Origin: Myxococcales bacterium
Lineage (GTDB): Bacteria > Myxococcota_A > Polyangia > Polyangiales > Ga0077539
NCBI GenBank assembly: GCA_030652255.1
Contig: JAUSAZ010000073.1
Coordinates: 124,001 to 188,000 of the forward strand
Reading direction: 5' to 3'
Length of the DNA: 64,000 bases
This document shows positions 1-64,000 of this stretch, piece by piece. Below the pieces are notes generated by a model, which was given only the letters and a program-made list of their open reading frames with translations, was not told where the DNA came from and ran no database searches. Numbering within the stretch: the first letter of the stretch is position 1; the number at the start of each line of letters is the position of its first letter. The translations under genes were made by a program, and so were the position numbers.

Positions 1-1
1 G

Positions 2-3000
2 CGCCTCAACCGCCCCGCGCGCCCGCTGCGCGCGTACGTCTCGCTGCTCGACGTGCTCGACGAGGCGGCCGAGCGCCACGAGCACCGCGCCGCGCTCCTG
101 CGCCTCGAGGGCGACGGGCTCGCGCGGGTCTCCTTCGCCTCGTGGAAGGCGCGCGCCGAGGCCACCGCGGCCCGGCTCGTCGCCGCGGGCGTAAAGCCCG
201 GCGACCGCGTGGTGCTCTGCGCGGGCAACCACCCGGCGTGGCCCATCGCGTACTTCGGCATCCTGCGCGCGGGCGCCGTCGCCGTGCCCACGGACTCCGC
301 CATGGAGTCCGCGCCCCTGGAGAACGTGCTCCGGGCGTCCCGGGCCGTGGTGGTGCTCGCGGACCCGAAGGCGCGCGAGCGCTTCGAGGCCATCACCGAC
401 CTCGCGGTCACCGTGCTCGACATCCACGAGGCCACGGTCGAGGACGACACCCTCACGGCGCCGGCCATCGCCCCCCCCGCGGCGAGCGCGCTCGCGAGCG
501 TGATCTACACCTCCGGCACCACCGGCACGCCGAAGGGCGTGATGCTCTCGCACGGCAACTTCTGCCAGCTCATCGCGGCGCTGGCGCCGGTGTTCCCGCT
601 CGGCGAGGGCGACCGGGTGCTCTCGGTGATGCCGCTGCACCACACCTTCGAGTTCACCTGCGGGATGCTGCTGCCGCTCTCCCGCGGCGCGTCGATGGTC
701 TACCTCGACGAGCTCACCGGCGAGCGCATGGTCGACGCCCTGCGCGACGCCAAGGTGTCCGCCATGGTGGGCGTGCCCGCGCTCTGGCAGCTCCTCGAGC
801 GCCGCATCACCCAGCAGGTGAAGGACCTCGGGCCCGGCGCCTCCACGGTCTTCGACGCCGCCCTCGCGCTCAACCGCACGCTCGGCGAGAAGGCCGGCAT
901 CAACGTCGGCCAGGTGCTCTTCGGCCCGGTGCACGCCGCCCTCGGCGGACGCCTGCGCTTCCTCATCTCCGGCGGCGCGGCGCTGCCGAAGGAGACCGCG
1001 GAGATGTTCCGTGGCCTGGGGTTGCCGCTCGCGGAGGGCTACGGGCTCACCGAGGCGGCGCCGGTGCTCACCGTCGCCAAGGCGAGCTCGTCGGCGAAGC
1101 CCGGCAGCGTGGGCAAGCCCATCCCGGGCGTCGAGGTGAAGATCGTCAACCCCGATCCGTCGGGCGTCGGCGAGGTGGTCGCGCGCGGACCCAACGTGAT
1201 GCTGGGCTACGCCGACAACCCCGAGGCGACCGCCGCGGTGCTGTCCGACGACGGCTGGCTGCGCACGGGCGACCTCGGTGCCATCGACAAGAAGGGCAGG
1301 CTGACCCTCGTCGGCCGCAGCAAGGAGGTGGTCGTCGCCGCCAACGGGGAGAACATCTACCCCGACGACGTCGAGCGCGCCCTGGGCGAGGTCGCCCTGG
1401 TGAAGGAGCTCGTGGTGCTCGGCATCAACGACCCGCGCGGCGGCGAGCGCCTCGCCCTGCTCGCGGTGCCCGACCTCGACGGCGTCGAGCCCGACGACCG
1501 CCCCGCCCGGCGCGACCGCGCGCTGCGCAACCTCAAGAACGCCGTGCGCGACCTGCCGCCCGCCTGGCAGCCCGCGGTGGTGCTCCCCTACGACGCGACG
1601 CTGCCCCGGACGGCGACGCGCAAGGTGAAGCGCGCGGACGTGCGCCCCATCGTCGAGCGCCTGGTGACGGCCAGCACCCCGACGCGCCCGTCGGCGGGCA
1701 AAGGCTCGACGGACAGCCCCGTGCGCAGGGCGATCGCGACGATCGCGCGGCGCCCGGCGGAGGAGGTCACGGAGAAGACCCGGCTGCGGGCCGACCTCGG
1801 GTACGACTCGCTGATGGCGATGGAGCTCGCCGTCGCGCTGGAGGCCATCCGCGGGAGGCAGGTGCCGCAGGAGCTGGTGACCCTGGAGACCGTGGGCGAG
1901 CTGGAGCGCGCGCTGGGCCTGGAGTCCGAGCAGGCGCGGGCGAACGACGAGGCCCGCGCGGCGGCCCCGAAGGACGACGACGACGAGCTGCGGCTCGACG
2001 TGCCGGGGCCCCTCAAGGACGTGGCGAAGTCGGCGCTCGCGGTGCTCCAGCGGGAGTTCTACGCGTCGGTGATGAAGCCGAAGGTGACCGGGCGGGCGTA
2101 CATCCCGCACAACCGCAACGCGCTGGTGGTGGCCAACCACGCGAGCCACCTCGATATGGGCTTCGTGAAGTACGCCCTCGGCACCTACGGGAAGAACCTC
2201 GTGGCCCTCGCGGCGCGGGACTACTTCTTCGACACCGCCCTCAAGCGCGCGCTGATGGAGAACCTCACCAACGTGGCGAGCTTCGACCGCGACGCGGGCC
2301 TGCACGAGACCCTCAACGAGGTGGGCGAGCTGCTGCGGGCGGGCAAGACCGTGCTGATCTTCCCGGAGGGCACGCGCAGCCCCGACGGGCGGATCCAGAA
2401 GTTCCTCGGGGCGGTCGGGTTCCTGGCGCTGCACCACGAGGTGGACGTGCTGCCGGTGTGGCTCGGCGGCACCTTCGACGCGATGCCCAAGAGCCGGGTG
2501 GTGCCGACGAAGCGGGAGATCACCGCGCGCATCGGCCCGCCGCTGGAGTTCGACCAGCTTCGTCGCCTCACCGGGTCGATGAAGCCCGTGGAGTCGGCCC
2601 GCACCGTGGCCCGCCTCGCGCAGCGCGCCGTCGAGGCCCTGCGCGACGGCTCGGTGCTCGACCTCTCGACCCTCGCCGACGCGAAGGACGAGGCGCCGCG
2701 CAAGCACCCGCTGGTCGCCCTCTTCGACGAGCTCCCGCGGCGCTTCCTCAAGGGCCGCGTCGACAGCCCGGTGAGCTTCTACTTCACCCTCGGCGCCGAG
2801 CCCGAGGCCAAGTGGACGGTGGTGGTCGACGCCGCCGAGTGCCGCGTGGTCAACGGCAAGCCCGACGGCAGCGCGACCGCCGACTGCGTGCTCAAGACCA
2901 GCGCGGAGCTGTTCACCCGCATCGTGCGCGAGGGCTACGAGCCCGGGGTGCCGGAGTTCATGTCGGGGCAGGTGAAGTCCAACGACGTGGCGCTGCTCCA

Positions 3001-3031
3001 GACCTTCACCCGCGCCTTCCAACTGGGTTGA
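2..3031 (+). CDS. Acyl-adenylating ligase - ACP - PlsC acyltransferase - SCP2 fusion, 5' end outside the window
   Basis: The frame is open from the window edge, and the residues before the first possible start (GTG at 53) already read like the usual beginning of an AMP-ligase, so the true start lies upstream. Counting from 53, the AMP-binding P-loop YTSGTTGTPKG is at 152-162, GYGLTE near 330, RTGDLG near 405 and a terminal catalytic Lys region near 520-530. A carrier domain follows with LGYDSLMAMEL (phosphopantetheine Ser near 585). Next is a PlsC domain with NHASHLD (HX4D, His696/Asp701) and FPEGTRS near 770. The last 90 residues resemble an SCP2 sterol-carrier domain. The parts imply activation of a fatty acid, loading on the built-in ACP and transfer to a lysolipid, like E. 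coli Aas but in the opposite domain order. That role is inferred. The SDR gene starts 15 bp downstream. Confidence 0.85.
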   Translation, partial: RLNRPARPLRAYVSLLDVLDEAAERHEHRAALLRLEGDGLARVSFASWKARAEATAARLVAAGVKPGDRVVLCAGNHPAWPIAYFGILRAGAVAVPTDSAMESAPLENVLRASRAVVVLADPKARERFEAITDLAVTVLDIHEATVEDDTLTAPAIAPPAASALASVIYTSGTTGTPKGVMLSHGNFCQLIAALAPVFPLGEGDRVLSVMPLHHTFEFTCGMLLPLSRGASMVYLDELTGERMVDALRDAKVSAMVGVPALWQLLERRITQQVKDLGPGASTVFDAALALNRTLGEKAGINVGQVLFGPVHAALGGRLRFLISGGAALPKETAEMFRGLGLPLAEGYGLTEAAPVLTVAKASSSAKPGSVGKPIPGVEVKIVNPDPSGVGEVVARGPNVMLGYADNPEATAAVLSDDGWLRTGDLGAIDKKGRLTLVGRSKEVVVAANGENIYPDDVERALGEVALVKELVVLGINDPRGGERLALLAVPDLDGVEPDDRPARRDRALRNLKNAVRDLPPAWQPAVVLPYDATLPRTATRKVKRADVRPIVERLVTASTPTRPSAGKGSTDSPVRRAIATIARRPAEEVTEKTRLRADLGYDSLMAMELAVALEAIRGRQVPQELVTLETVGELERALGLESEQARANDEARAAAPKDDDDELRLDVPGPLKDVAKSALAVLQREFYASVMKPKVTGRAYIPHNRNALVVANHASHLDMGFVKYALGTYGKNLVALAARDYFFDTALKRALMENLTNVASFDRDAGLHETLNEVGELLRAGKTVLIFPEGTRSPDGRIQKFLGAVGFLALHHEVDVLPVWLGGTFDAMPKSRVVPTKREITARIGPPLEFDQLRRLTGSMKPVESARTVARLAQRAVEALRDGSVLDLSTLADAKDEAPRKHPLVALFDELPRRFLKGRVDSPVSFYFTLGAEPEAKWTVVVDAAECRVVNGKPDGSATADCVLKTSAELFTRIVREGYEPGVPEFMSGQVKSNDVALLQTFTRAFQLG

Positions 3032-3046
3032 GTCACTGAGGCAACG

Positions 3047-4045
3047 ATGAAGGCACTGGTCACCGGCGCGACGGGATTCCTTGGCACCCACCTGGTCGAC
3101 GCCCTCGTGGCGCGCGGTCACGCCGTCGTGGCGCTGGCCCGCAACCCCGCCCGCCTGAAGGCCCGCGAAGGGGTGACGGCGGTGAAGGGCGACATCCTCG
3201 ACGCCGACTCGCTCCGCGCCGCCGCGGAGGGCTGCGAGGCGGTCTTCCACTGCGCGGGCGTGGTGTCGCGCGACCCCGACGACGGCGAGCTCCTCTGGCG
3301 CACCCACGTGCTCGGAACGCGCAACGTGATCGCCGCCGCGAAGGCCGCCGGGGCGAAGCGCGTGGTGCACGCGAGCACGAGCGGCACCGTGGCCATCAGC
3401 GACGACGCCACGCAGGTGGGGCGCGAGGACGACCCGGTGCCCTACGCGCTGATCGAGAAGTTCCCGTACTACCGCTCGAAGCTCTACGCCGAGCAGGAGG
3501 CGCTGCGGGCCAACGGCGAGGCCCTCGCGGTGGTGAGCGTCAACCCGTCGCTGCTGCTCGGCCCGGGCGACGAGTTCGGCTCGTCCACCGGCGACGTGAA
3601 GAACTTCCTCGAGCGAAAGATCCCCGCGGTGCCCTCCGGGGGCGTGGCCTACGTCGACGCGCGCGACGCCGCCGAGGCGATGGCCCTCGCCTACGAGAAG
3701 GGCACCCCCGGCCGCCGCTACCTCATCAACGCCGCCAACTGCACCCTGCGGGAGTTCTTCGACCGCCTGGAGCGGGTCACCGGCGTGAAGGCCCCGACGC
3801 TTCGCCTGCCGCCCTCGCGCGCCCTCGCCACCTTCGGCGCGCGGCTCATGGAGGCCGGCGCGAAGTTCGCGGGCGTGAAGACCCCGGTCGACGCCGCCAG
3901 CGTGGAGATGGCGCAGCTCTACTGGTACTGCGACAGCGCCCGCGCGACGCGCGAGCTCGGCTGGACGGCGCGCGACCCCATCGCCACCCTCGCCGACACC
4001 GTCGCCGACCTGCGCCAGCGCGAGACCTTCCAGCCCCTCCGCTAG
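3047..4045 (+). CDS. NAD(P)-dependent epimerase/dehydratase (extended SDR, HpnA/dihydroflavonol-reductase-like)
   Basis: This 332-residue protein has the Rossmann dinucleotide motif TGATGFLG at 6-13, a Ser-rich catalytic strand (HASTSGT, 109-115) and the YxxxK pair Y141/K145 in YYRSKLYAEQ. The motifs and length fit the extended SDR family that includes HpnA-like sugar epimerases and 4-dihydroflavonol reductases. The substrate cannot be read from the sequence. It starts 15 bp after the acyl-ligase fusion on the same strand, so the two are probably one transcript, which makes a lipid or lipid-linked sugar substrate plausible (inference). The ATG at 3047 is followed directly by the Rossmann strand, so the start is secure. 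It ends convergently, 19 bp from the next gene. Confidence 0.85.
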   Translation: MKALVTGATGFLGTHLVDALVARGHAVVALARNPARLKAREGVTAVKGDILDADSLRAAAEGCEAVFHCAGVVSRDPDDGELLWRTHVLGTRNVIAAAKAAGAKRVVHASTSGTVAISDDATQVGREDDPVPYALIEKFPYYRSKLYAEQEALRANGEALAVVSVNPSLLLGPGDEFGSSTGDVKNFLERKIPAVPSGGVAYVDARDAAEAMALAYEKGTPGRRYLINAANCTLREFFDRLERVTGVKAPTLRLPPSRALATFGARLMEAGAKFAGVKTPVDAASVEMAQLYWYCDSARATRELGWTARDPIATLADTVADLRQRETFQPLR

Positions 4046-4064
4046 CCCGCCCCGGCCGCGGTCC

Positions 4065-5327
4065 TCAGGCACGGAGCGACGCGTCGACCGCGGGCGCCGT
4101 CCCCGCGAGCATCGCCCGCGCGCACGGCGCGATCACCTCGGCCAGCGCCTCGCGCACCGCCGTCGTGTGGCCCGCCGCGTCGAGCCGGCCCCACGAGGCC
4201 CACGCCGTCGCACTGACACCCTCGTCCGTCGCCGCGACCCCGCGCGCCCACCGCCCGGTCGCCTCGGCGAAGGCCCGCTCGGCGACGCCGCGCAGGTGCG
4301 GGTGCGCCCCGAGGGCCCACGCGACGAAGCGCCAGGCCAGGCCCGCGTGGCGCTCCTCGTCGGCGGCGATGCGCGCGAGGGCGGCGCGCGCCTCGGGCTC
4401 CGTCGCGCGGGCGAGCTGCGCCTGCGCCACCAGGGCGGACACGGTCTCGCCCACGCAGCCCTCGACGACGGCGTCGCGCACCGAGCGCTCGGCCGAGAGC
4501 CCGTCGAGCGCACCGCCCACGTCGAGGGCGCCGGGGCCCTCGATGGACCCGTCGAGGCGCGCCGCCAGCGCGAGGCACAGGCGAGCGTGCGCGACCTCGT
4601 CGAGCGCGGCCTGCTGCGCCTCGGCGAGCAGCTCCGGGGGCGCGCCCATCGCCATCATCGCCAGGGTGAAGCGCGCGAACGACGCCACCGAGGCGTGCTC
4701 CATGCGCCCGTCGCTCCGCCACGCCCGCGCGAGCGCGGCGCGCGTCACGGCGTCGAGCCCCGGGACCACGCCACCGGGCTGCGCCGTCCACGCCGAGGCG
4801 GGGACCATCCGCGCCGAGCGGGCCTCCCCCGCGACGAGCATCGGGCGGCCGCAGCAGGCCATGTCGCACCACAGGTAGCAGCACTGGTCGCCCTCGCGCT
4901 CGACCGCCAGCGCGGGGTTGCAGCAGCCGCTCTGGACATACCTGGGCGCGTAACAGCCGTTCGGCGCGAGGGGCGCGTCGAGGGGCGCGAGCCCGCCATC
5001 GCCGGGGCCCCCGTCGACCGGCGGGCGAAACTCCCCCGGGGGATTGCGGATGCGCGCCTCCACCTGCGCGAAGGTGAGGCACTCGCGCTTCGCCCGGGAG
5101 CCCGGGCACACGGGCCCGGCGTCGACCTCCGGCGCATCGACGACGGCCGGGCGGTCGACGGGCGCGCCGAGGTCCACGGGCGCGCCGAGGTCGATGGGGG
5201 CGCCGGAGTCGGCGGAGGCGTCCGTCGCGGTCACGGAGTCGGCGCAACCGAGCGGGAGCAGCGCGGAGAGGGCGGAGAGGAGGCCGAGGCGGAAGCGGGT
5301 GGGGTTGCGCATCGTGCGCGGGAGCAT
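4065..5327 (-). CDS. Ferritin-like diiron lipoprotein
   Basis: The N-terminus is a lipoprotein signal ending LLPLGC (Cys28), followed by a 45-residue Asp/Ala/Pro/Val linker typical of exported myxobacterial lipoproteins and a Cys-rich stretch (Cys at about 74-159). The C-terminal half is a four-helix ferritin-like domain with a full set of likely iron ligands: Glu210 in MEHAS, E244xxH247 in DEVAHA, Glu294 in CVGET and E324/H327 in DEERHA. Rubrerythrin-superfamily proteins use this E, ExxH, E, ExxH pattern to bind two irons. A tethered, exported copy could act in oxidation, iron handling or peroxide removal, but the substrate is unknown. The start could instead be Met6 (5312), which gives a shorter n-region. 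Both keep the lipobox. Confidence 0.75.
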   Translation of the reverse strand: MLPRTMRNPTRFRLGLLSALSALLPLGCADSVTATDASADSGAPIDLGAPVDLGAPVDRPAVVDAPEVDAGPVCPGSRAKRECLTFAQVEARIRNPPGEFRPPVDGGPGDGGLAPLDAPLAPNGCYAPRYVQSGCCNPALAVEREGDQCCYLWCDMACCGRPMLVAGEARSARMVPASAWTAQPGGVVPGLDAVTRAALARAWRSDGRMEHASVASFARFTLAMMAMGAPPELLAEAQQAALDEVAHARLCLALAARLDGSIEGPGALDVGGALDGLSAERSVRDAVVEGCVGETVSALVAQAQLARATEPEARAALARIAADEERHAGLAWRFVAWALGAHPHLRGVAERAFAEATGRWARGVAATDEGVSATAWASWGRLDAAGHTTAVREALAEVIAPCARAMLAGTAPAVDASLRA

Positions 5328-5337
5328 GGCACCGCCC

Positions 5338-5358
5338 GCGCCGTAGCGGTAACGGCGC
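5338..5358 (-). terminator. Hairpin after the propeller gene
   Basis: A perfect 7-bp stem GCGCCGT/ACGGCGC with a 7-nt loop lies 12 bp after the stop of the propeller gene (5371) and before the start of the ferritin-like gene. It has no T-tract, so it may be a pausing site or a factor-assisted terminator. Confidence 0.4.
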
Positions 5359-5370
5359 GGCGGGCGGTGG

Positions 5371-6096
5371 TCAGATCGTGATGCGCTGGAGCGTGCCGGC
5401 GTTGTCGATGCCGTAGAGGTTGCCGCTGGCGGAGAACAGGTGACGCACGTCGCTCAGGTCGGCGCCGGTGAGCTCCTGGTACACGCCGTCTTCGAGGTTG
5501 GTGGCGCCGAGCGCGCCGTCGTCCTCGACCGCGTAGAACACGCCCTGGTGGATGGTCGCCGCGAGGGTGTCGTCGTAGGCCTCCTCGGCGCCGAAGAGCT
5601 CGTACTCGCCCGTCTCCGCGTCGACCTTGTAGAGCGACCCGTCGTTCTCGAGCACGTAGACGTAGCCCTGCCAGAAGTAGAGCGCCTTGGTGTCGTAGCC
5701 CTCGCCCAGCTCGGTCGGGTCACCGCCGTCGACGGGCATCGCGAAGAGGCTGCCCTCGTCGTCGACGTAGTACACGGTGCCGTCGGAGGCGTCGGCGGCC
5801 ACCACGTCGGCCCAGGCTTCGTCCTCGCCGATCTGCTCCCACTCTCCCGACGAGGGGTCGATCTGGTAGAGGGTGCCGCTGTTTTCGATGGCGTAGAGCA
5901 GACCCTCGTCGGTGCCGTCGGCGAGCAGGATGCGGGTGTTGTAGCCCTCCCCGATCGGCTTGAAGGAGCCGAGCTTCGCGCTGGTCGCGTAGAGCGTGCC
6001 GCCCTCCTCATAGGTGAAGAGCTTGCGCCCGAGGCCCACGCCCGTGACGGTGTTCTTCCACGCGCCCGGCTCGCTCTCCTGGATCTTGCTGACCAT
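5371..6096 (-). CDS. Five-bladed beta-propeller protein (tachylectin-2/tectonin-like)
   Basis: This 241-residue acidic protein is built from repeats of about 40-45 residues with a core GxLYxIxxxGxLYxxD followed by an Ile-Gly turn (examples GLLYAIENSGTLYQID and YVYVLENDGSLYKVD). Four complete repeats are seen. The N-terminal piece (GGTLYATS to IGEGY) and the C-terminal piece (GNLYGIDNAGTL) together make the fifth, as in a closed propeller whose last blade is shared by both ends. Five blades and this length match tachylectin-2, a sugar-binding protein, but the lectin Trp positions are not obvious, so ligand binding is unproven. No signal peptide is seen. The ATG at 6096 is chosen because AAGGAG lies 6 nt upstream. 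A GTG at 6111 overlaps that site and is less likely. Confidence 0.7.
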   Translation of the reverse strand: MVSKIQESEPGAWKNTVTGVGLGRKLFTYEEGGTLYATSAKLGSFKPIGEGYNTRILLADGTDEGLLYAIENSGTLYQIDPSSGEWEQIGEDEAWADVVAADASDGTVYYVDDEGSLFAMPVDGGDPTELGEGYDTKALYFWQGYVYVLENDGSLYKVDAETGEYELFGAEEAYDDTLAATIHQGVFYAVEDDGALGATNLEDGVYQELTGADLSDVRHLFSASGNLYGIDNAGTLQRITI

Positions 6097-6235
6097 CTTC
6101 GACTCCTTCACGTTCGCTCTGGAGGAATCAATCTTCCCCCGCGACGTCGGCGCACCCTCGCATGGAGCCGCGCACCCACGCCATGGCCACGTGGCTCAAC
6201 CCGCGCCCGCCGGGCGCTTTTCCCCTCCCGGGTGT

Positions 6236-7324
<1,089 letters not shown>

Positions 7325-7471
7325 TGGGAGGCGGGACGATCGCACGAGACCCGCGCCGCCGACGAGGGGGTTCAACCCATCGGCGTCGAGCGCCGGAGGT
7401 GGGCCCCGAGCGCCCGAGGCCCCAGCGGGTTTTGACGTTGTCCCGGTCGGGCCCAACGCTGGCGCGTCGCC

Positions 7472-8800
7472 GTGCCCTCACCCGCCCATCAGCTCCGCCG
7501 GCTCTGGATCGCGCTCACGTCCAACCTGTGGTTCGTGCCCCTGTCGCTGGTCGTCGGCGGCATCCTGCTGGCGTCGCTGCTCATCCTCGCCGACCTCCAC
7601 ATCGGGCACGAGTGGACCCTCGGGCACCCGGTGCTCTTCGGCGTCGGCGCGGCGGGCGCGCGCGGGATGCTCGCGGCCATCGCGGGCTCCACGATGACCG
7701 TCGCGAGCCTCACCTTCTCGCTCACCGTCTCGACGCTCGCCATGGCGTCGTCGCAGTACACCTCGCGGCTCATCCGCAACTTCATGCGCGACCGGGTGAA
7801 CCAGCTCGTGCTGGGCTACTTCGTCGGCCTCTTCGCGTACTGCCTCGTCGTCCTGCGCACCATCCGCGCCGGCGACGAGGGGCAATTCGTGCCCCCCATC
7901 GCGGTGATGGGCGGCATGGTCCTGGCTCTCGCGAGCATCGCCTTCCTCGTCTATTTCATCCACCACATCGCCGAGTCCATCCAGGTCGGCACCATCCTCC
8001 GCCGCGTCACCGACGACACCCTACGCGCGATCGACGAGCTCTTCCCCGCCGACGCCGGCGAGCCGGCCACCGACGTCGCGTCGGACGTCGTGATCGGCGA
8101 GGGCCACGTGTGGTGGCCCGTCGAGGCGGAGGCCTTCGGCTACGTGCGCTCGCTCGACGCCGCGGCGCTGCTCTCCCTCGCGGCCGAGCGCGACGCGGTC
8201 GTGCGCATGTGCATGGAGGTCGGCGCGTTCGTCACCCCCGCCGGGGCGCTCTGCGAGATCGCCCAGCCCGTCGCGCCCGACGCAAACCTCGCCGGGGACA
8301 TCCGCGCCGCCTTCGACCTCGGCCCCGTGCGCACGGTCGAGCAGGACGCCGCCTACGGCATCCGACAGATCGTCGACATCGCCCTCAAGGCGCTCTCCCC
8401 CGGCGTCAACGACACCACCACCGGCGTGATGTGCGTCTCGCACCTCGCCGTGCTGCTCGAAGCCCTCGCGGCGCGCCCCATCCCCGACCGCATGCGCGCG
8501 ACCGACGGCGTCGTGCGCCTCGTCGCGACCGGTCGCTCCTTCGAGGTGCTCGCGGGCCTCTGCCTCGACCAGATCCGCCAGTCGGCCGCTGGCAACACGG
8601 CGGTGCTCACGGCCCTCCTCCGCGCGACCGCCGCCGCGGGCCGACGCACGCTCGCCCCCGCGCGCCGGCATACGCTCGCCCACCACGCGCGCCTCGTCGC
8701 GCAGCTCGCCGAGTCGTCGGTGTCGTGCGCCGACGACCGCGAGCCCATCCTCCGCCTCGCGGTCGTGGTCCGCGCCGCGCTCGCCGCCCCCGCAGGCTAG
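7472..8800 (+). CDS. DUF2254 family integral membrane protein
   Basis: The 442-residue protein has about four membrane helices in its first 170 residues (for example around FVPLSLVVGGILLASLLIL and MVLALASIAFLVYFIHH). The loop SSQYTSRLIRNFMRDRVNQ and the segment VAVIGGMV-like stretch before IHHIAESIQVG match the recognisable core of DUF2254 membrane proteins. The soluble C-terminal 270 residues contain ALKALSPGVNDTTTG, another family-typical stretch. The function of the family is not established. The start is GTG at 7472, with no Shine-Dalgarno. Its TAG stop is also the first TAG of the adjacent long inverted-repeat element, so transcription would run straight into that hairpin. Confidence 0.8.
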   Translation: MPSPAHQLRRLWIALTSNLWFVPLSLVVGGILLASLLILADLHIGHEWTLGHPVLFGVGAAGARGMLAAIAGSTMTVASLTFSLTVSTLAMASSQYTSRLIRNFMRDRVNQLVLGYFVGLFAYCLVVLRTIRAGDEGQFVPPIAVMGGMVLALASIAFLVYFIHHIAESIQVGTILRRVTDDTLRAIDELFPADAGEPATDVASDVVIGEGHVWWPVEAEAFGYVRSLDAAALLSLAAERDAVVRMCMEVGAFVTPAGALCEIAQPVAPDANLAGDIRAAFDLGPVRTVEQDAAYGIRQIVDIALKALSPGVNDTTTGVMCVSHLAVLLEALAARPIPDRMRATDGVVRLVATGRSFEVLAGLCLDQIRQSAAGNTAVLTALLRATAAAGRRTLAPARRHTLAHHARLVAQLAESSVSCADDREPILRLAVVVRAALAAPAG

Positions 8801-9261
8801 TCCCTCTCCACAGGGGACTTGAAGGCTTGAGGGAGAGCGCCCACTCACGCCCGCGACCCCCGGCCTCGCCCTCCGAGGGGGTGCACCCGCGAGGTGTCTC
8901 CGCGCTCGTTGGAGGGACCGCTACGGCTGCGTCGGGGGACAGGAACCGCGAGGGTCGCAAGGGTCGCAAGGGGTTTAGGTTCTGGCGGCGCTCCCTGCTT
9001 CGGTCTCGCGAGAGGGGCTTGAGAGCGATGCCGGTCTCCGACACGAGGTGAGTGCTTCGAGCGCCTGACACCATGAGCCCCTTTCTTCTCCCTTGCGGCC
9101 CTTGCGACCCTTGCGGTTCCTTTCCCCCGACGCAGCCGTAGCGGTCCCTCCAACGAGCGCGGAGACACCTCGCGGGTGCACCCCCTCGGAGGGCGAGGCC
9201 GGGGGCCGCAGGCGTGAGTGGATGCTCTCCCTCAAGCCTTCAAGTCCCCTATGGAACGGTA

Positions 9262-9265
<4 letters not shown>
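8797..9265. repeat. Long inverted-repeat element, copy A
   Basis: Two arms of 161 bp (8812-8972 and 9090-9250) are reverse complements with about seven mismatches counted by eye. They flank a 117-bp asymmetric centre. Each arm runs from AGGGGACTTGAAGGC inward to a GGGTCGCAA-type 9-bp tandem repeat. A weaker match continues outward to CTAGT at both ends, and these CTAG sequences contain the TAG stops of the DUF2254 gene (8798-8800) and of glgB (9262-9264, minus strand). No transposase or credible coding region is present. A related element in opposite orientation lies at 27105-27541. It separates two convergent genes and would form a very stable RNA hairpin from either strand. Confidence 0.9.
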
Positions 9266-14513
<5,248 letters not shown>

Positions 14514-14533
14514 CAGTGGGGCTCCCGGGTGGG

Positions 14534-16549
14534 TCACAAGTAGTAGTCGAAGTTCTGCTCGCGCCGCACCTGGCGGCGGATCACGAAGACGTGCGCGGGC
14601 GTCGAGGCCGGGTCGAGCTCGACGTAGTTTCGCGCGCCCGACCAGAGGTACCGCGCGTCGCTGATGAGGTCGTGGACCTGGTACGAGCCCTCCCGCGGCA
14701 GCCCGAGCGCCGCGGCGTCGAGCTCGATCCACCCCGAGCGCTTGTGGAAGGGGTCGAGGTTGACCACCACCAGCACCGGGTCGCCGCCCCCGTGGGTCTT
14801 GCTGTAGACGATCAGCGCGTCGTCGTCGCAGCGGTGGAAGGCGAGGCCCTCGTCGTGTTGCAGCGCCGGGTGCTCGCGGCGGATGCGGTTCACCCGCGCG
14901 ATGAGGTGGCGCAGGCTCTGCGGGGCGACGAGGTCCCAGGCGCGGAGCTGGTACTTCTCGCTGTCGCGGTACTCCTCGCGGTCGGGCAGCGCGCCGGCGT
15001 CGCAGAGCTCGAAGGACGGCCCGTAGATGCCATAGCTGGCGGCCAGCGTGGCGGCGAGCACGAGGCGCAGCGCGAAGGACGCCCGGCCGCCCACCTGGAG
15101 GTTCTCCGGGAGGATGTCCGGGGTGTTGGGCCAGAAGCTCGGGCGGAGGTACTCCGAGAGCTCGGGGCCGCGCAGCTCGCGGAGGTAGCCCTCGAGCTCG
15201 CGCTTCGAGGTGCGCCAGGTGAAGTACGTGTACGACTGCGAGAAGCCCACCTTCGCGAGCTCGTGCAGCATGAGGGGCCGGGTGAAGGCCTCGGCCAGGA
15301 AGACCGCGTCGGGGTAGCGGGCGCGCACCTCCGCGAGGCACCACCGCCAGAACGGCACGGGCTTGGTGTGCGGGTTGTCGACGCGAAACACCCGCACGCC
15401 GCGCGAGGCCCAGGTGAGGAAGACGTCCGCGAGGGCCCGCCAGAGGCCGCGCCAGTCGTCGCACCCGAAGTCGAAGGGGTAGACGTCCTGGTACTTCTTG
15501 GGCGGGTTTTCGGCGTACTGGAAGCTGCCGTCGGGGCGGCGCACGAACCACTCCGGGTGCTCGCTCACCCACGGGTGATCGGGCGCGGCCTGGAAGGCCA
15601 CGTCGAGGGCGATCTCCATCCCGAGCTCGTCGGCGCGGGCGACCAGCGCGGCGAAGTCTTCGAGGGTGCCGAGCTCGGGGTGCAGCTCGGTGTGGCCGCC
15701 CTCGGCGGCGCCGATGGCCCACGGGCTGCCGGGGTCGCCGGGGCCCGCCGTGAGGCTGTTGTTGGGACCCTTGCGGTAGGTGCGCCCGATGGGGTGGATG
15801 GGCGGGAGGTACACCACGTCGAAGCCGAGGCCCGCGACGTAGGGGAGCATCGCCGCGGCGTCGCGCAGGGTGCCGTGGCGCGCCCCCCCGCCCAGCGAGC
15901 GCGGGAAGAACTCATACCAGCTCGTGAAGCGCGCCCGCTCGCGCTCGACGAGCACCGGGAGCGGCCGCGGGCTGCGGGTGGAGAGCGCGCGGTCGGGGTG
16001 CGCGGCGGAGAGCGACGCGAGCCCCGGGGAGAGGGCGGCGGCGGCGCGCGCGGCGGGCGGCGCGGCGGGGTCGACGAGCCCGTCGGCGGCGAGGGTGAGC
16101 GCCCGGGCGTCGGCGGCGGCGCCCGCGGCGGCGGCGCGGGCGGCGGCCTCGCGCACGAGGGCCTCGCCGATGCGGAGCTCGACGTCGATCTCCTGGCCCG
16201 CGGCGAACTTGCGCTCGAAGCCGTGGCGCCACGAGGCGAAGCGGTCGACCCACGCCTCGACGGCGAACTCCCAGGTGCCGAGCGCGTCGACGGCGAAGTC
16301 CGCCGCCCAGCGGTCGGGCCAGCGCGGGCCCGCCGGGCGCATCGGAAGCTCCCGCCACGCGCCACCGACCGGGCCTCGCACCAGCAGCACCGCCGCGAGC
16401 TGGTCGTGCCCGTCGATGACCAGGTCGGCCCAGGCCCCGACCTCGTCGCCGAGGGTGCGCTTGACCGCGTAGCGACCGCTCTCCACGTTCGGGCCGACCG
16501 CGGCGACGACCACCCGTCGCCGTCCGTCCGTGCTCTGCTCTTCCTGCAT
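14534..16549 (-). CDS. glgE: Alpha-1,4-glucan:maltose-1-phosphate maltosyltransferase
   Basis: GlgE extends alpha-1,4 glucan by two glucose units from maltose-1-phosphate. The protein (671 residues from the ATG at 16549) has the N-terminal beta domain and helical S-domain insert. The GH13 barrel carries the family signatures YLPPIHPIGRTYRKGPNN, the nucleophile D391 in VFRVDNPHTKP, the acid E420 in FLAEAFTRP and NTPDILPENL. It is the first gene of glgE-treS-glgB. Its start is ambiguous: ATG at 16549 or 16555, both within CATG palindromes that also give ATG to malQ on the other strand, or an internal GTG near 16512. No Shine-Dalgarno is visible for any of these. Confidence 0.95.
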   Translation of the reverse strand: MQEEQSTDGRRRVVVAAVGPNVESGRYAVKRTLGDEVGAWADLVIDGHDQLAAVLLVRGPVGGAWRELPMRPAGPRWPDRWAADFAVDALGTWEFAVEAWVDRFASWRHGFERKFAAGQEIDVELRIGEALVREAAARAAAAGAAADARALTLAADGLVDPAAPPAARAAAALSPGLASLSAAHPDRALSTRSPRPLPVLVERERARFTSWYEFFPRSLGGGARHGTLRDAAAMLPYVAGLGFDVVYLPPIHPIGRTYRKGPNNSLTAGPGDPGSPWAIGAAEGGHTELHPELGTLEDFAALVARADELGMEIALDVAFQAAPDHPWVSEHPEWFVRRPDGSFQYAENPPKKYQDVYPFDFGCDDWRGLWRALADVFLTWASRGVRVFRVDNPHTKPVPFWRWCLAEVRARYPDAVFLAEAFTRPLMLHELAKVGFSQSYTYFTWRTSKRELEGYLRELRGPELSEYLRPSFWPNTPDILPENLQVGGRASFALRLVLAATLAASYGIYGPSFELCDAGALPDREEYRDSEKYQLRAWDLVAPQSLRHLIARVNRIRREHPALQHDEGLAFHRCDDDALIVYSKTHGGGDPVLVVVNLDPFHKRSGWIELDAAALGLPREGSYQVHDLISDARYLWSGARNYVELDPASTPAHVFVIRRQVRREQNFDYYL

Positions 16550-18371
16550 GACCATGCCAGTGAACTCGTCCGATCCGCGATCCGTCACGTCGGCGCCGCT
16601 GCGTGAGGCTCTGGCGCGCCTCGGCGTCGACAGCCTCGTGCTGGCCATCCATCAGGCCAGCTTCCCGGCCGCGCTAGACGACCTAGGGCACGGCGCCCCG
16701 GCGTCAATGCGTGGCCGCGAGTTCGTCGACTTCGCAGCCCGCCTCGGGTTCACCGGGATCATGCTCGGCCCCGGCGGCATCACGTCGCCCGCCAACCCCT
16801 CCCCCTACGACGCCGGCCTCTTCTCCCGCACCCCCCTCGCGCTCTCGCTCGCGCCGCTCACGCAGCCCGGGTGGGGGCGCGCGCTCGACCCCGCGGCCCT
16901 CGACGCCGCGGTGGCCACCCTCCCGCCCGGCGACCGGGTGCGCCACCGCTACGCCCGCGCCGCGGTCGACGCCCTGCTCCGCGATTTCCACGCCGCGGTG
17001 CGCGCGCGCCCGGACGCCGTCCCCGGGCTCGCGGCGCGCCGGGCGGCCTTCGCGGCGCGCGCCCCGTGGCTCGCCCACGACGCCCGCTTCGAGGGCGTGG
17101 CCGCCGCCGTCGGCCACGACGACTGGTCGCGCTGGCCCGCCGACCCGCCGTGCGACGCCGACGCCGCCGACCGCTTCGCCCTCGTCCAGCTCGTCGCCGA
17201 GGAGCAGCACGACCTGCTCCGCCGCCACGCCCGCGAGGCCGGCGTCGCCCTCTACGCCGACGCGCAGATCGGCGTCGGGCACCGCGACCGCTGGGGGCGC
17301 GAGGGCTTGTTCCTGCCCGGGTACGCGATGGGCGCGCCGCCGAGCCGCACCAACCCCGAGGGCCAGCCCTGGAGCTACCCCGTGCTCGACCCGGGGCAGA
17401 TGGGCGACGGCGGCGCCGCGCGCGCCTTCGTCGACGCCCGCTTCGACGCCCTGCTCGCGCACCACGACGGGCTGCGCCTCGACCACCCGCACGGCTGGGT
17501 GTGCCCGTGGGTCTACCGCACCGACGGGGACGACCCCGGCGCGGCGGTGCGGGCGGGCGCGCGGCTGCACGAGTCGCCCGACCTCCCCGATCACCCTGCC
17601 CTCGCGGCGCTCGCCCGCGTCGGCCCCGCGCAGATCGACCGCTCGCTCCCCCGCCACGACGACGGCTGGGTGCGCGCGCTCGCGCCCTCGCAGGTCGACG
17701 CCTACGCCGCCGAGGTCGACCGGGTGATCGCCCGCGCGCGGTCCTACGGGATGGGTCCCGAGCGCCTGGTGGTGGAGGTGCTGAGCACCTGTCCCCGGCC
17801 GCTCGCCGCGGTGCTCGCGCGCCACGGCCTCGGGCGCTTCCGGGTGACGCAGAAGGCGCGCGTCACGGTGCCCGACGACGTGTACCGGGCCGACAACGCG
17901 CGGGCGCCCGACTGGGTGATGGCGGGCAACCACGACACGGCCCCGCTGCGGCTCGCCGTCGCCCGCTGGCAGGGCACCGCCGAGGCGGAGCACCGCGCGG
18001 CGTACCTCGCGGGGCGCCTGTGCCCCGACGAGGGCGAGCGCGCCGTCCTGGCCGAGCGGCTCGCCCGCGACCCCGACGCGATGGCCGAGGCGATGCTGGC
18101 CGAGCTCTTCGTGGGGCCCGCGCGCAACGTGATGGTGTTCTGGGTCGACCTCTTCGGCGGGCGCGAGGTGTACAACACGCCGGGGGTGCTCACCGACGAG
18201 ACCTGGACGCTGCGGGTGCCGCGGGACTTCGAGGCGGCGCTGGTTGCGGCGCAGGCGGGCGGCGCCCCGTCGCTCGGGCGGGCCGTCGCGCGGGCGCTGC
18301 GGGCGCGGGGGCTCGACCGCGACGACGAGGGCCGCGCGCTCGCCGCGCGCCTGGCGCACGCTCCGGGGTGA
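16548..18371 (+). CDS. malQ: 4-alpha-glucanotransferase (GH77, amylomaltase)
   Basis: The 607-residue enzyme disproportionates alpha-1,4 glucans. Conserved elements are [12 protein letters not shown] and [11 protein letters not shown] near the N-terminus, the nucleophile D312 in LRLDHPHGW, the acid E410 in VVEVLST and D463 in [11 protein letters not shown]. It is transcribed away from the GlgE operon, and the two start regions overlap: plus-strand ATGs at 16548 and 16554 share CATG with the minus-strand glgE ATGs. The MalQ core only becomes recognisable about 20-25 residues in ([12 protein letters not shown]), so a start much further downstream is unlikely. Context suggests recycling or trimming of the alpha-glucan made by the neighbouring operon. 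Confidence 0.9.
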
Positions 18372-18398
18372 GGGCGTCGAAGGCGATCGGCGCTGAGG

Positions 18399-18427
18399 GC
18401 GACACGACGGCGCTCGTCACCTACGAT
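18399..18427 (+). promoter_or_regulatory. Sigma-70-type promoter of the Uma2 gene
   Basis: GCGACA (18399-18404) and TACGAT (18422-18427) are 17 bp apart, each matching four of six consensus bases. Only 8 nt separate the -10 box from the ATG at 18436, so the transcript would be leaderless or nearly so. No Shine-Dalgarno is present. Confidence 0.45.
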
Positions 18428-18435
18428 CCATACTC

Positions 18436-19008
18436 ATGAGCGCGGCGGAGCAATTGAAGACCACCTACGCCGAGTACCTCGCGCTGGAGCTCAGCTCGGG
18501 CGTCCGCCACGAGTTCGTCGACGGCTTCGCGTATGCGATGGCGGGCGGTGAGCCCGAGCACGCCCGACTCGCGCTCGCCATCGGTGCCGAGCTGCGATCG
18601 CTGCTCCGGGGTGTCCCGTGCCGGGTCTTCTCCTCCGACCTGAAGGTGCGCGTCCCAGCCTCGGGCAACGCCTACTACGCCGACGCCGCGGTCGTCTGCG
18701 GGCCCCTCGCGCGCGACGACGATGACCCGCTCGCCGTGACCAACCCGACGATGCTCGTCGAGGTGCTTTCGCCCTCGACCGAGCGCTTCGACCGCGGCGA
18801 GAAGTTCGCCGACTACCGCCTCTTCGCGTCGCTCCAGCACTACGTGATGGTCACCGTCGGACGCCGCCGCATCGAGCACTACCGCCGCAACCTCGACGGC
18901 ACCTGGACGCTGACCGTCGCGACCACGGGAGAAGGCATCGCCCTGCCGGAGTACGGAGGGCGGCTCGCGGTCGACGACGTCTACGAGGGCGACGACGCCG
19001 TCGGGTGA
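18436..19008 (+). CDS. Uma2 family (DUF820) PD-(D/E)XK endonuclease-like protein
   Basis: This 190-residue protein matches the Uma2/DUF820 pattern: an N-terminal helix ending RHEFVDGFAYAM, FSSDLKVRVP, then the likely catalytic core YYADAAVVCG (Asp) and LVEVLSPSTERFDRGEKF (Glu-x-Ser), followed by YRLFASLQHYVMV. Members have the PD-(D/E)XK nuclease fold. They are abundant in cyanobacteria and some myxobacteria, but their role is unclear. Lower-GC codons and single-gene context fit an accessory gene. The start is ATG at 18436 with no Shine-Dalgarno and a -10-like box 8 nt upstream. Confidence 0.85.
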   Translation: MSAAEQLKTTYAEYLALELSSGVRHEFVDGFAYAMAGGEPEHARLALAIGAELRSLLRGVPCRVFSSDLKVRVPASGNAYYADAAVVCGPLARDDDDPLAVTNPTMLVEVLSPSTERFDRGEKFADYRLFASLQHYVMVTVGRRRIEHYRRNLDGTWTLTVATTGEGIALPEYGGRLAVDDVYEGDDAVG

Positions 19009-19067
19009 GCAGCGGGGCTGCTGCACGACCGAGCGCGCGTCAGCGACGATCTGGTATCGTCGCGACG

Positions 19068-20399
19068 ATGCGTCGGGCAGCAGCTGCATTGGGGTGGGCG
19101 GCGGCGGCGTTCGTGGCTGGCTGCGAGGAGCCGCGCACCGAGCTCGTCGTGCGCGTCGACTCCGAGGTGCCGTGGGGCGTCGGCCAGACGGTGCAGTCGG
19201 TGGTGCTGACCGTGCGGCGGGGCGGGGCGACGGGAGCGCTTCGTAGCGCACGCACCACCGTGCTCGGCGAGGGCGGCGAGCGACGTGCGCTGCCGCTATT
19301 CGTCGGCGTGATCGCGGGCGACGACGTAGAGACGCCGGTGTGGATCGAGGCGCTCGGCTGCCCCGCCCCCACCGGATGCAGCACGGCGAGTGCGGTGGTG
19401 GTGCAGCGCGCGGTGGTGCGCTTCGCACGCGGCGAGACCCTGGAGGTGCCGATGCTGTTGGCGTCGGCCTGCGTCGGAGCGTCGTGCGCGCTGGACGAGC
19501 AGTGCGGCAGCACAGGGCGCTGCGAACCGGCGACGCGGGCGCAGGAGAGGCTCGGGCCGTTCGAGGGTGCCGACGGGACTGGTCCGATGGATGCCGGGTT
19601 CGATGCCGGGGTGGAGGCGGGTACCGGCGATGCCGGGACCTTCGATGTGATGACCCGCCCCGATGACGAGCCCGGGGTCGACGCGCGCTCTGATCCTGAC
19701 GAAGCGCCCCTCGACCGACCTGCTGCCGACCACGGCGCGGACACCTGCTCGGATGGGACGACGCGGCTCTGCTATTCGGGGCCGCCTTCTACGCGGGGCG
19801 TCGGTCCGTGCATCGGCGGCCTCCAGCGTTGCGGGGGTGGGCGCTTCGAGGAGGAGTGCGACGGGGAGACGCGGCCGCAGGGCGAGGAGTGCAACTCCAT
19901 CGACGACGACTGCGACGGCGTGGTCGACAATATCGTGAGCGCTCCCTGCTACACGGGCCCGTCGATGACGCGTGACGTGGGCATCTGCCATTCTGGGGTG
20001 CTTCGGTGCAGCGGCGTGGGGGCGCCGCTCTGCGCGGGTCAGGTCGTGCCGGAGACTCGCGAGGTCTGCGGCAATGGGCGCGACGACAACTGCAATGGGA
20101 CGGCAGACGAGGGGGAATGCGCCGCTGCGGGGTGCGACAACCCGGGCCGCTTGCGCTGGAACATCCCTGCCGGCACCGTCGGCGGGCCGGGCTGCGTCTC
20201 CACTGGCGGCGGGTTCTGCGAGGGCACCGCGTACTGCTCGGGCGGCGCATGTACCACCACCCCTCCCAGCGGCTGCGGCGGAGATCCATTCTGTGGAACG
20301 CTCCGCTGCAACGATGGAACATACCAGCGAGACCGCTACTGCAGCGTGCGCGCGACCTGCAACGGGAGCGAGGTGATCCCCACCGGGTTCAGCTGGTAG
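19068..20399 (+). CDS. Exported lipoprotein with MopE-like metal-binding motifs
   Basis: The ATG at 19068 starts a lipoprotein signal ending AAFVAGC (Cys19). An in-frame start at 19005 would add a charged stretch before it and is rejected. An Ig-like or barrel-like region (residues 20-150) is followed by an Asp/Pro linker. Then come two Cys-rich repeats with the calcium/copper-type motif CNSIDDDCDGVVDN and CGNGRDDNCNGTADEGE, as in the putative metal-binding motif of MopE-like proteins. Cys pairs continue to the end. Surface or periplasmic location is expected. The function is unknown. Base composition is lower in GC than the neighbouring metabolic genes. Confidence 0.75.
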   Translation: MRRAAAALGWAAAAFVAGCEEPRTELVVRVDSEVPWGVGQTVQSVVLTVRRGGATGALRSARTTVLGEGGERRALPLFVGVIAGDDVETPVWIEALGCPAPTGCSTASAVVVQRAVVRFARGETLEVPMLLASACVGASCALDEQCGSTGRCEPATRAQERLGPFEGADGTGPMDAGFDAGVEAGTGDAGTFDVMTRPDDEPGVDARSDPDEAPLDRPAADHGADTCSDGTTRLCYSGPPSTRGVGPCIGGLQRCGGGRFEEECDGETRPQGEECNSIDDDCDGVVDNIVSAPCYTGPSMTRDVGICHSGVLRCSGVGAPLCAGQVVPETREVCGNGRDDNCNGTADEGECAAAGCDNPGRLRWNIPAGTVGGPGCVSTGGGFCEGTAYCSGGACTTTPPSGCGGDPFCGTLRCNDGTYQRDRYCSVRATCNGSEVIPTGFSW

Positions 20400-20760
20400 C
20401 CCGAGCGCGACCACAAACGGAACGTGCACTCTTCCACGCCGCTGACGCTCCCGGCGGTGCATGCAGACTGCCCAGGCGTCCCAGATCGGCGCCTGGCCCC
20501 GACGGCGCGAACACCGGCGCCGAGCGTGTCGCGTCCGACGAGCCGGACGGGCCATGGGACCTCTGAGCTCCTGCGCTGGTACCTCGTCGCGAGAGTTGTG
20601 ACAGCGCGCGACGATCGGCTGTGGTGGGCGTAGGGGCGGGGCTTGCCCTACGGACGATGTATCCAACCGCCCAGTACCCAACCGCCCAGTACCCAACCAC
20701 CCAGTACCCGCCGCCCAGTACCCACCGCTCATCAACCGGCAGAACCCTCGCGACGCCGTA
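20400..20760. other. 361-bp stretch without a gene
   Basis: No frame here has a recognisable start, signal peptide or motif, although short open frames exist on both strands. The stretch is somewhat lower in GC than its surroundings and contains the 15-bp minisatellite at 20663-20733. It lies between the stop of the MopE-like lipoprotein and the stop of the convergent GFA gene. Confidence 0.6.
20663..20733. repeat. 15-bp tandem repeat
   Basis: Units of CCAACCGCCCAGTAC occur at 20663-20677 (perfect), 20678-20692 (perfect) and 20693-20707 (one change), followed by a 14-bp variant at 20708-20721 and a degraded partial unit. The pattern suggests slippage expansion. Every unit carries CCCAGTAC. 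Confidence 0.9.
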
Positions 20761-21216
20761 CTACGCCGTGGTCGAGAGGTACTCCCCGATGAGCCCTGCG
20801 TAGGCGTCCATCGGTGGCACCTGGGGGAAGCTGTGCACCGCGGGCGTGGTCGCCCACGGGAGCTTCTCGCTCGTCCACGTCTCGATGAAGGGCGTGAACC
20901 AGCTCGGGTCGTCGAGCATCGTCACGCGCAGGTTGACGAACTCGTCCATGCCCTCCATCCGCGTGAACATCCAGCTCATGCAGTAGGCGCAGAAGTAGTG
21001 GTGCGGCGCGCCGTGCAGCCCGCCGATCACGGGCTCCCCCTTCGTGACCTCGAACCCGGGCGTGGGGATCGCGGCGCTCAGCGAGAAGGCGCTCGCCGAC
21101 ATGCGCTGACAGCCCGTGCAGTGACAGGCCATCGTGAGCAGCGGCGCCGCGGTGACCTTCACGCGCACCCGCCCGCAGCGACATCCGCCCTCCCATGGGA
21201 GCTTCGGCAGGCTCAT
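20761..21216 (-). CDS. GFA/CENP-V family zinc protein
   Basis: This 151-residue protein has the cysteine pattern of the glutathione-dependent formaldehyde-activating (GFA, CENP-V) fold: GGCRCGRVR near the start, CHCTGCQR around residue 32 and FCAYC near 75. The Cys sets hold structural and catalytic zinc. Most members have unproven substrates, so formaldehyde activation should not be assumed. The ATG at 21216 gives a compact N-terminus. It is 103 bp downstream of the TPR-like gene on the same strand. A second GFA protein is encoded at 22677-23036, on the other side of that gene. Confidence 0.85.
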   Translation of the reverse strand: MSLPKLPWEGGCRCGRVRVKVTAAPLLTMACHCTGCQRMSASAFSLSAAIPTPGFEVTKGEPVIGGLHGAPHHYFCAYCMSWMFTRMEGMDEFVNLRVTMLDDPSWFTPFIETWTSEKLPWATTPAVHSFPQVPPMDAYAGLIGEYLSTTA

Positions 21217-21319
21217 CGGTCTTCAGCCTCCTCTCTCTTCCAGATCGCGTCGCGCGGACACCACTCCGCGCGCAGGTACATCGGGCGCCGCCGGGCCGTT
21301 GACCAGCCCACCCGCGGCC

Positions 21320-22645
21320 TCACAGGAATCGCGAGCTCTGCACCGGCGACCCGGCCCGCTGGCGCCGACGGGCACCCGACTCGCGGCGGAACCCGAGCCG
21401 GTGCTCAGCGGGGAGACCGGCGAGCGCGTGGGTGATCGCGAGCGCGTCGTCGAGGGGCGTCCTGCTCGCCTCGCCCGCGTCGTCGCGCAGGACCTCGTCT
21501 GCGAGCGCCGCGATGTCCCGCTCGTCGGCAGCGACGGGACCGACCTGCCCGGTCGCGGGGTCGACCCGCAGCGCGCCGCCCGCGTAGGGGTGCGTGATCG
21601 TCTGGTAGAGCAGCGTGGTCACGTCCGGCGCGTAGGCGAAGGGCGCGACCCACGCCGACGCGTGCGCGAAGAGCACCTGGTCGGGCGCGTGCTCGTGAAG
21701 CGCCTGGAGGAATCCCGGGTCGCCGACGGCGTCGAGGTCCCACGCCACGACGAGCCCGTCCGACGCCTCGCCGGGCGACCAGACCACCACGGGGACCTGG
21801 AGCCTGCGCGCCGTCGCCAGCGCCAGGATGCGGCTCGACCGGTCGGGCGCGGCCACGACGCGCGACGGCCGGCGGCCGACCGCGGTGAGCCACGCACAAA
21901 GACGCTCGACGCCTTCGCGCATGAGGCCCGGCGAGTCGGAGACGAAGGCGTAGCGCCCGGACATGCCCTCGTCGTAGCCGTAGGGCGACTCGTGCAGGAG
22001 CACCGTGCCGTTGATGACGGCGTGCCACGCCGTGAGCGACCGCGGGCCCAGCGCGACGCCCGCCGCGGTGAGCGCGTCGGCGCGGAGGAGCATGCCGTGG
22101 AGCGCGTCGCGCATGAACGCGACATCCGGCGGCGCATCGCGGAGCTGCCCCACCCGGCGGCGGGCCGCGTCGAGGTCGCCGAGCATCATGGCGCTGTAGC
22201 CCGCGAGGTAGGTCAGCAGCGGGGCCTGGTCGACGATGCCCGACGCGTCGAGCACCCGGGCCGCGTCGCCGTAGCGGAGCAGCGCCTCCAGGTTGGCGAC
22301 GAGCTCGGAGAGCAGGGCCACCTGGCGGGGCGCGAGGCGGTTGGCCCGGTCGAGGTGCGTCGCGGCGACGTCGTGCAGGCCGGACTCGTAGAGCGCGTAG
22401 GCCGCGTCGTAGAGGGCGTTCACGTCGTCGGGGCGGGTCGATGCCGCGGCGACCGTCGCGGCGAGCTCGGGGCCCGCGATGGCGCCCGCGACGTCGGCGA
22501 AGAGCCCGACGGCCCGCGCGAAGTCGACGCCCTCGTGGAGCGTCGGCGCGGGGTAGGCCAGCGCCGGTCGCAGGTGGCGAAACGCGCCCATCGCGTCGCC
22601 GGAGTCCAGCAGTCGTCGTGCCTCGGTCAGCGTCTCGTCGCTCAT
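21320..22645 (-). CDS. Helical-repeat (TPR-like) protein of unknown function
   Basis: The 441-residue protein is not recognised as a named family. Its first half is alpha-helical with spacing and composition of tetratricopeptide repeats (for example DVNALYDAAYALYESGLHDVA and LVANLEALLRYGDAARVL). The second half looks like an alpha/beta domain (SRVVAAPDRSSRILALA, VPVVVWSPGEASDGLVVAWD, PDQVLFAHASAWV). No signal peptide or membrane helix is seen, so it is probably cytosolic. It lies between two GFA-type zinc proteins on the same strand, with gaps of 103 and 31 bp, so the three may form one transcript. Confidence 0.7.
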   Translation of the reverse strand: MSDETLTEARRLLDSGDAMGAFRHLRPALAYPAPTLHEGVDFARAVGLFADVAGAIAGPELAATVAAASTRPDDVNALYDAAYALYESGLHDVAATHLDRANRLAPRQVALLSELVANLEALLRYGDAARVLDASGIVDQAPLLTYLAGYSAMMLGDLDAARRRVGQLRDAPPDVAFMRDALHGMLLRADALTAAGVALGPRSLTAWHAVINGTVLLHESPYGYDEGMSGRYAFVSDSPGLMREGVERLCAWLTAVGRRPSRVVAAPDRSSRILALATARRLQVPVVVWSPGEASDGLVVAWDLDAVGDPGFLQALHEHAPDQVLFAHASAWVAPFAYAPDVTTLLYQTITHPYAGGALRVDPATGQVGPVAADERDIAALADEVLRDDAGEASRTPLDDALAITHALAGLPAEHRLGFRRESGARRRQRAGSPVQSSRFL

Positions 22646-22676
22646 TGGAGGTGTGGGGGGCGGAGGGGGAGCGCGG

Positions 22677-23036
22677 TCAGAAGCTCTTGCCGTCGACCAT
22701 CTTCACGGCCACGGCGTCGAGGTCGAAGCCGTCGAGGCAGCGCACGTTGACGGCGACCATCGCCGCCCCGTCCGGCGTCTGTCCCCGAGCGAAGGACGTC
22801 ACGCCGCAGGTCTTGCAGAAGAGGTGATGGATGCTGTGCTTGTTGAACAGGTAGTCGGTGAGGTTGTCCTCGCCCGACTTCAGCACGAAGGCCGCGGCGG
22901 GAACGAAGGAGAGCAGCGTGCCCTTCTTCGAGCACATGGAGCAGTTGCAGCCCATCGCGGAGTCGGCCGCGATGGTCACCTCGAAGCGGACCTTCTGACA
23001 GTGGCAGCCGCCAGTGTGGAGAGTGGGTTCAGTCAT
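22677..23036 (-). CDS. GFA/CENP-V family zinc protein, second copy
   Basis: This 119-residue protein starts at ATG 23036, close before GGCHCQKVRFEV. An ATG eight codons upstream is possible but gives an atypical leader. Zinc-binding Cys clusters are GCHCQ near residue 10, CNCSMCSKKG near 30 and FCKTCGVTSF near 75. This is the small GFA form with KKGTLLSFV and AVNVRCLDG. Sequence similarity to the other GFA protein in this region is limited to the Cys motifs, so it is not a recent duplication. Confidence 0.85.
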   Translation of the reverse strand: MTEPTLHTGGCHCQKVRFEVTIAADSAMGCNCSMCSKKGTLLSFVPAAAFVLKSGEDNLTDYLFNKHSIHHLFCKTCGVTSFARGQTPDGAAMVAVNVRCLDGFDLDAVAVKMVDGKSF

Positions 23037-23075
23037 GGCGGCGATCCTGCCATGGAACACGCCGCGCCGGGCTGC

Positions 23076-23381
23076 TCAGCGCTTCTGGCGCTCCTCCGCG
23101 AGCACGCGCGCGAACTGCTGCGCCGCCAGCGGCCGCCCCGACTGCTCCAGCAGCACCATGATCCGCGTCTCGATCTCCGCGGCCTCCGCCCGCAGCCGCG
23201 CGGCCTCGGCCGGGTCGCGCGCCTCTCGGGCCTGCGCAAGAATCAGCCGCGCGTCTTCGACCAGCTGCACCTCGAGCGGCACGTCGGCGAGCGCCTCGGC
23301 CTGGGTCGCTTCACGCTCCTTCGCAGGGCGGTTCGACCACTCTCGCATTCGGGCTTCCGCGAGCAACGTCCAAGGGTCCAT
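23076..23381 (-). CDS. Small helical protein of unknown function
   Basis: The 101-residue product starts with MDPWTLLAEARMREW and is almost all charged alpha-helix (ADPAEAARLRAEA-type stretches, then IMVLLEQSGRPLAAQQFA). There is no signal or membrane segment. A faint resemblance to DnaJ-associated DUF1992 proteins was considered, but the diagnostic LPGxGKP is missing. The ATG at 23381 is chosen because the upstream extension of the frame is Arg-rich antisense-like sequence. It is a plausible but unassigned gene. Confidence 0.55.
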   Translation of the reverse strand: MDPWTLLAEARMREWSNRPAKEREATQAEALADVPLEVQLVEDARLILAQAREARDPAEAARLRAEAAEIETRIMVLLEQSGRPLAAQQFARVLAEERQKR

Positions 23382-23480
23382 GGGGCCTCCGAGTTGGTCC
23401 CATCGTAGCGCCGCCCCCCTCCCCTCGTCTCCCCGCGCGGGCGATTGACGCCGCCCGTGGCGGGACCGAAAGCTCGGTGC

Positions 23481-23747
23481 ATGGCGAACGACCAGGGCGC
23501 GGACGAGGAGTACTTTCGCAACGAGCTCTCCCAGGCCGAGACGGCCCTGCGGACGATCGCGAAGCAGGCGCCGCTGCTCGTCGCCATGGGCAACGCCGCC
23601 GAGCTCGAGGCCTTCATCGACCGGTTCGTCACGATGGCCGAGCGCTCCGCGGCGGAGGCGAAGGCGCGCCACGCCGACGACGTCGCCCGTCAGCTCGACG
23701 AGCTGGTCGCCGCCGCGCATCGACTGCGCCACGTAGGCCAGGCCTGA
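23481..23747 (+). CDS. Small helical protein of unknown function
   Basis: This 88-residue acidic helical protein starts MANDQGADEEYF and contains long amphipathic helices (ETALRTIAKQAPLLVAM, EAFIDRFVTMAERSAAEAK). No known family is recognised. It is divergent from the small gene at 23076-23381 and is followed after 17 bp by another small gene, so the two plus-strand genes may be co-transcribed. Confidence 0.55.
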   Translation: MANDQGADEEYFRNELSQAETALRTIAKQAPLLVAMGNAAELEAFIDRFVTMAERSAAEAKARHADDVARQLDELVAAAHRLRHVGQA

Positions 23748-23764
23748 GCGGACCGCACTCCCCG

Positions 23765-24214
23765 ATGACCGTCACGATACTCGCGGCAGACCCGACGGCG
23801 CCCCGCACGCACGCCGACGACGTTTGCTTGTTCGCCGCGCTCGGCGAGCGCCATGTCTTCCAGACGCGGCAGGGCCGGAGGCTCGAGGGCTACCTCATCG
23901 GGTGGGACGGGGCGTCCGTGGAGTTCATGTCGGGCGGTCCCTGCGGGGGCGACGAGGCGTGGCGCATCGCCATCGACGACGTCCTGCTCGAGGGCAGCAG
24001 CTACTTCGACGCGGCCCGGCGCGCGTGGGTCGACTTCCGCCCCGTGGACTGGATCCCGGTCGCGGCCGCCGCCGACGACGACGACGAGGAGGCGATCGAG
24101 CTGTGCCTCGCCGCGAGCGGCATCGCCGTGGCGTTCACCCGGCAGTTGGGGTCCCGCGCGTGGGTCGTCCCGGGGCGCGCCGAGGCCGCGCGGGCCGCGC
24201 TCCGGGCGGGGTGA
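23765..24214 (+). CDS. Hypothetical alpha/beta protein
   Basis: The 149-residue product starts at ATG 23765 and reads as a compact alpha/beta domain (RRLEGYLIGWDGASVEFM, YFDAARRAWVDFRPVDW, then an acidic DDDDEEA loop and a C-terminal GSRAWVVPGRAEAARAAL). No signal peptide, membrane helix or family motif is recognised. It lies 17 bp after another small gene. Confidence 0.55.
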   Translation: MTVTILAADPTAPRTHADDVCLFAALGERHVFQTRQGRRLEGYLIGWDGASVEFMSGGPCGGDEAWRIAIDDVLLEGSSYFDAARRAWVDFRPVDWIPVAAAADDDDEEAIELCLAASGIAVAFTRQLGSRAWVVPGRAEAARAALRAG

Positions 24215-24357
24215 GCGAGGGCCCGGTTCGGGGTAGCTCGCCAGACCCCACTGCGGGGAGCACGAACGTGCGATGATCCGCCGCCCATCGAAGAGGCGCG
24301 GGGCACGCGGTCGCTTCGATCGCCTCGATGGCCACGACGCCCCCCTTCGGAGATTGC

Positions 24358-27108
24358 ATGCAAACGAGTCTGTGGACGCGCCTGGCGCTGGTCGCGATCC
24401 TCCCGCTGGGCGCCTGTACCGCCGCGGCGCCCGGTGACCCCGGGCCCGCTCCCTCCGATGCCAGCGTCGCGATGGACGCACTGCCCGACGTGCCCTCACC
24501 CGATGCGCCGCCCGCGGTCGACGCCGGCACGGACACTGCGCCTCGGACCGACACCGCCCGACCGGACGCTGCGCCCCGGACCGACACCGGCCTGCCTGCC
24601 ACAGGCGGTGGACTCGGGTCGGCCTGCAGCACCCTCGGCGGCGAGCCGGAGTCGCAGGGAGACTGCGCCGCCGGACTCTTCTGTCACGAGGGCGCCGGCT
24701 TCCCTGGCGGTCTCTGCACCCTGCCCTGCGCGCAGGACTCCGATTGCGCTGCCACCCTCGGCGGGCCTGGGTCCTGCGTGATCGTCGGCACCACCGGGCT
24801 CTGCCTGCAACGCTGCACGCCGGGGTCTACCGGGGCCTGCCGTCGAACAGGCTACGTGTGCGGCCCGACGGCGCAGCCGACCGTCGGGGCGTGCGTCGGA
24901 CGATGCAACGCGACGCCGTCCGTTCCATGTCCCGCGGGCACTGCCTGCAACGCCTCCACGAGCCTGTGCGAGGGCACCCAGGGCTTCTACCAGCCCTGCG
25001 ACGGGGCCTACGGGGCGTGCGCCCACGGCGGGGTCTGCTCCACCGTTCGCGGCGCATCGACGCAGGCCCAGTGCTTCGCCGACTGCACGGCGGGCGGCGC
25101 CTGCCCGACCAGTCCGCCGGGCGCGCGCTGCCTCCTGATGTCGACGGACGGCACCCGGACCTGCGCGATCCCGTGCACGCCCGGCAACGACGCGCCCTGC
25201 CCCACCGGGACGACCTGCGCCGCGGTCACCGGCGGCGGCGTCTGCGTCATCCGCTGCACCGCCGGCGAAGCGTGTGTGCCCCCCTCCGGCGCCTGCCGCG
25301 TGGGGCGCGCGGTGTGTTCGCCCGGAGCGAGCTGCGTCGACACCGGCGCGGCGGCGGCGGACGGAACCGCGTGCGGCACCGGCAGGGTGTGCAGCGCCGG
25401 AAGCTGCGTCGCGTGCCGCGCGGGGACGACCTGCACGCCGACGGACCCGTGCAGGACCGGGACGATCGCGTGCACCACGGGCCGTGAGGTCTGCGTCGAT
25501 CGCGGCGCCGCCACGGACGGCACGGCCTGCGGAGACGGGCGCGTGTGCGCGGGTGGGACGTGCATCGCCTGCTCGCCCGGGGCGACCTGCGCGCCGTCGA
25601 ACCCCTGCCACCGCGGCAGGATGACCTGCACGGCCGCCGGCGCGATCTGCACCGACATCGGCGGCAACCTCCCCGACGGGACCTCGTGCGGGACCGCGAT
25701 GGTCTGTCGCGCTGGCGCCTGCACGGCGTGTGCGGCTTCGATGAGCTGCGCGCCCGCGAGCGCGCCCTGTCACGTGGGCACGATCTCGTGCAGCACCGGC
25801 GCACCCGTCTGCACGGACACCGGCGCGAACGCACCGAACGGGACCTCCTGCGGCACGGGGCAGGCGTGCACCGGCGGGGTCTGCGCGTGTGCGAGCGGCT
25901 TCACGATGTGCTCGGGGCGCTGCGTCGACCTGCAGGCTGACCCGTCGAGCTGCGGCTTCTGCGGCATCGCGTGTACGGCCGGGCGCGTCTGTTCGCGCGG
26001 AGCCTGCGCCTGCCCGACGGGCCGCACCGACTGCTCCGGCACCTGCCGCGACACCCTCACCGACCCGACGGCCTGCGGCGCCTGCGGCCGTTCGTGCCCG
26101 AGCTTCTCGACCTGCGTGGCCGGGACCTGCGTCTGCGCTCCGGGCCGTACCTTCTGCGCGGGAGGCTGCTTCGACCTGCGCGGCAGCGACGGAAACTGCG
26201 GCGCGTGCGGTATGGCCTGCGGCGCCGGGCGGACGTGCTTCAACAGCGCCTGCCAGGCCCTGGTGGCCGACCATCAGGTGCGCGGAACGGTCGTGAGCCT
26301 CCCCGACGGGCGCATTCTCGACGTCGCCGCGGGCGCGAACCGCGTCGTCGCCTACACGCCGTCGACGAACACCTGGGCCGCGCTCACGACCATCCCCGGC
26401 GCCTCGACCTCCCACGTGTCGGTCACGGGCGTCGACGGGCGCGTGTACGTCTTCGGGTCCACCGGCTCCGTCGACATCTACAACCCGACCACCAACACGT
26501 GGTCATCGGGCGCGGCCACGACGGCGGCGCGCCGCGACAACGCGCTCGTCGCGGTGATCCCCGACGGGAGGATCTACGTGATGGGCGGCGGCTCCTATTG
26601 CAGCACGGTCGGCCCGTCGAGCGTGGTGCAGGTGTACATCCCCACCACCAACTCCTGGGGCGTCGCGGCATCCGTGCCGAGCGGCGTCGCGAGCACGGCC
26701 GCGGTCACCGGCTCCGACGGGAAGATCTACATCTTCGGGGCGGTCACCCCGGGCGGCATCTGCGGCGTCGGCGTGGCGCCCACGTGGATCTTCGACCCCG
26801 CGATGAACCGCTGGTCGACGGGGCCGAGCCTCCCGAACTCCGCGGCCTTCCTCGGAGCCGCCCGCGGCGCCGACGGCTTCATCTACCTCTTCGGCGGACA
26901 GCACTACTCGGCGGGCTCCGCGTACGCCGCGGTGTACCGCTACGACGTCGTCACGCGCACCTACCTCGCGCGCACGGACATCCCGAACCGCTCGACGATC
27001 TACGGCGGGCCCGCGGTGTTCGCCGCCAACGGGAACTTCTATTTCTTCGACCGGGGCAATCACAACGTGCAGGCCTACTCGGGCCCGCTCGACCTCTGGT
27101 GGCGCTAG
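24358..27108 (+). CDS. Large Cys-rich and Kelch-repeat lipoprotein
   Basis: From ATG 24358 (GGAG 8 nt upstream) a lipoprotein signal ends ILPLGAC (Cys20). An Asp/Pro/Thr linker follows. From about residue 305 to 505 there are about four tandem repeats of some 47 residues with the pattern DGTxCGxGxVCxxGxCxxC. Next come CGxCGxxC/CxGxCxD units of the kind common in secreted myxobacterial proteins. The last 270 residues are about six Kelch-like blades (VYVFGSTGSVDIYNPTTNTW, IYVMGGGSYC, IYLFGGQHY), suggesting a beta-propeller. Export to the cell surface is likely. The role is unknown. Its TAG stop lies at the left edge of repeat copy B, in the sequence CGCTAGTACC. Confidence 0.8.
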   Translation: MQTSLWTRLALVAILPLGACTAAAPGDPGPAPSDASVAMDALPDVPSPDAPPAVDAGTDTAPRTDTARPDAAPRTDTGLPATGGGLGSACSTLGGEPESQGDCAAGLFCHEGAGFPGGLCTLPCAQDSDCAATLGGPGSCVIVGTTGLCLQRCTPGSTGACRRTGYVCGPTAQPTVGACVGRCNATPSVPCPAGTACNASTSLCEGTQGFYQPCDGAYGACAHGGVCSTVRGASTQAQCFADCTAGGACPTSPPGARCLLMSTDGTRTCAIPCTPGNDAPCPTGTTCAAVTGGGVCVIRCTAGEACVPPSGACRVGRAVCSPGASCVDTGAAAADGTACGTGRVCSAGSCVACRAGTTCTPTDPCRTGTIACTTGREVCVDRGAATDGTACGDGRVCAGGTCIACSPGATCAPSNPCHRGRMTCTAAGAICTDIGGNLPDGTSCGTAMVCRAGACTACAASMSCAPASAPCHVGTISCSTGAPVCTDTGANAPNGTSCGTGQACTGGVCACASGFTMCSGRCVDLQADPSSCGFCGIACTAGRVCSRGACACPTGRTDCSGTCRDTLTDPTACGACGRSCPSFSTCVAGTCVCAPGRTFCAGGCFDLRGSDGNCGACGMACGAGRTCFNSACQALVADHQVRGTVVSLPDGRILDVAAGANRVVAYTPSTNTWAALTTIPGASTSHVSVTGVDGRVYVFGSTGSVDIYNPTTNTWSSGAATTAARRDNALVAVIPDGRIYVMGGGSYCSTVGPSSVVQVYIPTTNSWGVAASVPSGVASTAAVTGSDGKIYIFGAVTPGGICGVGVAPTWIFDPAMNRWSTGPSLPNSAAFLGAARGADGFIYLFGGQHYSAGSAYAAVYRYDVVTRTYLARTDIPNRSTIYGGPAVFAANGNFYFFDRGNHNVQAYSGPLDLWWR

Positions 27109-27541
27109 TACCGTCCCACAGGGGACTTGAAGGCTTGAGGGAGAGCATCCACTCACGCCTGCGGCCCCCGGCCTCCGAGGGGAGCACCCGCGAGGTGTCT
27201 CCGTGCTCGTTGGGGGGGACCGCTACGGCTGCGTCGGGGGAGAAGAACCGCAAGGGTCGCAAGGGTCGCAAGGGAGACGAGAAGGGCTTTGGTGTGAGGC
27301 GCTCGAGGCACTCACCTCGTGTCGGCGACCGGCATCGCTCCCTCAGACCCTCTCGCGAGACCAAAGCAGGGAGCGCCGCCAGAACCAACCCTTGCGACCC
27401 TTGCGACCCTTGCGGTTCTTCTCCCCCGACGCAGCCGTAGCGGTCCCTCCAACGAGCACGGAGACACCTCGCGGGTGCTCCCCTCGGAGGCCGGGGATTG
27501 CAGGCGTGAGTGGACGCCAGGCTCATCCCTTCAAGTCCCCT
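27105..27541. repeat. Long inverted-repeat element, copy B (opposite orientation)
   Basis: Arms at 27120-27274 and 27389-27541 are reverse complements of each other and match the arms of copy A, with a few small indels (for example loss of about 6-8 bp beside CCTCCGAGGGG). The 114-bp centre matches the reverse complement of copy A's centre, so the two copies are inverted relative to each other. The left end extends to CTAGTACCGTCCCACAGGGG, which contains the TAG stop of the preceding gene. The right end stops at CAAGTCCCCT without the extension. No coding region is seen. Spacing in the arms includes triple GGGTCGCAA-like units. Confidence 0.9.
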
Positions 27542-27643
27542 GCGACGAGGCGACCAGCCTGTTGCGGGAGAGCGCCCCCATAGGACCTCGCATCGGCGCG
27601 ACGCACTTGGACTCGTCTCAGCGCCGTTGATAGCTTGCCGCTG

Positions 27644-28792
27644 ATGCGACGCCTCCTCCTGCCGGCCGTGCTCGCGTGCGTGGCCTGCACGGCCAGTCCC
27701 ATCCCGCAGCCTTCCTGTACACCCGGCGCATCGAGCGCCTGCGCCTGCACCAACGGGGCGAGCGGCGCACAGACATGCGGCGCCGATCGTGTGCTCGGTG
27801 CATGCGTCTGTACGGACGCGAGCGCGTCACCCGATGCGGTCGCCGCGGACGTCACGAGCACGGCGGACGTCACGAGCGCTACGGACGTCCCGGACGCGGT
27901 CGACCCACGGGACACAGCGCCTCCGGACGTGCCCGCGAGCGACGCTGGCTTCGATGTCCCCTCCCCCGATGTCCCTTCCTCCGACGTGGCCGATGCCGCG
28001 GACGCGCCGGACGTGCCCATCACCTGCCCGGTCGGTTTCGGCGACTGCAACGGCAGCGCCGCCGACGGGTGCGAGTCTGCCCTGGCGACCAGCCTGCGCC
28101 ACTGCGGAGCGTGCGGGACGGTCTGCGCCGCCGGCACGACCTGCGTGGCGGGCGCGTGCCGCGCGATCCCCCTCAACGGCCTCGTGGCCCACTACCCCCT
28201 CGACGGAACCGCCGAGGACGCGACCCTGCTGTCCCCCACCGGCGTCGTGACCCGCGCTGTCCCCTCGCCCGACCGGTGCGGCGGCTCCGCGGGCGCCCTC
28301 GACTTCGCCGGCGAGGCCTCGATCGTGATGCCGACCAACCCGCGCCTCCCGATCGGCGCGGCGGCCCGCACGGTCGCCGTCTGGCTGCGCGTCCAGCCCG
28401 AGCACTTCGCCGGCATCGTGATCAACTGGGGCACCGTCATGCCGCGGCAGCGCTGCAGCCTCCAGCTCCAGGCCTCGACGGGGCTCACGCTGTTCTCGGG
28501 CGAGTCCAGCGACGTGACCTCCCGCTCCCGCATCGGCGACGGCCGCTGGCACTTCGTGGCCGCGACCTACGACGGCAGCCGCGCGACCCTGTACATCGAC
28601 GGCGCGTCCGAGGGGTCCGAGACCATGACGCTGGCCACCACGCGCCAGGAGCTCGCGATCGCCCGGCTCGTGCCCTCCGACCCGCGGCCGCTCTCCTTCA
28701 CGGGCCAGCTCGACGACGTCCGCATCTACAACCGCGCCCTGACGCCCGATGAGATCGCGACGCTGCACCGCGAGCGCGGCTGCGCGCCCTGA
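27644..28792 (+). CDS. LamG/concanavalin-like lipoprotein
   Basis: From ATG 27644, a very short lipoprotein signal (MRRLLLPAVLACVAC) gives a lipidated Cys at 12 or 15. A Ser/Asp/Val/Pro linker, then a short Cys motif (GDCNGSAADGCES, CGACGTVCAAGTTC), precede a LamG-like jelly roll over the last 200 residues. Its hallmarks are GLVAHYPLDGTAEDA at the first strand, WHFVAATYDGSRATLYIDG near 300 and GQLDDVRIYNRALTPDEI at the end. This fold often binds glycans. A -10-like TAGCTT lies 7 nt before the start with TTGGAC 18 bp further up, suggesting a nearly leaderless transcript. Confidence 0.8.
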   Translation: MRRLLLPAVLACVACTASPIPQPSCTPGASSACACTNGASGAQTCGADRVLGACVCTDASASPDAVAADVTSTADVTSATDVPDAVDPRDTAPPDVPASDAGFDVPSPDVPSSDVADAADAPDVPITCPVGFGDCNGSAADGCESALATSLRHCGACGTVCAAGTTCVAGACRAIPLNGLVAHYPLDGTAEDATLLSPTGVVTRAVPSPDRCGGSAGALDFAGEASIVMPTNPRLPIGAAARTVAVWLRVQPEHFAGIVINWGTVMPRQRCSLQLQASTGLTLFSGESSDVTSRSRIGDGRWHFVAATYDGSRATLYIDGASEGSETMTLATTRQELAIARLVPSDPRPLSFTGQLDDVRIYNRALTPDEIATLHRERGCAP

Positions 28793-28847
28793 GCGCGATT
28801 CGCTCGGCGACGTAGAGCACCCGCTGGCGACGATCCGCGAGGGTCCT

Positions 28848-29678
28848 ATGCGGTGGGGAGTGACCCTCATCCTTCAGATCTCCGACACGCACTTCGGCAC
28901 GGAGGTGCCCGCCGTCGTCGAGGCGCTCTTCGCGCTGACCCGCGCCCTATCCCCAGACCTGCTGGTGTACTCCGGCGACATCACCCAGCGGGCGCGACCG
29001 CGCGAGTTCGCGGCGGCCCGCGCCTTCGTGGAGCGCCTCGCGGTCCCGCAGGTGGTGGCGCTGCCGGGCAACCACGACATTCCCCTGTTCAACCTCGGCC
29101 TGCGCGTGTTCGCGCCCTACGCCAACTACCGGCGCCGCTTCGGCCACGACCTGGAGCCCTCCTTCGAGTCGGATGAGCTCCTGGTGCTCGGCGTCAACAC
29201 GACCCGCCGCTGGCTCCACATCGACGGCCGCGTGTCGGGCGAGCAGATCGAGCGTGTGGCGGGTCGTCTGCGCGGCGCGCGCCGCGAGCAGCTCCGGGTG
29301 GTGGTCACCCACCAGCCCATCGTCGTAAGCCGCCCGCAGGACCGCAAGGACATCCTTCGCGGCCACGCCCAGGCCCTGCCCGCGTGGTCGGCCGCCGGCG
29401 CCGACGTGGTGCTGGGCGGGCACATCCACCTGCCGCAGGTGCACTGTCTCCGCGAGCTCCGCGCCGACCTGCCGCGCGCCATGTGGTGCGTGCAGGCGGG
29501 CACGGCCACCTCGTCGCGCGTGCGGTGGGAGGCCCCGAACTCGGTCAACCTGCTGCGCTACACGAAGCCCGGCGACGCACACGCGTCCCCTCGCTGCACG
29601 GCGGAGCGCTGGGACTACCACGCAAGCGAGAGCCGCTTCGAACGCGTGCAGTCCGTGGAGATGGTGCTCGATCGATAG
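28848..29678 (+). CDS. Calcineurin-like metallophosphoesterase
   Basis: The 276-residue protein carries the five metallophosphoesterase motifs in order: D13xH15 in ISDTHFG, SGDITQR near 44, GNHD near 71, VVTHQP near 150 and GGHIHLPQ near 190. These bind a two-metal centre and hydrolyse phosphoesters. The pattern resembles cyclic-nucleotide phosphodiesterases of the CpdA type, but the substrate is not determined. The start is ATG 28848, just before the first beta strand. There is no signal peptide. It ends convergently against the DUF6600-like gene, with a hairpin between. Confidence 0.85.
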   Translation: MRWGVTLILQISDTHFGTEVPAVVEALFALTRALSPDLLVYSGDITQRARPREFAAARAFVERLAVPQVVALPGNHDIPLFNLGLRVFAPYANYRRRFGHDLEPSFESDELLVLGVNTTRRWLHIDGRVSGEQIERVAGRLRGARREQLRVVVTHQPIVVSRPQDRKDILRGHAQALPAWSAAGADVVLGGHIHLPQVHCLRELRADLPRAMWCVQAGTATSSRVRWEAPNSVNLLRYTKPGDAHASPRCTAERWDYHASESRFERVQSVEMVLDR

Positions 29679-29683
29679 GCGCC

Positions 29684-29707
29684 GCGCCTTTCGCTGTGGA
29701 AAGGCGC
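29684..29707. terminator. Bidirectional terminator hairpin
   Basis: A perfect 9-bp stem GCGCCTTTC/GAAAGGCGC with loop GCTGTG sits between the convergent metallophosphoesterase and DUF6600-like genes. Reading either strand gives the same stem, so it could end both transcripts, although neither side has a long T-tract. Confidence 0.65.
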
Positions 29708-30849
29708 TAACGGCCCCTGCGGCCCCGGCCTCCCCAGTGGCCGCCGCCACCGACGAACCCGCCGCCACCGCCGACGAAGCCGCCGCTCCCGCCACCCCAA
29801 TGACCGCCGCCGCCACCGACGAACCCGCCGCCCCAGGCTCCGGGCCCGTAGGCCGACGGGAGAGACCCATACCCCGTCGGGGGGTGCCCCGGCGGGGGAT
29901 AGCCGGGCTGCGTCGGGCGATCGGGACGCAGGTACACCGGTCGCCCAGGTCGGTAGTACGAAGGACCACTCCAGGGGGCCACGTAGGGGGTCGGCACCGT
30001 CGAAGGTCCCGTCACGTGATCGCCCGGCGATGGGTACGCGCATCCGGCCGTGCACGTCATCGTGCTGACCACGGGCGGCGCGATGTGCGCGCGCGGGAGG
30101 GCGCTGGCCGCGAGCGGTGCAACGGGCTGCGTGCCGGCGAGTCCCACCGGGCCGGGGTTGTAGCGCACCACGCGCTCGTTGACGGTCATCGTGCCCATCG
30201 GGTTGAAGCTGGCCGTGCGGTGGTAGATCGACGCGACCAGCTCGGTCGGGAGCTGGGCGAGGCGCTCCGAGCCGAGCTGGGACGCCAGCACGAAGTGCCA
30301 GCACGACGCGCAGTCACCGGGTGACGCCAGCGGTACCCCTGCGGGCGGTAGCGGCGCCCAGCCCGCGTAGCCCTCGCCCGCGCGCCAGCTCACCCAGGCC
30401 GGGCCCCAGGTCGTGCCCGGGACCCACGCCCACCCCCGGGAGAGCAGCACCCAGCGCCCGTAGTGGAAGGGCGCCCACCCCCATGGGTAGTCGGACACCC
30501 AGGTCCAACCGTACTGCGAGAGCGACCAATGCCCGGCGGTGGCGTAGGGAGCGAAGCCCGCTCCGACACGCTCGGGCGAGGGCGACCAGACGCGACCGTG
30601 CCGCGGGTCGTTCCGCCAATCGCCGTACGGCGTGAGGTCGCGCTGGAACTGCTGGTACGCGTCCGGGTCGTAGCCGTCTTCGTAGCTGGCGCTCTCATCG
30701 AGCGGCGGAGCGACGGTGCGCACGGCCTGGGGGCCTCCTCCCCCTTCGGGGCCGGCGGCGTCCTGCGCGAGCGCCACGCGACCGAAGCCAGTGAAGAGCG
30801 CCAGGGCGTGCAGCAGTGCGGTGAGCTTCACGGTGCGACATCCCTTCAT
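29707..30849 (-). CDS. Exported Gly/Tyr/Trp-rich protein, DUF6600-like
   Basis: The 380-residue protein starts at ATG 30849 with a signal peptide ending near GRVALAQ. A GTG at 30832 is an alternative. After QFQRDLTPYGDWRNDP come repeated aromatic motifs of the type YGWTWVSDYPWGWAPFHYGRW and GPAWVSWRAGEGYAGWAPLP, the pattern seen in DUF6600/YXWGXW-type secreted proteins. The C-terminus is low complexity, with Pro/Tyr-rich then GGGFVGGGGGHWGG repeats ending in Arg. The glycine tail suggests a surface-associated or assembly role. The function is unknown. It converges on the metallophosphoesterase gene. Confidence 0.65.
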   Translation of the reverse strand: MKGCRTVKLTALLHALALFTGFGRVALAQDAAGPEGGGGPQAVRTVAPPLDESASYEDGYDPDAYQQFQRDLTPYGDWRNDPRHGRVWSPSPERVGAGFAPYATAGHWSLSQYGWTWVSDYPWGWAPFHYGRWVLLSRGWAWVPGTTWGPAWVSWRAGEGYAGWAPLPPAGVPLASPGDCASCWHFVLASQLGSERLAQLPTELVASIYHRTASFNPMGTMTVNERVVRYNPGPVGLAGTQPVAPLAASALPRAHIAPPVVSTMTCTAGCAYPSPGDHVTGPSTVPTPYVAPWSGPSYYRPGRPVYLRPDRPTQPGYPPPGHPPTGYGSLPSAYGPGAWGGGFVGGGGGHWGGGSGGFVGGGGGFVGGGGHWGGRGRRGR

Positions 30850-30989
30850 CCACGAGGCGTCTGCCTGGAGACTGATCGACACACGAGGTGACGGCCAGCC
30901 TCCCGGCCAACGCCAGGGACGGACTTCAATCGATGAGGGGGAAGGCCGAGGTCGGAGGGAGGAACCGGGTCGCGAGCGCGATGGAAGCG

Positions 30990-31874
30990 CTACGCGCGCA
31001 TCATACCGCGGAGCGTCTCGGCCATCTGGGCGGGCGTGGGCGCCACCCGGATGCCGGCCGCCTCGAAGGCCTCGATCTTGTCGATCGCACGGCCCTTGCC
31101 GCCGGAGATCACGGCGCCGGCGTGGCCCATGCGCTTGCCCGGCGGGGCGGTGGTGCCCGCGATGAAGCCCGCGACCGGCTTCTTCATGTTGGCCTTCACC
31201 CACTCGGCCGCGCGCTCCTCGGCGCCGCCGCCGATCTCGCCGATCATGATGACCCCTTCGGTCTGCGGGTCATCGTTGAAGAGCCGCAGCACGTCGATGA
31301 AGTCCATGCCGTTCACCGGGTCGCCGCCGATGCCGACGCAGGTGCTCTGCCCGACCCCGAGCGCGCTGAGCTGACCGACCGCCTCGTAGGTGAGCGTGCC
31401 CGAGCGCGACACCACCCCGATGGGGCCGACCTTGTGGATGTGACCCGGCATGATGCCGATCTTGCACAGCCCCGGCGTGATGACCCCGGGGCAGTTGGGG
31501 CCGATGAGCCGCAGGTCCTTGTTGAGCCGGTGCTCGAGCGCGCGGCGCACCTTCACCATGTCCATCACCGGGATGCCCTCGGTGATGCACACGATGAGGG
31601 AGACCCCCGCGTCGGCGGCCTCCAGGATGGCGTCCGCCGCGCCCGGCGGCGGGACGAAGATCACCGACGCGTTGGCGCCGGACTGCCGCACGGCATCGGA
31701 CACGGTGTTGAACACCGGGACCGAGCCCTCGAAGGTGGTGCCGCCGCCGCCCGGGGTGACGCCGCCGACCACCTTGGTGCCGTACGCGAGCATCTGCTTC
31801 GCGTGAAAAGAGCCGAACTTGCCGGTGATGCCCTGCACCACCAGCCGCGTGTTGCCATCGACGAGGATTGCCAT
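30990..31874 (-). CDS. sucD: Succinyl-CoA ligase alpha subunit
   Basis: The 294-residue subunit forms succinyl-CoA synthetase with SucC and makes ATP or GTP from succinyl-CoA in the TCA cycle. Visible are [17 protein letters not shown] at the CoA-binding Rossmann domain, GPNCPGVI, and the phospho-histidine loop [13 protein letters not shown]. Length and motifs match SucD. It follows sucC after 9 bp and is last in the operon mdh-sucC-sucD. ATG 31874 precedes [14 protein letters not shown], the usual N-terminus. Confidence 0.97.
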
Positions 31875-31883
31875 CGCTTTGCT

Positions 31884-33098
31884 CTACTTCTGCCCGTTGA
31901 CGAGGCTGCAGATCTTCTGTGCGCCGTCGAGCATGGTCGACGCCGGGGTGATCGCGAGGCCGCTCTCCGCGAGCAGCCGCCGACCCTCCTCGACGTTCGT
32001 CCCCTCCAACCGCACCACCAGCGGGACCGTGAGCCCCAGGGTCTTCGTCGCGTTGATCACGCCCTGCGCGATGACGTCGCACTTCATGATCCCGCCGAAG
32101 ATGTTCACGAAGATGCCCTTCACCGCGGGCGACCGCAGGATGATCGAGAAGGCCTTGGTGACGGCCTCCTCGGTGGCGCCGCCGCCCACGTCGAGGAAGT
32201 TCGCCGGCGTGCCGCCCGCGTGCGAGATGATGTCCATCGTCGACATCGCCAGGCCCGCGCCGTTGACCAGGCAGCCGATGTTGCCGTCGAGCGACACGTA
32301 CGACAGCCCGGCGTTCTTGGCCTCGAGCTCCGTCGGGTCTTCCTCGCCCGGGTCGCGCAGCGCCCCCCACTCCTTGTGACGGAACTCGGCGTTCTCGTCG
32401 AAGGTGATCTTCGCGTCGAGCGCCATGACGTTGCCGTCGACCGTCACGATGAGCGGGTTCACCTCGACGAGGGAGCAGTCCTCCGCGACGAAGAGCTTGT
32501 AGAGCGACCCGACCAGCGCGACGAACTTCCCGACCTGGTCCTTGGTGAGCCCGAGGCCGAAGCCCAGCTCGCGCGACTGGTACGGCATGAGCCCCGCCGT
32601 CGGGTCGACCCACACCTTCAGGATCTTCTCCGGCGTCGTCGCCGCCACGTGCTCGATGTCCATGCCGCCCTCGGCGCTGGCCATCACCACCACGCGACGG
32701 GTGTCCCGGTCGACCAGCATGCCCAGGTAGAGCTCCCGGGCGATGTTGATCCCCTGCTCGACGAAGACCGTGCGCACCAGCTGACCGCCGGGGTCGGTCT
32801 GGATGGTCACCAGCTTGCCGCCGAGCATCCGCCACGCCGCGTCGCGCGCCGCGTCCGCGCCGCCCTTGCACACCTCGACGCCGCGCGAGACCACGTTGTC
32901 GCCCTTGTGCACCTGGCCCTTGCCGCGCCCACCCGCGTGGATCTGCGACTTCACCACCACCAGGGGTTGCCCGGTGAGCTCCGCGAGCTTCTCCGCCGCG
33001 GCCTTCGCCTCGTCCGGGGTCGTCGCCGCCATGCCGAGCGGCACCGCGATGCCGTACTTCCGGAAGATCTCCTTGCCCTGATACTCGTGGATCTTCAT
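31884..33098 (-). CDS. sucC: Succinyl-CoA ligase beta subunit
   Basis: The 404-residue protein has the ATP-grasp start [16 protein letters not shown], the nucleotide-binding [21 protein letters not shown] and the CoA-side [18 protein letters not shown] followed by FLDVGGGA and VNIFGGI. These are the landmarks of SucC. ATG 33098 is chosen over an upstream in-frame codon because the known N-terminus begins MKIHEYQ. It starts 4 bp after the mdh stop and is followed after 9 bp by sucD. Confidence 0.97.
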
Positions 33099-33102
33099 CG
33101 GC

Positions 33103-34056
33103 TCAGGCCTGCTGCGCGCTGAGGCGCTTGGCGACGTCGACCACACCGCGCACGCTGTCCGCGCTCTTGGCGAGGGCCGCCTTCTCCGCGTCGCTCAGCT
33201 CGATCTCGACGATGCGCTCGACGCCGCTGCCGCCGATGACCACCGGCACGCCGAGGTACATGTCCTTGTAGCCGTACTGGCCGTCCAGGTACGCGGCGCC
33301 CGCGAGCAGGCGCTTCTGGTCGAGCAGGTACGCCTCGGCCATCGCCATCGCCGCCGTCGCCGGGGCGTAGTAGGCGCTGGTGCCCATGAGCTTGACGATC
33401 TCGCCGCCGCCGCCGCGGGTGCGGGCCTCGAGGGCGTCGAGGCGCTCGCTCGCGATGAGCTGCGAGACCGGCACGCCGTTGATGGTGCAGTAGGCGCGCG
33501 CCGCCACCATGTCGTCGCCGTGGCCGCCGAGCACCATGGCGCGCACGTCCTTGGCGCTCACGCCGACCTCCGCCGCGAGGAAGTGCTGGAGCCGCGCCGA
33601 GTCGAGCACGCCCGCCATGCCGACCACGCGCTGCTTCGGAAACCCGGTCCACTGCTGGAACGCCCAGACCATCACGTCGAGGGGGTTGGAGATCACGATG
33701 GTGAACGCGTCGGGGCAGTGCTTCTTCGCGTTCTCCGCCACGTTGCGGATGATCGGGAGGTTGATGCCCACGAGGTCGTCGCGGCTCTGGCCCGGCTTGC
33801 GGGGCACGCCCGCGGTGATGATCACCACGTCGGCGCCCGCGCAGTCGGCCCAGTCCGAGGTGCCGATGACGGACGCGTCATCGCCCGTGATGGCGCTGTT
33901 CTGCATCAGGTCGAGGGCCTTGCCCTTCGCGAAATCGGCCTTCGACGGGATGTCGAAGAGCACCACGTCGCCGAGCTGCTTGCGCGCCGCGATGGCCGCC
34001 AGCTCGCCGCCGATGTTGCCTGCTCCGATGAGCGCGATCTTGTTCCGCTTCGCCAT
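33103..34056 (-). CDS. mdh: Malate dehydrogenase (LDH-like type)
   Basis: The 317-residue enzyme oxidises malate to oxaloacetate with NAD. It shows the Rossmann motif IGAGNIGG near residue 10, the substrate-binding Arg loop [35 protein letters not shown] and the catalytic His in GGHGDDMV. This is the lactate-dehydrogenase-like malate dehydrogenase clade. The ATG at 34056 follows a GGAG 11 nt upstream. It heads a tight operon with sucC and sucD, so three neighbouring TCA steps are co-expressed. The minus frame stays open far upstream, but that extension is antisense to other genes. Confidence 0.95.
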
Positions 34057-34196
34057 GACGATGGATCTCCGTGTGATGGGGCGCGCCGCGCGCCGATGTC
34101 TCAGCCGCTCCCTGCCGGTCGCCTCACCGAGGGGACCGTCGAGCGGGGCGGGAATGTGCCCGCGCGACCGCCGTTCGTAAAGGGCGTACCGCCGGG

Positions 34197-36035
34197 TCAG
34201 TGCTGGGGCACGCCGAAGGGGAAGTAGATGGTCTCCCCGCTGCCGCCGCCGCCGCCGGTGCTGAGCGCCCGGCCCATGCGCCACGACTTCGACGCCCGGG
34301 TGAGCCCCGAGGCCCCCGGGTCGGTGGTGAAGCGCGCGCTCTGCAACACCCCCTGCACGCAGCGCTGCGCCCGCGCGGTGCTCCCCCGCGGCGCGCGAAA
34401 CACCACCTCGCTGCTCACCGCGCCGCCGCTGGCGTTGTCGAAGGTGACCGTGGCGGTGCACTCCTCGGCGGCGTTGCGGTCGGCCCGCAGGCACGCGATC
34501 ACCCGGGGCTCGAGCGCGTTGATCGCCGCCACCGCGCGGGGGGTGTAGTCCCGCGCGGGGGCTGCGGGCTCCACGGGCGCAGGGGCCGCGGGCGTCGGCG
34601 CGACGGGGTGCGGGTCGCTCGCCGGGACGATGGCGATGGCGGTGCCCGGGCCCGTCGGCGGGCTCACCGGATCGCGGGCGCTCGTGATCCACCAGAAGAT
34701 GAGCCCCGCGGCGACGACCATCACGCCGGCGATGCCCAGCGTGATGGCGCGCGTCGACGGCCCCGAGGAGGGCGCCTGCTTCGGTCGCGGCAGCGGGCCG
34801 ATGGCGGCGCTCGGCGGGGGCGCGACGTCGAGCGAGGCCCGCGGCGACGGGGGCACCGAGAGGTCGAGCGGGGCGCCCTGCGCGAGCGAGGGCAGCGGCG
34901 CGAAGCCCGGCGCCGGAGGTGGGCTCAGCGGCGCCATGATGGGGGGCGCGGGCTCGGGCATGGGCATCGCGGCCGGCGCGCCGAAGCCGCCCATCGCCGG
35001 CAGCGGCGCCATGGGGTTGAGCCCGGCGGGCGCCTCGCGCGTGGGCGGAGGCATCGTGGCGAGCCGCCCGGGGATGGCGCCGAGCGCGGGCTGCGGCGGC
35101 GCTTCCGGGGCGGGCGGCGCGGGCGCGCGCCAGGGGATCTCCGGGAGGGTGCGCGCGAGCACGCGGACGAACTCGGCGGCGTCGAAGCCGGCATGGATGC
35201 CGTGGATGAGCGCGCGGAGCTGCTGCGCCAGGAGGCCCGCGGACTGCGTGCGCTGCGCGGGGTCGACCGCGAGCGCGCCGAGCACCACGGCGTCGAAGGG
35301 CTGAGGCACCTGCGGGTCGACCCGGGACGGCGGATCGAAGCGGCCCGCGAGCAGCACCTGGCGCGCGGCGTTGGGGTCGCTCCGCGGCACGAGGGGGCGC
35401 ACGAGGAGCATCTCCCAGAGCACCACGCCGAGGGCGAAGACGTCGACGCGCCAGTCGGGCGCCTGCCCCGAGAGAAGCTCCGGGGCGGCGTAGGCGAGCT
35501 TGGTCACCGCGGCCCCCGGCGCGGCGCCGCTCAGCACCGCGCGGGCGACGCCGAAGTCCGAGACCTTGACGGTGCCTTCGAGGGAGACGAGGAGGTTCTG
35601 CGGGGAGACGTCGCGGTGCACGATCTGGAGCGGGCGCCGGTGCTCGTCCTCGCGGCGGTGGGCGTAGTCGAGGCCCGTCGCCGCCTCGGCCACGAGGTAG
35701 GCCACCGCGACCGGCGGCAGGCGCTGGCCGCGCTCGGCGCAGGCCTTGAGCACCCGCGCGGCGGTGGTGCCCTCGATGTACTCGAGCGCCAGGTAGGGCT
35801 CGGGCTGGTCGCCGAAGTCGAGCACCTGCACCACGTTGGGGTGCTCGAGGTACCCGTTGATGCGCGCCTCCTGGACGAAGCGCGCCCGGAGGTTGGGGTC
35901 TCCCTGCAACCGGGGCAGGATGCGCTTCACCGCGGCCCGACGTCGAAAGCCACCGGGGCCCTCCCGCTCGGCGCGGTACACCTCGCCCATGCCGCCCCGA
36001 CCGAGCAGCTCGATCAAACGGTACCCGCCGATCAT
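34197..36035 (-). CDS. Eukaryote-like Ser/Thr protein kinase
   Basis: The 612-residue protein begins MIGGYRLIELLGRGGMGEVYRA, a complete glycine-rich loop (12-19) with Lys37, then the catalytic loop HRDVSPQN (D142) and DFGVARA (160-166). HRDVSPQN is the loop common in myxobacterial STKs. A Pro/Ala-rich linker follows the kinase domain. A single membrane helix lies at GIAGVMVVAAGLIFWWIT. The C-terminal extracytoplasmic region resembles the TonB-like C-terminal domain of gliding-motility AgmX-type proteins (AINALEPRVIACLRADRN). ATG 36035 gives the natural start. A GTG at 36086 would extend it into low-complexity sequence overlapping the PDZ gene start. Confidence 0.88.
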   Translation of the reverse strand: MIGGYRLIELLGRGGMGEVYRAEREGPGGFRRRAAVKRILPRLQGDPNLRARFVQEARINGYLEHPNVVQVLDFGDQPEPYLALEYIEGTTAARVLKACAERGQRLPPVAVAYLVAEAATGLDYAHRREDEHRRPLQIVHRDVSPQNLLVSLEGTVKVSDFGVARAVLSGAAPGAAVTKLAYAAPELLSGQAPDWRVDVFALGVVLWEMLLVRPLVPRSDPNAARQVLLAGRFDPPSRVDPQVPQPFDAVVLGALAVDPAQRTQSAGLLAQQLRALIHGIHAGFDAAEFVRVLARTLPEIPWRAPAPPAPEAPPQPALGAIPGRLATMPPPTREAPAGLNPMAPLPAMGGFGAPAAMPMPEPAPPIMAPLSPPPAPGFAPLPSLAQGAPLDLSVPPSPRASLDVAPPPSAAIGPLPRPKQAPSSGPSTRAITLGIAGVMVVAAGLIFWWITSARDPVSPPTGPGTAIAIVPASDPHPVAPTPAAPAPVEPAAPARDYTPRAVAAINALEPRVIACLRADRNAAEECTATVTFDNASGGAVSSEVVFRAPRGSTARAQRCVQGVLQSARFTTDPGASGLTRASKSWRMGRALSTGGGGGSGETIYFPFGVPQH

Positions 36036-36072
36036 CGCCGGAGGCCCCGGTTCGCCCTGCCCCTGCGCTGGA

Positions 36073-36534
36073 TTGGGACTCGTCACGGTTGCGCGCGATG
36101 CTCGCGCCTCCGCACCCCCCGCGCAAGCGAATGGCGCACGCCGGCTCTCCGCGCTCGCCCTCGCGGCGTGGCTGCTCGGCTGCGCGAGCGGGGGGCCGGG
36201 CATCGGCAACCTCGGCGGCTCGTGGCCCGGAGGCATCGGGGCCACGCTGCGCCACCGCGGCGCCGAAGGGGTGCTGGTGCTCGACCGGGTGCCCGAGGGC
36301 GGCGCGGCGGCGCGGGCGGGGCTGCGTCACGGCGCGACCATCGTCGCCATCGACGGGCAGCCGGTGCGGGGGCACACGCCCGCCGAGCTGGTGGCGCGCC
36401 TGCGGGGGGAGGTCGGCACGGTGGTGGTGCTGCGGGTGCGGCGGGGCGAGACCGAGGAAGACGTGCGGGTGGAGCGGGCGCCCTACGCGCGCGAGGGGCG
36501 CGGGGCGTTGACCGGGCCGCGTCGGGCACGGTAG
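36073..36534 (+). CDS. Small PDZ-domain lipoprotein
   Basis: A lipoprotein signal ends ALAAWLLGCASG. A PDZ-like domain follows with GVLVLDRVPEGGAAARAGLRHGATIVAIDGQPV and HTPAELVARLRGEVGTVVVLRVRR. PDZ domains bind protein C-termini or sense peptides in the envelope. The only in-frame start before the signal is TTG at 36073 (no ATG or GTG), giving 153 residues. The start is therefore uncertain. It is divergent from the STK gene, and the two starts are only about 37 bp apart. If the kinase used GTG 36086 they would overlap. Confidence 0.65.
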   Translation: MGLVTVARDARASAPPAQANGARRLSALALAAWLLGCASGGPGIGNLGGSWPGGIGATLRHRGAEGVLVLDRVPEGGAAARAGLRHGATIVAIDGQPVRGHTPAELVARLRGEVGTVVVLRVRRGETEEDVRVERAPYAREGRGALTGPRRAR

Positions 36535-36576
36535 GGACGTCTCCCGCCGCGACGCGCGGCACCAGGAGAGTTCATC

Positions 36577-37488
36577 GTGAGTGTTCTGATCGTTGGATCG
36601 ATGGCCGTCGACACCGTGGATTTTTCGAGCACGGGCGAGCGCCACGAGCTCGTCGGGGGCTCGGCCACCTTCGCGTCGCTCGCGGCGGGCCTCTACACCG
36701 ACGTGCGCATGGTCGGCGTGGTGGGTCGTGACTTTCCCGACGCCACGCTCCAGACCCTGGCCTCGCGCCGGGTCGACCTCGCGGGCGTGCAGATCGTCGA
36801 CGGCGAGACCTTCCGCTGGCACGGCCGCTACAACGCCGACCTCTCGTCGCGCGAGTCGCTCGACACGCGGCTCAACGTGTTCGAGCACTTCCGCCCGACG
36901 CTGCCGGAGAGCTACCGCCGCTCGCGGGTGGTGCTGCTCGGCAACATCCACCCCGACCTGCAGTCCGAGGTGCTCGACCAGGCCGAGAAGCCCGAGCTCG
37001 TCGCCGCCGACACCATGAACTTCTGGATCAAGGGCACCCCCGACGCCCTGCTCCGCCTGCTGCGCCGCATCGACCTGCTCATCATCAACGAGGAGGAGGC
37101 CCGCGAGCTCTCGGGCCTCAAGGTGGTGGCCAAGGTGGGCCGGGCGCTGCGCGCGCTCGGTCCGAGCCGCGTGGTGGTGAAGCAGGGCGAGTACGGTGCC
37201 TTCCTCTTCGACGAGCACGGCGCCTTCCACGCGCCGGCCTTCCCGCTCGAAGACGTGGTCGACCCCACCGGCGCGGGCGACACCTTCGCGGGCGCGATGC
37301 TCGGGTACCTCGACGCGCAGGGCCCCATCACCGCCGCCTCGCTGCGCCGCGCGGTGGTCCACGGCTCCGCGGTCGCCTCGCTCTGCGTCGAGCAGTACGG
37401 CACCCGCGGCGTCGTCGAGGCCACCGAGGCGGACGTGCAGGAGCGCGTGCGGGCCTTCGCGAAGCTGGTGCACTACGAGGGCGTCTGA
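36577..37488 (+). CDS. PfkB/ribokinase family sugar or nucleoside kinase
   Basis: This 303-residue kinase has the N-terminal glycines GGSATFASLAAGLY near 27 and the catalytic/anion-hole signature DPTGAGDTFAGAMLGY near 228 (Asp base in GAGD). LLIINEEEARELSG and VVVKQGEYGAFLF are also family-typical. The substrate (sugar, nucleoside or other) cannot be read. The start is GTG 36577 with AGGAGA 10 nt upstream. It follows the PDZ lipoprotein by 42 bp on the same strand. Confidence 0.88.
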   Translation: MSVLIVGSMAVDTVDFSSTGERHELVGGSATFASLAAGLYTDVRMVGVVGRDFPDATLQTLASRRVDLAGVQIVDGETFRWHGRYNADLSSRESLDTRLNVFEHFRPTLPESYRRSRVVLLGNIHPDLQSEVLDQAEKPELVAADTMNFWIKGTPDALLRLLRRIDLLIINEEEARELSGLKVVAKVGRALRALGPSRVVVKQGEYGAFLFDEHGAFHAPAFPLEDVVDPTGAGDTFAGAMLGYLDAQGPITAASLRRAVVHGSAVASLCVEQYGTRGVVEATEADVQERVRAFAKLVHYEGV

Positions 37489-37492
37489 CCGG

Positions 37493-37516
37493 CGCCGCCA
37501 GCCGCTTGCGGCGTTT
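37493..37516 (+). terminator. Terminator hairpin after the PfkB gene
   Basis: A 6-bp stem CGCCGC/GCGGCG with a 9-nt loop starts 4 bp after the stop and is followed by TTTGT. It is the most terminator-like structure with a T-run in the window. Confidence 0.45.
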
Positions 37517-37605
37517 GTAGGCATCGCGTACCGTCCGCGCCGCGCGGGTGGTGGGGCTTCCTTTCCCTGCGTACCCCCTACAATCAGCGATCGCGGAGGT
37601 CTCCC

Positions 37606-38559
37606 ATGAACCGTTTCTCGACCCTTCTCCTCACCAGCGTCCTCGCCGGCTCTCTCGGCGCCTGTAGCGACGATCCCGCGGTCACCCCGACCGACGGCGG
37701 CGTGACCCCCACCGACACCGGCGCCTCGTGCAGCCCGCCCCCGGACGCCGGCGGCCCGCGGCCGTACTTCCAGTGCACCAGCGACAACGTCTGCCCGACG
37801 GGCCGCTACATGAACAACCCGACGCGGCCTGGCTACCGGCTCACGTACATCAAGATCACCCAGCCCGCGGCCCTCGCGAGCGCCGCCATTCTCTCGACGG
37901 TCAACCCGACCCTCCAGCGCGGCACCTTCCTCTGGGGCCTCCAGCTCGACCTCACGGCCAACACCTTCCGCACCGGCGGCCTCAACCCGATGTTCACCCG
38001 CGGCACCACGGGCGTCGGCCTGATGGACGGCCAGTTCGCGTTCTTCAACGGCAACGGCCCGGGCACCATGCCGGCCCGCTACAACCCCATCTCGGGCAGC
38101 GTGATGGTCACGGGTGACCGCGCCGCCACCGCGACGGTGACCACCACGGTCAACATCCCGATCTTCAGCGACGAGGCGGGCACCATGCTGCTCACCCAGC
38201 TGCCGATGGACAACGCGCGCATCACCAACATCAACCTCACCGCCGACCGCGGCTGCATCGGCCTCGGCATCCCCACCGGCGGCCGCTACACCGAGACCAC
38301 CAGCCGCTGGCTCACCGAAGACGTCTCCGACACGCCCTACGGCGTGGTCGACGCCGACATCACGGTCGAGAACGCCAAGATGGTCAGCGTGACCATCGGC
38401 GGCAACCCGACCCCCCTGTGCAACATCATCTCCGGCGCCGACTGCATGACCGACCCGATGGGCTCGTGGGCGCGCCAGCCCGACGCCACGGTCAACGGCA
38501 TGCCCGCCTACCACCTGCGCGCCAACTTCGCGGCGATCTCCGCCAACATCGCGCAGTAG
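37606..38559 (+). CDS. Exported lipoprotein of unknown function
   Basis: The lipoprotein signal ends LAGSLGAC (Cys20), followed by a TPTDGG-type linker. The 317-residue product then reads as a beta-rich domain with no recognised family. Notable stretches are RPGYRLTYIKITQPA, FLWGLQLDLTANTF and NIPIFSDEAGTMLLTQLP, ending in AISANIAQ. Conserved Cys are few. The start is ATG 37606 with GGAGG about 8 nt upstream and a -10-like TACAAT further up. It lies ahead of the large fused lipoprotein gene, which is also exported. Confidence 0.75.
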   Translation: MNRFSTLLLTSVLAGSLGACSDDPAVTPTDGGVTPTDTGASCSPPPDAGGPRPYFQCTSDNVCPTGRYMNNPTRPGYRLTYIKITQPAALASAAILSTVNPTLQRGTFLWGLQLDLTANTFRTGGLNPMFTRGTTGVGLMDGQFAFFNGNGPGTMPARYNPISGSVMVTGDRAATATVTTTVNIPIFSDEAGTMLLTQLPMDNARITNINLTADRGCIGLGIPTGGRYTETTSRWLTEDVSDTPYGVVDADITVENAKMVSVTIGGNPTPLCNIISGADCMTDPMGSWARQPDATVNGMPAYHLRANFAAISANIAQ

Positions 38560-38646
38560 TCCCCGCCCTCCCCGGGCGCTCTCCCGTCCCCGTGGCGACG
38601 AAGCCACCGCGTCCCCTCCCCGTCATCCAACCCCTGAAGCGCATCA

Positions 38647-38668
38647 CGTCCTGGCTTTACCCAGGACG
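38647..38668. terminator. Hairpin between two exported-protein genes
   Basis: A perfect 8-bp stem CGTCCTGG/CCAGGACG with loop CTTTAC lies 90 bp after the stop of the 37606-38559 gene. It is followed by GC-rich sequence without a T-tract. Confidence 0.4.
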
Positions 38669-38776
38669 CGGTGCCGCCGTACTGTGCGGCCCAATTCGCT
38701 TTCGGTTCGACGCGTTGGTGCGCCCCGCGTCGACCATCTCCAGCAGCCGCGACGTCGCGGCAAGAGGATCGTCCTG

Positions 38777-41700
38777 ATGTGGTCGACGCTGCGTAGGGTC
38801 TACTGGATGATCGCCGTGATCCTGGTCTCAGGATGTAGCGGCGGCGGTTGCTCGGGCTGTGCCGGGGGGGCGATCGCCCCCATCCCGGGCGGCTATCCCC
38901 TGGCGCCGGAGACGCGCATCCCGCGCTCGGCGCAGATCCGTCTCACCGAGACGGGCCTCAACCGCATCGAGGCCGTCGCCCCGGGCCTGCTCGGCGGGCT
39001 CGTGGGCACCGGCATCCCGGTGCCGACGATCACCCAGGACCTCTCCGTCGGGAGCGTGATCGTGTGCCCGTCGGGCAACTGCCCCATCGCCATCACGCTG
39101 CCCACCACGGGCGCGCTCGACCTGGGCTTCGCCGACCCGAACGCCATCAACGTGCGTGCACGGGTGATCATCAACGGCGCGATCCCCATCCGGGGCTGCC
39201 TCGGCGTCTGTAGCGCCACCTGCGGCGGCACCTTCTGCGGCTCGACGTCGCTCACGCTCAACGTCAACACGGGCCGCGGCAGCCACCCCTACATCGGCCT
39301 CTCGACGAAGGCGACCATCCGCCGCGACACGCACGCGCAGCGCCTCAACTACCACCGCGCCGACCTCGTCTCGCCGACGGGCTCTGGCGACGTGGTGCAG
39401 GAGACCCCCGGCGAGGGCATCGAGAACGACGACATCAGCTGCAGCGGCAACGGCGTCCTCTGCGGCGTGGTCAACCTGCTGCGCGGCACCATCGTCAACC
39501 TCGTGCGCGGCCAGATCAGCGGCGCCCTCGGCCCCATCGCCGACGCCCTCGCGCAGAGCGCGACCCCCAACCCCCCGGGCTGCCCGACGGGCACCACCGC
39601 CCGCAGCGGCACCTGCGTCTACCCCGACAACACCAACGTCCCGACGCTGCTCGGCACCGACGGCGCGGGCAACTTCGGCGCGCTCTTCGCGTCGCTCTCG
39701 CCGGGCGTCCGCGCCAACGTGCGCTACACGCTCGCGGCGGGCGACCCGATGCGCGACGCGCAGGTCATCGCCGGCGGCATGTCGATCAACATGTTCGGCG
39801 CGATGCAGTCGGTGGCCCACAACTCGTGCGTGCCGCGCATCGCCCCGCCGGCCATCCCGGTGATCCCCGAGTACGCGGCCCTGCGCGCCAACGTGGTGCC
39901 CGGCACCTCCACCCCGATCGACCTCGGCATCGGCATCGCGGAGGAGTTCCTCAACTACTCGGCGTACCAGCTGTGGGACGCGGGCACGCTCTGCCTCGGC
40001 GTCGGCACCAACCTGAGCCAGCAGATCTCCGCGGGCACCTTCAGCATCCTCCCGGCGCTCAGCTCGATGCGCCAGCTGCTCTTCCCGCAGACCACGGGCC
40101 CCGTGGCCATCCTGCTGCGCCCGCAGCAGCCCCCGGTCGTGCGCCTCGGGCGCGGCACCAACGTCGACACCGACCCGCTGCTCAACATCCGCCTCCCGCG
40201 GCTCGCCCTCGACTTCTACGCCTGGAGCGAGGAGCGCTATGTGCGCTTCATGACCCTCACCACCGACGCGGTGGTGGGCGTCAACCTCGAGAGCGACGCC
40301 GGCGGGCTCCTGCCCCGCCTCGGCATGCTCCGCACCGAGAACATCACCGTCACCAACAACACCCTGCTGTCGAACAACCCCGCCCTCATCGGCACCTCGC
40401 TGCAGGCCATCCTGGGCCCGGCCCTCGGCATGATCGGCGGCGGGCTCTCGCCCATCAGCATCCCGGGCTTCGACGTCCCCGGCAGCGGCGGGCGCCCGCT
40501 CGGCCGCGTCGCCATCTCCATCCCCCCCAACGGCGTGCAGGGCGTCACCGAGGGCGCCAACCGCTTCCTCGGCCTCTTCGCCGCCCTGGCCTTCACCCCG
40601 GCGGGCGCGATGCCCATCGCGGTGAAGCTCGACACCACCGCGGCGCTCGACGCCGTGCACGTCGACCGCAACCTCTTCACCGTCGACGGCTTCCGCCGCG
40701 AGAACCTCCCCCGCGTCAGCTTCCACGCCGCGACGCCCAACGACTTCGGCCACGACGCCGAGTTCAGCTGGCGCCTCGACCGCCAGACCTGGTCGAGCTT
40801 CTCGCGGGAGACCCGCTACGAGGTGCAGGACTTCGCGCTCGCGAGCCCCGGCCTCCACACCATCGAGGTGCGCGCGCGCATCGCGGGTGAGCCGCAGAGC
40901 GCCGACGACGAGCCCGCGCAGTTCACCTTCATCGTCGACCCGGTGGCCCCGGAGCTCTCCACCCGCTTCGACAACGGCGCCGTCGTCGCCGAGGCGACGG
41001 ACAACCAGGACGCCGCGCTGGAGTACTCGTTCCAGTTCGACGACGCGCCCGCGACGGAGTGGGGCGCCTCGGACCGCATCGCCGTGCCCGAAGGGGCGCT
41101 GCGCATCGTCGTGCGCGTGCGCGACGCGGCGGGCAACGTCACCGAGCGGGTGATCAACCGCCAGCCCCTGATCCGCGGCGGCGCCACCACCGACGCCGAC
41201 GGCGGCGGCTGCGGCTGCCGCGTCGGCAGCTCGTCCAGCACCGGCGGCCGCGGCTCGGCCGGGATGCTCGCGCTCTTCGCGGCGGGCGCCATCATCGCCG
41301 CCCGTCGCCGCCGCCGGGTCAGCGCCCGCGTCGCGACGGCCCTGGTGGTCGCCGCCGGCGCGGTCGCCGTGGGCTGCGCCGAGGAGGCCACCAACACCGT
41401 CCTCGACGGCGGCAACGGCGACTCGAGCGTCCCGCCCGCGGACATGGGCGTCTCTGTCACCTGCGAGGCGGGGCAGAACCTCTGCGCCTCGACGGGCATG
41501 TGCACCCCGACCCCGCCCTGCCCGGACTGCATGCCCGGCTTCGGGGCGATGGGCACCCCGACCTTCAACGCGACCACCTGCGCGTACGACACCGCGGCGT
41601 GCACCTGCACCCGCCTGCCGCCGCTCTCCCCGGGCGCGGTCGGGTCGCACCTGCACATGGCGGCCGCCGCCGAGGGAACCCTCTGGATGTCGGCCTACTC

Positions 41701-42967
41701 GCCCGGCGAGCCCACCGACGGCGCCCGCTACGGCGACCTCGTCGTCGGCCGCTGGAACCAGGAGACCAGCACCGTCGCCTGGACCCACGTCGACGGCGTG
41801 CCCGCCGACGGGATGGTCACCGCCGACACCACGGGGTGGCGCAATGGGGTGAGCACCGCGGGCGACGACGTCGGCCGCTTCAACAGCATCGCCCTCACCG
41901 CCGCGGGCCAGCCCCGGGTGGCCTACTGGGACACCACCCACGACGTGCTGAAGTACGCCGCGTTCGACGGCACCGCGTGGACGAGCCACGCCGTCGACAC
42001 CAACGGCGCCAACGGCCGCTACGCCTCGCTCGCGCTGCTCGCCGACGGGACGCCGATGATCGCCTACCGGGCGGTCAGCGTCGCGGCCACCGGCGTCGTG
42101 AGCGCCGTCGTGCGCGTCGCCCGCGGCAACAGCGCCACGCCCGCCCGGGCCAGCGACTGGACCATCTCCGACGCGGTCACGGTCACCAGCGCCTGCCGCG
42201 CCGCCGACTGCCCGACGGGCCAGTCCTGCGTGCAGAGCACCGGGCGCTGCGCCCCGGCGGGCACCTGCATGGCGAGCTGCGGCTCCGGCGAGGCCTGCGT
42301 GGGCACCACCTGCCAGGAGGTCTACGACCGCAACTGGGTGGAAGACCTCCCCCCCGGGGCGCTCTACATCAACCTCCTGGTCGACGGCATGGGCCGCCCG
42401 GCGCTGGTGTTCTACCACCGCGACCGCGGCAACCTGCTCTTCTCCCAGGGCGACGCCACCGGGCGCTTCGCGGCCCCGGTCATCCTCGACGGCGAAGGGG
42501 CGATGATGCGCGACGGCGGCGACCGCGGGCTCTCCGCGGGCGCGGCCATCGAGGCCAACGGCACCATCCACGTGGCCTACGTCGACGGCTGGGAGGAGCG
42601 ACTCATGTACCTCCGCGTGATGGGCGGCCGGCCGATGGGCGAGCCCGCCGTCATCGACGACGGCTCCGGCGTCGGGGACATGGCCTCCTTCGACGACGGC
42701 CGGCACATCATCGGCGACGGCGCCACGGTGGTCCTCGGCGCCGCCGGGCCGCGGGTGGTCTACCAGGACACCACCGTCGGCACGCTCCGCCTCGCGTCGC
42801 TCATGGGCAGCGGGATGACCGCAACCTGGCGACGCACGGTCCTCGACTCGATGAACCACACCGGCTACTGGGCCACCGCCGCCGGCGGCCGCGTGGGCAC
42901 CTACTGGCGCAGCCTCTCCGACGCCTCCGAGCGGCGCTGGGGCGTGCGGGTGTTCCCGCTCCCCTGA
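38777..42967 (+). CDS. Giant exported protein: lipoprotein with internal MYXO-CTERM-like segment joined to a second lipoprotein-like region
   Basis: ATG 38777 opens a lipoprotein signal ending VILVSGC (Cys20). The first half is beta-rich, with a Cys-poor body after a short Cys cluster. At residues 812-847 there is a MYXO-CTERM-like segment: GGCGC (Cys812/814), SSTGGRGSAG, a hydrophobic helix and RRRRR. Such sorting segments normally sit at the very end of a protein. Here the frame continues for 549 more residues, beginning ARVATALVVAAGAVAVGC (Cys867), which looks like a second lipoprotein signal without its own start codon. The rest has Cys motifs (CPTGQSCVQSTGRC) and beta-propeller-like strands. 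One polypeptide or two fused genes cannot be told apart here. Confidence 0.7.
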   Translation: MWSTLRRVYWMIAVILVSGCSGGGCSGCAGGAIAPIPGGYPLAPETRIPRSAQIRLTETGLNRIEAVAPGLLGGLVGTGIPVPTITQDLSVGSVIVCPSGNCPIAITLPTTGALDLGFADPNAINVRARVIINGAIPIRGCLGVCSATCGGTFCGSTSLTLNVNTGRGSHPYIGLSTKATIRRDTHAQRLNYHRADLVSPTGSGDVVQETPGEGIENDDISCSGNGVLCGVVNLLRGTIVNLVRGQISGALGPIADALAQSATPNPPGCPTGTTARSGTCVYPDNTNVPTLLGTDGAGNFGALFASLSPGVRANVRYTLAAGDPMRDAQVIAGGMSINMFGAMQSVAHNSCVPRIAPPAIPVIPEYAALRANVVPGTSTPIDLGIGIAEEFLNYSAYQLWDAGTLCLGVGTNLSQQISAGTFSILPALSSMRQLLFPQTTGPVAILLRPQQPPVVRLGRGTNVDTDPLLNIRLPRLALDFYAWSEERYVRFMTLTTDAVVGVNLESDAGGLLPRLGMLRTENITVTNNTLLSNNPALIGTSLQAILGPALGMIGGGLSPISIPGFDVPGSGGRPLGRVAISIPPNGVQGVTEGANRFLGLFAALAFTPAGAMPIAVKLDTTAALDAVHVDRNLFTVDGFRRENLPRVSFHAATPNDFGHDAEFSWRLDRQTWSSFSRETRYEVQDFALASPGLHTIEVRARIAGEPQSADDEPAQFTFIVDPVAPELSTRFDNGAVVAEATDNQDAALEYSFQFDDAPATEWGASDRIAVPEGALRIVVRVRDAAGNVTERVINRQPLIRGGATTDADGGGCGCRVGSSSSTGGRGSAGMLALFAAGAIIAARRRRRVSARVATALVVAAGAVAVGCAEEATNTVLDGGNGDSSVPPADMGVSVTCEAGQNLCASTGMCTPTPPCPDCMPGFGAMGTPTFNATTCAYDTAACTCTRLPPLSPGAVGSHLHMAAAAEGTLWMSAYSPGEPTDGARYGDLVVGRWNQETSTVAWTHVDGVPADGMVTADTTGWRNGVSTAGDDVGRFNSIALTAAGQPRVAYWDTTHDVLKYAAFDGTAWTSHAVDTNGANGRYASLALLADGTPMIAYRAVSVAATGVVSAVVRVARGNSATPARASDWTISDAVTVTSACRAADCPTGQSCVQSTGRCAPAGTCMASCGSGEACVGTTCQEVYDRNWVEDLPPGALYINLLVDGMGRPALVFYHRDRGNLLFSQGDATGRFAAPVILDGEGAMMRDGGDRGLSAGAAIEANGTIHVAYVDGWEERLMYLRVMGGRPMGEPAVIDDGSGVGDMASFDDGRHIIGDGATVVLGAAGPRVVYQDTTVGTLRLASLMGSGMTATWRRTVLDSMNHTGYWATAAGGRVGTYWRSLSDASERRWGVRVFPLP

Positions 42968-42989
42968 TCAGCACCTGAGCGGTCGACGG

Positions 42990-43024
42990 ACGGGCGCGGC
43001 GCGATTCAGTTCGCCCGCGCCCGT
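42990..43024. terminator. Strong GC hairpin before tRNA-Leu
   Basis: ACGGGCGCGGCG and CGCCCGCGCCCGT pair over 12-13 bp (one bulge) across the loop CGATTCAGT, 23 bp after the stop of the giant exported protein and 28 bp before the tRNA. It could end that transcript. There is no T-tract. Confidence 0.55.
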
Positions 43025-43051
43025 TGTCGTCGTGCACAATGCGCGGCGACT

Positions 43052-43140
43052 GTCGGCGTGGCGGAATGGCATACGCAGGTGGCTTAAAACCTCCGGGGGC
43101 GCATAGCCCCGTGCGGGTTCAAATCCCGCCGCCGATACCA
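43052..43140 (+). tRNA. tRNA-Leu (anticodon UAA), CCA encoded
   Basis: An acceptor stem GTCGGCG/CGCCGAT (one G-T pair), D arm GCG..CGC, anticodon loop CTTAAAA (anticodon TAA), T arm GCGGG/CCCGC with TTCAAAT, and A discriminator plus encoded CCA are all present. A long variable arm (GGGGC..GCCCC) marks a class II tRNA. The anticodon stem GGTGG/CCTCC has a T-T mismatch at its centre (positions 29-41). Confidence 0.95.
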
Positions 43141-43178
43141 GTGCTGTGTGTGGGGGGGGACCGAAGGCGGGGGGAGGC

Positions 43179-43427
43179 TCAGCGGGCGCTGAGCTTCTCG
43201 TCGACGAAGCGGTGCACGCTCGCGAGCGTGGAGATGTTCTTGAACTCGCTCTCGGCGATCTTGATCTGATAGCGGCGCTCGATGTCGGAGATGATCTCGA
43301 TGGCCTGCATCGAGTCGACGCCGAGGTCGCGCAGCAGCACGTCGTCGCCGACCGCGTCGACGTCCTTCTCGATGATCTCCGCGATGAGCGCGCGGAGGTC
43401 TTCCTTCAGGGTGGGGGGCGTGGGCAT
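43179..43427 (-). CDS. Acyl carrier protein 1
   Basis: This 82-residue protein has the carrier-domain core LLRDLGVDSMQAIEIISDIE with the phosphopantetheine Ser at residue 39. Length and acidic helices fit a free-standing ACP. It lies 14 bp after a second ACP gene on the same strand and is divergent from the ketosynthase genes of the cluster. It is distinct from the house-keeping ACP in sequence feel, but no comparison could be run. Confidence 0.88.
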   Translation of the reverse strand: MPTPPTLKEDLRALIAEIIEKDVDAVGDDVLLRDLGVDSMQAIEIISDIERRYQIKIAESEFKNISTLASVHRFVDEKLSAR

Positions 43428-43441
43428 CGCCGTGGCTCCGC

Positions 43442-43693
43442 TCAGGCGACCTTGTCGGTGCGCTGCTGCACGAGGTCGACGAGCTGCGCCACCGTCGCGA
43501 TGCCGACGAGCTGGTCGTCCGGGATCTGGATCTTGAACTCGCGCTCCATGCTCCCGACGATCTCGAGCATGCCGAGGGAGTCGATGCCGAGGTCGCTGAT
43601 GGGCGTCGTCTCGGTGGGCAGCGGGATCTCCTTCTCCGCGACCTCGCTGGCGATCCGGCGGAAGGTGTTGATCAGTTCGTCTCGTGCGATCAT
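43442..43693 (-). CDS. Acyl carrier protein 2
   Basis: The 83-residue protein has ISDLGIDSLGMLEIVGSMER with the modified Ser at residue 39. Together with the ACP just downstream it forms a tandem pair, probably one transcript, which is divergent from KAS/KS-like/oxoamine-synthase genes. Two carriers could serve the two ketosynthase partners or a starter and an extender unit (inference). ATG 43693 is used. The frame upstream of it is not ACP-like. Confidence 0.88.
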   Translation of the reverse strand: MIARDELINTFRRIASEVAEKEIPLPTETTPISDLGIDSLGMLEIVGSMEREFKIQIPDDQLVGIATVAQLVDLVQQRTDKVA

Positions 43694-43777
43694 GGCGGTG
43701 CCGCGCTCCGTGCTGTGGTTCAGGAAGGCCGTGCGAGCGTCGCGGCGCCCCCTCCCGGAGACCCCGCACGCGCCGCG

Positions 43778-43806
43778 TACATCGCAGCGATCGCACACCC
43801 TGTCAA
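43778..43806 (-). promoter_or_regulatory. Weak promoter candidate for the ACP pair
   Basis: A perfect -35 TTGACA (rc of TGTCAA at 43801-43806) lies on the minus strand. The best -10 at 17 bp, GATGTA (43778-43783), is a poor match, so only the -35 is convincing. The leader would be about 80 nt. Confidence 0.3.
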
Positions 43807-43902
43807 GGCGCGCATCCCCCTTGATAACAAGCGTTTCCGCGCGCTCCGGACTGCGTAGCGGGCGTGGCGGTGGGCAGCCCGTTTCGCGCCCCTGAGGCGC
43901 CC

Positions 43903-43932
43903 TTGCTGGCGCGGTCGGCCATCGGCTATAGC
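43903..43932 (+). promoter_or_regulatory. Promoter of the KS/oxoamine-synthase operon
   Basis: TTGCTG (43903-43908) and TATAGC (43927-43932) are 18 bp apart, and 8 nt separate the -10 from the ATG at 43941. The transcript would be nearly leaderless. No Shine-Dalgarno is seen. Confidence 0.45.
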
Positions 43933-43940
43933 GCGCGCCG

Positions 43941-45188
43941 ATGACACCGCGAGTCCTCGTCACCGGGATGGGCGTCGTGAGCTCCCTCGGGCTCGGCCGC
44001 GCCGCGTTCTGGCGCTCGCTGGTCGAGGGCCGCAGCGGCACGTCCACCATCAGCTCCTTCGACGCCACGCGGCTCGGGCGCACGCTCGCGGCGGAGGTGC
44101 AGGGCTTCGTCGCCGGCGACCACCTCACGGCCACGGAGGCGAAGCGCGCGGGGCGCTGCGCGGCCTTCGCGCTGGCCGCCGCCCGGATGGCGGTGCGCGA
44201 CGCGGGCCTCGACGAGGGCGCCCTGCGCAGCGAGCGCGCGAGCGTGGTGCTCGGCACCACCATGGGCGAGGCCGACATCTGCGGTCTGCTCGACGGCCGG
44301 TGGATCGTCGAGGGCCCCGACGCGATGTCCCCGCGGGTGCTCCCGAAGTACGCGCCCTACCTGCTCTCCATGGAGACCGCCCAGGCCTTCGGCTGCCGCG
44401 GCACCGTGCTCACGCTCCCGGCCGCCTGCGCGGCGGGCAACTACGCCATCGGCTACGCGGCAGACCTCATCCGCGCGGGCCGCGCCGACGTGGTGATCAC
44501 CGGCGCCGCGGAGATGCTGCAGGAGCTTCAGTTCGCGGGCTTCGTGCGCCTCGGCGCGGTGGCCCCGGAGCGCTGCCAGCCCTTCGACCTCGACCGCCAG
44601 GGGCTCATCGTCGGCGAGGGCGCCGGGGTGATGGTGCTGGAGTCCGAGGAGCACGCGGTGCGCCGCGGCGCGACGGCGCTCGCCGAGGTGGGCGGCTACG
44701 GCCTCGCCTGCGACGGATTCCACATCACCCGCCCGGAGCCCTCCGGCGCGGGCGTCATCCACGCGCTGCGCGAGGCCATCTGGCGCGCCGGGCTCACCGT
44801 CGACGAGGTCGATTTCATCAACGCCCACGGCACCGGCACCCGGGCCAACGACGCGGTCGAGTCCACCGCCGTGCGGGCGGTGTTCGGCGAGCGGCGCGTG
44901 CCCATCTCGTCCATCAAGAGCCTCATCGGGCACTGCATGGGCGCCGCGAGCGCCATCGAGGCGGTGAGCTGCGTCGAGACCATCAACACCGGGCTCTATC
45001 CCCCCACCGTCGGATACGCGACCCCCGACCCGGAGTGCGACGTCGCGGTGGTCGCCAACGCCGCGGGCCGCGGCCGCGCCGACGTGGTGGTCAACCACTC
45101 GCTCGCCTTCGGCGGCTACGACGCGGTGGTGCTCTTCGCGAAGCCCGACCGCCTCCCCCCCCCCGACGTCCGGGAGGCGCGCTCGTGA
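43941..45188 (+). CDS. Active beta-ketoacyl-ACP synthase (KAS II-like)
   Basis: The 415-residue thiolase-fold enzyme has the complete catalytic set: C163 in LPAACAAGN, H296 in NAHGTGTRAND and H331 in SLIGHCMGAA. It condenses acyl thioesters with malonyl-ACP. Its GTGA stop overlaps the start of a second KS-like gene in the same frame order as KSalpha/KSbeta pairs of type II systems. Other typical segments are TGMGVVSSLG at the N-terminus and GEGAGVMVLE. This is a FabF-type protein in a specialised cluster rather than an obvious house-keeping copy. Confidence 0.9.
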   Translation: MTPRVLVTGMGVVSSLGLGRAAFWRSLVEGRSGTSTISSFDATRLGRTLAAEVQGFVAGDHLTATEAKRAGRCAAFALAAARMAVRDAGLDEGALRSERASVVLGTTMGEADICGLLDGRWIVEGPDAMSPRVLPKYAPYLLSMETAQAFGCRGTVLTLPAACAAGNYAIGYAADLIRAGRADVVITGAAEMLQELQFAGFVRLGAVAPERCQPFDLDRQGLIVGEGAGVMVLESEEHAVRRGATALAEVGGYGLACDGFHITRPEPSGAGVIHALREAIWRAGLTVDEVDFINAHGTGTRANDAVESTAVRAVFGERRVPISSIKSLIGHCMGAASAIEAVSCVETINTGLYPPTVGYATPDPECDVAVVANAAGRGRADVVVNHSLAFGGYDAVVLFAKPDRLPPPDVREARS

Positions 45189-46333
45189 GGCCGCTCGCCA
45201 TCACGGGCCTCGGGGTCTCCTCCCCGCTCGGCCTCGGCTGGGACGCCTTCCGCGCGTCGCTCGCGGCACCGCCGGGCGCCGCCTTCACGACGTCGCCCAC
45301 GAGCTTCAGCGCGCTCCCGCACCCGGCCCTGCGCGTCGCCGAGATCGCCCACTTCGACCCGCGACCCATCGTCGGCGACAAGGGCCTTCGCAACAACGAC
45401 CGCCTCACCCGGCTGCTGCTCGTGGCCGCGCGGCTGGGCCTGGAGCACGCCGGGGTGAAGCGCGACGGCGCCTTCGTCGCGCACGGCCCCGCGGAGGTGG
45501 GCGTGTGCGCGTCGACGGCCTACGGGAGCCTCGAGGCCATCCACGAGCTCGACTCCGTCGCCCGGCTCGAAGACCCGCGGTACCTCAACCCGGCGCGCTT
45601 CCCCAACACCGTGATCAACAGCTCGGTGGGGTACGTGAGCATCTGGGAGGAGCTTCGCGCCCTCAACGCCACGGTGACCAACGGCCCCACCGGGGGCCTC
45701 GACGCCTTCGACGCCGCCTCGCTCTGGCTCGACGCGGGCCGCGCGAAGGCCGTGCTCACCGGCGGCGCCGAGGCGATGTCCGAGGGGCTCTGGCAGGCCT
45801 TCCGCCGGCTCGGCGCGCTCGACGAACACCCCGAGGCCTGGGCGCCCGGCGACCCGCGCTCGGGGGGATTGCGGCTCGGCGAGGGCGCGTGCCTGGTGGT
45901 GCTCGAAGACCTCGCGGCGGCCCGTGCCCGGGGCGCGAAGGTGCACGCCGAGGTGGTGGGCTACGGCGCGGCCTTCGAGCCCGCGGAGGCGTCGGCGCCG
46001 ATGGTGCACGTGAGCGCCGGGGCCCTCGCCCGCGCGGTGCAGGGCGCCCTCGCGGGGGTCGACCGTGCGCGGGTGGCGATGGTCGTGAGCGGGCTCTCGG
46101 GCTACGGGCTGCTCGACGGCCCGGAGCGCGCGGCGATCGCGGAGTCCCTGGGCGAGGTGCCGGTGAGGTGCCCGAAGGCGTGGATGGGCGAGACCCTCGG
46201 CGCGGCGGGCGCGTTCGGGGTCGCGGCGGCGGTCGGCTGGTTGGCGGACGGGCGCGCGGGCGACTGCGCGGTGGTGACGTCCGTGGGTTTCTACGGCAAC
46301 GCGTCGGCGCTGGTCGTCCGACGCCCGGAGTGA
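45185..46333 (+). CDS. KS-like protein without catalytic residues (KSbeta/chain-length-factor type)
   Basis: The 382-residue protein has the thiolase fold but has lost the active site. Where an active KS has the cysteine motif TACAAG it reads TNGPTGG (near 165-171), the AHGTGT stretch is replaced by SGLSGYGLLDG, and the second His loop reads PKAWMGETLGAAG. Non-catalytic partners are known to set chain length in type II polyketide synthases. It starts at GTG 45185 inside the stop of the active KS, implying coupled translation and a heterodimer. Only the start codon relation and motif loss are seen. The chain-length role is inferred. Confidence 0.85.
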   Translation: MRPLAITGLGVSSPLGLGWDAFRASLAAPPGAAFTTSPTSFSALPHPALRVAEIAHFDPRPIVGDKGLRNNDRLTRLLLVAARLGLEHAGVKRDGAFVAHGPAEVGVCASTAYGSLEAIHELDSVARLEDPRYLNPARFPNTVINSSVGYVSIWEELRALNATVTNGPTGGLDAFDAASLWLDAGRAKAVLTGGAEAMSEGLWQAFRRLGALDEHPEAWAPGDPRSGGLRLGEGACLVVLEDLAAARARGAKVHAEVVGYGAAFEPAEASAPMVHVSAGALARAVQGALAGVDRARVAMVVSGLSGYGLLDGPERAAIAESLGEVPVRCPKAWMGETLGAAGAFGVAAAVGWLADGRAGDCAVVTSVGFYGNASALVVRRPE

Positions 46334-46336
46334 GCG

Positions 46337-47563
46337 ATGAGCTGGATTGACGACAAGGCCCACGAGGGCCTGGCGCGGGTGCGCGAGGCGCGCGAGGCCG
46401 GGGTGTATCCCTTCTTCCGACCCTTCGAGACGGGGGGCATCCGCACGAGCGTGGCGGGGCACCACTTCGTGAACTTCAGCTCCAACGACTACCTGGGGCT
46501 CACCACGCACCCGAAGGTGAAGGAGGCCGCCAAGCGGGCGATCGACGTGTTCGCGTGCGGGCTGTCGAGCTCGCGGGTGCAGGCCACCACCACGGCCCAC
46601 GTCGAGCTGGAGGAGCGCCTCGCGAAGTACTTCGGCTTCGAGAAGGCGCTCATCACCACCACCGGGTACCAGGCCATGGTGGGCACGGTGATGTCCCTCG
46701 CCGACCGCGACACCACCCTCATCCTCGACAACCTGTCGCACGCCTGCATCCTCGACGGCACCTTCGTCGCGGCGGGCAGCCCCGGGCGCGCGCCGGAGGT
46801 GAGGTTCTTCAACCACAACAGCGCGAAGTCCCTGGAGCGCGTGCTGAAGACCAAGGAGCGCCCCAACGCGATGGTGCTCGTCGAGGGCATCTACTCGCTC
46901 GACGGCGACATGGGCCACCTCAAGGAGATCGTCGAGGTGTGCGAGCGCTACAACGCCGTGCTCGTCGTCGACGACGCCCACGGCTCGGGCACCCTCGGCG
47001 TCCACGGCCGGGGCATCCTGGAGCACCTCGGCCTCGAGGGCCGCGCCCCCATCGTGGTGTCGACCTTCTCCAAGGTCTTCGGCGGCATCGGCGGGATCAT
47101 CCTCGCGAGCACCGAGGTCATCGAGCTCATCCAGCACACGGCCCGGAGCTTCGTGTTCAGCGCCACGCTCCCGGTGCCCATCGTGGCGGCCGCGGCGACC
47201 ATCCTCACGATGCTCGAAGACGACGGCGTCGCCCTCGTCGAGGAGCTCCAGGCCAACGCCCGCTACATGCGCGGTGAGCTCGTCTCCCGCGGCTTCGACC
47301 TCGGCCTGAGCGACACGCACATCATGCCCGTGATGGTGCGCGACGAGCGCAAGGCGATGATCCTCCACCAGATGCTCTACGACCGCGGGATCTACATGGT
47401 CCCGATCACCTACCCCGGCGTGAAGCCCGGCGAGGAGCGGCTGCGGGTCAACATCACCCGCGGCCACACCCGCGAGGAGATGGGCCTCGCGCTCTCGCTC
47501 CTCGACGAGCTCGGCGGCGCGTGCGAGATCCGCAAGCAGGACCAGGTCGCCCCGGCGCCCTGA
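46337..47563 (+). CDS. PLP-dependent alpha-oxoamine synthase (AONS/KBL/serine palmitoyltransferase family)
   Basis: The 408-residue enzyme has the family motifs FSSNDYLGLTTHPKV, SHACILDGTF, VVDDAHGSGTLG and the PLP-binding K246 in VSTFSKVFGG. Enzymes of this family join an amino acid with an acyl thioester with loss of CO2, giving an alpha-aminoketone. The DDAHGSG variant is closer to AONS/KBL than to the SPT DEAHSMG form. It begins 3 bp after the KSbeta stop. With two ACPs and a KS pair alongside, an acyl-ACP substrate built in the cluster is plausible. The product is not identified. Confidence 0.92.
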   Translation: MSWIDDKAHEGLARVREAREAGVYPFFRPFETGGIRTSVAGHHFVNFSSNDYLGLTTHPKVKEAAKRAIDVFACGLSSSRVQATTTAHVELEERLAKYFGFEKALITTTGYQAMVGTVMSLADRDTTLILDNLSHACILDGTFVAAGSPGRAPEVRFFNHNSAKSLERVLKTKERPNAMVLVEGIYSLDGDMGHLKEIVEVCERYNAVLVVDDAHGSGTLGVHGRGILEHLGLEGRAPIVVSTFSKVFGGIGGIILASTEVIELIQHTARSFVFSATLPVPIVAAAATILTMLEDDGVALVEELQANARYMRGELVSRGFDLGLSDTHIMPVMVRDERKAMILHQMLYDRGIYMVPITYPGVKPGEERLRVNITRGHTREEMGLALSLLDELGGACEIRKQDQVAPAP

Positions 47564-47630
47564 GCCCGCCAACGGCGTCCCGTTCTTGAGCCAGCGTGCT
47601 CGAGACCGTAGCGTCCCCCCCGACGCGCTG

Positions 47631-49913
47631 ATGTCCCCCACCCGCACCATCGTCCCCTGGCCCGAGCTCGCCGCGCTCGGCGCCCTCTTCGTCGCCGTGG
47701 CGGCGTGGAGCGGCGCGGGGCGCCCGGTCGACCCCCGCGGGCTCGCCGTCGCGGCCATCGCGGTGCTGGTGGCGCTCAGCCCCAAGCGCCTCGCCCGCGA
47801 GGGCCACGGGGCGCAGGCGGAGGCCATCGCCGTCGCCGCCGCCCTCGGCGCGCTCTCCGTCGCCACCGTGGTCGCGGGCTTCCACCCCGGCTCTCGCGCC
47901 CTGCGCATCGCGCACGCCCTCGCGTCCGGCGAGCTCCTGGGCCTCTCCACGGTGCTCGCCTTCGCGCAGCCGATGCGCACCGAGTCGCTGCGCCGCGCCG
48001 CCCTCCCGGGCGTCTTCGTGGCCGTCGTCGGCACCGTCGGCCTCTGGCCCGGGGCCGACCACTGGTTCCCCGGCTCGCGCGCGCTGGCGCCGGTGGCCGT
48101 CGGAATCGCGGCGCTGCTCCACCTCGCGGCGCTCCAGCGCCCGGTGGCGCCGGTCGAGCGCGCCCGCTGGATCTACCCCACCCTCGGCGTCGCGGCCCTG
48201 GGGCTCGCCGCGCTCGCGCGCAGCCTCACGAGCGTCGGCGACGGCGCCCTGCTCGCCTGGGCCCTCGGCGTCGCGGCGCACGTCCTCGGCCTGGTGGTCG
48301 GACACTCCGACGCCTCCGCCGCGCAGGCCGGCCCCTTCGCGCGGCGCACCCTCGCCGCCGCCGTGGGCTTCGTCGCGGGCGCGGTGGCGCTGGTCTTCGG
48401 CCCGGGCGCGCCGCTCACGGCGATGGCCATCGGGCTCGGCGTCGGGGCCTTCCTGCTGCCCGTGCTCGACCGCTGGCTGCGCCCCTCGGACGGCCGCCTC
48501 CTCGACGCCTGCGCGCGCATCGGGCGCGGCCTCGCGCGGGCCGAGGGCCTCGACGAGCTCGCCGCCGCGGTGCTCGACCCGCTGCGCGAGGCGGCGCGCA
48601 ACCTCCGCGCCCCGGCGGCCTTCTGGGTGCTCGACGGCGCGCGGGTGCTGCAGGTCGACGTGGCGGGCACGGCCTCGGTGCGCCCGCTCTCCATCGAGTC
48701 CGAGAAGGTGATCGTGACCTGGCTGCGCACGCGCCCGACGGTGGTGTTCACCGACACGTTGCGCCCGCACCTCGTGCGCCGGCCCGAGCTGCGCCCGGTG
48801 GTCGACGCCCTCGACGGCTACGAGGCCTTCGCGGCGCTGCCCCTGTGCGACGCCGAGCAGCTCCTCGGCGCGGTGATCATCCCGCGCGGCGACCGCACGG
48901 CGCCCGCGAGCTTCGAGGAGGAGTCGGCCCTGGAGACCGTGCGCCGCCACATCGAGGGCGCGCTCCTGCGCATCCTGGCGGCCGAGCGCTCGGGCCAGCG
49001 CGCGGCCGAGGCGCTGCGGCGCGAGGCGGCGGAGGCGCGGCGGGCGGACATCGCAGAGTCCGAGCTGGCGCGGGTGGGCGCGCTGGTGGTCGAGTCGACC
49101 TCGGTGATCGCCCTCGGCCCGCGGATGACGCAGTGGATCGCGTACGCCCCCGCCACGCGCGCGCTGCAGGCCGCGCTCGACACCCTCGCGCCCACCGAGG
49201 GCCCGGTCGCGCTGGTGGCGGCGCCGGGGGTCTCGGTGCGCGCGGCCGCGGGTCGGCTGCACCGGCAGGGTCCGCGCGCGGGCCGCGGCCTGGTGGTGCT
49301 CGATGGGTCGAGCGTCGACGCCCGCGCGGTGCTCCCGGTGCTGCTGGGCGACGCCCGCGGCGAGAGCCCGGTGCCCGGCTGGCTGGAGCGCGCGGCGGGC
49401 GCGACGCTGCTCGTCGAGCACGCGGCCGCCCTCGGGCACGAGGGGCTCTCCGCGCTGGCGAGCGCCCTCGAGCGGGGCGTGGCCCGTCGGCTGGGCGACG
49501 AGGTCGCGTACGCCGTCGATGTACGGGTGATCCTCGGCCTGCCGCGCGACCCGGGGGAGTGTGACCTCCCCGCGGCGCTCGGGCGCAGGCTGGCCGGCCG
49601 CGTCGCGCGGGTGCCCTCGCTGCGCGAGCGCGCCGACGACCTCGAGTCCCTCGTGTACGCCGCCATCGACCGCGCGTGCCGCTGCGCCGACCGAAGCCCG
49701 CTGGGCATCGCGCCCGACGCCCTCGCCGCGCTGCGCGCCCACGCCTGGCCGGGGGAGCTACCCGAGCTCGAGGCCGCGCTCGCCTACGCCGTGGCCGCGG
49801 CGCGCGGCTCGCGCATCCAGACCGACGACCTGCCGCCGCTGGTGCGCGCGTCGGTGTTCACCCTCGCGCGCGGCGACATCGATCGCGGCCCCGGCGCGGC
49901 GCTCGACGACTGA
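47631..49913 (+). CDS. Membrane-GAF protein with a degenerate NtrC-type AAA+ domain
   Basis: From ATG 47631 (760 residues) the first 290 residues form about eight membrane helices. A GAF-like domain follows (about 295-440), then a coiled-coil (near 452-486). The remainder resembles a sigma-54 activator AAA+ domain at its C-terminal end: RVPSLRERADDLESLV near 660 and LRAHAWPGELPELEAALAYAV near 705. The Walker A region reads VALVAAPGVSVRAAA without GxxGxGK. No GAFTGA loop is seen, and the Walker B acids are gone (LLVEHAAA). There is no DNA-binding HTH. It is likely a sensor or scaffold rather than an activator. Confidence 0.75.
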   Translation: MSPTRTIVPWPELAALGALFVAVAAWSGAGRPVDPRGLAVAAIAVLVALSPKRLAREGHGAQAEAIAVAAALGALSVATVVAGFHPGSRALRIAHALASGELLGLSTVLAFAQPMRTESLRRAALPGVFVAVVGTVGLWPGADHWFPGSRALAPVAVGIAALLHLAALQRPVAPVERARWIYPTLGVAALGLAALARSLTSVGDGALLAWALGVAAHVLGLVVGHSDASAAQAGPFARRTLAAAVGFVAGAVALVFGPGAPLTAMAIGLGVGAFLLPVLDRWLRPSDGRLLDACARIGRGLARAEGLDELAAAVLDPLREAARNLRAPAAFWVLDGARVLQVDVAGTASVRPLSIESEKVIVTWLRTRPTVVFTDTLRPHLVRRPELRPVVDALDGYEAFAALPLCDAEQLLGAVIIPRGDRTAPASFEEESALETVRRHIEGALLRILAAERSGQRAAEALRREAAEARRADIAESELARVGALVVESTSVIALGPRMTQWIAYAPATRALQAALDTLAPTEGPVALVAAPGVSVRAAAGRLHRQGPRAGRGLVVLDGSSVDARAVLPVLLGDARGESPVPGWLERAAGATLLVEHAAALGHEGLSALASALERGVARRLGDEVAYAVDVRVILGLPRDPGECDLPAALGRRLAGRVARVPSLRERADDLESLVYAAIDRACRCADRSPLGIAPDALAALRAHAWPGELPELEAALAYAVAAARGSRIQTDDLPPLVRASVFTLARGDIDRGPGAALDD

Positions 49914-50039
49914 GAAGGTCAGCACAACCCTGCTGCGCCCCCCGATCCAGCGGTCGGCCGCGCTCGAAATACCCCGCGTATGTCTCGCGCGGCCTCCCTC
50001 GTCTCGGGGTGCTCGCGACGGGTTGTGCTGACCTTCTGA
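49911..50039. repeat. Intergenic palindromic element between convergent genes
   Basis: AGAAGGTCAGCACAACCC (49913-49930) and its reverse complement (50020-50037) are 18-bp perfect arms. The interior is itself an imperfect palindrome (GGCCGCGC/GCGCGGCC flank an AT-richer core with ATAC/GTAT). The left arm contains the TGA stop of the preceding gene. The element can serve as a bidirectional terminator but is larger than a usual one. Confidence 0.8.
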
Positions 50040-50051
50040 GCGCCCGTCCCC

Positions 50052-50768
50052 TCAGTTGGGCAGGTCGCGCGGGTCGACGCCGCCCTTGATCACCCGGAGC
50101 TTCGGGCCGCTGTCCTTGCGGGCGCGCGGCGGCCGCCCCACCGGCACGTTGCCGAGCACGGCGCCGACGAGCAGCCCGACCAGCGCGAGCACCGACGCGG
50201 GGCTGCGCGCGAGGAAGAACCCGAGGCCCACGAGCACCGCCGTGAGGGCGGTGAACTGCCGCCCGGTGAGGGTGACGACGCCCATGAACGACGTCGGCCG
50301 CGAGCCCTCGGACATCCCCCAGGCGGCCGCCAGCATGGCCGTCGCCGCGGCGGGGCCGTAGGCCCGCTGGGTCCAGAAGGGGGTGAACACCGCGCCCACG
50401 GCGATGACCACGAGGGCGGAGACCACCGACGCGACCGCCATCGAGGTCAGCAGGCGCCGCAGCCCCCAGCGGGCCTCCATCGCGCCGCCGAAGAACCACA
50501 GCGTCAGCACCGTCATGAGGAGCGACTGGATGCTCGCCGGGTCGTGCAGCAGGGGGTGGGTGACGAGCCGCCACACCTCGCCGTGCGCGACCCGCGAGGG
50601 GATGAGCACCAGCGCCGTGAAGGGCCCCATCGGGTCGGGGGCCGAGCCGGGGTCGGGCGCGCGGCTGACCAGGGCCGCGACGATCCATAGTCCTCCGAGC
50701 AGCACCGACAGGGTCTTCATCGAGCGCGAGAAGGCGGGCAGGGCGATCTGGACCGTCGGTTCGTTCAT
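50052..50768 (-). CDS. Rhomboid-like membrane protein, probably inactive
   Basis: The 238-residue protein has five to six membrane helices and rhomboid landmarks VWRLVTHPLLHDPAS and LWFFGGAMEARWGLRRLL. Where an active rhomboid has GxSG it reads GPAAATAM, and no second catalytic His is seen in the last helices, so proteolysis is unlikely. It resembles inactive iRhom/derlin-like members, which act by binding. ATG 50768 is used. It is divergent from tolQ and convergent with the pseudo-AAA gene. Confidence 0.7.
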   Translation of the reverse strand: MNEPTVQIALPAFSRSMKTLSVLLGGLWIVAALVSRAPDPGSAPDPMGPFTALVLIPSRVAHGEVWRLVTHPLLHDPASIQSLLMTVLTLWFFGGAMEARWGLRRLLTSMAVASVVSALVVIAVGAVFTPFWTQRAYGPAAATAMLAAAWGMSEGSRPTSFMGVVTLTGRQFTALTAVLVGLGFFLARSPASVLALVGLLVGAVLGNVPVGRPPRARKDSGPKLRVIKGGVDPRDLPN

Positions 50769-50827
50769 GGCGTCTGTGGTCGGGGACTCTGCAACCCGTC
50801 CCCCGCGCTGTCACCCCGTCGCGGCGA

Positions 50828-50856
50828 TTGACACGGGCGACGGTAGGGCGATACGC
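50828..50856 (+). promoter_or_regulatory. Promoter of tolQ-tolR
   Basis: A perfect -35 TTGACA (50828-50833) is followed at 16-17 bp by GATACG/ATACGC, a moderate -10. The start of tolQ is 15 nt downstream of it. No strong Shine-Dalgarno. Confidence 0.5.
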
Positions 50857-50870
50857 CCATCTCCGCCCCG

Positions 50871-51602
50871 ATGAACCATGTGATCTACGGCTTTCTCGTC
50901 ACGTTCCAGCACCAGGCACCGGGCGGGGGCACGGCGCACATGCCGAGCTCCTACGAGCTCGTCGCCCAGGCCACCCTCCCCGTGAAGATGGTGGTCCTGC
51001 TGCTGCTGATCTTCTCGATCGCCTGCTGGTACATCATTGGCTACAAGTGGCTCTACCTCCGCCGCGCCTTCGCGGAGAACGAGGCCTTCCTCCAGATCTT
51101 CGAGCAGACCCGGCAGCTCAACGTCGCCGCCGAGGCCGCCTCGCAGCGCCCCCGCAGCCCCATCGCGGCGATGTTTCGCGCGGGCTACGACGAGCTCCTG
51201 CGGGTGAAGGCCGCGCACGAGGGCGACGACGCGCCGGGCATCGAGAACGTCGAGCGCGCCCTGCGCCGCGCCTTCTCGCGGCAGACCACGGTGCTCGAGA
51301 GCATGGTGCCCTTCCTCGCGACCACCGGCAGCACGGCGCCCTTCATCGGCCTCTTCGGCACGGTCTACGGCATCATGCACGCGTTCGTGCAGCTCTCCGC
51401 GTCGCGCGACACGGCCACCATCGACCGCGTGGGCCCCGGGATCGCCGAGGCGCTCTTCACCACCGCGGTGGGCCTCGTGGCCGCCATCCCCGCAGTCATC
51501 GCGTACAACTACTTCGTGCGCCGCCTGCGGGTCATCACCACGGAGATGGACATCTTCGGCAACGACTTCCTCAACATCGTGCGCCGGCACATCCTGAAGT
51601 AG
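50871..51602 (+). CDS. tolQ: TolQ, proton channel subunit
   Basis: The 243-residue protein has three membrane helices: one near residues 37-57 and two in the C-terminal half. The latter contain TGSTAPFIGLFGTVYGIM and ALFTTAVGLVAAIPAVIAYN, the MotA/TolQ/ExbB signature. It powers TolA by proton flow across the inner membrane with TolR. The tolR start is 7 bp downstream. ExbB is the alternative name for near-identical proteins. The neighbouring tolB supports the Tol assignment. Confidence 0.9.
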   Translation: MNHVIYGFLVTFQHQAPGGGTAHMPSSYELVAQATLPVKMVVLLLLIFSIACWYIIGYKWLYLRRAFAENEAFLQIFEQTRQLNVAAEAASQRPRSPIAAMFRAGYDELLRVKAAHEGDDAPGIENVERALRRAFSRQTTVLESMVPFLATTGSTAPFIGLFGTVYGIMHAFVQLSASRDTATIDRVGPGIAEALFTTAVGLVAAIPAVIAYNYFVRRLRVITTEMDIFGNDFLNIVRRHILK

Positions 51603-51609
51603 CGCCGCG

Positions 51610-52047
51610 ATGTCGTTCTCCAGCAACAGCAGCGGCGGTCCGATGAGCGAGATCAACGTCACGCCCCTCGTGGACGTGATGCTCGTGCTGCTCATCATCT
51701 TCATGGTCACCGCGCCGATGGTCCAGGCGGGCCTGCGGGTCGACCTCCCCAACGCCGAGGCCCCCGCGCTCCCCACCACCGAGACCAAGCTCCGCGTCAC
51801 CATCGGCCACGAAGACGCCGCCAACCTCGCGTCGCCCATCACCATCTGGATCGGGCAGGACCGCACCACCCTCGAGCGCCTCACCGAGCAGCTGCGCGCC
51901 AACGCCATCGTGCAGCGCGACCACGAGGCCTATGTGCAGGCCGACGAGAGCATCCCCTACGGCATCGTCGTGCGGGTGCTCGCGGCCATGCGCACCGCCG
52001 GGGTCGAGCGCCTCGGCATCGTCACCGACCCCCTCAGCAGCCAGTAG
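51610..52047 (+). CDS. tolR: TolR/ExbD, proton channel subunit
   Basis: The 145-residue protein has a single N-terminal helix with the conserved proton-carrying D22 in VTPLVDVMLVLLIIF, then a periplasmic domain (KLRVTIGHEDAAN). It pairs with TolQ. Its stop is 18 bp from the convergent ECF sigma gene, so the tol operon is interrupted here, and tolA and tolB resume after the sigma gene. Confidence 0.9.
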   Translation: MSFSSNSSGGPMSEINVTPLVDVMLVLLIIFMVTAPMVQAGLRVDLPNAEAPALPTTETKLRVTIGHEDAANLASPITIWIGQDRTTLERLTEQLRANAIVQRDHEAYVQADESIPYGIVVRVLAAMRTAGVERLGIVTDPLSSQ

Positions 52048-52065
52048 ACACCGCGCGCCCGGCGC

Positions 52066-52659
52066 TCAGGCCGCGGCGTCGACGCCCATCTGCTCGCGGA
52101 GCGCGCAGCGGGTGCGCCAGAGCTTGCTCTTCACGGCCGCCACGGGCTGACCGGCGGCCTCGGCGATCTCCGCGCACGAGTCCCCGCCGACGGACTGCTC
52201 GACGAGGGCGCGCTTGTCGCGCGGGAGCTGCGCGATGTGCTCGGCCGCGTGGCGCAGGTCGATGCGCGCCATCACGAAGGCCTCCGGGTCGCGGTGCTGG
52301 GTGCAGGTGTCGACGGACTGCTCGGCCTCCGGCCAGACCCGCTCGGTGTACTTGTCCACGCCGCGCTTGCGCGCCGCCGCGCGGCGGCGCTGATAGAGCG
52401 CCGCGTTGACCACGATGCTGTACATCCAGCTCGCCACGGCCGCGTCGCCGCGGAAGCGCTCGGCGTGGCGCAGCGCGCTCACCATGCCCTCCTGCACCGC
52501 GTCCCAGGCGTCGTCCTCGTTGCGGGTGACCCGCAGCGCGGCGTGGAAGAGCCGCGACTCGTACGACCTGAACGCCGCCTCGACGGACTTGCGGATCTCC
52601 GGGCTCACCGCGACCAGACCCGCCATCCGTTCAGCCTGCGCGCTCTCTACCTGCATCAT
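52066..52659 (-). CDS. ECF-type RNA polymerase sigma factor
   Basis: The 197-residue protein has region 2 (YESRLFHAALRVTRNEDDAWDAV, FRGDAAVASWMYSIVVNAALYQRR) and region 4 (QLPRDKRALVEQSVGGDSCAEIAEAAGQPVAAVKSKLWR). The ATG at 52659 has GGAGG 9 nt upstream on the minus strand, so the long in-frame extension further upstream is not the start. No anti-sigma gene is adjacent. A near-consensus sigma-54 promoter lies upstream (52706-52721), which would make this an ECF factor under sigma-54 control. The gene interrupts tolR-tolA on the opposite strand. Confidence 0.88.
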   Translation of the reverse strand: MMQVESAQAERMAGLVAVSPEIRKSVEAAFRSYESRLFHAALRVTRNEDDAWDAVQEGMVSALRHAERFRGDAAVASWMYSIVVNAALYQRRRAAARKRGVDKYTERVWPEAEQSVDTCTQHRDPEAFVMARIDLRHAAEHIAQLPRDKRALVEQSVGGDSCAEIAEAAGQPVAAVKSKLWRTRCALREQMGVDAAA

Positions 52660-52705
52660 GATGTTCAACCTCCGCCCCAACTCCAGTCGGGTTGTCCAAT
52701 GTTTG

Positions 52706-52721
52706 AGCAATGTAGGTGCCA
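52706..52721 (-). promoter_or_regulatory. Sigma-54 promoter (-24/-12) of the ECF sigma gene
   Basis: On the minus strand the sequence reads TGGCACCTACATTGCT. The consensus is TGGCAC-N5-TTGC(A/T), so only the first spacer purine is off. The predicted start is near 52695, giving a 36-nt leader with a good Shine-Dalgarno before the ATG at 52659. Confidence 0.8.
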
Positions 52722-52803
52722 CGCTGGGTTTCTCGGAAAACACGGATATACAAGCCTTGGACAGCGCCACGTTCTGTGACACCGGAGCTGCCTTGGCGAT
52801 GCC

Positions 52804-52823
52804 TTGTGCAACGTTTTGTTCAA
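52804..52823 (-). promoter_or_regulatory. Tandem TTGTnCAA sites, candidate activator binding sites
   Basis: TTGTGCAA (52804-52811) and TTGTTCAA (52816-52823) are repeated palindromes 12 bp apart centred about 112 and 124 bp upstream of the predicted sigma-54 start, the usual distance for an enhancer site. A third copy, TTGTCCAA, lies at 52692-52699 near the start site. They are shared with the divergent tolA-like gene. Confidence 0.5.
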
Positions 52824-52904
52824 CCCCCTGGGGGAGAGGAGGGGCGTCAAAGGTCGTCGCGGCGTCTGGGGTTCTGGTAGACGAAGCGAGAGGAGCTGCG
52901 AACC

Positions 52905-53837
52905 GTGACCACGCCGCCGCCGACCCACCGTCCGCCTCCCACGCGCGATCCGAGCGTGCCGGGCATCTCGCGCCCATCGATCCCCTTCGCGGTGGGGGTC
53001 ACCTCGTCTCCCCCTCCCCCGTCGCCGCTCAGGCTCCGCGAGCGCTCGCAGGGCAACGACGCCCCCGGCGTCGCGATGGGCGTCCTCGCCGCGGCGCTGG
53101 TGCACGGCCTCGTGGTGCTGCTCTCGCTGCGCCTCAGCCACGACGAGGGGAACATCAACGTCCAGCGCCCGCGCGACCCGCGCGAGGACGTGGTGCTCGA
53201 GACCCACTTGTTACAGCGGGGCGGCGGGGTGTTCGACCCGCGGCGCCAGGTGCACCGCGAGGTGCCCATCCGGGCCGAGCGCGAGGCGCCCCAGGTGGTC
53301 GCGCCCACCGCCGACCCCACGCGCGTGGCGCTCGCCCGCGACGCCGGCGCGCAGGACTACATGGCCGCCATCACCGGCCGCACCCGCCGCGGATCGGGCA
53401 ACCAGGACCTCGCGGAGCTCAACCGCATCGCGCAGATGGCGGCCGCCGAGGCCGCGGCGGACCCGACGGCGGCGGGGCCGGGTGACCCGAGCGGCAGCGA
53501 CCACGGCGACACCACCGACCCCAACCTCGCGACGCGCGGCGCCGGCACGAAGATCGACCGCTTCCTGCGCGAGCACATCCGGCTCTCGGCGACGCTCACA
53601 GGCTCCGAGGCGCGCACGGTGACCTTCCGCATCCGCCTCGACCCGACGGGGGTCATCGAGCTCGCCGAGCTGCACACGCCGTCGGGCAACGAGAGCCTCG
53701 ACGGCGACATCCTCAGCCAGGCCCAGCGCCTCGCCACCACCCACGCGCGGGTGCCCGACCTCACGCCCGAGGAGCTCAGCAGCGTCGCGGGCGTGAACAT
53801 CAACGTGCGCGTGCCCATCGACCGCATCGCGCACTGA
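52905..53837 (+). CDS. tolA: TolA/TonB-like energy-transducing protein
   Basis: The 310-residue protein has a Pro-rich N-terminus, one membrane helix at 54-77 and a long Ala/charged periplasmic stalk. A C-terminal TonB-like domain follows (KIDRFLREHIRLSATL, TVTFRIRLDPTGVIELAEL, VPDLTPEELSSVAGV). It would link the TolQ-TolR motor to TolB and the outer membrane. TonB is the alternative. The position between tolR and tolB favours TolA. The start is GTG 52905 with AGGAG 9 nt upstream. Confidence 0.75.
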   Translation: MTTPPPTHRPPPTRDPSVPGISRPSIPFAVGVTSSPPPPSPLRLRERSQGNDAPGVAMGVLAAALVHGLVVLLSLRLSHDEGNINVQRPRDPREDVVLETHLLQRGGGVFDPRRQVHREVPIRAEREAPQVVAPTADPTRVALARDAGAQDYMAAITGRTRRGSGNQDLAELNRIAQMAAAEAAADPTAAGPGDPSGSDHGDTTDPNLATRGAGTKIDRFLREHIRLSATLTGSEARTVTFRIRLDPTGVIELAELHTPSGNESLDGDILSQAQRLATTHARVPDLTPEELSSVAGVNINVRVPIDRIAH

Positions 53838-53854
53838 CCCCGCGCGCGTCGTGC

Positions 53855-53892
53855 TTCGCATCGCCCCCGGCGTCCGCTAGACTGCGCGGACG
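53855..53892 (+). promoter_or_regulatory. Promoter and hairpin abutting tolB
   Basis: TTCGCA (53855-53860) and TAGACT (53878-53883) are 17 bp apart, and the -10 ends 9 nt before the tolB ATG. A 7-bp stem CGTCCGC/GCGGACG (53871-53877 with 53886-53892) surrounds the -10 and ends at the ATG, so promoter opening and translation start could both be affected. No Shine-Dalgarno is visible. Confidence 0.4.
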
Positions 53893-55179
53893 ATGCGAAG
53901 GCAGCTCCCTGGTATCCTCATCGCGGCGGCGACAGCGGCCGCGGCGCTCCCCCCGCTGCTCTCCGACGCGCAGCCCCTCCCTCCCACCCGACCGGCGACG
54001 CCGGGCACCGGCGAGCTCACCATCACCCTCCAGGGCCTCGAGGCCCGGCTGCTGCCGGTCGCCATCCCGGCCTTCCGCGGCGCGGGCGGCGACGCCGTGT
54101 CCGCGGTGGTGTCCAACGACCTGCGGCTGAGCGCGCTCTTCCGGGTGCTCGACCCGCGATCGTTCACGGCCGACCTCGACGCCGAGGGGCTCGCCATCAC
54201 CCCGGCCTCGTGGACGAGCGTCGGCGCCACCGCCGTCGTGAAGGCCTCGGTCACGGGCAGCGGCGACGCCACCCGCATCGAGCTCAAGGTCTGGGAGCCG
54301 GGCAACCCGAGCGCCCCGCGGCTCACGCGCACCTACGGCCCGGGCAGCCCGCGCGCGCTCGCGCACCGCATCGCCAACGACCTCATCCTGCTCTACACGC
54401 GCACGGCGGGGGTGTTCGGCACCCGCATCGCGTTCGCGCGGCGCACGGGCAACGGCCGCAAGCAGATCTTCTCCGTCGACTGCGACGGCGAAAACCTCGC
54501 GCAGGTCTCCGCCGGGCGGCGGCTCAACTTCACCCCCGCGTGGGGGCCCGGGGGCATCTACTTCTCGTCGCAGACCCCGGACGGCTTCCTCGCGCTCTTC
54601 CGGCAGGGGCGCAGCGAGCCCGTGCTGCGCGCCGACGGGCTGGTCATGGGCGCGGCCTTCGGCGGCGGCCGCATGGCGGTGGTTCTTACCCGTGACGGTA
54701 ACAGCGAGATCTACGTGGGCTCGCCCGACGGCGGCGGCCTGCGCCGTCTCACCAACGACCCCGGCGCGGACATCACCCCGGTGTGGTCGCCCGACGGCTC
54801 GAAGATCGCGTTCGTCAGCGACCGCTCCGGCGGGCCGCAGGTGTACGTGATGGACGCCGGCGGCGGCGGTCAGCGGCGCGTGAGCTTCCAGGGCACCTAC
54901 AACACGGGCCCCACGTGGGCGCCGGACAGCCAGACGCTCGCCTACGCGGGCCGCGGCGGCGGCGCGGCGGACATCTTCACGGTCAACCTCGCGGGCGGCG
55001 CCGTGCGCCGGCTCACCGAGGGCCAGGGGAACAACACCGACCCGACCTACTCGCCCGACGGCCGGCTCATCGCGTTCAGCTCGTCGCGCGGGGGCATCTT
55101 CCTCATGAACCAGGACGGCCTCAACCAGCAGCGCATCCTGCCCGGCGTGGCCGAGGGTCTGCGCTGGGAGCCCCGGTGA
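53893..55179 (+). CDS. tolB: TolB, periplasmic beta-propeller of the Tol-Pal system
   Basis: The 428-residue protein has a signal peptide (MRRQLPGILIAAATAAAALPPL), an N-terminal alpha/beta domain and a six-bladed propeller with WD40-like PD40 motifs: TPVWSPDGSKIAFVSDRSGG, GPTWAPDSQTLAYAGR and DPTYSPDGRLIAFSS. It links TolA to Pal in the outer membrane. No pal gene is seen downstream. ATG 53893 is placed by a hairpin-flanked promoter just upstream. The stop overlaps the start of the next gene (GTGA). Confidence 0.92.
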   Translation: MRRQLPGILIAAATAAAALPPLLSDAQPLPPTRPATPGTGELTITLQGLEARLLPVAIPAFRGAGGDAVSAVVSNDLRLSALFRVLDPRSFTADLDAEGLAITPASWTSVGATAVVKASVTGSGDATRIELKVWEPGNPSAPRLTRTYGPGSPRALAHRIANDLILLYTRTAGVFGTRIAFARRTGNGRKQIFSVDCDGENLAQVSAGRRLNFTPAWGPGGIYFSSQTPDGFLALFRQGRSEPVLRADGLVMGAAFGGGRMAVVLTRDGNSEIYVGSPDGGGLRRLTNDPGADITPVWSPDGSKIAFVSDRSGGPQVYVMDAGGGGQRRVSFQGTYNTGPTWAPDSQTLAYAGRGGGAADIFTVNLAGGAVRRLTEGQGNNTDPTYSPDGRLIAFSSSRGGIFLMNQDGLNQQRILPGVAEGLRWEPR

Positions 55180-56108
55180 CGCCCCGCCGGTCGACCGCCG
55201 CCGCCCTGGCCCTCGCCGGTGCAGCGGGGCTCGCCGCGCCGGTCGCCCTCGCCCAGTGCGACGTGCCCGACGCGGGCGACCCGGTCGACCTCGGCGCCCT
55301 GCGCGACTCCTTCCCGGCCGACCAGGGCTTCGACGTGCCCACCGACAGCCCCGTGCGGCTGCGCTTCGTCGGCCGTGTGCCCGCGGGCGCCACCCTCTGC
55401 GTCGAGCTCGTCGGCATGCCCGGGTGCCTGCGGGGCAGCGTGACGGCGGTGCGCGACGAGCTCATCTGGTCGGGCGCGCAGCCCTTCGATCCCTATGTGA
55501 GCTACCGGGTCAACTACACCGATCCGCTCTCCGGCGCGGTCTCGCTGCGCTTCCGCGCCGGGCGTGGCCCCTCCGCCGGCCCGCCCCCCTTCGAGGGCAT
55601 CCGCGGCGCGAGCGCGCGGCCGGTGTCGAGCGACCCCTGCGACCCCGGCGCCTTCGACATCACGGTGCGCTTCAACCGCGTGATCTTCGACGCCGCGCTC
55701 GGCACCCCGTGGCCCGAGAGCGACGTGGAGTACGTGATCTACAGCACCCGCGGCCCCGGGGTGTCGGGCCCGCGGGAGCGCGACCGCGCGCGGCTCCAGA
55801 GCTCCGGGTCGACCACCGACGCGGTGGCGCAGCGCACCTTCCGGCTGAGCGCCCGCGAGGCGAGCGGCCCGGTGTGCTTCAGCATGCAGGCGCTCGACCC
55901 CCTCGGCCGCGTGGTGACCAACTCCGCCGAGGAGTGCGTCAACCCCGCGGAGGGCAACTTCTTCCAGGGCTGCGCGGCCTCCCCGCGCTCGCCCGGCCCC
56001 GGGCCCGGCGGTCTCTCGCTCGCCGCGCTCGCGCTCGTCGTCGCGCGGCGGCGGCAACGAGCGCTGGTGTCTGCGGCGGCATCGACGGTAGGGTCCGCGC
56101 CGTCGTGA
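55176..56108 (+). CDS. MYXO-CTERM exported protein
   Basis: The 310-residue protein has a signal peptide (TAAALALAGAAGLAAPVALAQ) and a Cys-bearing, beta-rich body. The end matches the MYXO-CTERM pattern: GCAASPRSPGPGPG, a short hydrophobic helix (LSLAALALVVA) and ARRRQR, followed by 15 more residues. The tail after the Arg run is unusual. The GTG start overlaps the tolB stop. The udk GTG overlaps its own stop, so it sits in a translationally coupled tolB operon. The function is unknown. Confidence 0.75.
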   Translation: MTPRRSTAAALALAGAAGLAAPVALAQCDVPDAGDPVDLGALRDSFPADQGFDVPTDSPVRLRFVGRVPAGATLCVELVGMPGCLRGSVTAVRDELIWSGAQPFDPYVSYRVNYTDPLSGAVSLRFRAGRGPSAGPPPFEGIRGASARPVSSDPCDPGAFDITVRFNRVIFDAALGTPWPESDVEYVIYSTRGPGVSGPRERDRARLQSSGSTTDAVAQRTFRLSAREASGPVCFSMQALDPLGRVVTNSAEECVNPAEGNFFQGCAASPRSPGPGPGGLSLAALALVVARRRQRALVSAAASTVGSAPS

Positions 56109-56761
56109 CAGTCCTCCTCGTTGGTGTCGCCGGTGGCAGCGGATCAGGAAAGAGCACCATCGCGCGCTCGCTCGTCGAGGCGCTGCCCACGCAGCACGTG
56201 ACGGCCATCGAGCACGACGCGTACTACAAGGACGTCGGGCACCTCTCGTACGACGAGCGCGCCCGCATCAACTTCGACCACCCGGAGTCGCTCGACAACG
56301 AGCTCTTCTGCCAGCACCTCGACGACCTGCGGGCGGGGCGCTCGGTGCAGCGGCCCCGCTACGACTTCGCGACGCACACCCGCACCGCGGAGACCGACCG
56401 GCTCGACCCGTCGCCCATCATCGTCGTCGAGGGCATCCTGGTGCTGGCGCTGCCGGCCATCCGCGACCGCCTGGACGTGAAGCTCTACGTCGACACCGAC
56501 GCCGACATCCGGCTGATGCGCCGCATCCGCCGAGACCTCGAGCAGCGCGGCCGAACCTTCGCGCAGGTGCGCCAGCAGTACTACGAGTCCGTGCGCCCGA
56601 TGCACCTCGCGTTCGTCGAGCCGTCGAAGCGCTTCGCGGACATCATCATCCCCGAAGGGGGGCAGAACCGCGTCGCCCGGGAGATGATCCTCGCGATGCT
56701 CCAGAAGTTCGTCCGGGACGTCGACCTCGCGCGCAGCGAGGCCATGGCCCGCGAGGACTGA
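56105..56761 (+). CDS. udk: Uridine kinase
   Basis: The 218-residue enzyme phosphorylates uridine or cytidine for pyrimidine salvage. It has the P-loop GGSGSGKST (10-18), HDAYYKDVGHLSYDERARINFDHP, PRYDFATHTR and VVEGILVLALPAIRDRLD, the signatures of the Udk family. It starts at GTG overlapping the preceding stop (GTGA). The following ferredoxin starts 35 bp downstream. Confidence 0.95.
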   Translation: MTVLLVGVAGGSGSGKSTIARSLVEALPTQHVTAIEHDAYYKDVGHLSYDERARINFDHPESLDNELFCQHLDDLRAGRSVQRPRYDFATHTRTAETDRLDPSPIIVVEGILVLALPAIRDRLDVKLYVDTDADIRLMRRIRRDLEQRGRTFAQVRQQYYESVRPMHLAFVEPSKRFADIIIPEGGQNRVAREMILAMLQKFVRDVDLARSEAMARED

Positions 56762-56796
56762 GAGGCAGGGCCGTCCCGCATGTCAGGTCGCACGCC

Positions 56797-57168
56797 ATGA
56801 CCCGTATCGCCATCGCCGGCACCGAGCGCGTGGTCGTCGCCCCCGCGGGCGCGTCGCTGCTCGTGGTGCTCCAGGACGCCGGCCACCCCATCGCGACCTC
56901 CTGCGGCGGCGTCGCCACCTGCGGGCTCTGCAAGGTCACCGTGCAGCACGGCAAGGAGCAGCTCAGCCCCATCTGCCAGGAGGAGATCAACCACCTCGGA
57001 TCCATCGCCAAGATCGTCGGGCTGCGCCTCGCCTGCCAGGCGCGATGCTCGGGCGAAGGGGAGGTGCGCGTCGAGGTGCCCGAGGTCGAGGACGTCGCCG
57101 CCCGCAAGGCCGCCAAGGCCGAGCGCCTCCGGCAGCTCCGCAACGGCACCCCGGGCGGGCGACGCTGA
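56797..57168 (+). CDS. 2Fe-2S ferredoxin
   Basis: The 123-residue protein has four cluster Cys in C36-X5-C42-X2-C45 (TSCGGVATCGLCKV) and C80 (RLACQ), the spacing of plant/adrenodoxin-type 2Fe-2S ferredoxins. An extra Cys at 84 and a charged Ala/Lys tail (AARKAAKAERLRQLR) are unusual. The redox partner is not obvious from neighbours. Confidence 0.85.
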   Translation: MTRIAIAGTERVVVAPAGASLLVVLQDAGHPIATSCGGVATCGLCKVTVQHGKEQLSPICQEEINHLGSIAKIVGLRLACQARCSGEGEVRVEVPEVEDVAARKAAKAERLRQLRNGTPGGRR

Positions 57169-57220
57169 CGGGGCGGTCATCCGCTTCCGGTTGGCGCGCG
57201 ACGCGCGGTAGAACGTCGTC

Positions 57221-58099
57221 GTGAAGCGCACCGCCCTCGCCGCCCTCCTCTGGTTGTGTCCGCTCGCCGCGTCGGCCGACCCCCTCGTGGTGCACACCGC
57301 CACCCCGCGCGGTGACCGACCCATCCCCGCGGCCGATCGGCTGCGCCTCGCCGACGCCGTCGCCGAGGTGCTCGCCACGGGGCAGCCCGAGGTGCTGCGC
57401 GCCTCGGACACCCACGCCCGGGTGGAGACGCTCTCGCCCGCGGGGCTCACCTGCGACGCCGCCGAGTGCGCCTCGGCGCTGCTCACGCCGCTGCGCGCGC
57501 GGGGCGTGGTGCTGGTGTCCATCGCCCGGGGGAGGCACCGGGAGGTCTCGCTCGCGCTGCGCTGGCTCGACGCCCAGGGGGTCGTGCGAGGCGAGCAGCG
57601 GGCCCAGGAGGTGGTCGCCAACTGGGACGACGCCGTCGCCATGGCACGCGTCGCCGCCCGCGCGCTGCTGTCCGAGATCCCCCCGGTGGCGCCCCCCGCG
57701 GCGCCGACGCCCATCGTCGAGCCCACCCCCGCGCCGGCCCTCGCCGCGCCGCCGCCGCCCATCGCGCCGCCGCGCCCGCAGTGGGTCACCCGCCGGCGCC
57801 CGGTCGAGGCTTTACTGGGTGGTGTACTGGCCGCCGGCGGAGCGACCGCGCTCACCATCGGCCTCGTGGCGGTCGCCCAGGACGGCGGTCAGGTGGTCGA
57901 GCTCGATAACGGCCGCGAGGAGGTCTACACGGCCACCGCGCGCGACACGGTGCTCATCGCGGCGGGCGCGGCGGCGGTCGTGGGCGGGGTGTTCCTGCTG
58001 ATCGACGGCCTGCGGGCGCGGCGCTCGCCGGTCGCGATCACGGTGTCCGGGCGCCCCTACGCGGACGGCGCCTGGGTGGGCCTCGGGGGTCGGCTGTGA
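57221..58099 (+). CDS. Exported protein with two membrane helices, unknown function
   Basis: The start is GTG 57221 with a signal peptide (TALAALLWLCPLAASA). The 292-residue product has a mixed alpha/beta domain with two Cys (CDAAEC), a Pro/Ala-rich linker (APPAAPTPIVEPTPAP) and two hydrophobic helices near residues 196-217 and 238-260, ending in a short tail. This layout resembles small myxobacterial envelope proteins of the PEGA-linked type but the family is not assigned. Its stop overlaps the next start (GTGA). Confidence 0.65.
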   Translation: MKRTALAALLWLCPLAASADPLVVHTATPRGDRPIPAADRLRLADAVAEVLATGQPEVLRASDTHARVETLSPAGLTCDAAECASALLTPLRARGVVLVSIARGRHREVSLALRWLDAQGVVRGEQRAQEVVANWDDAVAMARVAARALLSEIPPVAPPAAPTPIVEPTPAPALAAPPPPIAPPRPQWVTRRRPVEALLGGVLAAGGATALTIGLVAVAQDGGQVVELDNGREEVYTATARDTVLIAAGAAAVVGGVFLLIDGLRARRSPVAITVSGRPYADGAWVGLGGRL

Positions 58100-58896
58100 G
58101 CGGCGCCCACGAGCACCTGCTGCGGGGAATGGTGCGCGCGGCCGGCGCGGTCGCCCCGCCCCACCGCCCGGTGATCGCCACCGACGCCGACGGCACCCTC
58201 TGGGAGGGCGACATCGGCGACGACCTCTTCGTCGAGGCCCTCTCGCACCACCCGGTCGGGGCCCTCGCGCTCTCGGGCCTGCGCGACGGCGCGCGGGAGG
58301 TCTTCGGCGACCGCTCCCCGAGCGACCTGCGCGAGCTCGCCCTCGCGCTCATCGCCGCCTACCGCGCGGGCGAGGTGAGCATCGAGCGCATCTGCCAGAT
58401 CCAGTCGGAGGTGCTCGGCGACCGCACCCGCGCCGAGCTCGACGCCCTGCTCGACCTCGTCGCCGCGCGCGTCGCGGCGCGCATCCGCCCGGCCGTTCGG
58501 GTGATCGTCGAGGAGGCAGCGAGCGCGGGCGTCGCCGTCCACGTGGTCACCGGCAGCCTCGGGGCGGCGGTCGCCAACACGCTCCGTCGCGCGGGCCTCG
58601 CCCACGCCACGGTCTCCGGCGCGACCCTGCGCGTCGAGGGCGACCGGGTGCTCCCCTCGCTCGCGCACCCCATCCCGCTGCACGGCGGGAAGGTCGACGC
58701 GCTGCGGGCCGTGGGCGCGTGGCCCCCGGCGCTCGGCCTCGGCGACGGCGGCTGGGACGCGACCTTCCTCGGCGGCTGCGCGGTGCCGCTGCTCGTCCAC
58801 CCGAGCGACGCGCTGCTCCACGCCATGGTCCCGGTCGGCGGAGTGATGATCCTGCGCGACGGCCTCGTCTCACCGCGCCGGACCGGCCCCCAGTAA
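58096..58896 (+). CDS. HAD family phosphatase (SerB-like)
   Basis: The 266-residue protein has the HAD motif I DADGTLWEGDIGDD (nucleophile D30 and D32), a cap domain and motif II/III regions VVTGSLGAAVANTL and GLGDGGWDATF (acidic motif IV). It resembles the SerB/PSP-type HAD-IB phosphatases. The substrate is not determined. The GTG start overlaps the stop of the preceding exported-protein gene. Confidence 0.82.
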   Translation: MSGAHEHLLRGMVRAAGAVAPPHRPVIATDADGTLWEGDIGDDLFVEALSHHPVGALALSGLRDGAREVFGDRSPSDLRELALALIAAYRAGEVSIERICQIQSEVLGDRTRAELDALLDLVAARVAARIRPAVRVIVEEAASAGVAVHVVTGSLGAAVANTLRRAGLAHATVSGATLRVEGDRVLPSLAHPIPLHGGKVDALRAVGAWPPALGLGDGGWDATFLGGCAVPLLVHPSDALLHAMVPVGGVMILRDGLVSPRRTGPQ

Positions 58897-58920
58897 CCCC
58901 GATCGGGATCCAACCCAGCC

Positions 58921-60195
58921 ATGAAGACCTCCTTGCTTGTCGCCGCCCTGTCGCTCCTCCCCGCCCTCGCCGCCGCGCAGGAGACCTCCCTCGCCGCGCT
59001 GCGCGCCGGCGCCTCCACGCCCTCCGGCGCCATCGCGCTCGGCCGCGCCCTGCGCCGCGCCGGGCGCTTCGAGGAGGCCATGCGGGTGCTCAACGGCGTG
59101 CGCGACCCCGCGATGCGCGCCGACGCCCGCTGGGAGGCCGCGAGGGTGCGCATCGACCAGGGCGCGTACCGCCCCGCGCAGGCGGCGTGCAACGCGATCC
59201 CGGCGGGGCAGCGACGGCGCGTGTGCCTCGCGCGGGCCTACCTGGTGTGGCACCGGGTGGCGCTCGCCGACCGCGAGCTCGAGGCCGCCCGCTCGATGGG
59301 CGCGGGCGACGGCGAGCTCCTGCTCGCCACCGGGGACGCGCGGCGGATGGCGTCGGACCCTGCGGCCGCGGAGACGGCCTACCGCGCAGCGGCGCAGGCG
59401 ATGCCCGAGCGCCCCGAACCGCAGCTCGGGCTCGGCGCGGTGGCCGACGTGGCGCAGCGGCTCGACGACGCCGAGGCGGCGTACCGGCGCGCGGTCGCGG
59501 CCGACCCGACGGACCCGCAGTCGGCGCTGGCGCTGGGGCAGTTCATGCTGCGCCGCCGGGGCAACGCCGCCGAGGCGCTGCCGCTGCTGCGCCGCGCCGT
59601 GGCCGACCGCCCCCAGTGGCCCGAGGCCCTGACGGCGATGGGCGACGCGCTCGTGGCGACCGGCGACGCGGCCGCGGCGCGGGCGGCCTTCGAGGCGGCG
59701 CTGCGCATCGCGCCGACGCAGACCGGGGCCCAGGCGGGCCTCGGGCGCGCGCTGCTGGGGCTGCAACTGTGGCGCGAGGCCGAGGCGCCCTTCCGCCGGG
59801 CGCTCGACCAGGTGGGCACCGACGCGTCGGCGTACGTCGGCATCGCGGAGGTGTACGAACACACCCAGCGCGAGCCCGAGGCGATGCAGGCCTGGGACGC
59901 CGCGATCGACCGCGCCCCCACGGACCCGGTGATCCGGCTGCGCGCCGCCGAGCTCGCGCACCGCACGCAGCAGAACGCGCTCGCCCGCGCGTACGTCGAC
60001 CGGGTGCTCGCGGACGCGCCGCGCCACGCCGGGGCGCTGGTGCTGCGCGGCATCATCGCGGCCGAGGAGGGCGACCGGCCCGCGGCCCGCGTCGCCTTCA
60101 CCGCCGCGCTCAGCGGCGAAGGGGCCATCGACCGGGCGGCGGTCGAGCAGCGCCTGCGGGAGCTCGACCAGCCCGCGCGCCCGCGCCGTCGCTGA
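58921..60195 (+). CDS. Exported TPR protein
   Basis: A signal peptide (MKTSLLVAALSLLPALAAAQ) is followed by about nine to ten TPR-like helical pairs, for example PAAAETAYRAAAQAMPERPE, QRLDDAEAAYRRAVAADPTDP and ARAAFEAALRIAPTQTGAQA. TPR solenoids bind proteins in complexes. It ends 19 bp before ccmB, so a role with cytochrome maturation is possible but unproven. Confidence 0.85.
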   Translation: MKTSLLVAALSLLPALAAAQETSLAALRAGASTPSGAIALGRALRRAGRFEEAMRVLNGVRDPAMRADARWEAARVRIDQGAYRPAQAACNAIPAGQRRRVCLARAYLVWHRVALADRELEAARSMGAGDGELLLATGDARRMASDPAAAETAYRAAAQAMPERPEPQLGLGAVADVAQRLDDAEAAYRRAVAADPTDPQSALALGQFMLRRRGNAAEALPLLRRAVADRPQWPEALTAMGDALVATGDAAAARAAFEAALRIAPTQTGAQAGLGRALLGLQLWREAEAPFRRALDQVGTDASAYVGIAEVYEHTQREPEAMQAWDAAIDRAPTDPVIRLRAAELAHRTQQNALARAYVDRVLADAPRHAGALVLRGIIAAEEGDRPAARVAFTAALSGEGAIDRAAVEQRLRELDQPARPRRR

Positions 60196-60214
60196 GGCTC
60201 AACTCCCCCCCCCG

Positions 60215-60886
60215 ATGCTACGCCACGCCATCGCCATCGCCCGGAAGGACCTGCTCATCGAGCTGCGCGTGCGCGAGGTCGTTCCCACGATGACCCTCTT
60301 CGCGTCGCTGGTCGCGGTGCTCTCGTCGATGTCCCTCTTCGTCGACGAGGCCACCGGGCGGCAGGTGGCGCCCGGCGTCCTGTGGATCGCCGTCGCCTTC
60401 GCGGGCACCCTCGGCCTCTCCCGCACCTGGGACCGCGAGCGCGAGGAGGGCGCCCTGCGCGCGGTGCTGCTCTCCCCCGTGTCCCCCGCCGCCCTCTTCC
60501 TCGGCAAGGCCCTCGGGGCGCTGGTCTTCGTGCTCATCACGGAGTGCGTCGTGGCCCCGCTGGTCGCGCTGCTCTTGCACGCGCCGGTCTTCGAGCACCT
60601 CGCCGCCTTCGCCGCGCTCCTGCTGCTGGGCACCGTCGGCTTCGTCGCCGCGGGCACCCTCTTCGGCGCGCTGGTCGCCCGCACCCGCGCCCGCGACCTC
60701 CTCCTCGCCGTGGTGCTCTACCCCCTGGTGTCGCCGGCCCTGCTCTGCGGCGTCGTCGCGACCCGCGACCTCTTCGGCGGCGCCCCGGTCTCGCAGCTCG
60801 GCGACTGGTTCCGCCTGCTCGTGATCTTCGACCTGGTGTTCATCGCGGGCGGGGTGGCGCTGCTGCCGACGCTGCTCGCCGACTGA
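60215..60886 (+). CDS. ccmB: Heme exporter protein CcmB
   Basis: The 223-residue protein has six membrane helices and the CcmB landmarks MLRHAIAIARKDLLIELR, WIAVAFAGTLGLSRTWDRERE and LLLGTVGFVAAGTLFGA. CcmB is the membrane subunit of the CcmAB transporter in cytochrome c maturation. No ccmA, ccmC or ccmE is seen in this window, and the next gene is on the opposite strand, so it looks like an orphan or the end of a cut operon. Confidence 0.88.
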   Translation: MLRHAIAIARKDLLIELRVREVVPTMTLFASLVAVLSSMSLFVDEATGRQVAPGVLWIAVAFAGTLGLSRTWDREREEGALRAVLLSPVSPAALFLGKALGALVFVLITECVVAPLVALLLHAPVFEHLAAFAALLLLGTVGFVAAGTLFGALVARTRARDLLLAVVLYPLVSPALLCGVVATRDLFGGAPVSQLGDWFRLLVIFDLVFIAGGVALLPTLLAD

Positions 60887-60910
60887 CCCGCGGTTTACCG
60901 CGTCAGGTAT

Positions 60911-61843
60911 TCACCACGGGAGCACCGCGGCCTCGCCGTGTCGTCGCGCGAGCCCGTCGACGTACTGGAGCAGCAGGTCGCGCCGGCGCAGGAGCGACCG
61001 GACCTGCCCCGCGCTGAGCGGCGGGCTCGCGCGGTCGGGGTCGAGGGCCATCTCCGCCAGCACCGAGGCCTCGGTCATCGCGCGCGCCCGGCCGATGACC
61101 GCGCGGCTGAAGCGCTGCGTGCGGTTGAGCAGCGAGCGCGAGCGCTGGAGCAGGCCGTCGACGAAGGGCTCCTCGAAGCCGCCGTTGTTGTCGCGGTAGA
61201 TGAGGTGCCCCTCGGCGTCCATCGGGACGTTGGCGCCGCTCCATCGGTCCCAGTTGCCCGTGAGGAAGTCGAACACCAGGAGCGTGGAGATCTCCTCGGC
61301 GCGCCGCGCCTGGTCGGGCGGCACCGTGCGCCCCTGGCGGAGCCAGCGTCCCCAGCGCTCCTGCTCCTCGGGGCCGTCGATGCGCGACGGCCGGAGCACG
61401 GGCACCCAGTAGATGGCCGCGCCGCGCGCGGTGTTGTCGCGCTCGAAGAGCACCGGGCTGGTGGGCGCGAGCCGCAGCGTGGCCCGGGGGATGGCGCGCG
61501 AGATGGCGGGCGGCACGCGGTTGAGGCCCAGCAGGCGGTTGAGGCGGTACGCGGCGATCTCGGCGCGGTAGCTGTCGCGGTGGGTGCTGGTGCGGGGCTT
61601 CCACGCCGCGTCGATGCCGCCCTCCAGGCGGAGGTGGAGGTTGACGCTGGTGCTGCCGACGTTCTGCCGTCCGAGCACCCTGGCGCCGCGGATGGCGTCC
61701 AGGATGCGGGCCTCGGAGACGCCGCCGAATTGGCGCGCGTCGGCGACCGCGGGCGGAGCGACGGGCGCAGGCTGCGAGCGGGCCGCCAGCGGGCCGAGCG
61801 CCACGGCGGCCGCGAGGAGGGGGGAGAGCCATCGACGCATCAT
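60911..61843 (-). CDS. Exported FAM20/four-jointed-like kinase
   Basis: From ATG 61843 (or 61840) a signal peptide (LLAAAVALGPLAARS) precedes 280 residues that match animal secretory-pathway FAM20C/four-jointed kinases in order. These are a Lys loop AAWKPR (K82), the Glu helix AEIAAYRLNRLLGLNRVPP (E95), the catalytic DFLTGNWDRW (D199) and the metal Asp in YRDNNGGF (D218). All four key residues are present. Animal FAM20C has AEIAAFHLDR, RVPP, FDFLMGNMDRH and LDNGRGF at the same places. It should phosphorylate secreted proteins or glycans (inference). Confidence 0.75.
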   Translation of the reverse strand: MMRRWLSPLLAAAVALGPLAARSQPAPVAPPAVADARQFGGVSEARILDAIRGARVLGRQNVGSTSVNLHLRLEGGIDAAWKPRTSTHRDSYRAEIAAYRLNRLLGLNRVPPAISRAIPRATLRLAPTSPVLFERDNTARGAAIYWVPVLRPSRIDGPEEQERWGRWLRQGRTVPPDQARRAEEISTLLVFDFLTGNWDRWSGANVPMDAEGHLIYRDNNGGFEEPFVDGLLQRSRSLLNRTQRFSRAVIGRARAMTEASVLAEMALDPDRASPPLSAGQVRSLLRRRDLLLQYVDGLARRHGEAAVLPW

Positions 61844-61911
61844 CGGGTCGGAGGGACGTAGCACGAGCGGCGCGACGACCGGAATTCTCGCGACGGCGCG
61901 GAGGCCCAACG

Positions 61912-63621
61912 CTACTCCGCGACGACGACGGCCCCCGCGGGCACCCGATGGAGGCGCCGCACCGCGCCGCTCACGAAGCGCACCTCGAGCTCGTCGACCA
62001 CGGCCGCGGACCCGAGGCCCAGGTGGACCACGTGCGGCGCGGCCCCGGCGATGGAGAGGTTGCCATCGAGGCGTCGCGCGACGACCCGGTCGCCCACCCG
62101 GGCGCGGACGTGGGCGCCGATGCCATCGCGAGCGCCGCCGCGCCCCCGCGCCGTCACCGTCAGCGCGTTTCCGACGCTGGCGTCGTTGCGCAGCGCCACC
62201 ATCCTGCCCGGCCGACCCGGGAGCGCGCCGTGGACCATCGCGAGGTCGAGGTCACCGTCGCCGTCGAAGTCGGCCGCGACCGGGAAGTGCCCGCCGTGGA
62301 GCTCGGCGAGTCGCAGCGCGTCGGTGACGTCGTCGAGGCGGTGCCCCGTGCCGTGCAGCATCACGCCGGCCTGCAGCGTCGGCTCGGGGAACAGCGTCGA
62401 GATCCCCGTCATGCCCGTGCCGATGTACACGTCGTCCCGCCCGTCCTGGTCGTAGTCGAAGACCAGGGGCGTCCACTTGGTCGAGGGCATCCGCGTCGAG
62501 TCCGGCTCGAGGTACTGATCGCGAAACCCGGCCATCGGACCCATCCAGCGGTTGTCCGGGTCGAGGGGATTGAAATGCGGCACCTGCCCGGCCAGGGGGA
62601 CGCCGTAGGCGTCGGCGCCCCACACCCGCGCCATGTCGACCCAGTGGCTCTCCACCCGGTGCATCAGCACGTTGCACCCGTAGTTGGTCACCAGCACCTC
62701 GTCGACGCCGTCGCCGTCGACGTCGATGGGGCTCACCCCCATGGCGAAGATCCGGGCGTCGAAGCCCGGGGGCAGCGGCTGCTCGGTGAGCGTGAGCGAT
62801 CCCCCGACGCGCTCTACCCGGAGCACCTGGTTGCCGCCGTTGAGCATCCCGAAGTCGCTCCCGACGATGAGCTCATCGCGGCCGTCGGCGTCGAGGTCGT
62901 GCCACCGGAGCGCGAGGGCGCGCCGCGGCTCGGCCCGTACGGACACCGGCTCGAAATCCCAGGGCGCACGCTGGCGCCACGCCAGCACCCCTTCGGGACA
63001 GCCCGAGATGAAGGGGAGGCGACAGTCGCCCTCGCGCGCGGCCGAGGCGACGACCACGTCGAGGAGACCGTCGGCGTCGAGGTCGCTCAGGGAGATGGCG
63101 TTCACGTCCTCGCCGCCGTCGAGGTGGCCAACCAGCACGAAGCGGCCACGATCGTTTCGCAGCAGCCGGACGCCCCGGCCGTCGCGGGAGTAGACCAGCA
63201 GGTCCGGATCGCCGTCGCCGTCGAGGTCGGCCGTGGCCGTCGACGAGATCCGCCGCTGCTCCTCGAGGCCCCAGAGCGAGCCGACATCGACGAAGGCCCC
63301 CTCGCGGTTCAACAGCAGCGCCATCGGGCGCATCCCGTCGAAGCCCGCGACGAGGTCGACCCGACCGTCGCCGTCGAAGTCCGCCGCGCTGAGCACCCCG
63401 GCCGCCGGCTCGTTCTCCCCCGTGTTCTCGTCGAAGGTCAGGTGGAGCCCCCAGCGCTGGTTGGCCTCGCAGAAACCTCCTCTCCGATCGTTCCCCCGAG
63501 GCTTGCAGGGCCGATAGCCCTCCATGCGCTCCGCGAAGTCGGCCCCGTCGCGCTCGGGCGGCGGCGCCCCGGCGCATCCGACCACCATCGACGTCGCCCA
63601 CGCGCGGATGATATGCCGCAT
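61912..63621 (-). CDS. FG-GAP/VCBS lipoprotein with C-terminal ASPIC/UnbV domain
   Basis: The start is ATG 63621 with a short lipoprotein signal (WATSMVVGC). At least six FG-GAP calcium loops are seen (AADFDGDGRVDLVAGF, TADLDGDGDPDLLVYS, SDLDADGLLDVVVA, IDVDGDGVDEVLVT, FDYDQDGRDDVYIG, ADFDGDGDLDLAMV), indicating an integrin-like propeller. The last 70 residues (GIGAHVRARVGDRVV, HLGLGSAAVVDELEVRF) match ASPIC/UnbV. It precedes the FAM20-like kinase by 68 bp on the same strand, so the two may be co-transcribed and both exported. Confidence 0.85.
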   Translation of the reverse strand: MRHIIRAWATSMVVGCAGAPPPERDGADFAERMEGYRPCKPRGNDRRGGFCEANQRWGLHLTFDENTGENEPAAGVLSAADFDGDGRVDLVAGFDGMRPMALLLNREGAFVDVGSLWGLEEQRRISSTATADLDGDGDPDLLVYSRDGRGVRLLRNDRGRFVLVGHLDGGEDVNAISLSDLDADGLLDVVVASAAREGDCRLPFISGCPEGVLAWRQRAPWDFEPVSVRAEPRRALALRWHDLDADGRDELIVGSDFGMLNGGNQVLRVERVGGSLTLTEQPLPPGFDARIFAMGVSPIDVDGDGVDEVLVTNYGCNVLMHRVESHWVDMARVWGADAYGVPLAGQVPHFNPLDPDNRWMGPMAGFRDQYLEPDSTRMPSTKWTPLVFDYDQDGRDDVYIGTGMTGISTLFPEPTLQAGVMLHGTGHRLDDVTDALRLAELHGGHFPVAADFDGDGDLDLAMVHGALPGRPGRMVALRNDASVGNALTVTARGRGGARDGIGAHVRARVGDRVVARRLDGNLSIAGAAPHVVHLGLGSAAVVDELEVRFVSGAVRRLHRVPAGAVVVAE

Positions 63622-63628
63622 GACGCGA

Positions 63629-63658
63629 CAAATAAGCCGTGAAGCTCCCGCCCGTCAA
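63629..63658 (-). promoter_or_regulatory. Promoter of the FG-GAP lipoprotein operon
   Basis: On the minus strand TTGACG (63653-63658) and TATTTG (63629-63634) are 18 bp apart, and only 7 nt separate the -10 from the ATG at 63621. An AT-rich -10 stands out in GC-rich DNA. The transcript would be leaderless. Confidence 0.45.
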
Positions 63659-63795
63659 CGTATCGGCTACGGCTTCCATGCCGCGCGTCATCGAGACCGG
63701 CCACGCCGATGGGTTCCGTCGATGGTGGGGGGCGGGTGTGCTCCGCAGTGCACCCTTGACCTGTCAGCCCGGCTAGGAAATGGTGCCGCCCCGCC

Positions 63796-64000
63796 ATGCG
63801 TCACCCCCCCCTCGCGATCGGTTCATTGGTCCTGGTGCTCGGCGCGCTCGCCAGCGTGGTGGCGGCGCAGCCCCGCCCGCGCCCCGTGGTGCGCCCGGTC
63901 CGCGGCGACGCCGCGGTGACCACCGACGCCGCCGCCACCCCGGCGTCGCCCGTCGACGGCGCCATCGCGACCGACGCCGTGGTTCCTGGTGACGCCGCCG
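63796..64000 (+). CDS. Exported protein, 3' end outside the window
   Basis: ATG 63796 opens a frame that runs off the window. The first 68 residues are a signal peptide (MRHPPLAIGSLVLVLGALASVVAAQ) and a Pro/Arg then Asp/Ala/Val linker (RPRPVVRPVRGDAAVTTDAA) like those after the lipobox of other exported proteins here. No Cys at the cleavage site is seen, so it is secreted or periplasmic rather than a lipoprotein. Confidence 0.6.
   Translation, partial: MRHPPLAIGSLVLVLGALASVVAAQPRPRPVVRPVRGDAAVTTDAAATPASPVDGAIATDAVVPGDAA

Follow-up and report, generated by a model that had tools for sequence, protein, structure and literature searches.

An ECF sigma factor gene with a predicted sigma-54 promoter, inserted in the Tol-Pal gene row of a myxobacterial lineage

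Comparison of the analyzed stretch of DNA (64 kb; hereafter the window) with related genomes strongly supports a sigma-54 promoter as the driver of an ECF sigma factor gene, which is placed within a Tol-Pal gene row (table 1). The promoter, two upstream dyads, the conservation and spacing of these elements and the derived nature of the insertion are read directly from the aligned sequences. The whole account, in which an activator acting on the dyads would lead through sigma-54 to the inserted ECF gene and from there to tolA, is considered probable.

The Tol-Pal Gene Row and the ECF Gene

The row in the window runs from tolQ and tolR through the ECF gene, which lies on the minus strand, and a divergent tolA-like gene to tolB. 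The TonB C-terminal match of the tolA-like gene is sub-threshold, and its Shine-Dalgarno sequence is GAGGAG at 52890. Upstream of tolQ, the alignment showed a separate conserved promoter-like element (TTGACA).

The ECF protein carries sigma-70 regions 2 and 4 only, with no extension past region 4. The latter is covered by the NCBIfam superfamily model, while Pfam at E 0.001 gave no hit for it, and among the NCBIfam models the protein is over cut-off with the general ECF superfamily model only. A longer reading frame of the gene, starting at 52977 and running through the promoter, was rejected as not conserved, since the congeners have far shorter frames. No anti-sigma gene adjoins the ECF gene, its neighbors being tolR and the tolA-like gene. 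This arrangement, together with the lack of an extension after region 4, is an indication that the factor is probably controlled mainly at its sigma-54 promoter. It fits the orphan ECFs without an anti-sigma factor, which transcription alone may govern (PMC8103513).

Table 1. Features of the Tol-Pal Row and of the Region Upstream of the ECF Gene (Window Positions)
Feature	Position	Strand	Basis
tolQ	50871..51602	+	NCBIfam tolQ over cut-off
tolR	51610..52047	+	Pfam ExbD/TolR; NCBIfam tolR best hit, below cut-off
ECF sigma factor gene, 197 aa	52066..52659	-	Pfam Sigma70_r2 and NCBIfam sigma70-ECF superfamily, over cut-off
Shine-Dalgarno GGAGG of ECF gene, well placed	52669..52673	-	Sequence; GGAG conserved in congeners
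Predicted ECF transcription start, ~12 bp downstream of -12 GC	52694..52698	-	Predicted from the usual sigma-54 geometry
Sigma-54 -24/-12 element TGGCACCTACATTGCT	52706..52721	-	Exact consensus match, 0 mismatches
Candidate activator site 2, dyad GTCACAGAACGTGGC	52766..52780	-	Center 52773, 65 bp from -12
Candidate activator site 1, dyad TGAACAAAACGTTGC	52808..52822	-	Center 52815, 107 bp from -12
Candidate tolA-like promoter AAAGGTC-N17-TCTGG	52849..52877	+	ECF-type geometry; block conserved
Divergent tolA-like gene, GTG start	52905..53837	+	Between tolR and tolB
tolB	53893..55179	+	Pfam TolB_N over cut-off; NCBIfam propeller_TolB best hit, below cut-off

The Predicted Sigma-54 Promoter and Its Conservation

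The element was scored against the consensus TGGCAC-N5-TTGCW (-24 GG / -12 GC), and 46 bp separate its end from the ECF ATG (52659). A preliminary description of this DNA had claimed a nearly perfect match 47 bp ahead of the start, with a Shine-Dalgarno GGAGG at the right distance, and both the match, which is in fact exact, and the Shine-Dalgarno were confirmed. Across the 9.37 Mb genome, the consensus is matched exactly at 3 sites including this one, where the reversed control pattern gave 0, and 0 mismatches were reached by 0/300 dinucleotide shuffles of the ECF upstream region.

The other two exact matches of the genome lie elsewhere. The second, TGGCACCAGGGTTGCT (G000:C60:52006-52021), precedes a P-type-ATPase-like gene by 15 bp and is found again in the congener G003. 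The third (G000:C183:46938-46953) falls within the final codons of a flagellin gene and may be a coding coincidence.

Orthologs of the ECF gene were found in seven relatives of the same family (69-98% identity), four of them in the same genus, and the other genomes searched gave generic ECF matches only. The named records of the ECF-bearing relatives are uncultured Myxococcota-type metagenome assemblies. In all eight genomes having the gene, the sigma-54 element is located upstream of it with 0-2 mismatches (none in G000, G002, G003 and G004, one in G001, G006 and G009, two in G005), and its GGCA and TGC are invariant. Within the genus, the distance from the element to the start codon is 46-47 bp and the pairwise identity of the 16-bp core reaches 83%, versus 46% for the 60 bp upstream. 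Only 0-2 of 300 dinucleotide shuffles matched the real element in seven of the regions. In G005, 17/300 equaled it, so that this match is weak on its own.

It is very improbable that the likeness arose by chance and that the ECF gene is transcribed from a different promoter, since the presence of the element in 8/8 orthologous regions and the rarity of equally good shuffles in 7/8 outweigh the facts that sites with up to two mismatches are no commoner in the window than in its shuffles and that another exact match ends a flagellin coding sequence. The claim that sigma-54 drives the ECF gene is further borne out by the gene content of the genome, with a single rpoN and approximately 50 strong sigma-54 activator domains.

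Paired Dyads Upstream of the Promoter

Two tandem TTGTnCAA octamers had been proposed earlier as the upstream activator sites. They do exist (52804-52811 and 52816-52823), at about the right enhancer distance, but they are not a conserved unit: neither is present in three of the four congeners, and they are overlapping parts of a single dyad (52808..52822), which contains most of both. The genome search suggested for finding the regulon of the octamer returned 66 matches, fewer than the reversed control. TTGTnCAA therefore does not mark a regulon, and it was rejected as an activator box on both grounds.

Within the 64 kb, TTGTnCAA occurs three times against a mean of 0.4 expected, a count reached in 1/100 shuffles. 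The third copy, TTGTCCAA at 52692-52699, overlaps the predicted ECF start and is not conserved; at its position G001 has a similar TTGTTCAA.

The conserved upstream unit is a 15-bp dyad, GYMACR-NAA-CGTKRC, in two copies, the lower of which had been missed in the preliminary description. In all five congeneric genomes, site 1 is found 107-108 bp and site 2 65-66 bp from the -12 G, and the spacing between them is exactly 42 bp. The upper dyad is also present in genus g3 (G006), with two mismatches, 109 bp from the -12 (composition shuffle probability ~0.0007). In the upstream regions compared, the dyads are not recognizable in genus g2, G005 and G009, and g2 may use a different activator or a different site.

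In the present genome, only the lower site matches the exact dyad pattern. In the four genomes searched, zero-mismatch matches of the pair at 42 bp were confined to the ECF locus, so that the regulon of the activator may be very narrow. A perfect dyad, TGCAACG-N3-CGTTGCA, was also tried genome-wide and gave no excess over the control. The congeners also share a weak third dyad-like copy, GTCACGGTTCGCAGC (~52894-52910, 3-4 mismatches), which overlaps with the start region of tolA.

An activator is required at a sigma-54 promoter, and paired dyads at such a distance are typical for sigma-54 enhancers. Both points speak against the idea that the dyads serve a conventional repressor or activator of the divergent tolA-like gene and not a sigma-54 enhancer-binding protein. 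Their position between the two genes and the overlap of the weak third copy with the tolA start codon region in congeners would suit such a regulator, but the distance of the dyads to the -12 is constant (107-109 bp) whereas that to the tolA start varies, and this explanation is considered unlikely. The dyads are thus best taken as candidate enhancer sites of the ECF promoter.

Candidate Activators

No true sigma-54 activator gene is located within the window, and none is linked to the ECF gene, the only one nearby being a degenerate activator-like gene (775 aa, 47586-49913). Its product looks membrane-anchored and has a degenerate sigma-54-activator AAA domain; in relatives whose contigs reach it, the gene adjoins the rhomboid and tolQ genes. 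The protein is unlikely to be a classical activator, because the domain is without the Walker A GK and without GAFTGA and a recognizable DNA-binding domain was not found.

G005, of genus g2, has a GAF hybrid histidine kinase between tolR and the ECF gene and a complete response-regulator sigma-54 activator ~6 kb away (loci L009:18-1472 and L061:147-1910). The latter was rejected as a shared activator: its best match among the ~50 loci of the present genome is only 43% identical, and an ortholog is not evident. At the activator loci of this genome, the dyad gave two-mismatch matches only.

Origin of the Insertion and the Divergent tolA-Like Gene

In four genomes of sister genera (G007, G008, G010, and G012) and in the order outgroups, tolR is closely followed by tolA or a tolA-like frame (in G014, no TolA match was scored in the gene-order comparison), and the ECF gene, the sigma-54 site and the tolA block are missing. 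Based on this distribution, the ECF gene with its two-way regulatory region is most simply explained as a derived insertion between tolR and tolA. It would have happened in one lineage of a myxobacterial family, where the ancestral tolQRA row was cut.

The candidate promoter of the tolA-like gene ends 28 bp before the GTG start. The block, AAAGSTC-N17-TCTGR, is found in G000-G004 and G006, and in the five genomes searched it has a single exact match per genome, always at the tolA locus. No copy was found at other genes of these genomes, so that an ECF regulon is not apparent from it, and its uniqueness points to a regulon of very small size or to a promoter of another type.

Two readings of the block are therefore weighed. 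According to the one, sigma-54 drives the ECF gene, but tolA has a promoter of the ordinary or of some other kind, and all targets of the ECF factor are elsewhere. The absence of the block from all other genes, unlike what is expected of a shared ECF promoter motif, favors this reading, as does the fact that the block is not clearly seen in G005 and G009, two of the eight ECF-bearing genomes. On the other hand, the spacing of the block is ECF-promoter-like, with no evident sigma-70 match; relatives without the ECF gene lack the block, whose appearance coincides with the insertion; and a divergent gene as ECF target has a precedent in hrpL/hrpJ. A separate tolA promoter has close to an even chance. 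According to the other reading, the ECF factor reads the block and tolA depends on it, which the same evidence makes possible, if slightly the less favored of the two. The link to the tolA-like gene drawn in the preliminary description accordingly stands as far as the derived insertion and the conserved promoter-like block are concerned, and ECF control of tolA remains the conjectural part of it.

Comparison with Known Systems

The closest likeness is to hrpL, which is under sigma-54 control with HrpRS (PMC5263251; PMC8103513). As in Pseudomonas syringae and Pantoea (sigma-54 with HrpRS or HrpS), sigma-54 would transcribe the ECF gene with the help of an activator at upstream sites, an arrangement that is predicted here. 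In the hrpL/hrpJ pair, the divergent promoter is ECF-dependent and near the activator site, the hrp-box lying 15 nt from the UAS (PMC5263251). Similarly, the present ECF gene is divergent from its neighbor, with 26 bp between dyad 1 and the start of the tolA block. The two systems differ in their setting, type III secretion in the case of hrpL and a Tol-Pal neighborhood in a different bacterial phylum here. Moreover, there is no adjacent activator gene in the present case, and the general ECF superfamily model is the only one over cut-off for the ECF protein.

The P2 promoter of Escherichia coli rpoE is controlled by sigma-54 with QseF (PMC8103513), and it likewise belongs to an envelope-linked ECF gene. 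However, rpoE has six promoters and the anti-sigma factor RseA, whereas one sigma-54 promoter and no adjacent anti-sigma gene were found here. Sigma-54 control of the bacterial exterior has been proposed as a general theme (PMC3162934). Compared with ordinary tolQRA(B) operons, the genes and their order are the same, but between tolR and tolA there is now the ECF gene with its two-way regulatory region.

A Proposed Relay and Its Meaning

In the proposed mechanism, sigma-54 RNA polymerase would wait in the closed state at 52721-52706, and the promoter would be opened by an enhancer-binding ATPase, the product of a gene elsewhere in the genome, on its binding to the two dyads. With centers 65 and 107 bp upstream, the dyads would be aligned on one face of the helix, 42 bp corresponding to about four helical turns. 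The insertion of the ECF gene between tolR and tolA would have severed the tolA-like gene from tolQR, and the promoter-like block of the severed gene would most simply be read by the new ECF factor, forming a relay from the activator through sigma-54 and the ECF factor to tolA. In this scheme we infer the binding of the activator, the direction of control and the dependence of tolA on the ECF factor. A wider evolutionary scenario, in which a self-contained sigma-54/ECF relay was inserted into the ancestral row and captured the tolA-like gene and possibly the genes from tolB on, with tolQR remaining under housekeeping control, is offered tentatively.

Sigma-54-driven ECF genes are already known; the novelty lies in the Tol-Pal setting and the insertion, and a non-exhaustive literature search found no description of a sigma-54/ECF module in Tol-Pal. 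The present gene would add to the HrpL and RpoE cases a further one with sharply defined sites. The Tol-Pal system is commonly seen as a constitutive machine of the envelope. If the account is true, a part of this core machine would be inducible by a dedicated activator, and tolA, seemingly put under a sigma-54 to ECF relay by the insertion of a regulator gene, would exemplify regulatory rewiring.

Follow-up and report, generated by a model that had tools for sequence, protein, structure and literature searches.

We report a protein of 310 aa (P0001) that shares homology, fold and catalytic residues with the FAM20 kinases of animals, and which we consider probably to be an exported and active member of a bacterial branch of this family. 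Its gene lies at 60911..61843 on the minus strand (-) of the window, i.e., the whole stretch of 64,000 nucleotides that was analysed. In animals, the FAM20 family phosphorylates secreted proteins and proteoglycan sugars. FAM20 has been called Metazoa-specific in a kinome survey (PMC9758233), and a study of FAM20 evolution searched animal genomes and did not mention bacteria (PMC5865150). Apart from a paper in which CotH, a bacterial atypical kinase of the Bacillus spore coat, is compared with FAM20C (PMC12189002), a partial coverage of the literature yielded no description of FAM20 subfamilies in bacteria, which is weak evidence of their absence from it.

The reading frame of P0001 runs from an ATG at 61843 to a stop at 60911 and is a genuine gene, coding under purifying selection. 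Orthologues occupy the same site in two congeneric genomes (G001 and G004) with 79-86% protein identity, and in both congeners the kinase gene is flanked by a CcmB-like gene and a gene for an exported protein of 266-268 aa. Values of dN/dS were about 0.08/0.40 and 0.13/0.70, with synonymous change exceeding amino-acid change around fivefold. A preliminary description of this DNA had given the correct coordinates for the gene; K82, E95, D199 and D218 were found at the positions it gave for them, and both motifs that it quoted, AEIAAYRLNRLLG and DFLTGNWDRW, occur in the protein.

Kinship with FAM20 is visible from P0001 alone, which in a phmmer search of the PDB found human FAM20A, hydra FAM20 (FAM20B) and FAM20C at E-values of 5e-9 to 3e-7 (best 5.4e-9). 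A profile built from P0001 and 23 relatives (A1) found six distinct FAM20 sequences in the PDB, from FAM20A, FAM20B and FAM20C, at 6e-21 to 6e-16, the best being FAM20C (6.2e-21), and the first entry outside FAM20 was a type II PI4-kinase (PI4K-II) at E = 1.5. The alignment with FAM20B/hydra FAM20 was the most complete, covering profile positions 26-300 of 301. The Pfam Fam20C model (PF06702) was matched by 21 of the 24 A1 sequences at E < 1 (best 7.5e-10); P0001 by itself scored 13 bits, i.e., below the cut-off of 26.8, and three relatives (L169, L170 and L188) exceeded the gathering score, with 47-67 bits. The Pfam model of FAM198 (FAM198/GASK1), a family related to Four-jointed (FJX1), was weakly matched over the alpha-C block, with an E-value of 0.0036 for P0001, which is below the cut-off, and of 4.7e-4 for the best relative.

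The predicted structure points the same way. An AlphaFold2 model of P0001 (pLDDT 90, pTM 0.85) falls among FAM20 folds, as the best 28 matches in a fold search against the PDB were all FAM20, with E-values of 1.8e-13 to 9e-8 and query-normalised TM-scores of 0.52-0.66. Type II PI4-kinases came next at 1.8e-6, a fold E-value seven orders of magnitude weaker than that of the best FAM20 and one that is accompanied by no significant sequence match. The FAM20 relationship put forward in the preliminary description is therefore supported by sequence profile, predicted fold and residue-by-residue alignment.

In human FAM20C, K285 and E311 form an ion pair, D458 is the catalytic Asp and D478 the metal-binding Asp; E306, in a FAM20-specific beta3-alphaC loop, is essential, and FAM20A, which carries Gln at this position, is a pseudokinase (PMC4421793). 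In the profile alignment, from which the correspondence of catalytic residues was taken rather than from superposed coordinates, K82, E95, D199 and D218 of P0001 align with K285, E311, D458 and D478 of FAM20C. Of 121 bacterial relatives, 104 have K and 15 have R at the ion-pair Lys, K82 (K133 in hydra FAM20; 61598..61600, (-)), and 119 have E at E95, in the alpha-C helix AEIAAYRLNRLLG (61526..61564, (-)). Alignment and conservation likewise mark the catalytic loop with D199, DFLTGNWDRWSG (61235..61270, (-)), and the metal-binding motif with D218, RDNNGGF (61175..61195, (-)), each of these two aspartates being retained in 118 of the 121 relatives. Three further residues, D192, N197 and R200, are invariant in this set.

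While the four key positions named in the preliminary description are indeed kept, a fifth was overlooked: D90 (61574..61576, (-)) aligns with the essential E306 of FAM20C (D152 in hydra), in a beta3-alphaC loop that is shorter than in FAM20. All seven A1 rows with >=44% identity have an acidic residue here, as against only 27 of 121 relatives, and acidity at this position is not a family-wide feature. Among more distant relatives (L025, L027, L028 and L037) Arg stands in place of the beta3 Lys, and Arg or Lys is frequent at the E306 position, a combination that may indicate altered nucleotide chemistry.

Taken feature by feature, P0001 resembles animal FAM20A, FAM20B and FAM20C (PF06702) in fold, in the catalytic K/E/D/D, in the NxDR and DN..F motifs and in the AEIAA-RL-R-LG--R-PP block of alpha-C. 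Animal FAM20 act in an extracytoplasmic compartment, as P0001 would by its predicted export. It differs in being bacterial and shorter, in lacking the N-terminal extension and the long beta3-alphaC loop of FAM20, in having W after DR where FAM20 has H, and in its changed sugar-site residues. Furthermore, FAM20 has four disulfides (PMC5865150); P0001 contains no cysteines and thus none of these, and for this reason we place it as a bacterial FAM20 branch and not as an orthologue of FAM20A, FAM20B or FAM20C.

Export of P0001 itself is probable and that of its family likely, judging from N-terminal sequences. The N-terminus of P0001, MMRRWLSPLLAAAVALGPLAARSQ, is signal-peptide-like by a crude rule (not SignalP), and residues 1-23 (MMRRWLSPLLAAAVALGPLAARS; 61775..61843, (-)), with an RR motif, form a probable signal peptide by this rule and by the N-termini of orthologues. 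Tat signals are clear in orthologues from other genera, namely MQRRSLLG (QRRSLLG) in L129, SRRALLS in L130 and TRRSMLI in L131. The same crude rule found a signal-like N-terminus (Sec, Tat or lipoprotein) in 95 of 121 relatives, compared with the 46 of 101 neighbouring genes on which it also fires (Fisher p 4e-7); 51 of the relatives, but only 11 of the neighbouring genes, had one of the Tat or lipoprotein type (Fisher p 2e-7). The signal peptide noted in the preliminary description therefore stands as a probable one, backed by the orthologues and judged by the crude rule only.

From these features a mechanism can be proposed. P0001 would cross the inner membrane through Sec or, more likely in this lineage, Tat, and, once outside the cytoplasm, would act as a phosphotransferase. 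Between its lobes it would hold ATP and a divalent metal, with K82 paired to E95, D218 and probably also D90 on the metal, and D199 acting as the catalytic base. The acceptor of the phosphate would be a protein or glycan that is secreted or belongs to the envelope. We consider the likely mechanism to be phosphorylation of a secreted or envelope-located target in a reaction that depends on both a metal and ATP. The bacterial periplasm is not known to be rich in ATP. The nucleotide could be ATP that has been released, that is present outside the cell or that is carried; alternatively, since Tat exports folded proteins, P0001 could have bound its ATP before leaving the cytoplasm.

The substrate could also be the sugar of an envelope or secreted polysaccharide instead of a protein, P0001 then being a glycan kinase in the manner of FAM20B, which we regard as rather unlikely though worth weighing. 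Basal animal FAM20s are xylose kinases (PMC5865150), it is the FAM20B chain that aligns most completely with the A1 profile, and T114 of hydra FAM20, a xylose contact, aligns with T65 of P0001. However, P0001 has S66, W201 and G221 in place of the other hydra sugar contacts Q115, H301 and K321, and its counterpart of the Y148-Y151 loop is shorter. The loss of these contacts argues against Gal-Xyl as the substrate, not against every sugar.

Equally, a kinase fold need not imply kinase activity, and P0001 might be a pseudokinase scaffold or, like SelO and SidJ, an enzyme that transfers another group such as AMP or glutamate. There is precedent in FAM20A, itself a pseudokinase, and in apparent pseudokinase copies within the wider bacterial family (L174, L184 and L178). 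Against this, P0001 retains the K, E, D and D together with the acidic D90, and all of these except D90 are strongly conserved in the 121 sequences, so that we judge loss or change of activity to be unlikely.

It is very unlikely that P0001 belongs with HipA or with other protein-kinase-like proteins of bacteria and owes its likeness to FAM20 only to a distant relation between superfamilies. HipA_2 (PF20613) is matched by 11 of the 24 A1 sequences at E < 1 (best 2.8e-5), P0001 has a weak match to the SCO1664 family, and a distant protein-kinase-like fold is common to HipA, HipA_2 and P0001. FAM20 is nevertheless far ahead of HipA both in sequence, with 6e-21 against no HipA or CotH chain in the PDB up to E = 10, and in fold, where it takes all 28 top matches; the profile comparison proposed with the preliminary description thus favours FAM20. 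No HipB-like antitoxin gene was noticed in the surroundings of the kinase, PADLOC gave no match, and the exported-looking and lipoprotein members of the bacterial family are ill-suited to the role of a cytoplasmic toxin. As for CotH, it lacks a DFG-type metal motif (PMC12189002), whereas P0001 retains D218, and the A1 profile does not match it in the PDB.

Immediately upstream lies a gene for an FG-GAP/ASPIC-UnbV lipoprotein of 569 aa (61912..63621, (-); assigned by Pfam), which adjoins the kinase gene outside any conserved unit. The lipoprotein exists as the preliminary description had it, but its role as a partner did not hold up, and it was rejected as a functional partner on the evidence of orthologue surroundings and synteny. 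That the kinase acts together with it, e.g., by phosphorylating it, is highly improbable, as the common strand, the 68 bases from its stop to the kinase ATG and the exported look of both proteins are outweighed by its presence at the syntenic site in the window genome only (G001 has a different gene of 483 aa there and G004 has none), by its absence from the surroundings of the examined orthologues outside the genus (BLAST of surroundings, synteny), by a nearest relative (44%, in G003) on a contig with no kinase match, and by zero S-x-E motifs, the kind on which FAM20C acts in proteins, in its 569 residues. More generally, outside the genus no neighbour of the kinase gene is conserved, and no conserved operon or partner hints at a substrate; as such, gene context gives no pointer to what the kinase might phosphorylate.

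Genes related to this FAM20-like kinase are common in Myxococcota. The window's own genome carries five copies, 53 of 57 related genomes carry at least one, and of 284 Myxococcota genomes searched with the A1 profile, 80 contain the family. A search with only the Pfam Fam20C model passes over the genome of the window, so that its tally is a lower bound. Beyond the phylum, the range was gauged from a single motif scan across 84,980 species; its required motif, L[ITQ][GA]NxDR[WF][SN]G, under-samples the family. The scan returned 67 loci, nearly all from Myxococcota, the other labels being one Armatimonadetes MAG (L099) and two rumen MAGs labelled Proteobacteria (L103 and L104), at 24-30% identity; either mislabelling or transfer may account for these three. 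The plasmid collection held no family match. One weak relative was seen on a contig from a viral database (L168:5001-5540; IMG/VR contig of 76.8 kb), with 28% identity over residues 95-295 and an E-value of 2e-6.

The wider kinase family also includes long proteins of 834-1212 aa from other families of the phylum (f27 and relatives; L173, L177, L174 and L184), in which a CxxC-rich N-terminus and a membrane segment precede a C-terminal FAM20-like domain, usually with about three copies per genome. In two of them, L174 and L184, the motifs read NWER and RHNGDAF, with the catalytic D changed to E and the metal-binding D to H, and in L178 the catalytic D is G (NWGR). On these substitutions, the three are probable bacterial pseudokinase copies and a possible parallel to FAM20A.

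Beyond the window, a lipoprotein subfamily from family f12 of the same order (termed f12 below; L106-L111, L116, L192-L204 and L215) comes closest to animal FAM20 among the bacterial sequences, as a profile from only five of its sequences reached FAM20C at 1.4e-30. The cysteines of the Cys341-Cys400 disulfide (hydra FAM20 numbering) are present in 14 of 14 f12-type sequences from distinct genomes and in none of the other bacterial relatives that were examined. A mixture-model tree grouped animal FAM20 with f12 (99/92) within a larger set that includes a subfamily termed 'ins' (99/97), and with the two Cys columns removed the animals still fell inside f12 and ins (99/94), the exact sister group being undecided (AU p 0.39). 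This tree is unrooted and holds three animal sequences only, two of them partial, on a long animal stem; with such a stem, partial rows and no root, it gives no direction of descent. We therefore raise only tentatively, as a possibility that we hold to be somewhat doubtful, that the animal FAM20 kinases have their ancestors among the exported lipoprotein kinases of myxobacteria, or that one transfer event is common to both.

A large, mostly exported-looking bacterial FAM20 branch that keeps all the catalytic residues would contribute a bacterial route to phosphorylation outside the cytoplasm, and would pose the question of where the ATP there comes from. It would also offer compact, cysteine-free homologues for enzymology. 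Because one bacterial subfamily, f12, has the FAM20 disulfide pair, the origin of the animal secreted-protein kinases becomes testable. If the proposed common ancestry or transfer is true, phosphorylation in the secretory pathway would have started as a bacterial envelope enzyme, and Myxococcota would still be using varied extracytoplasmic kinases and pseudokinases of this kind.
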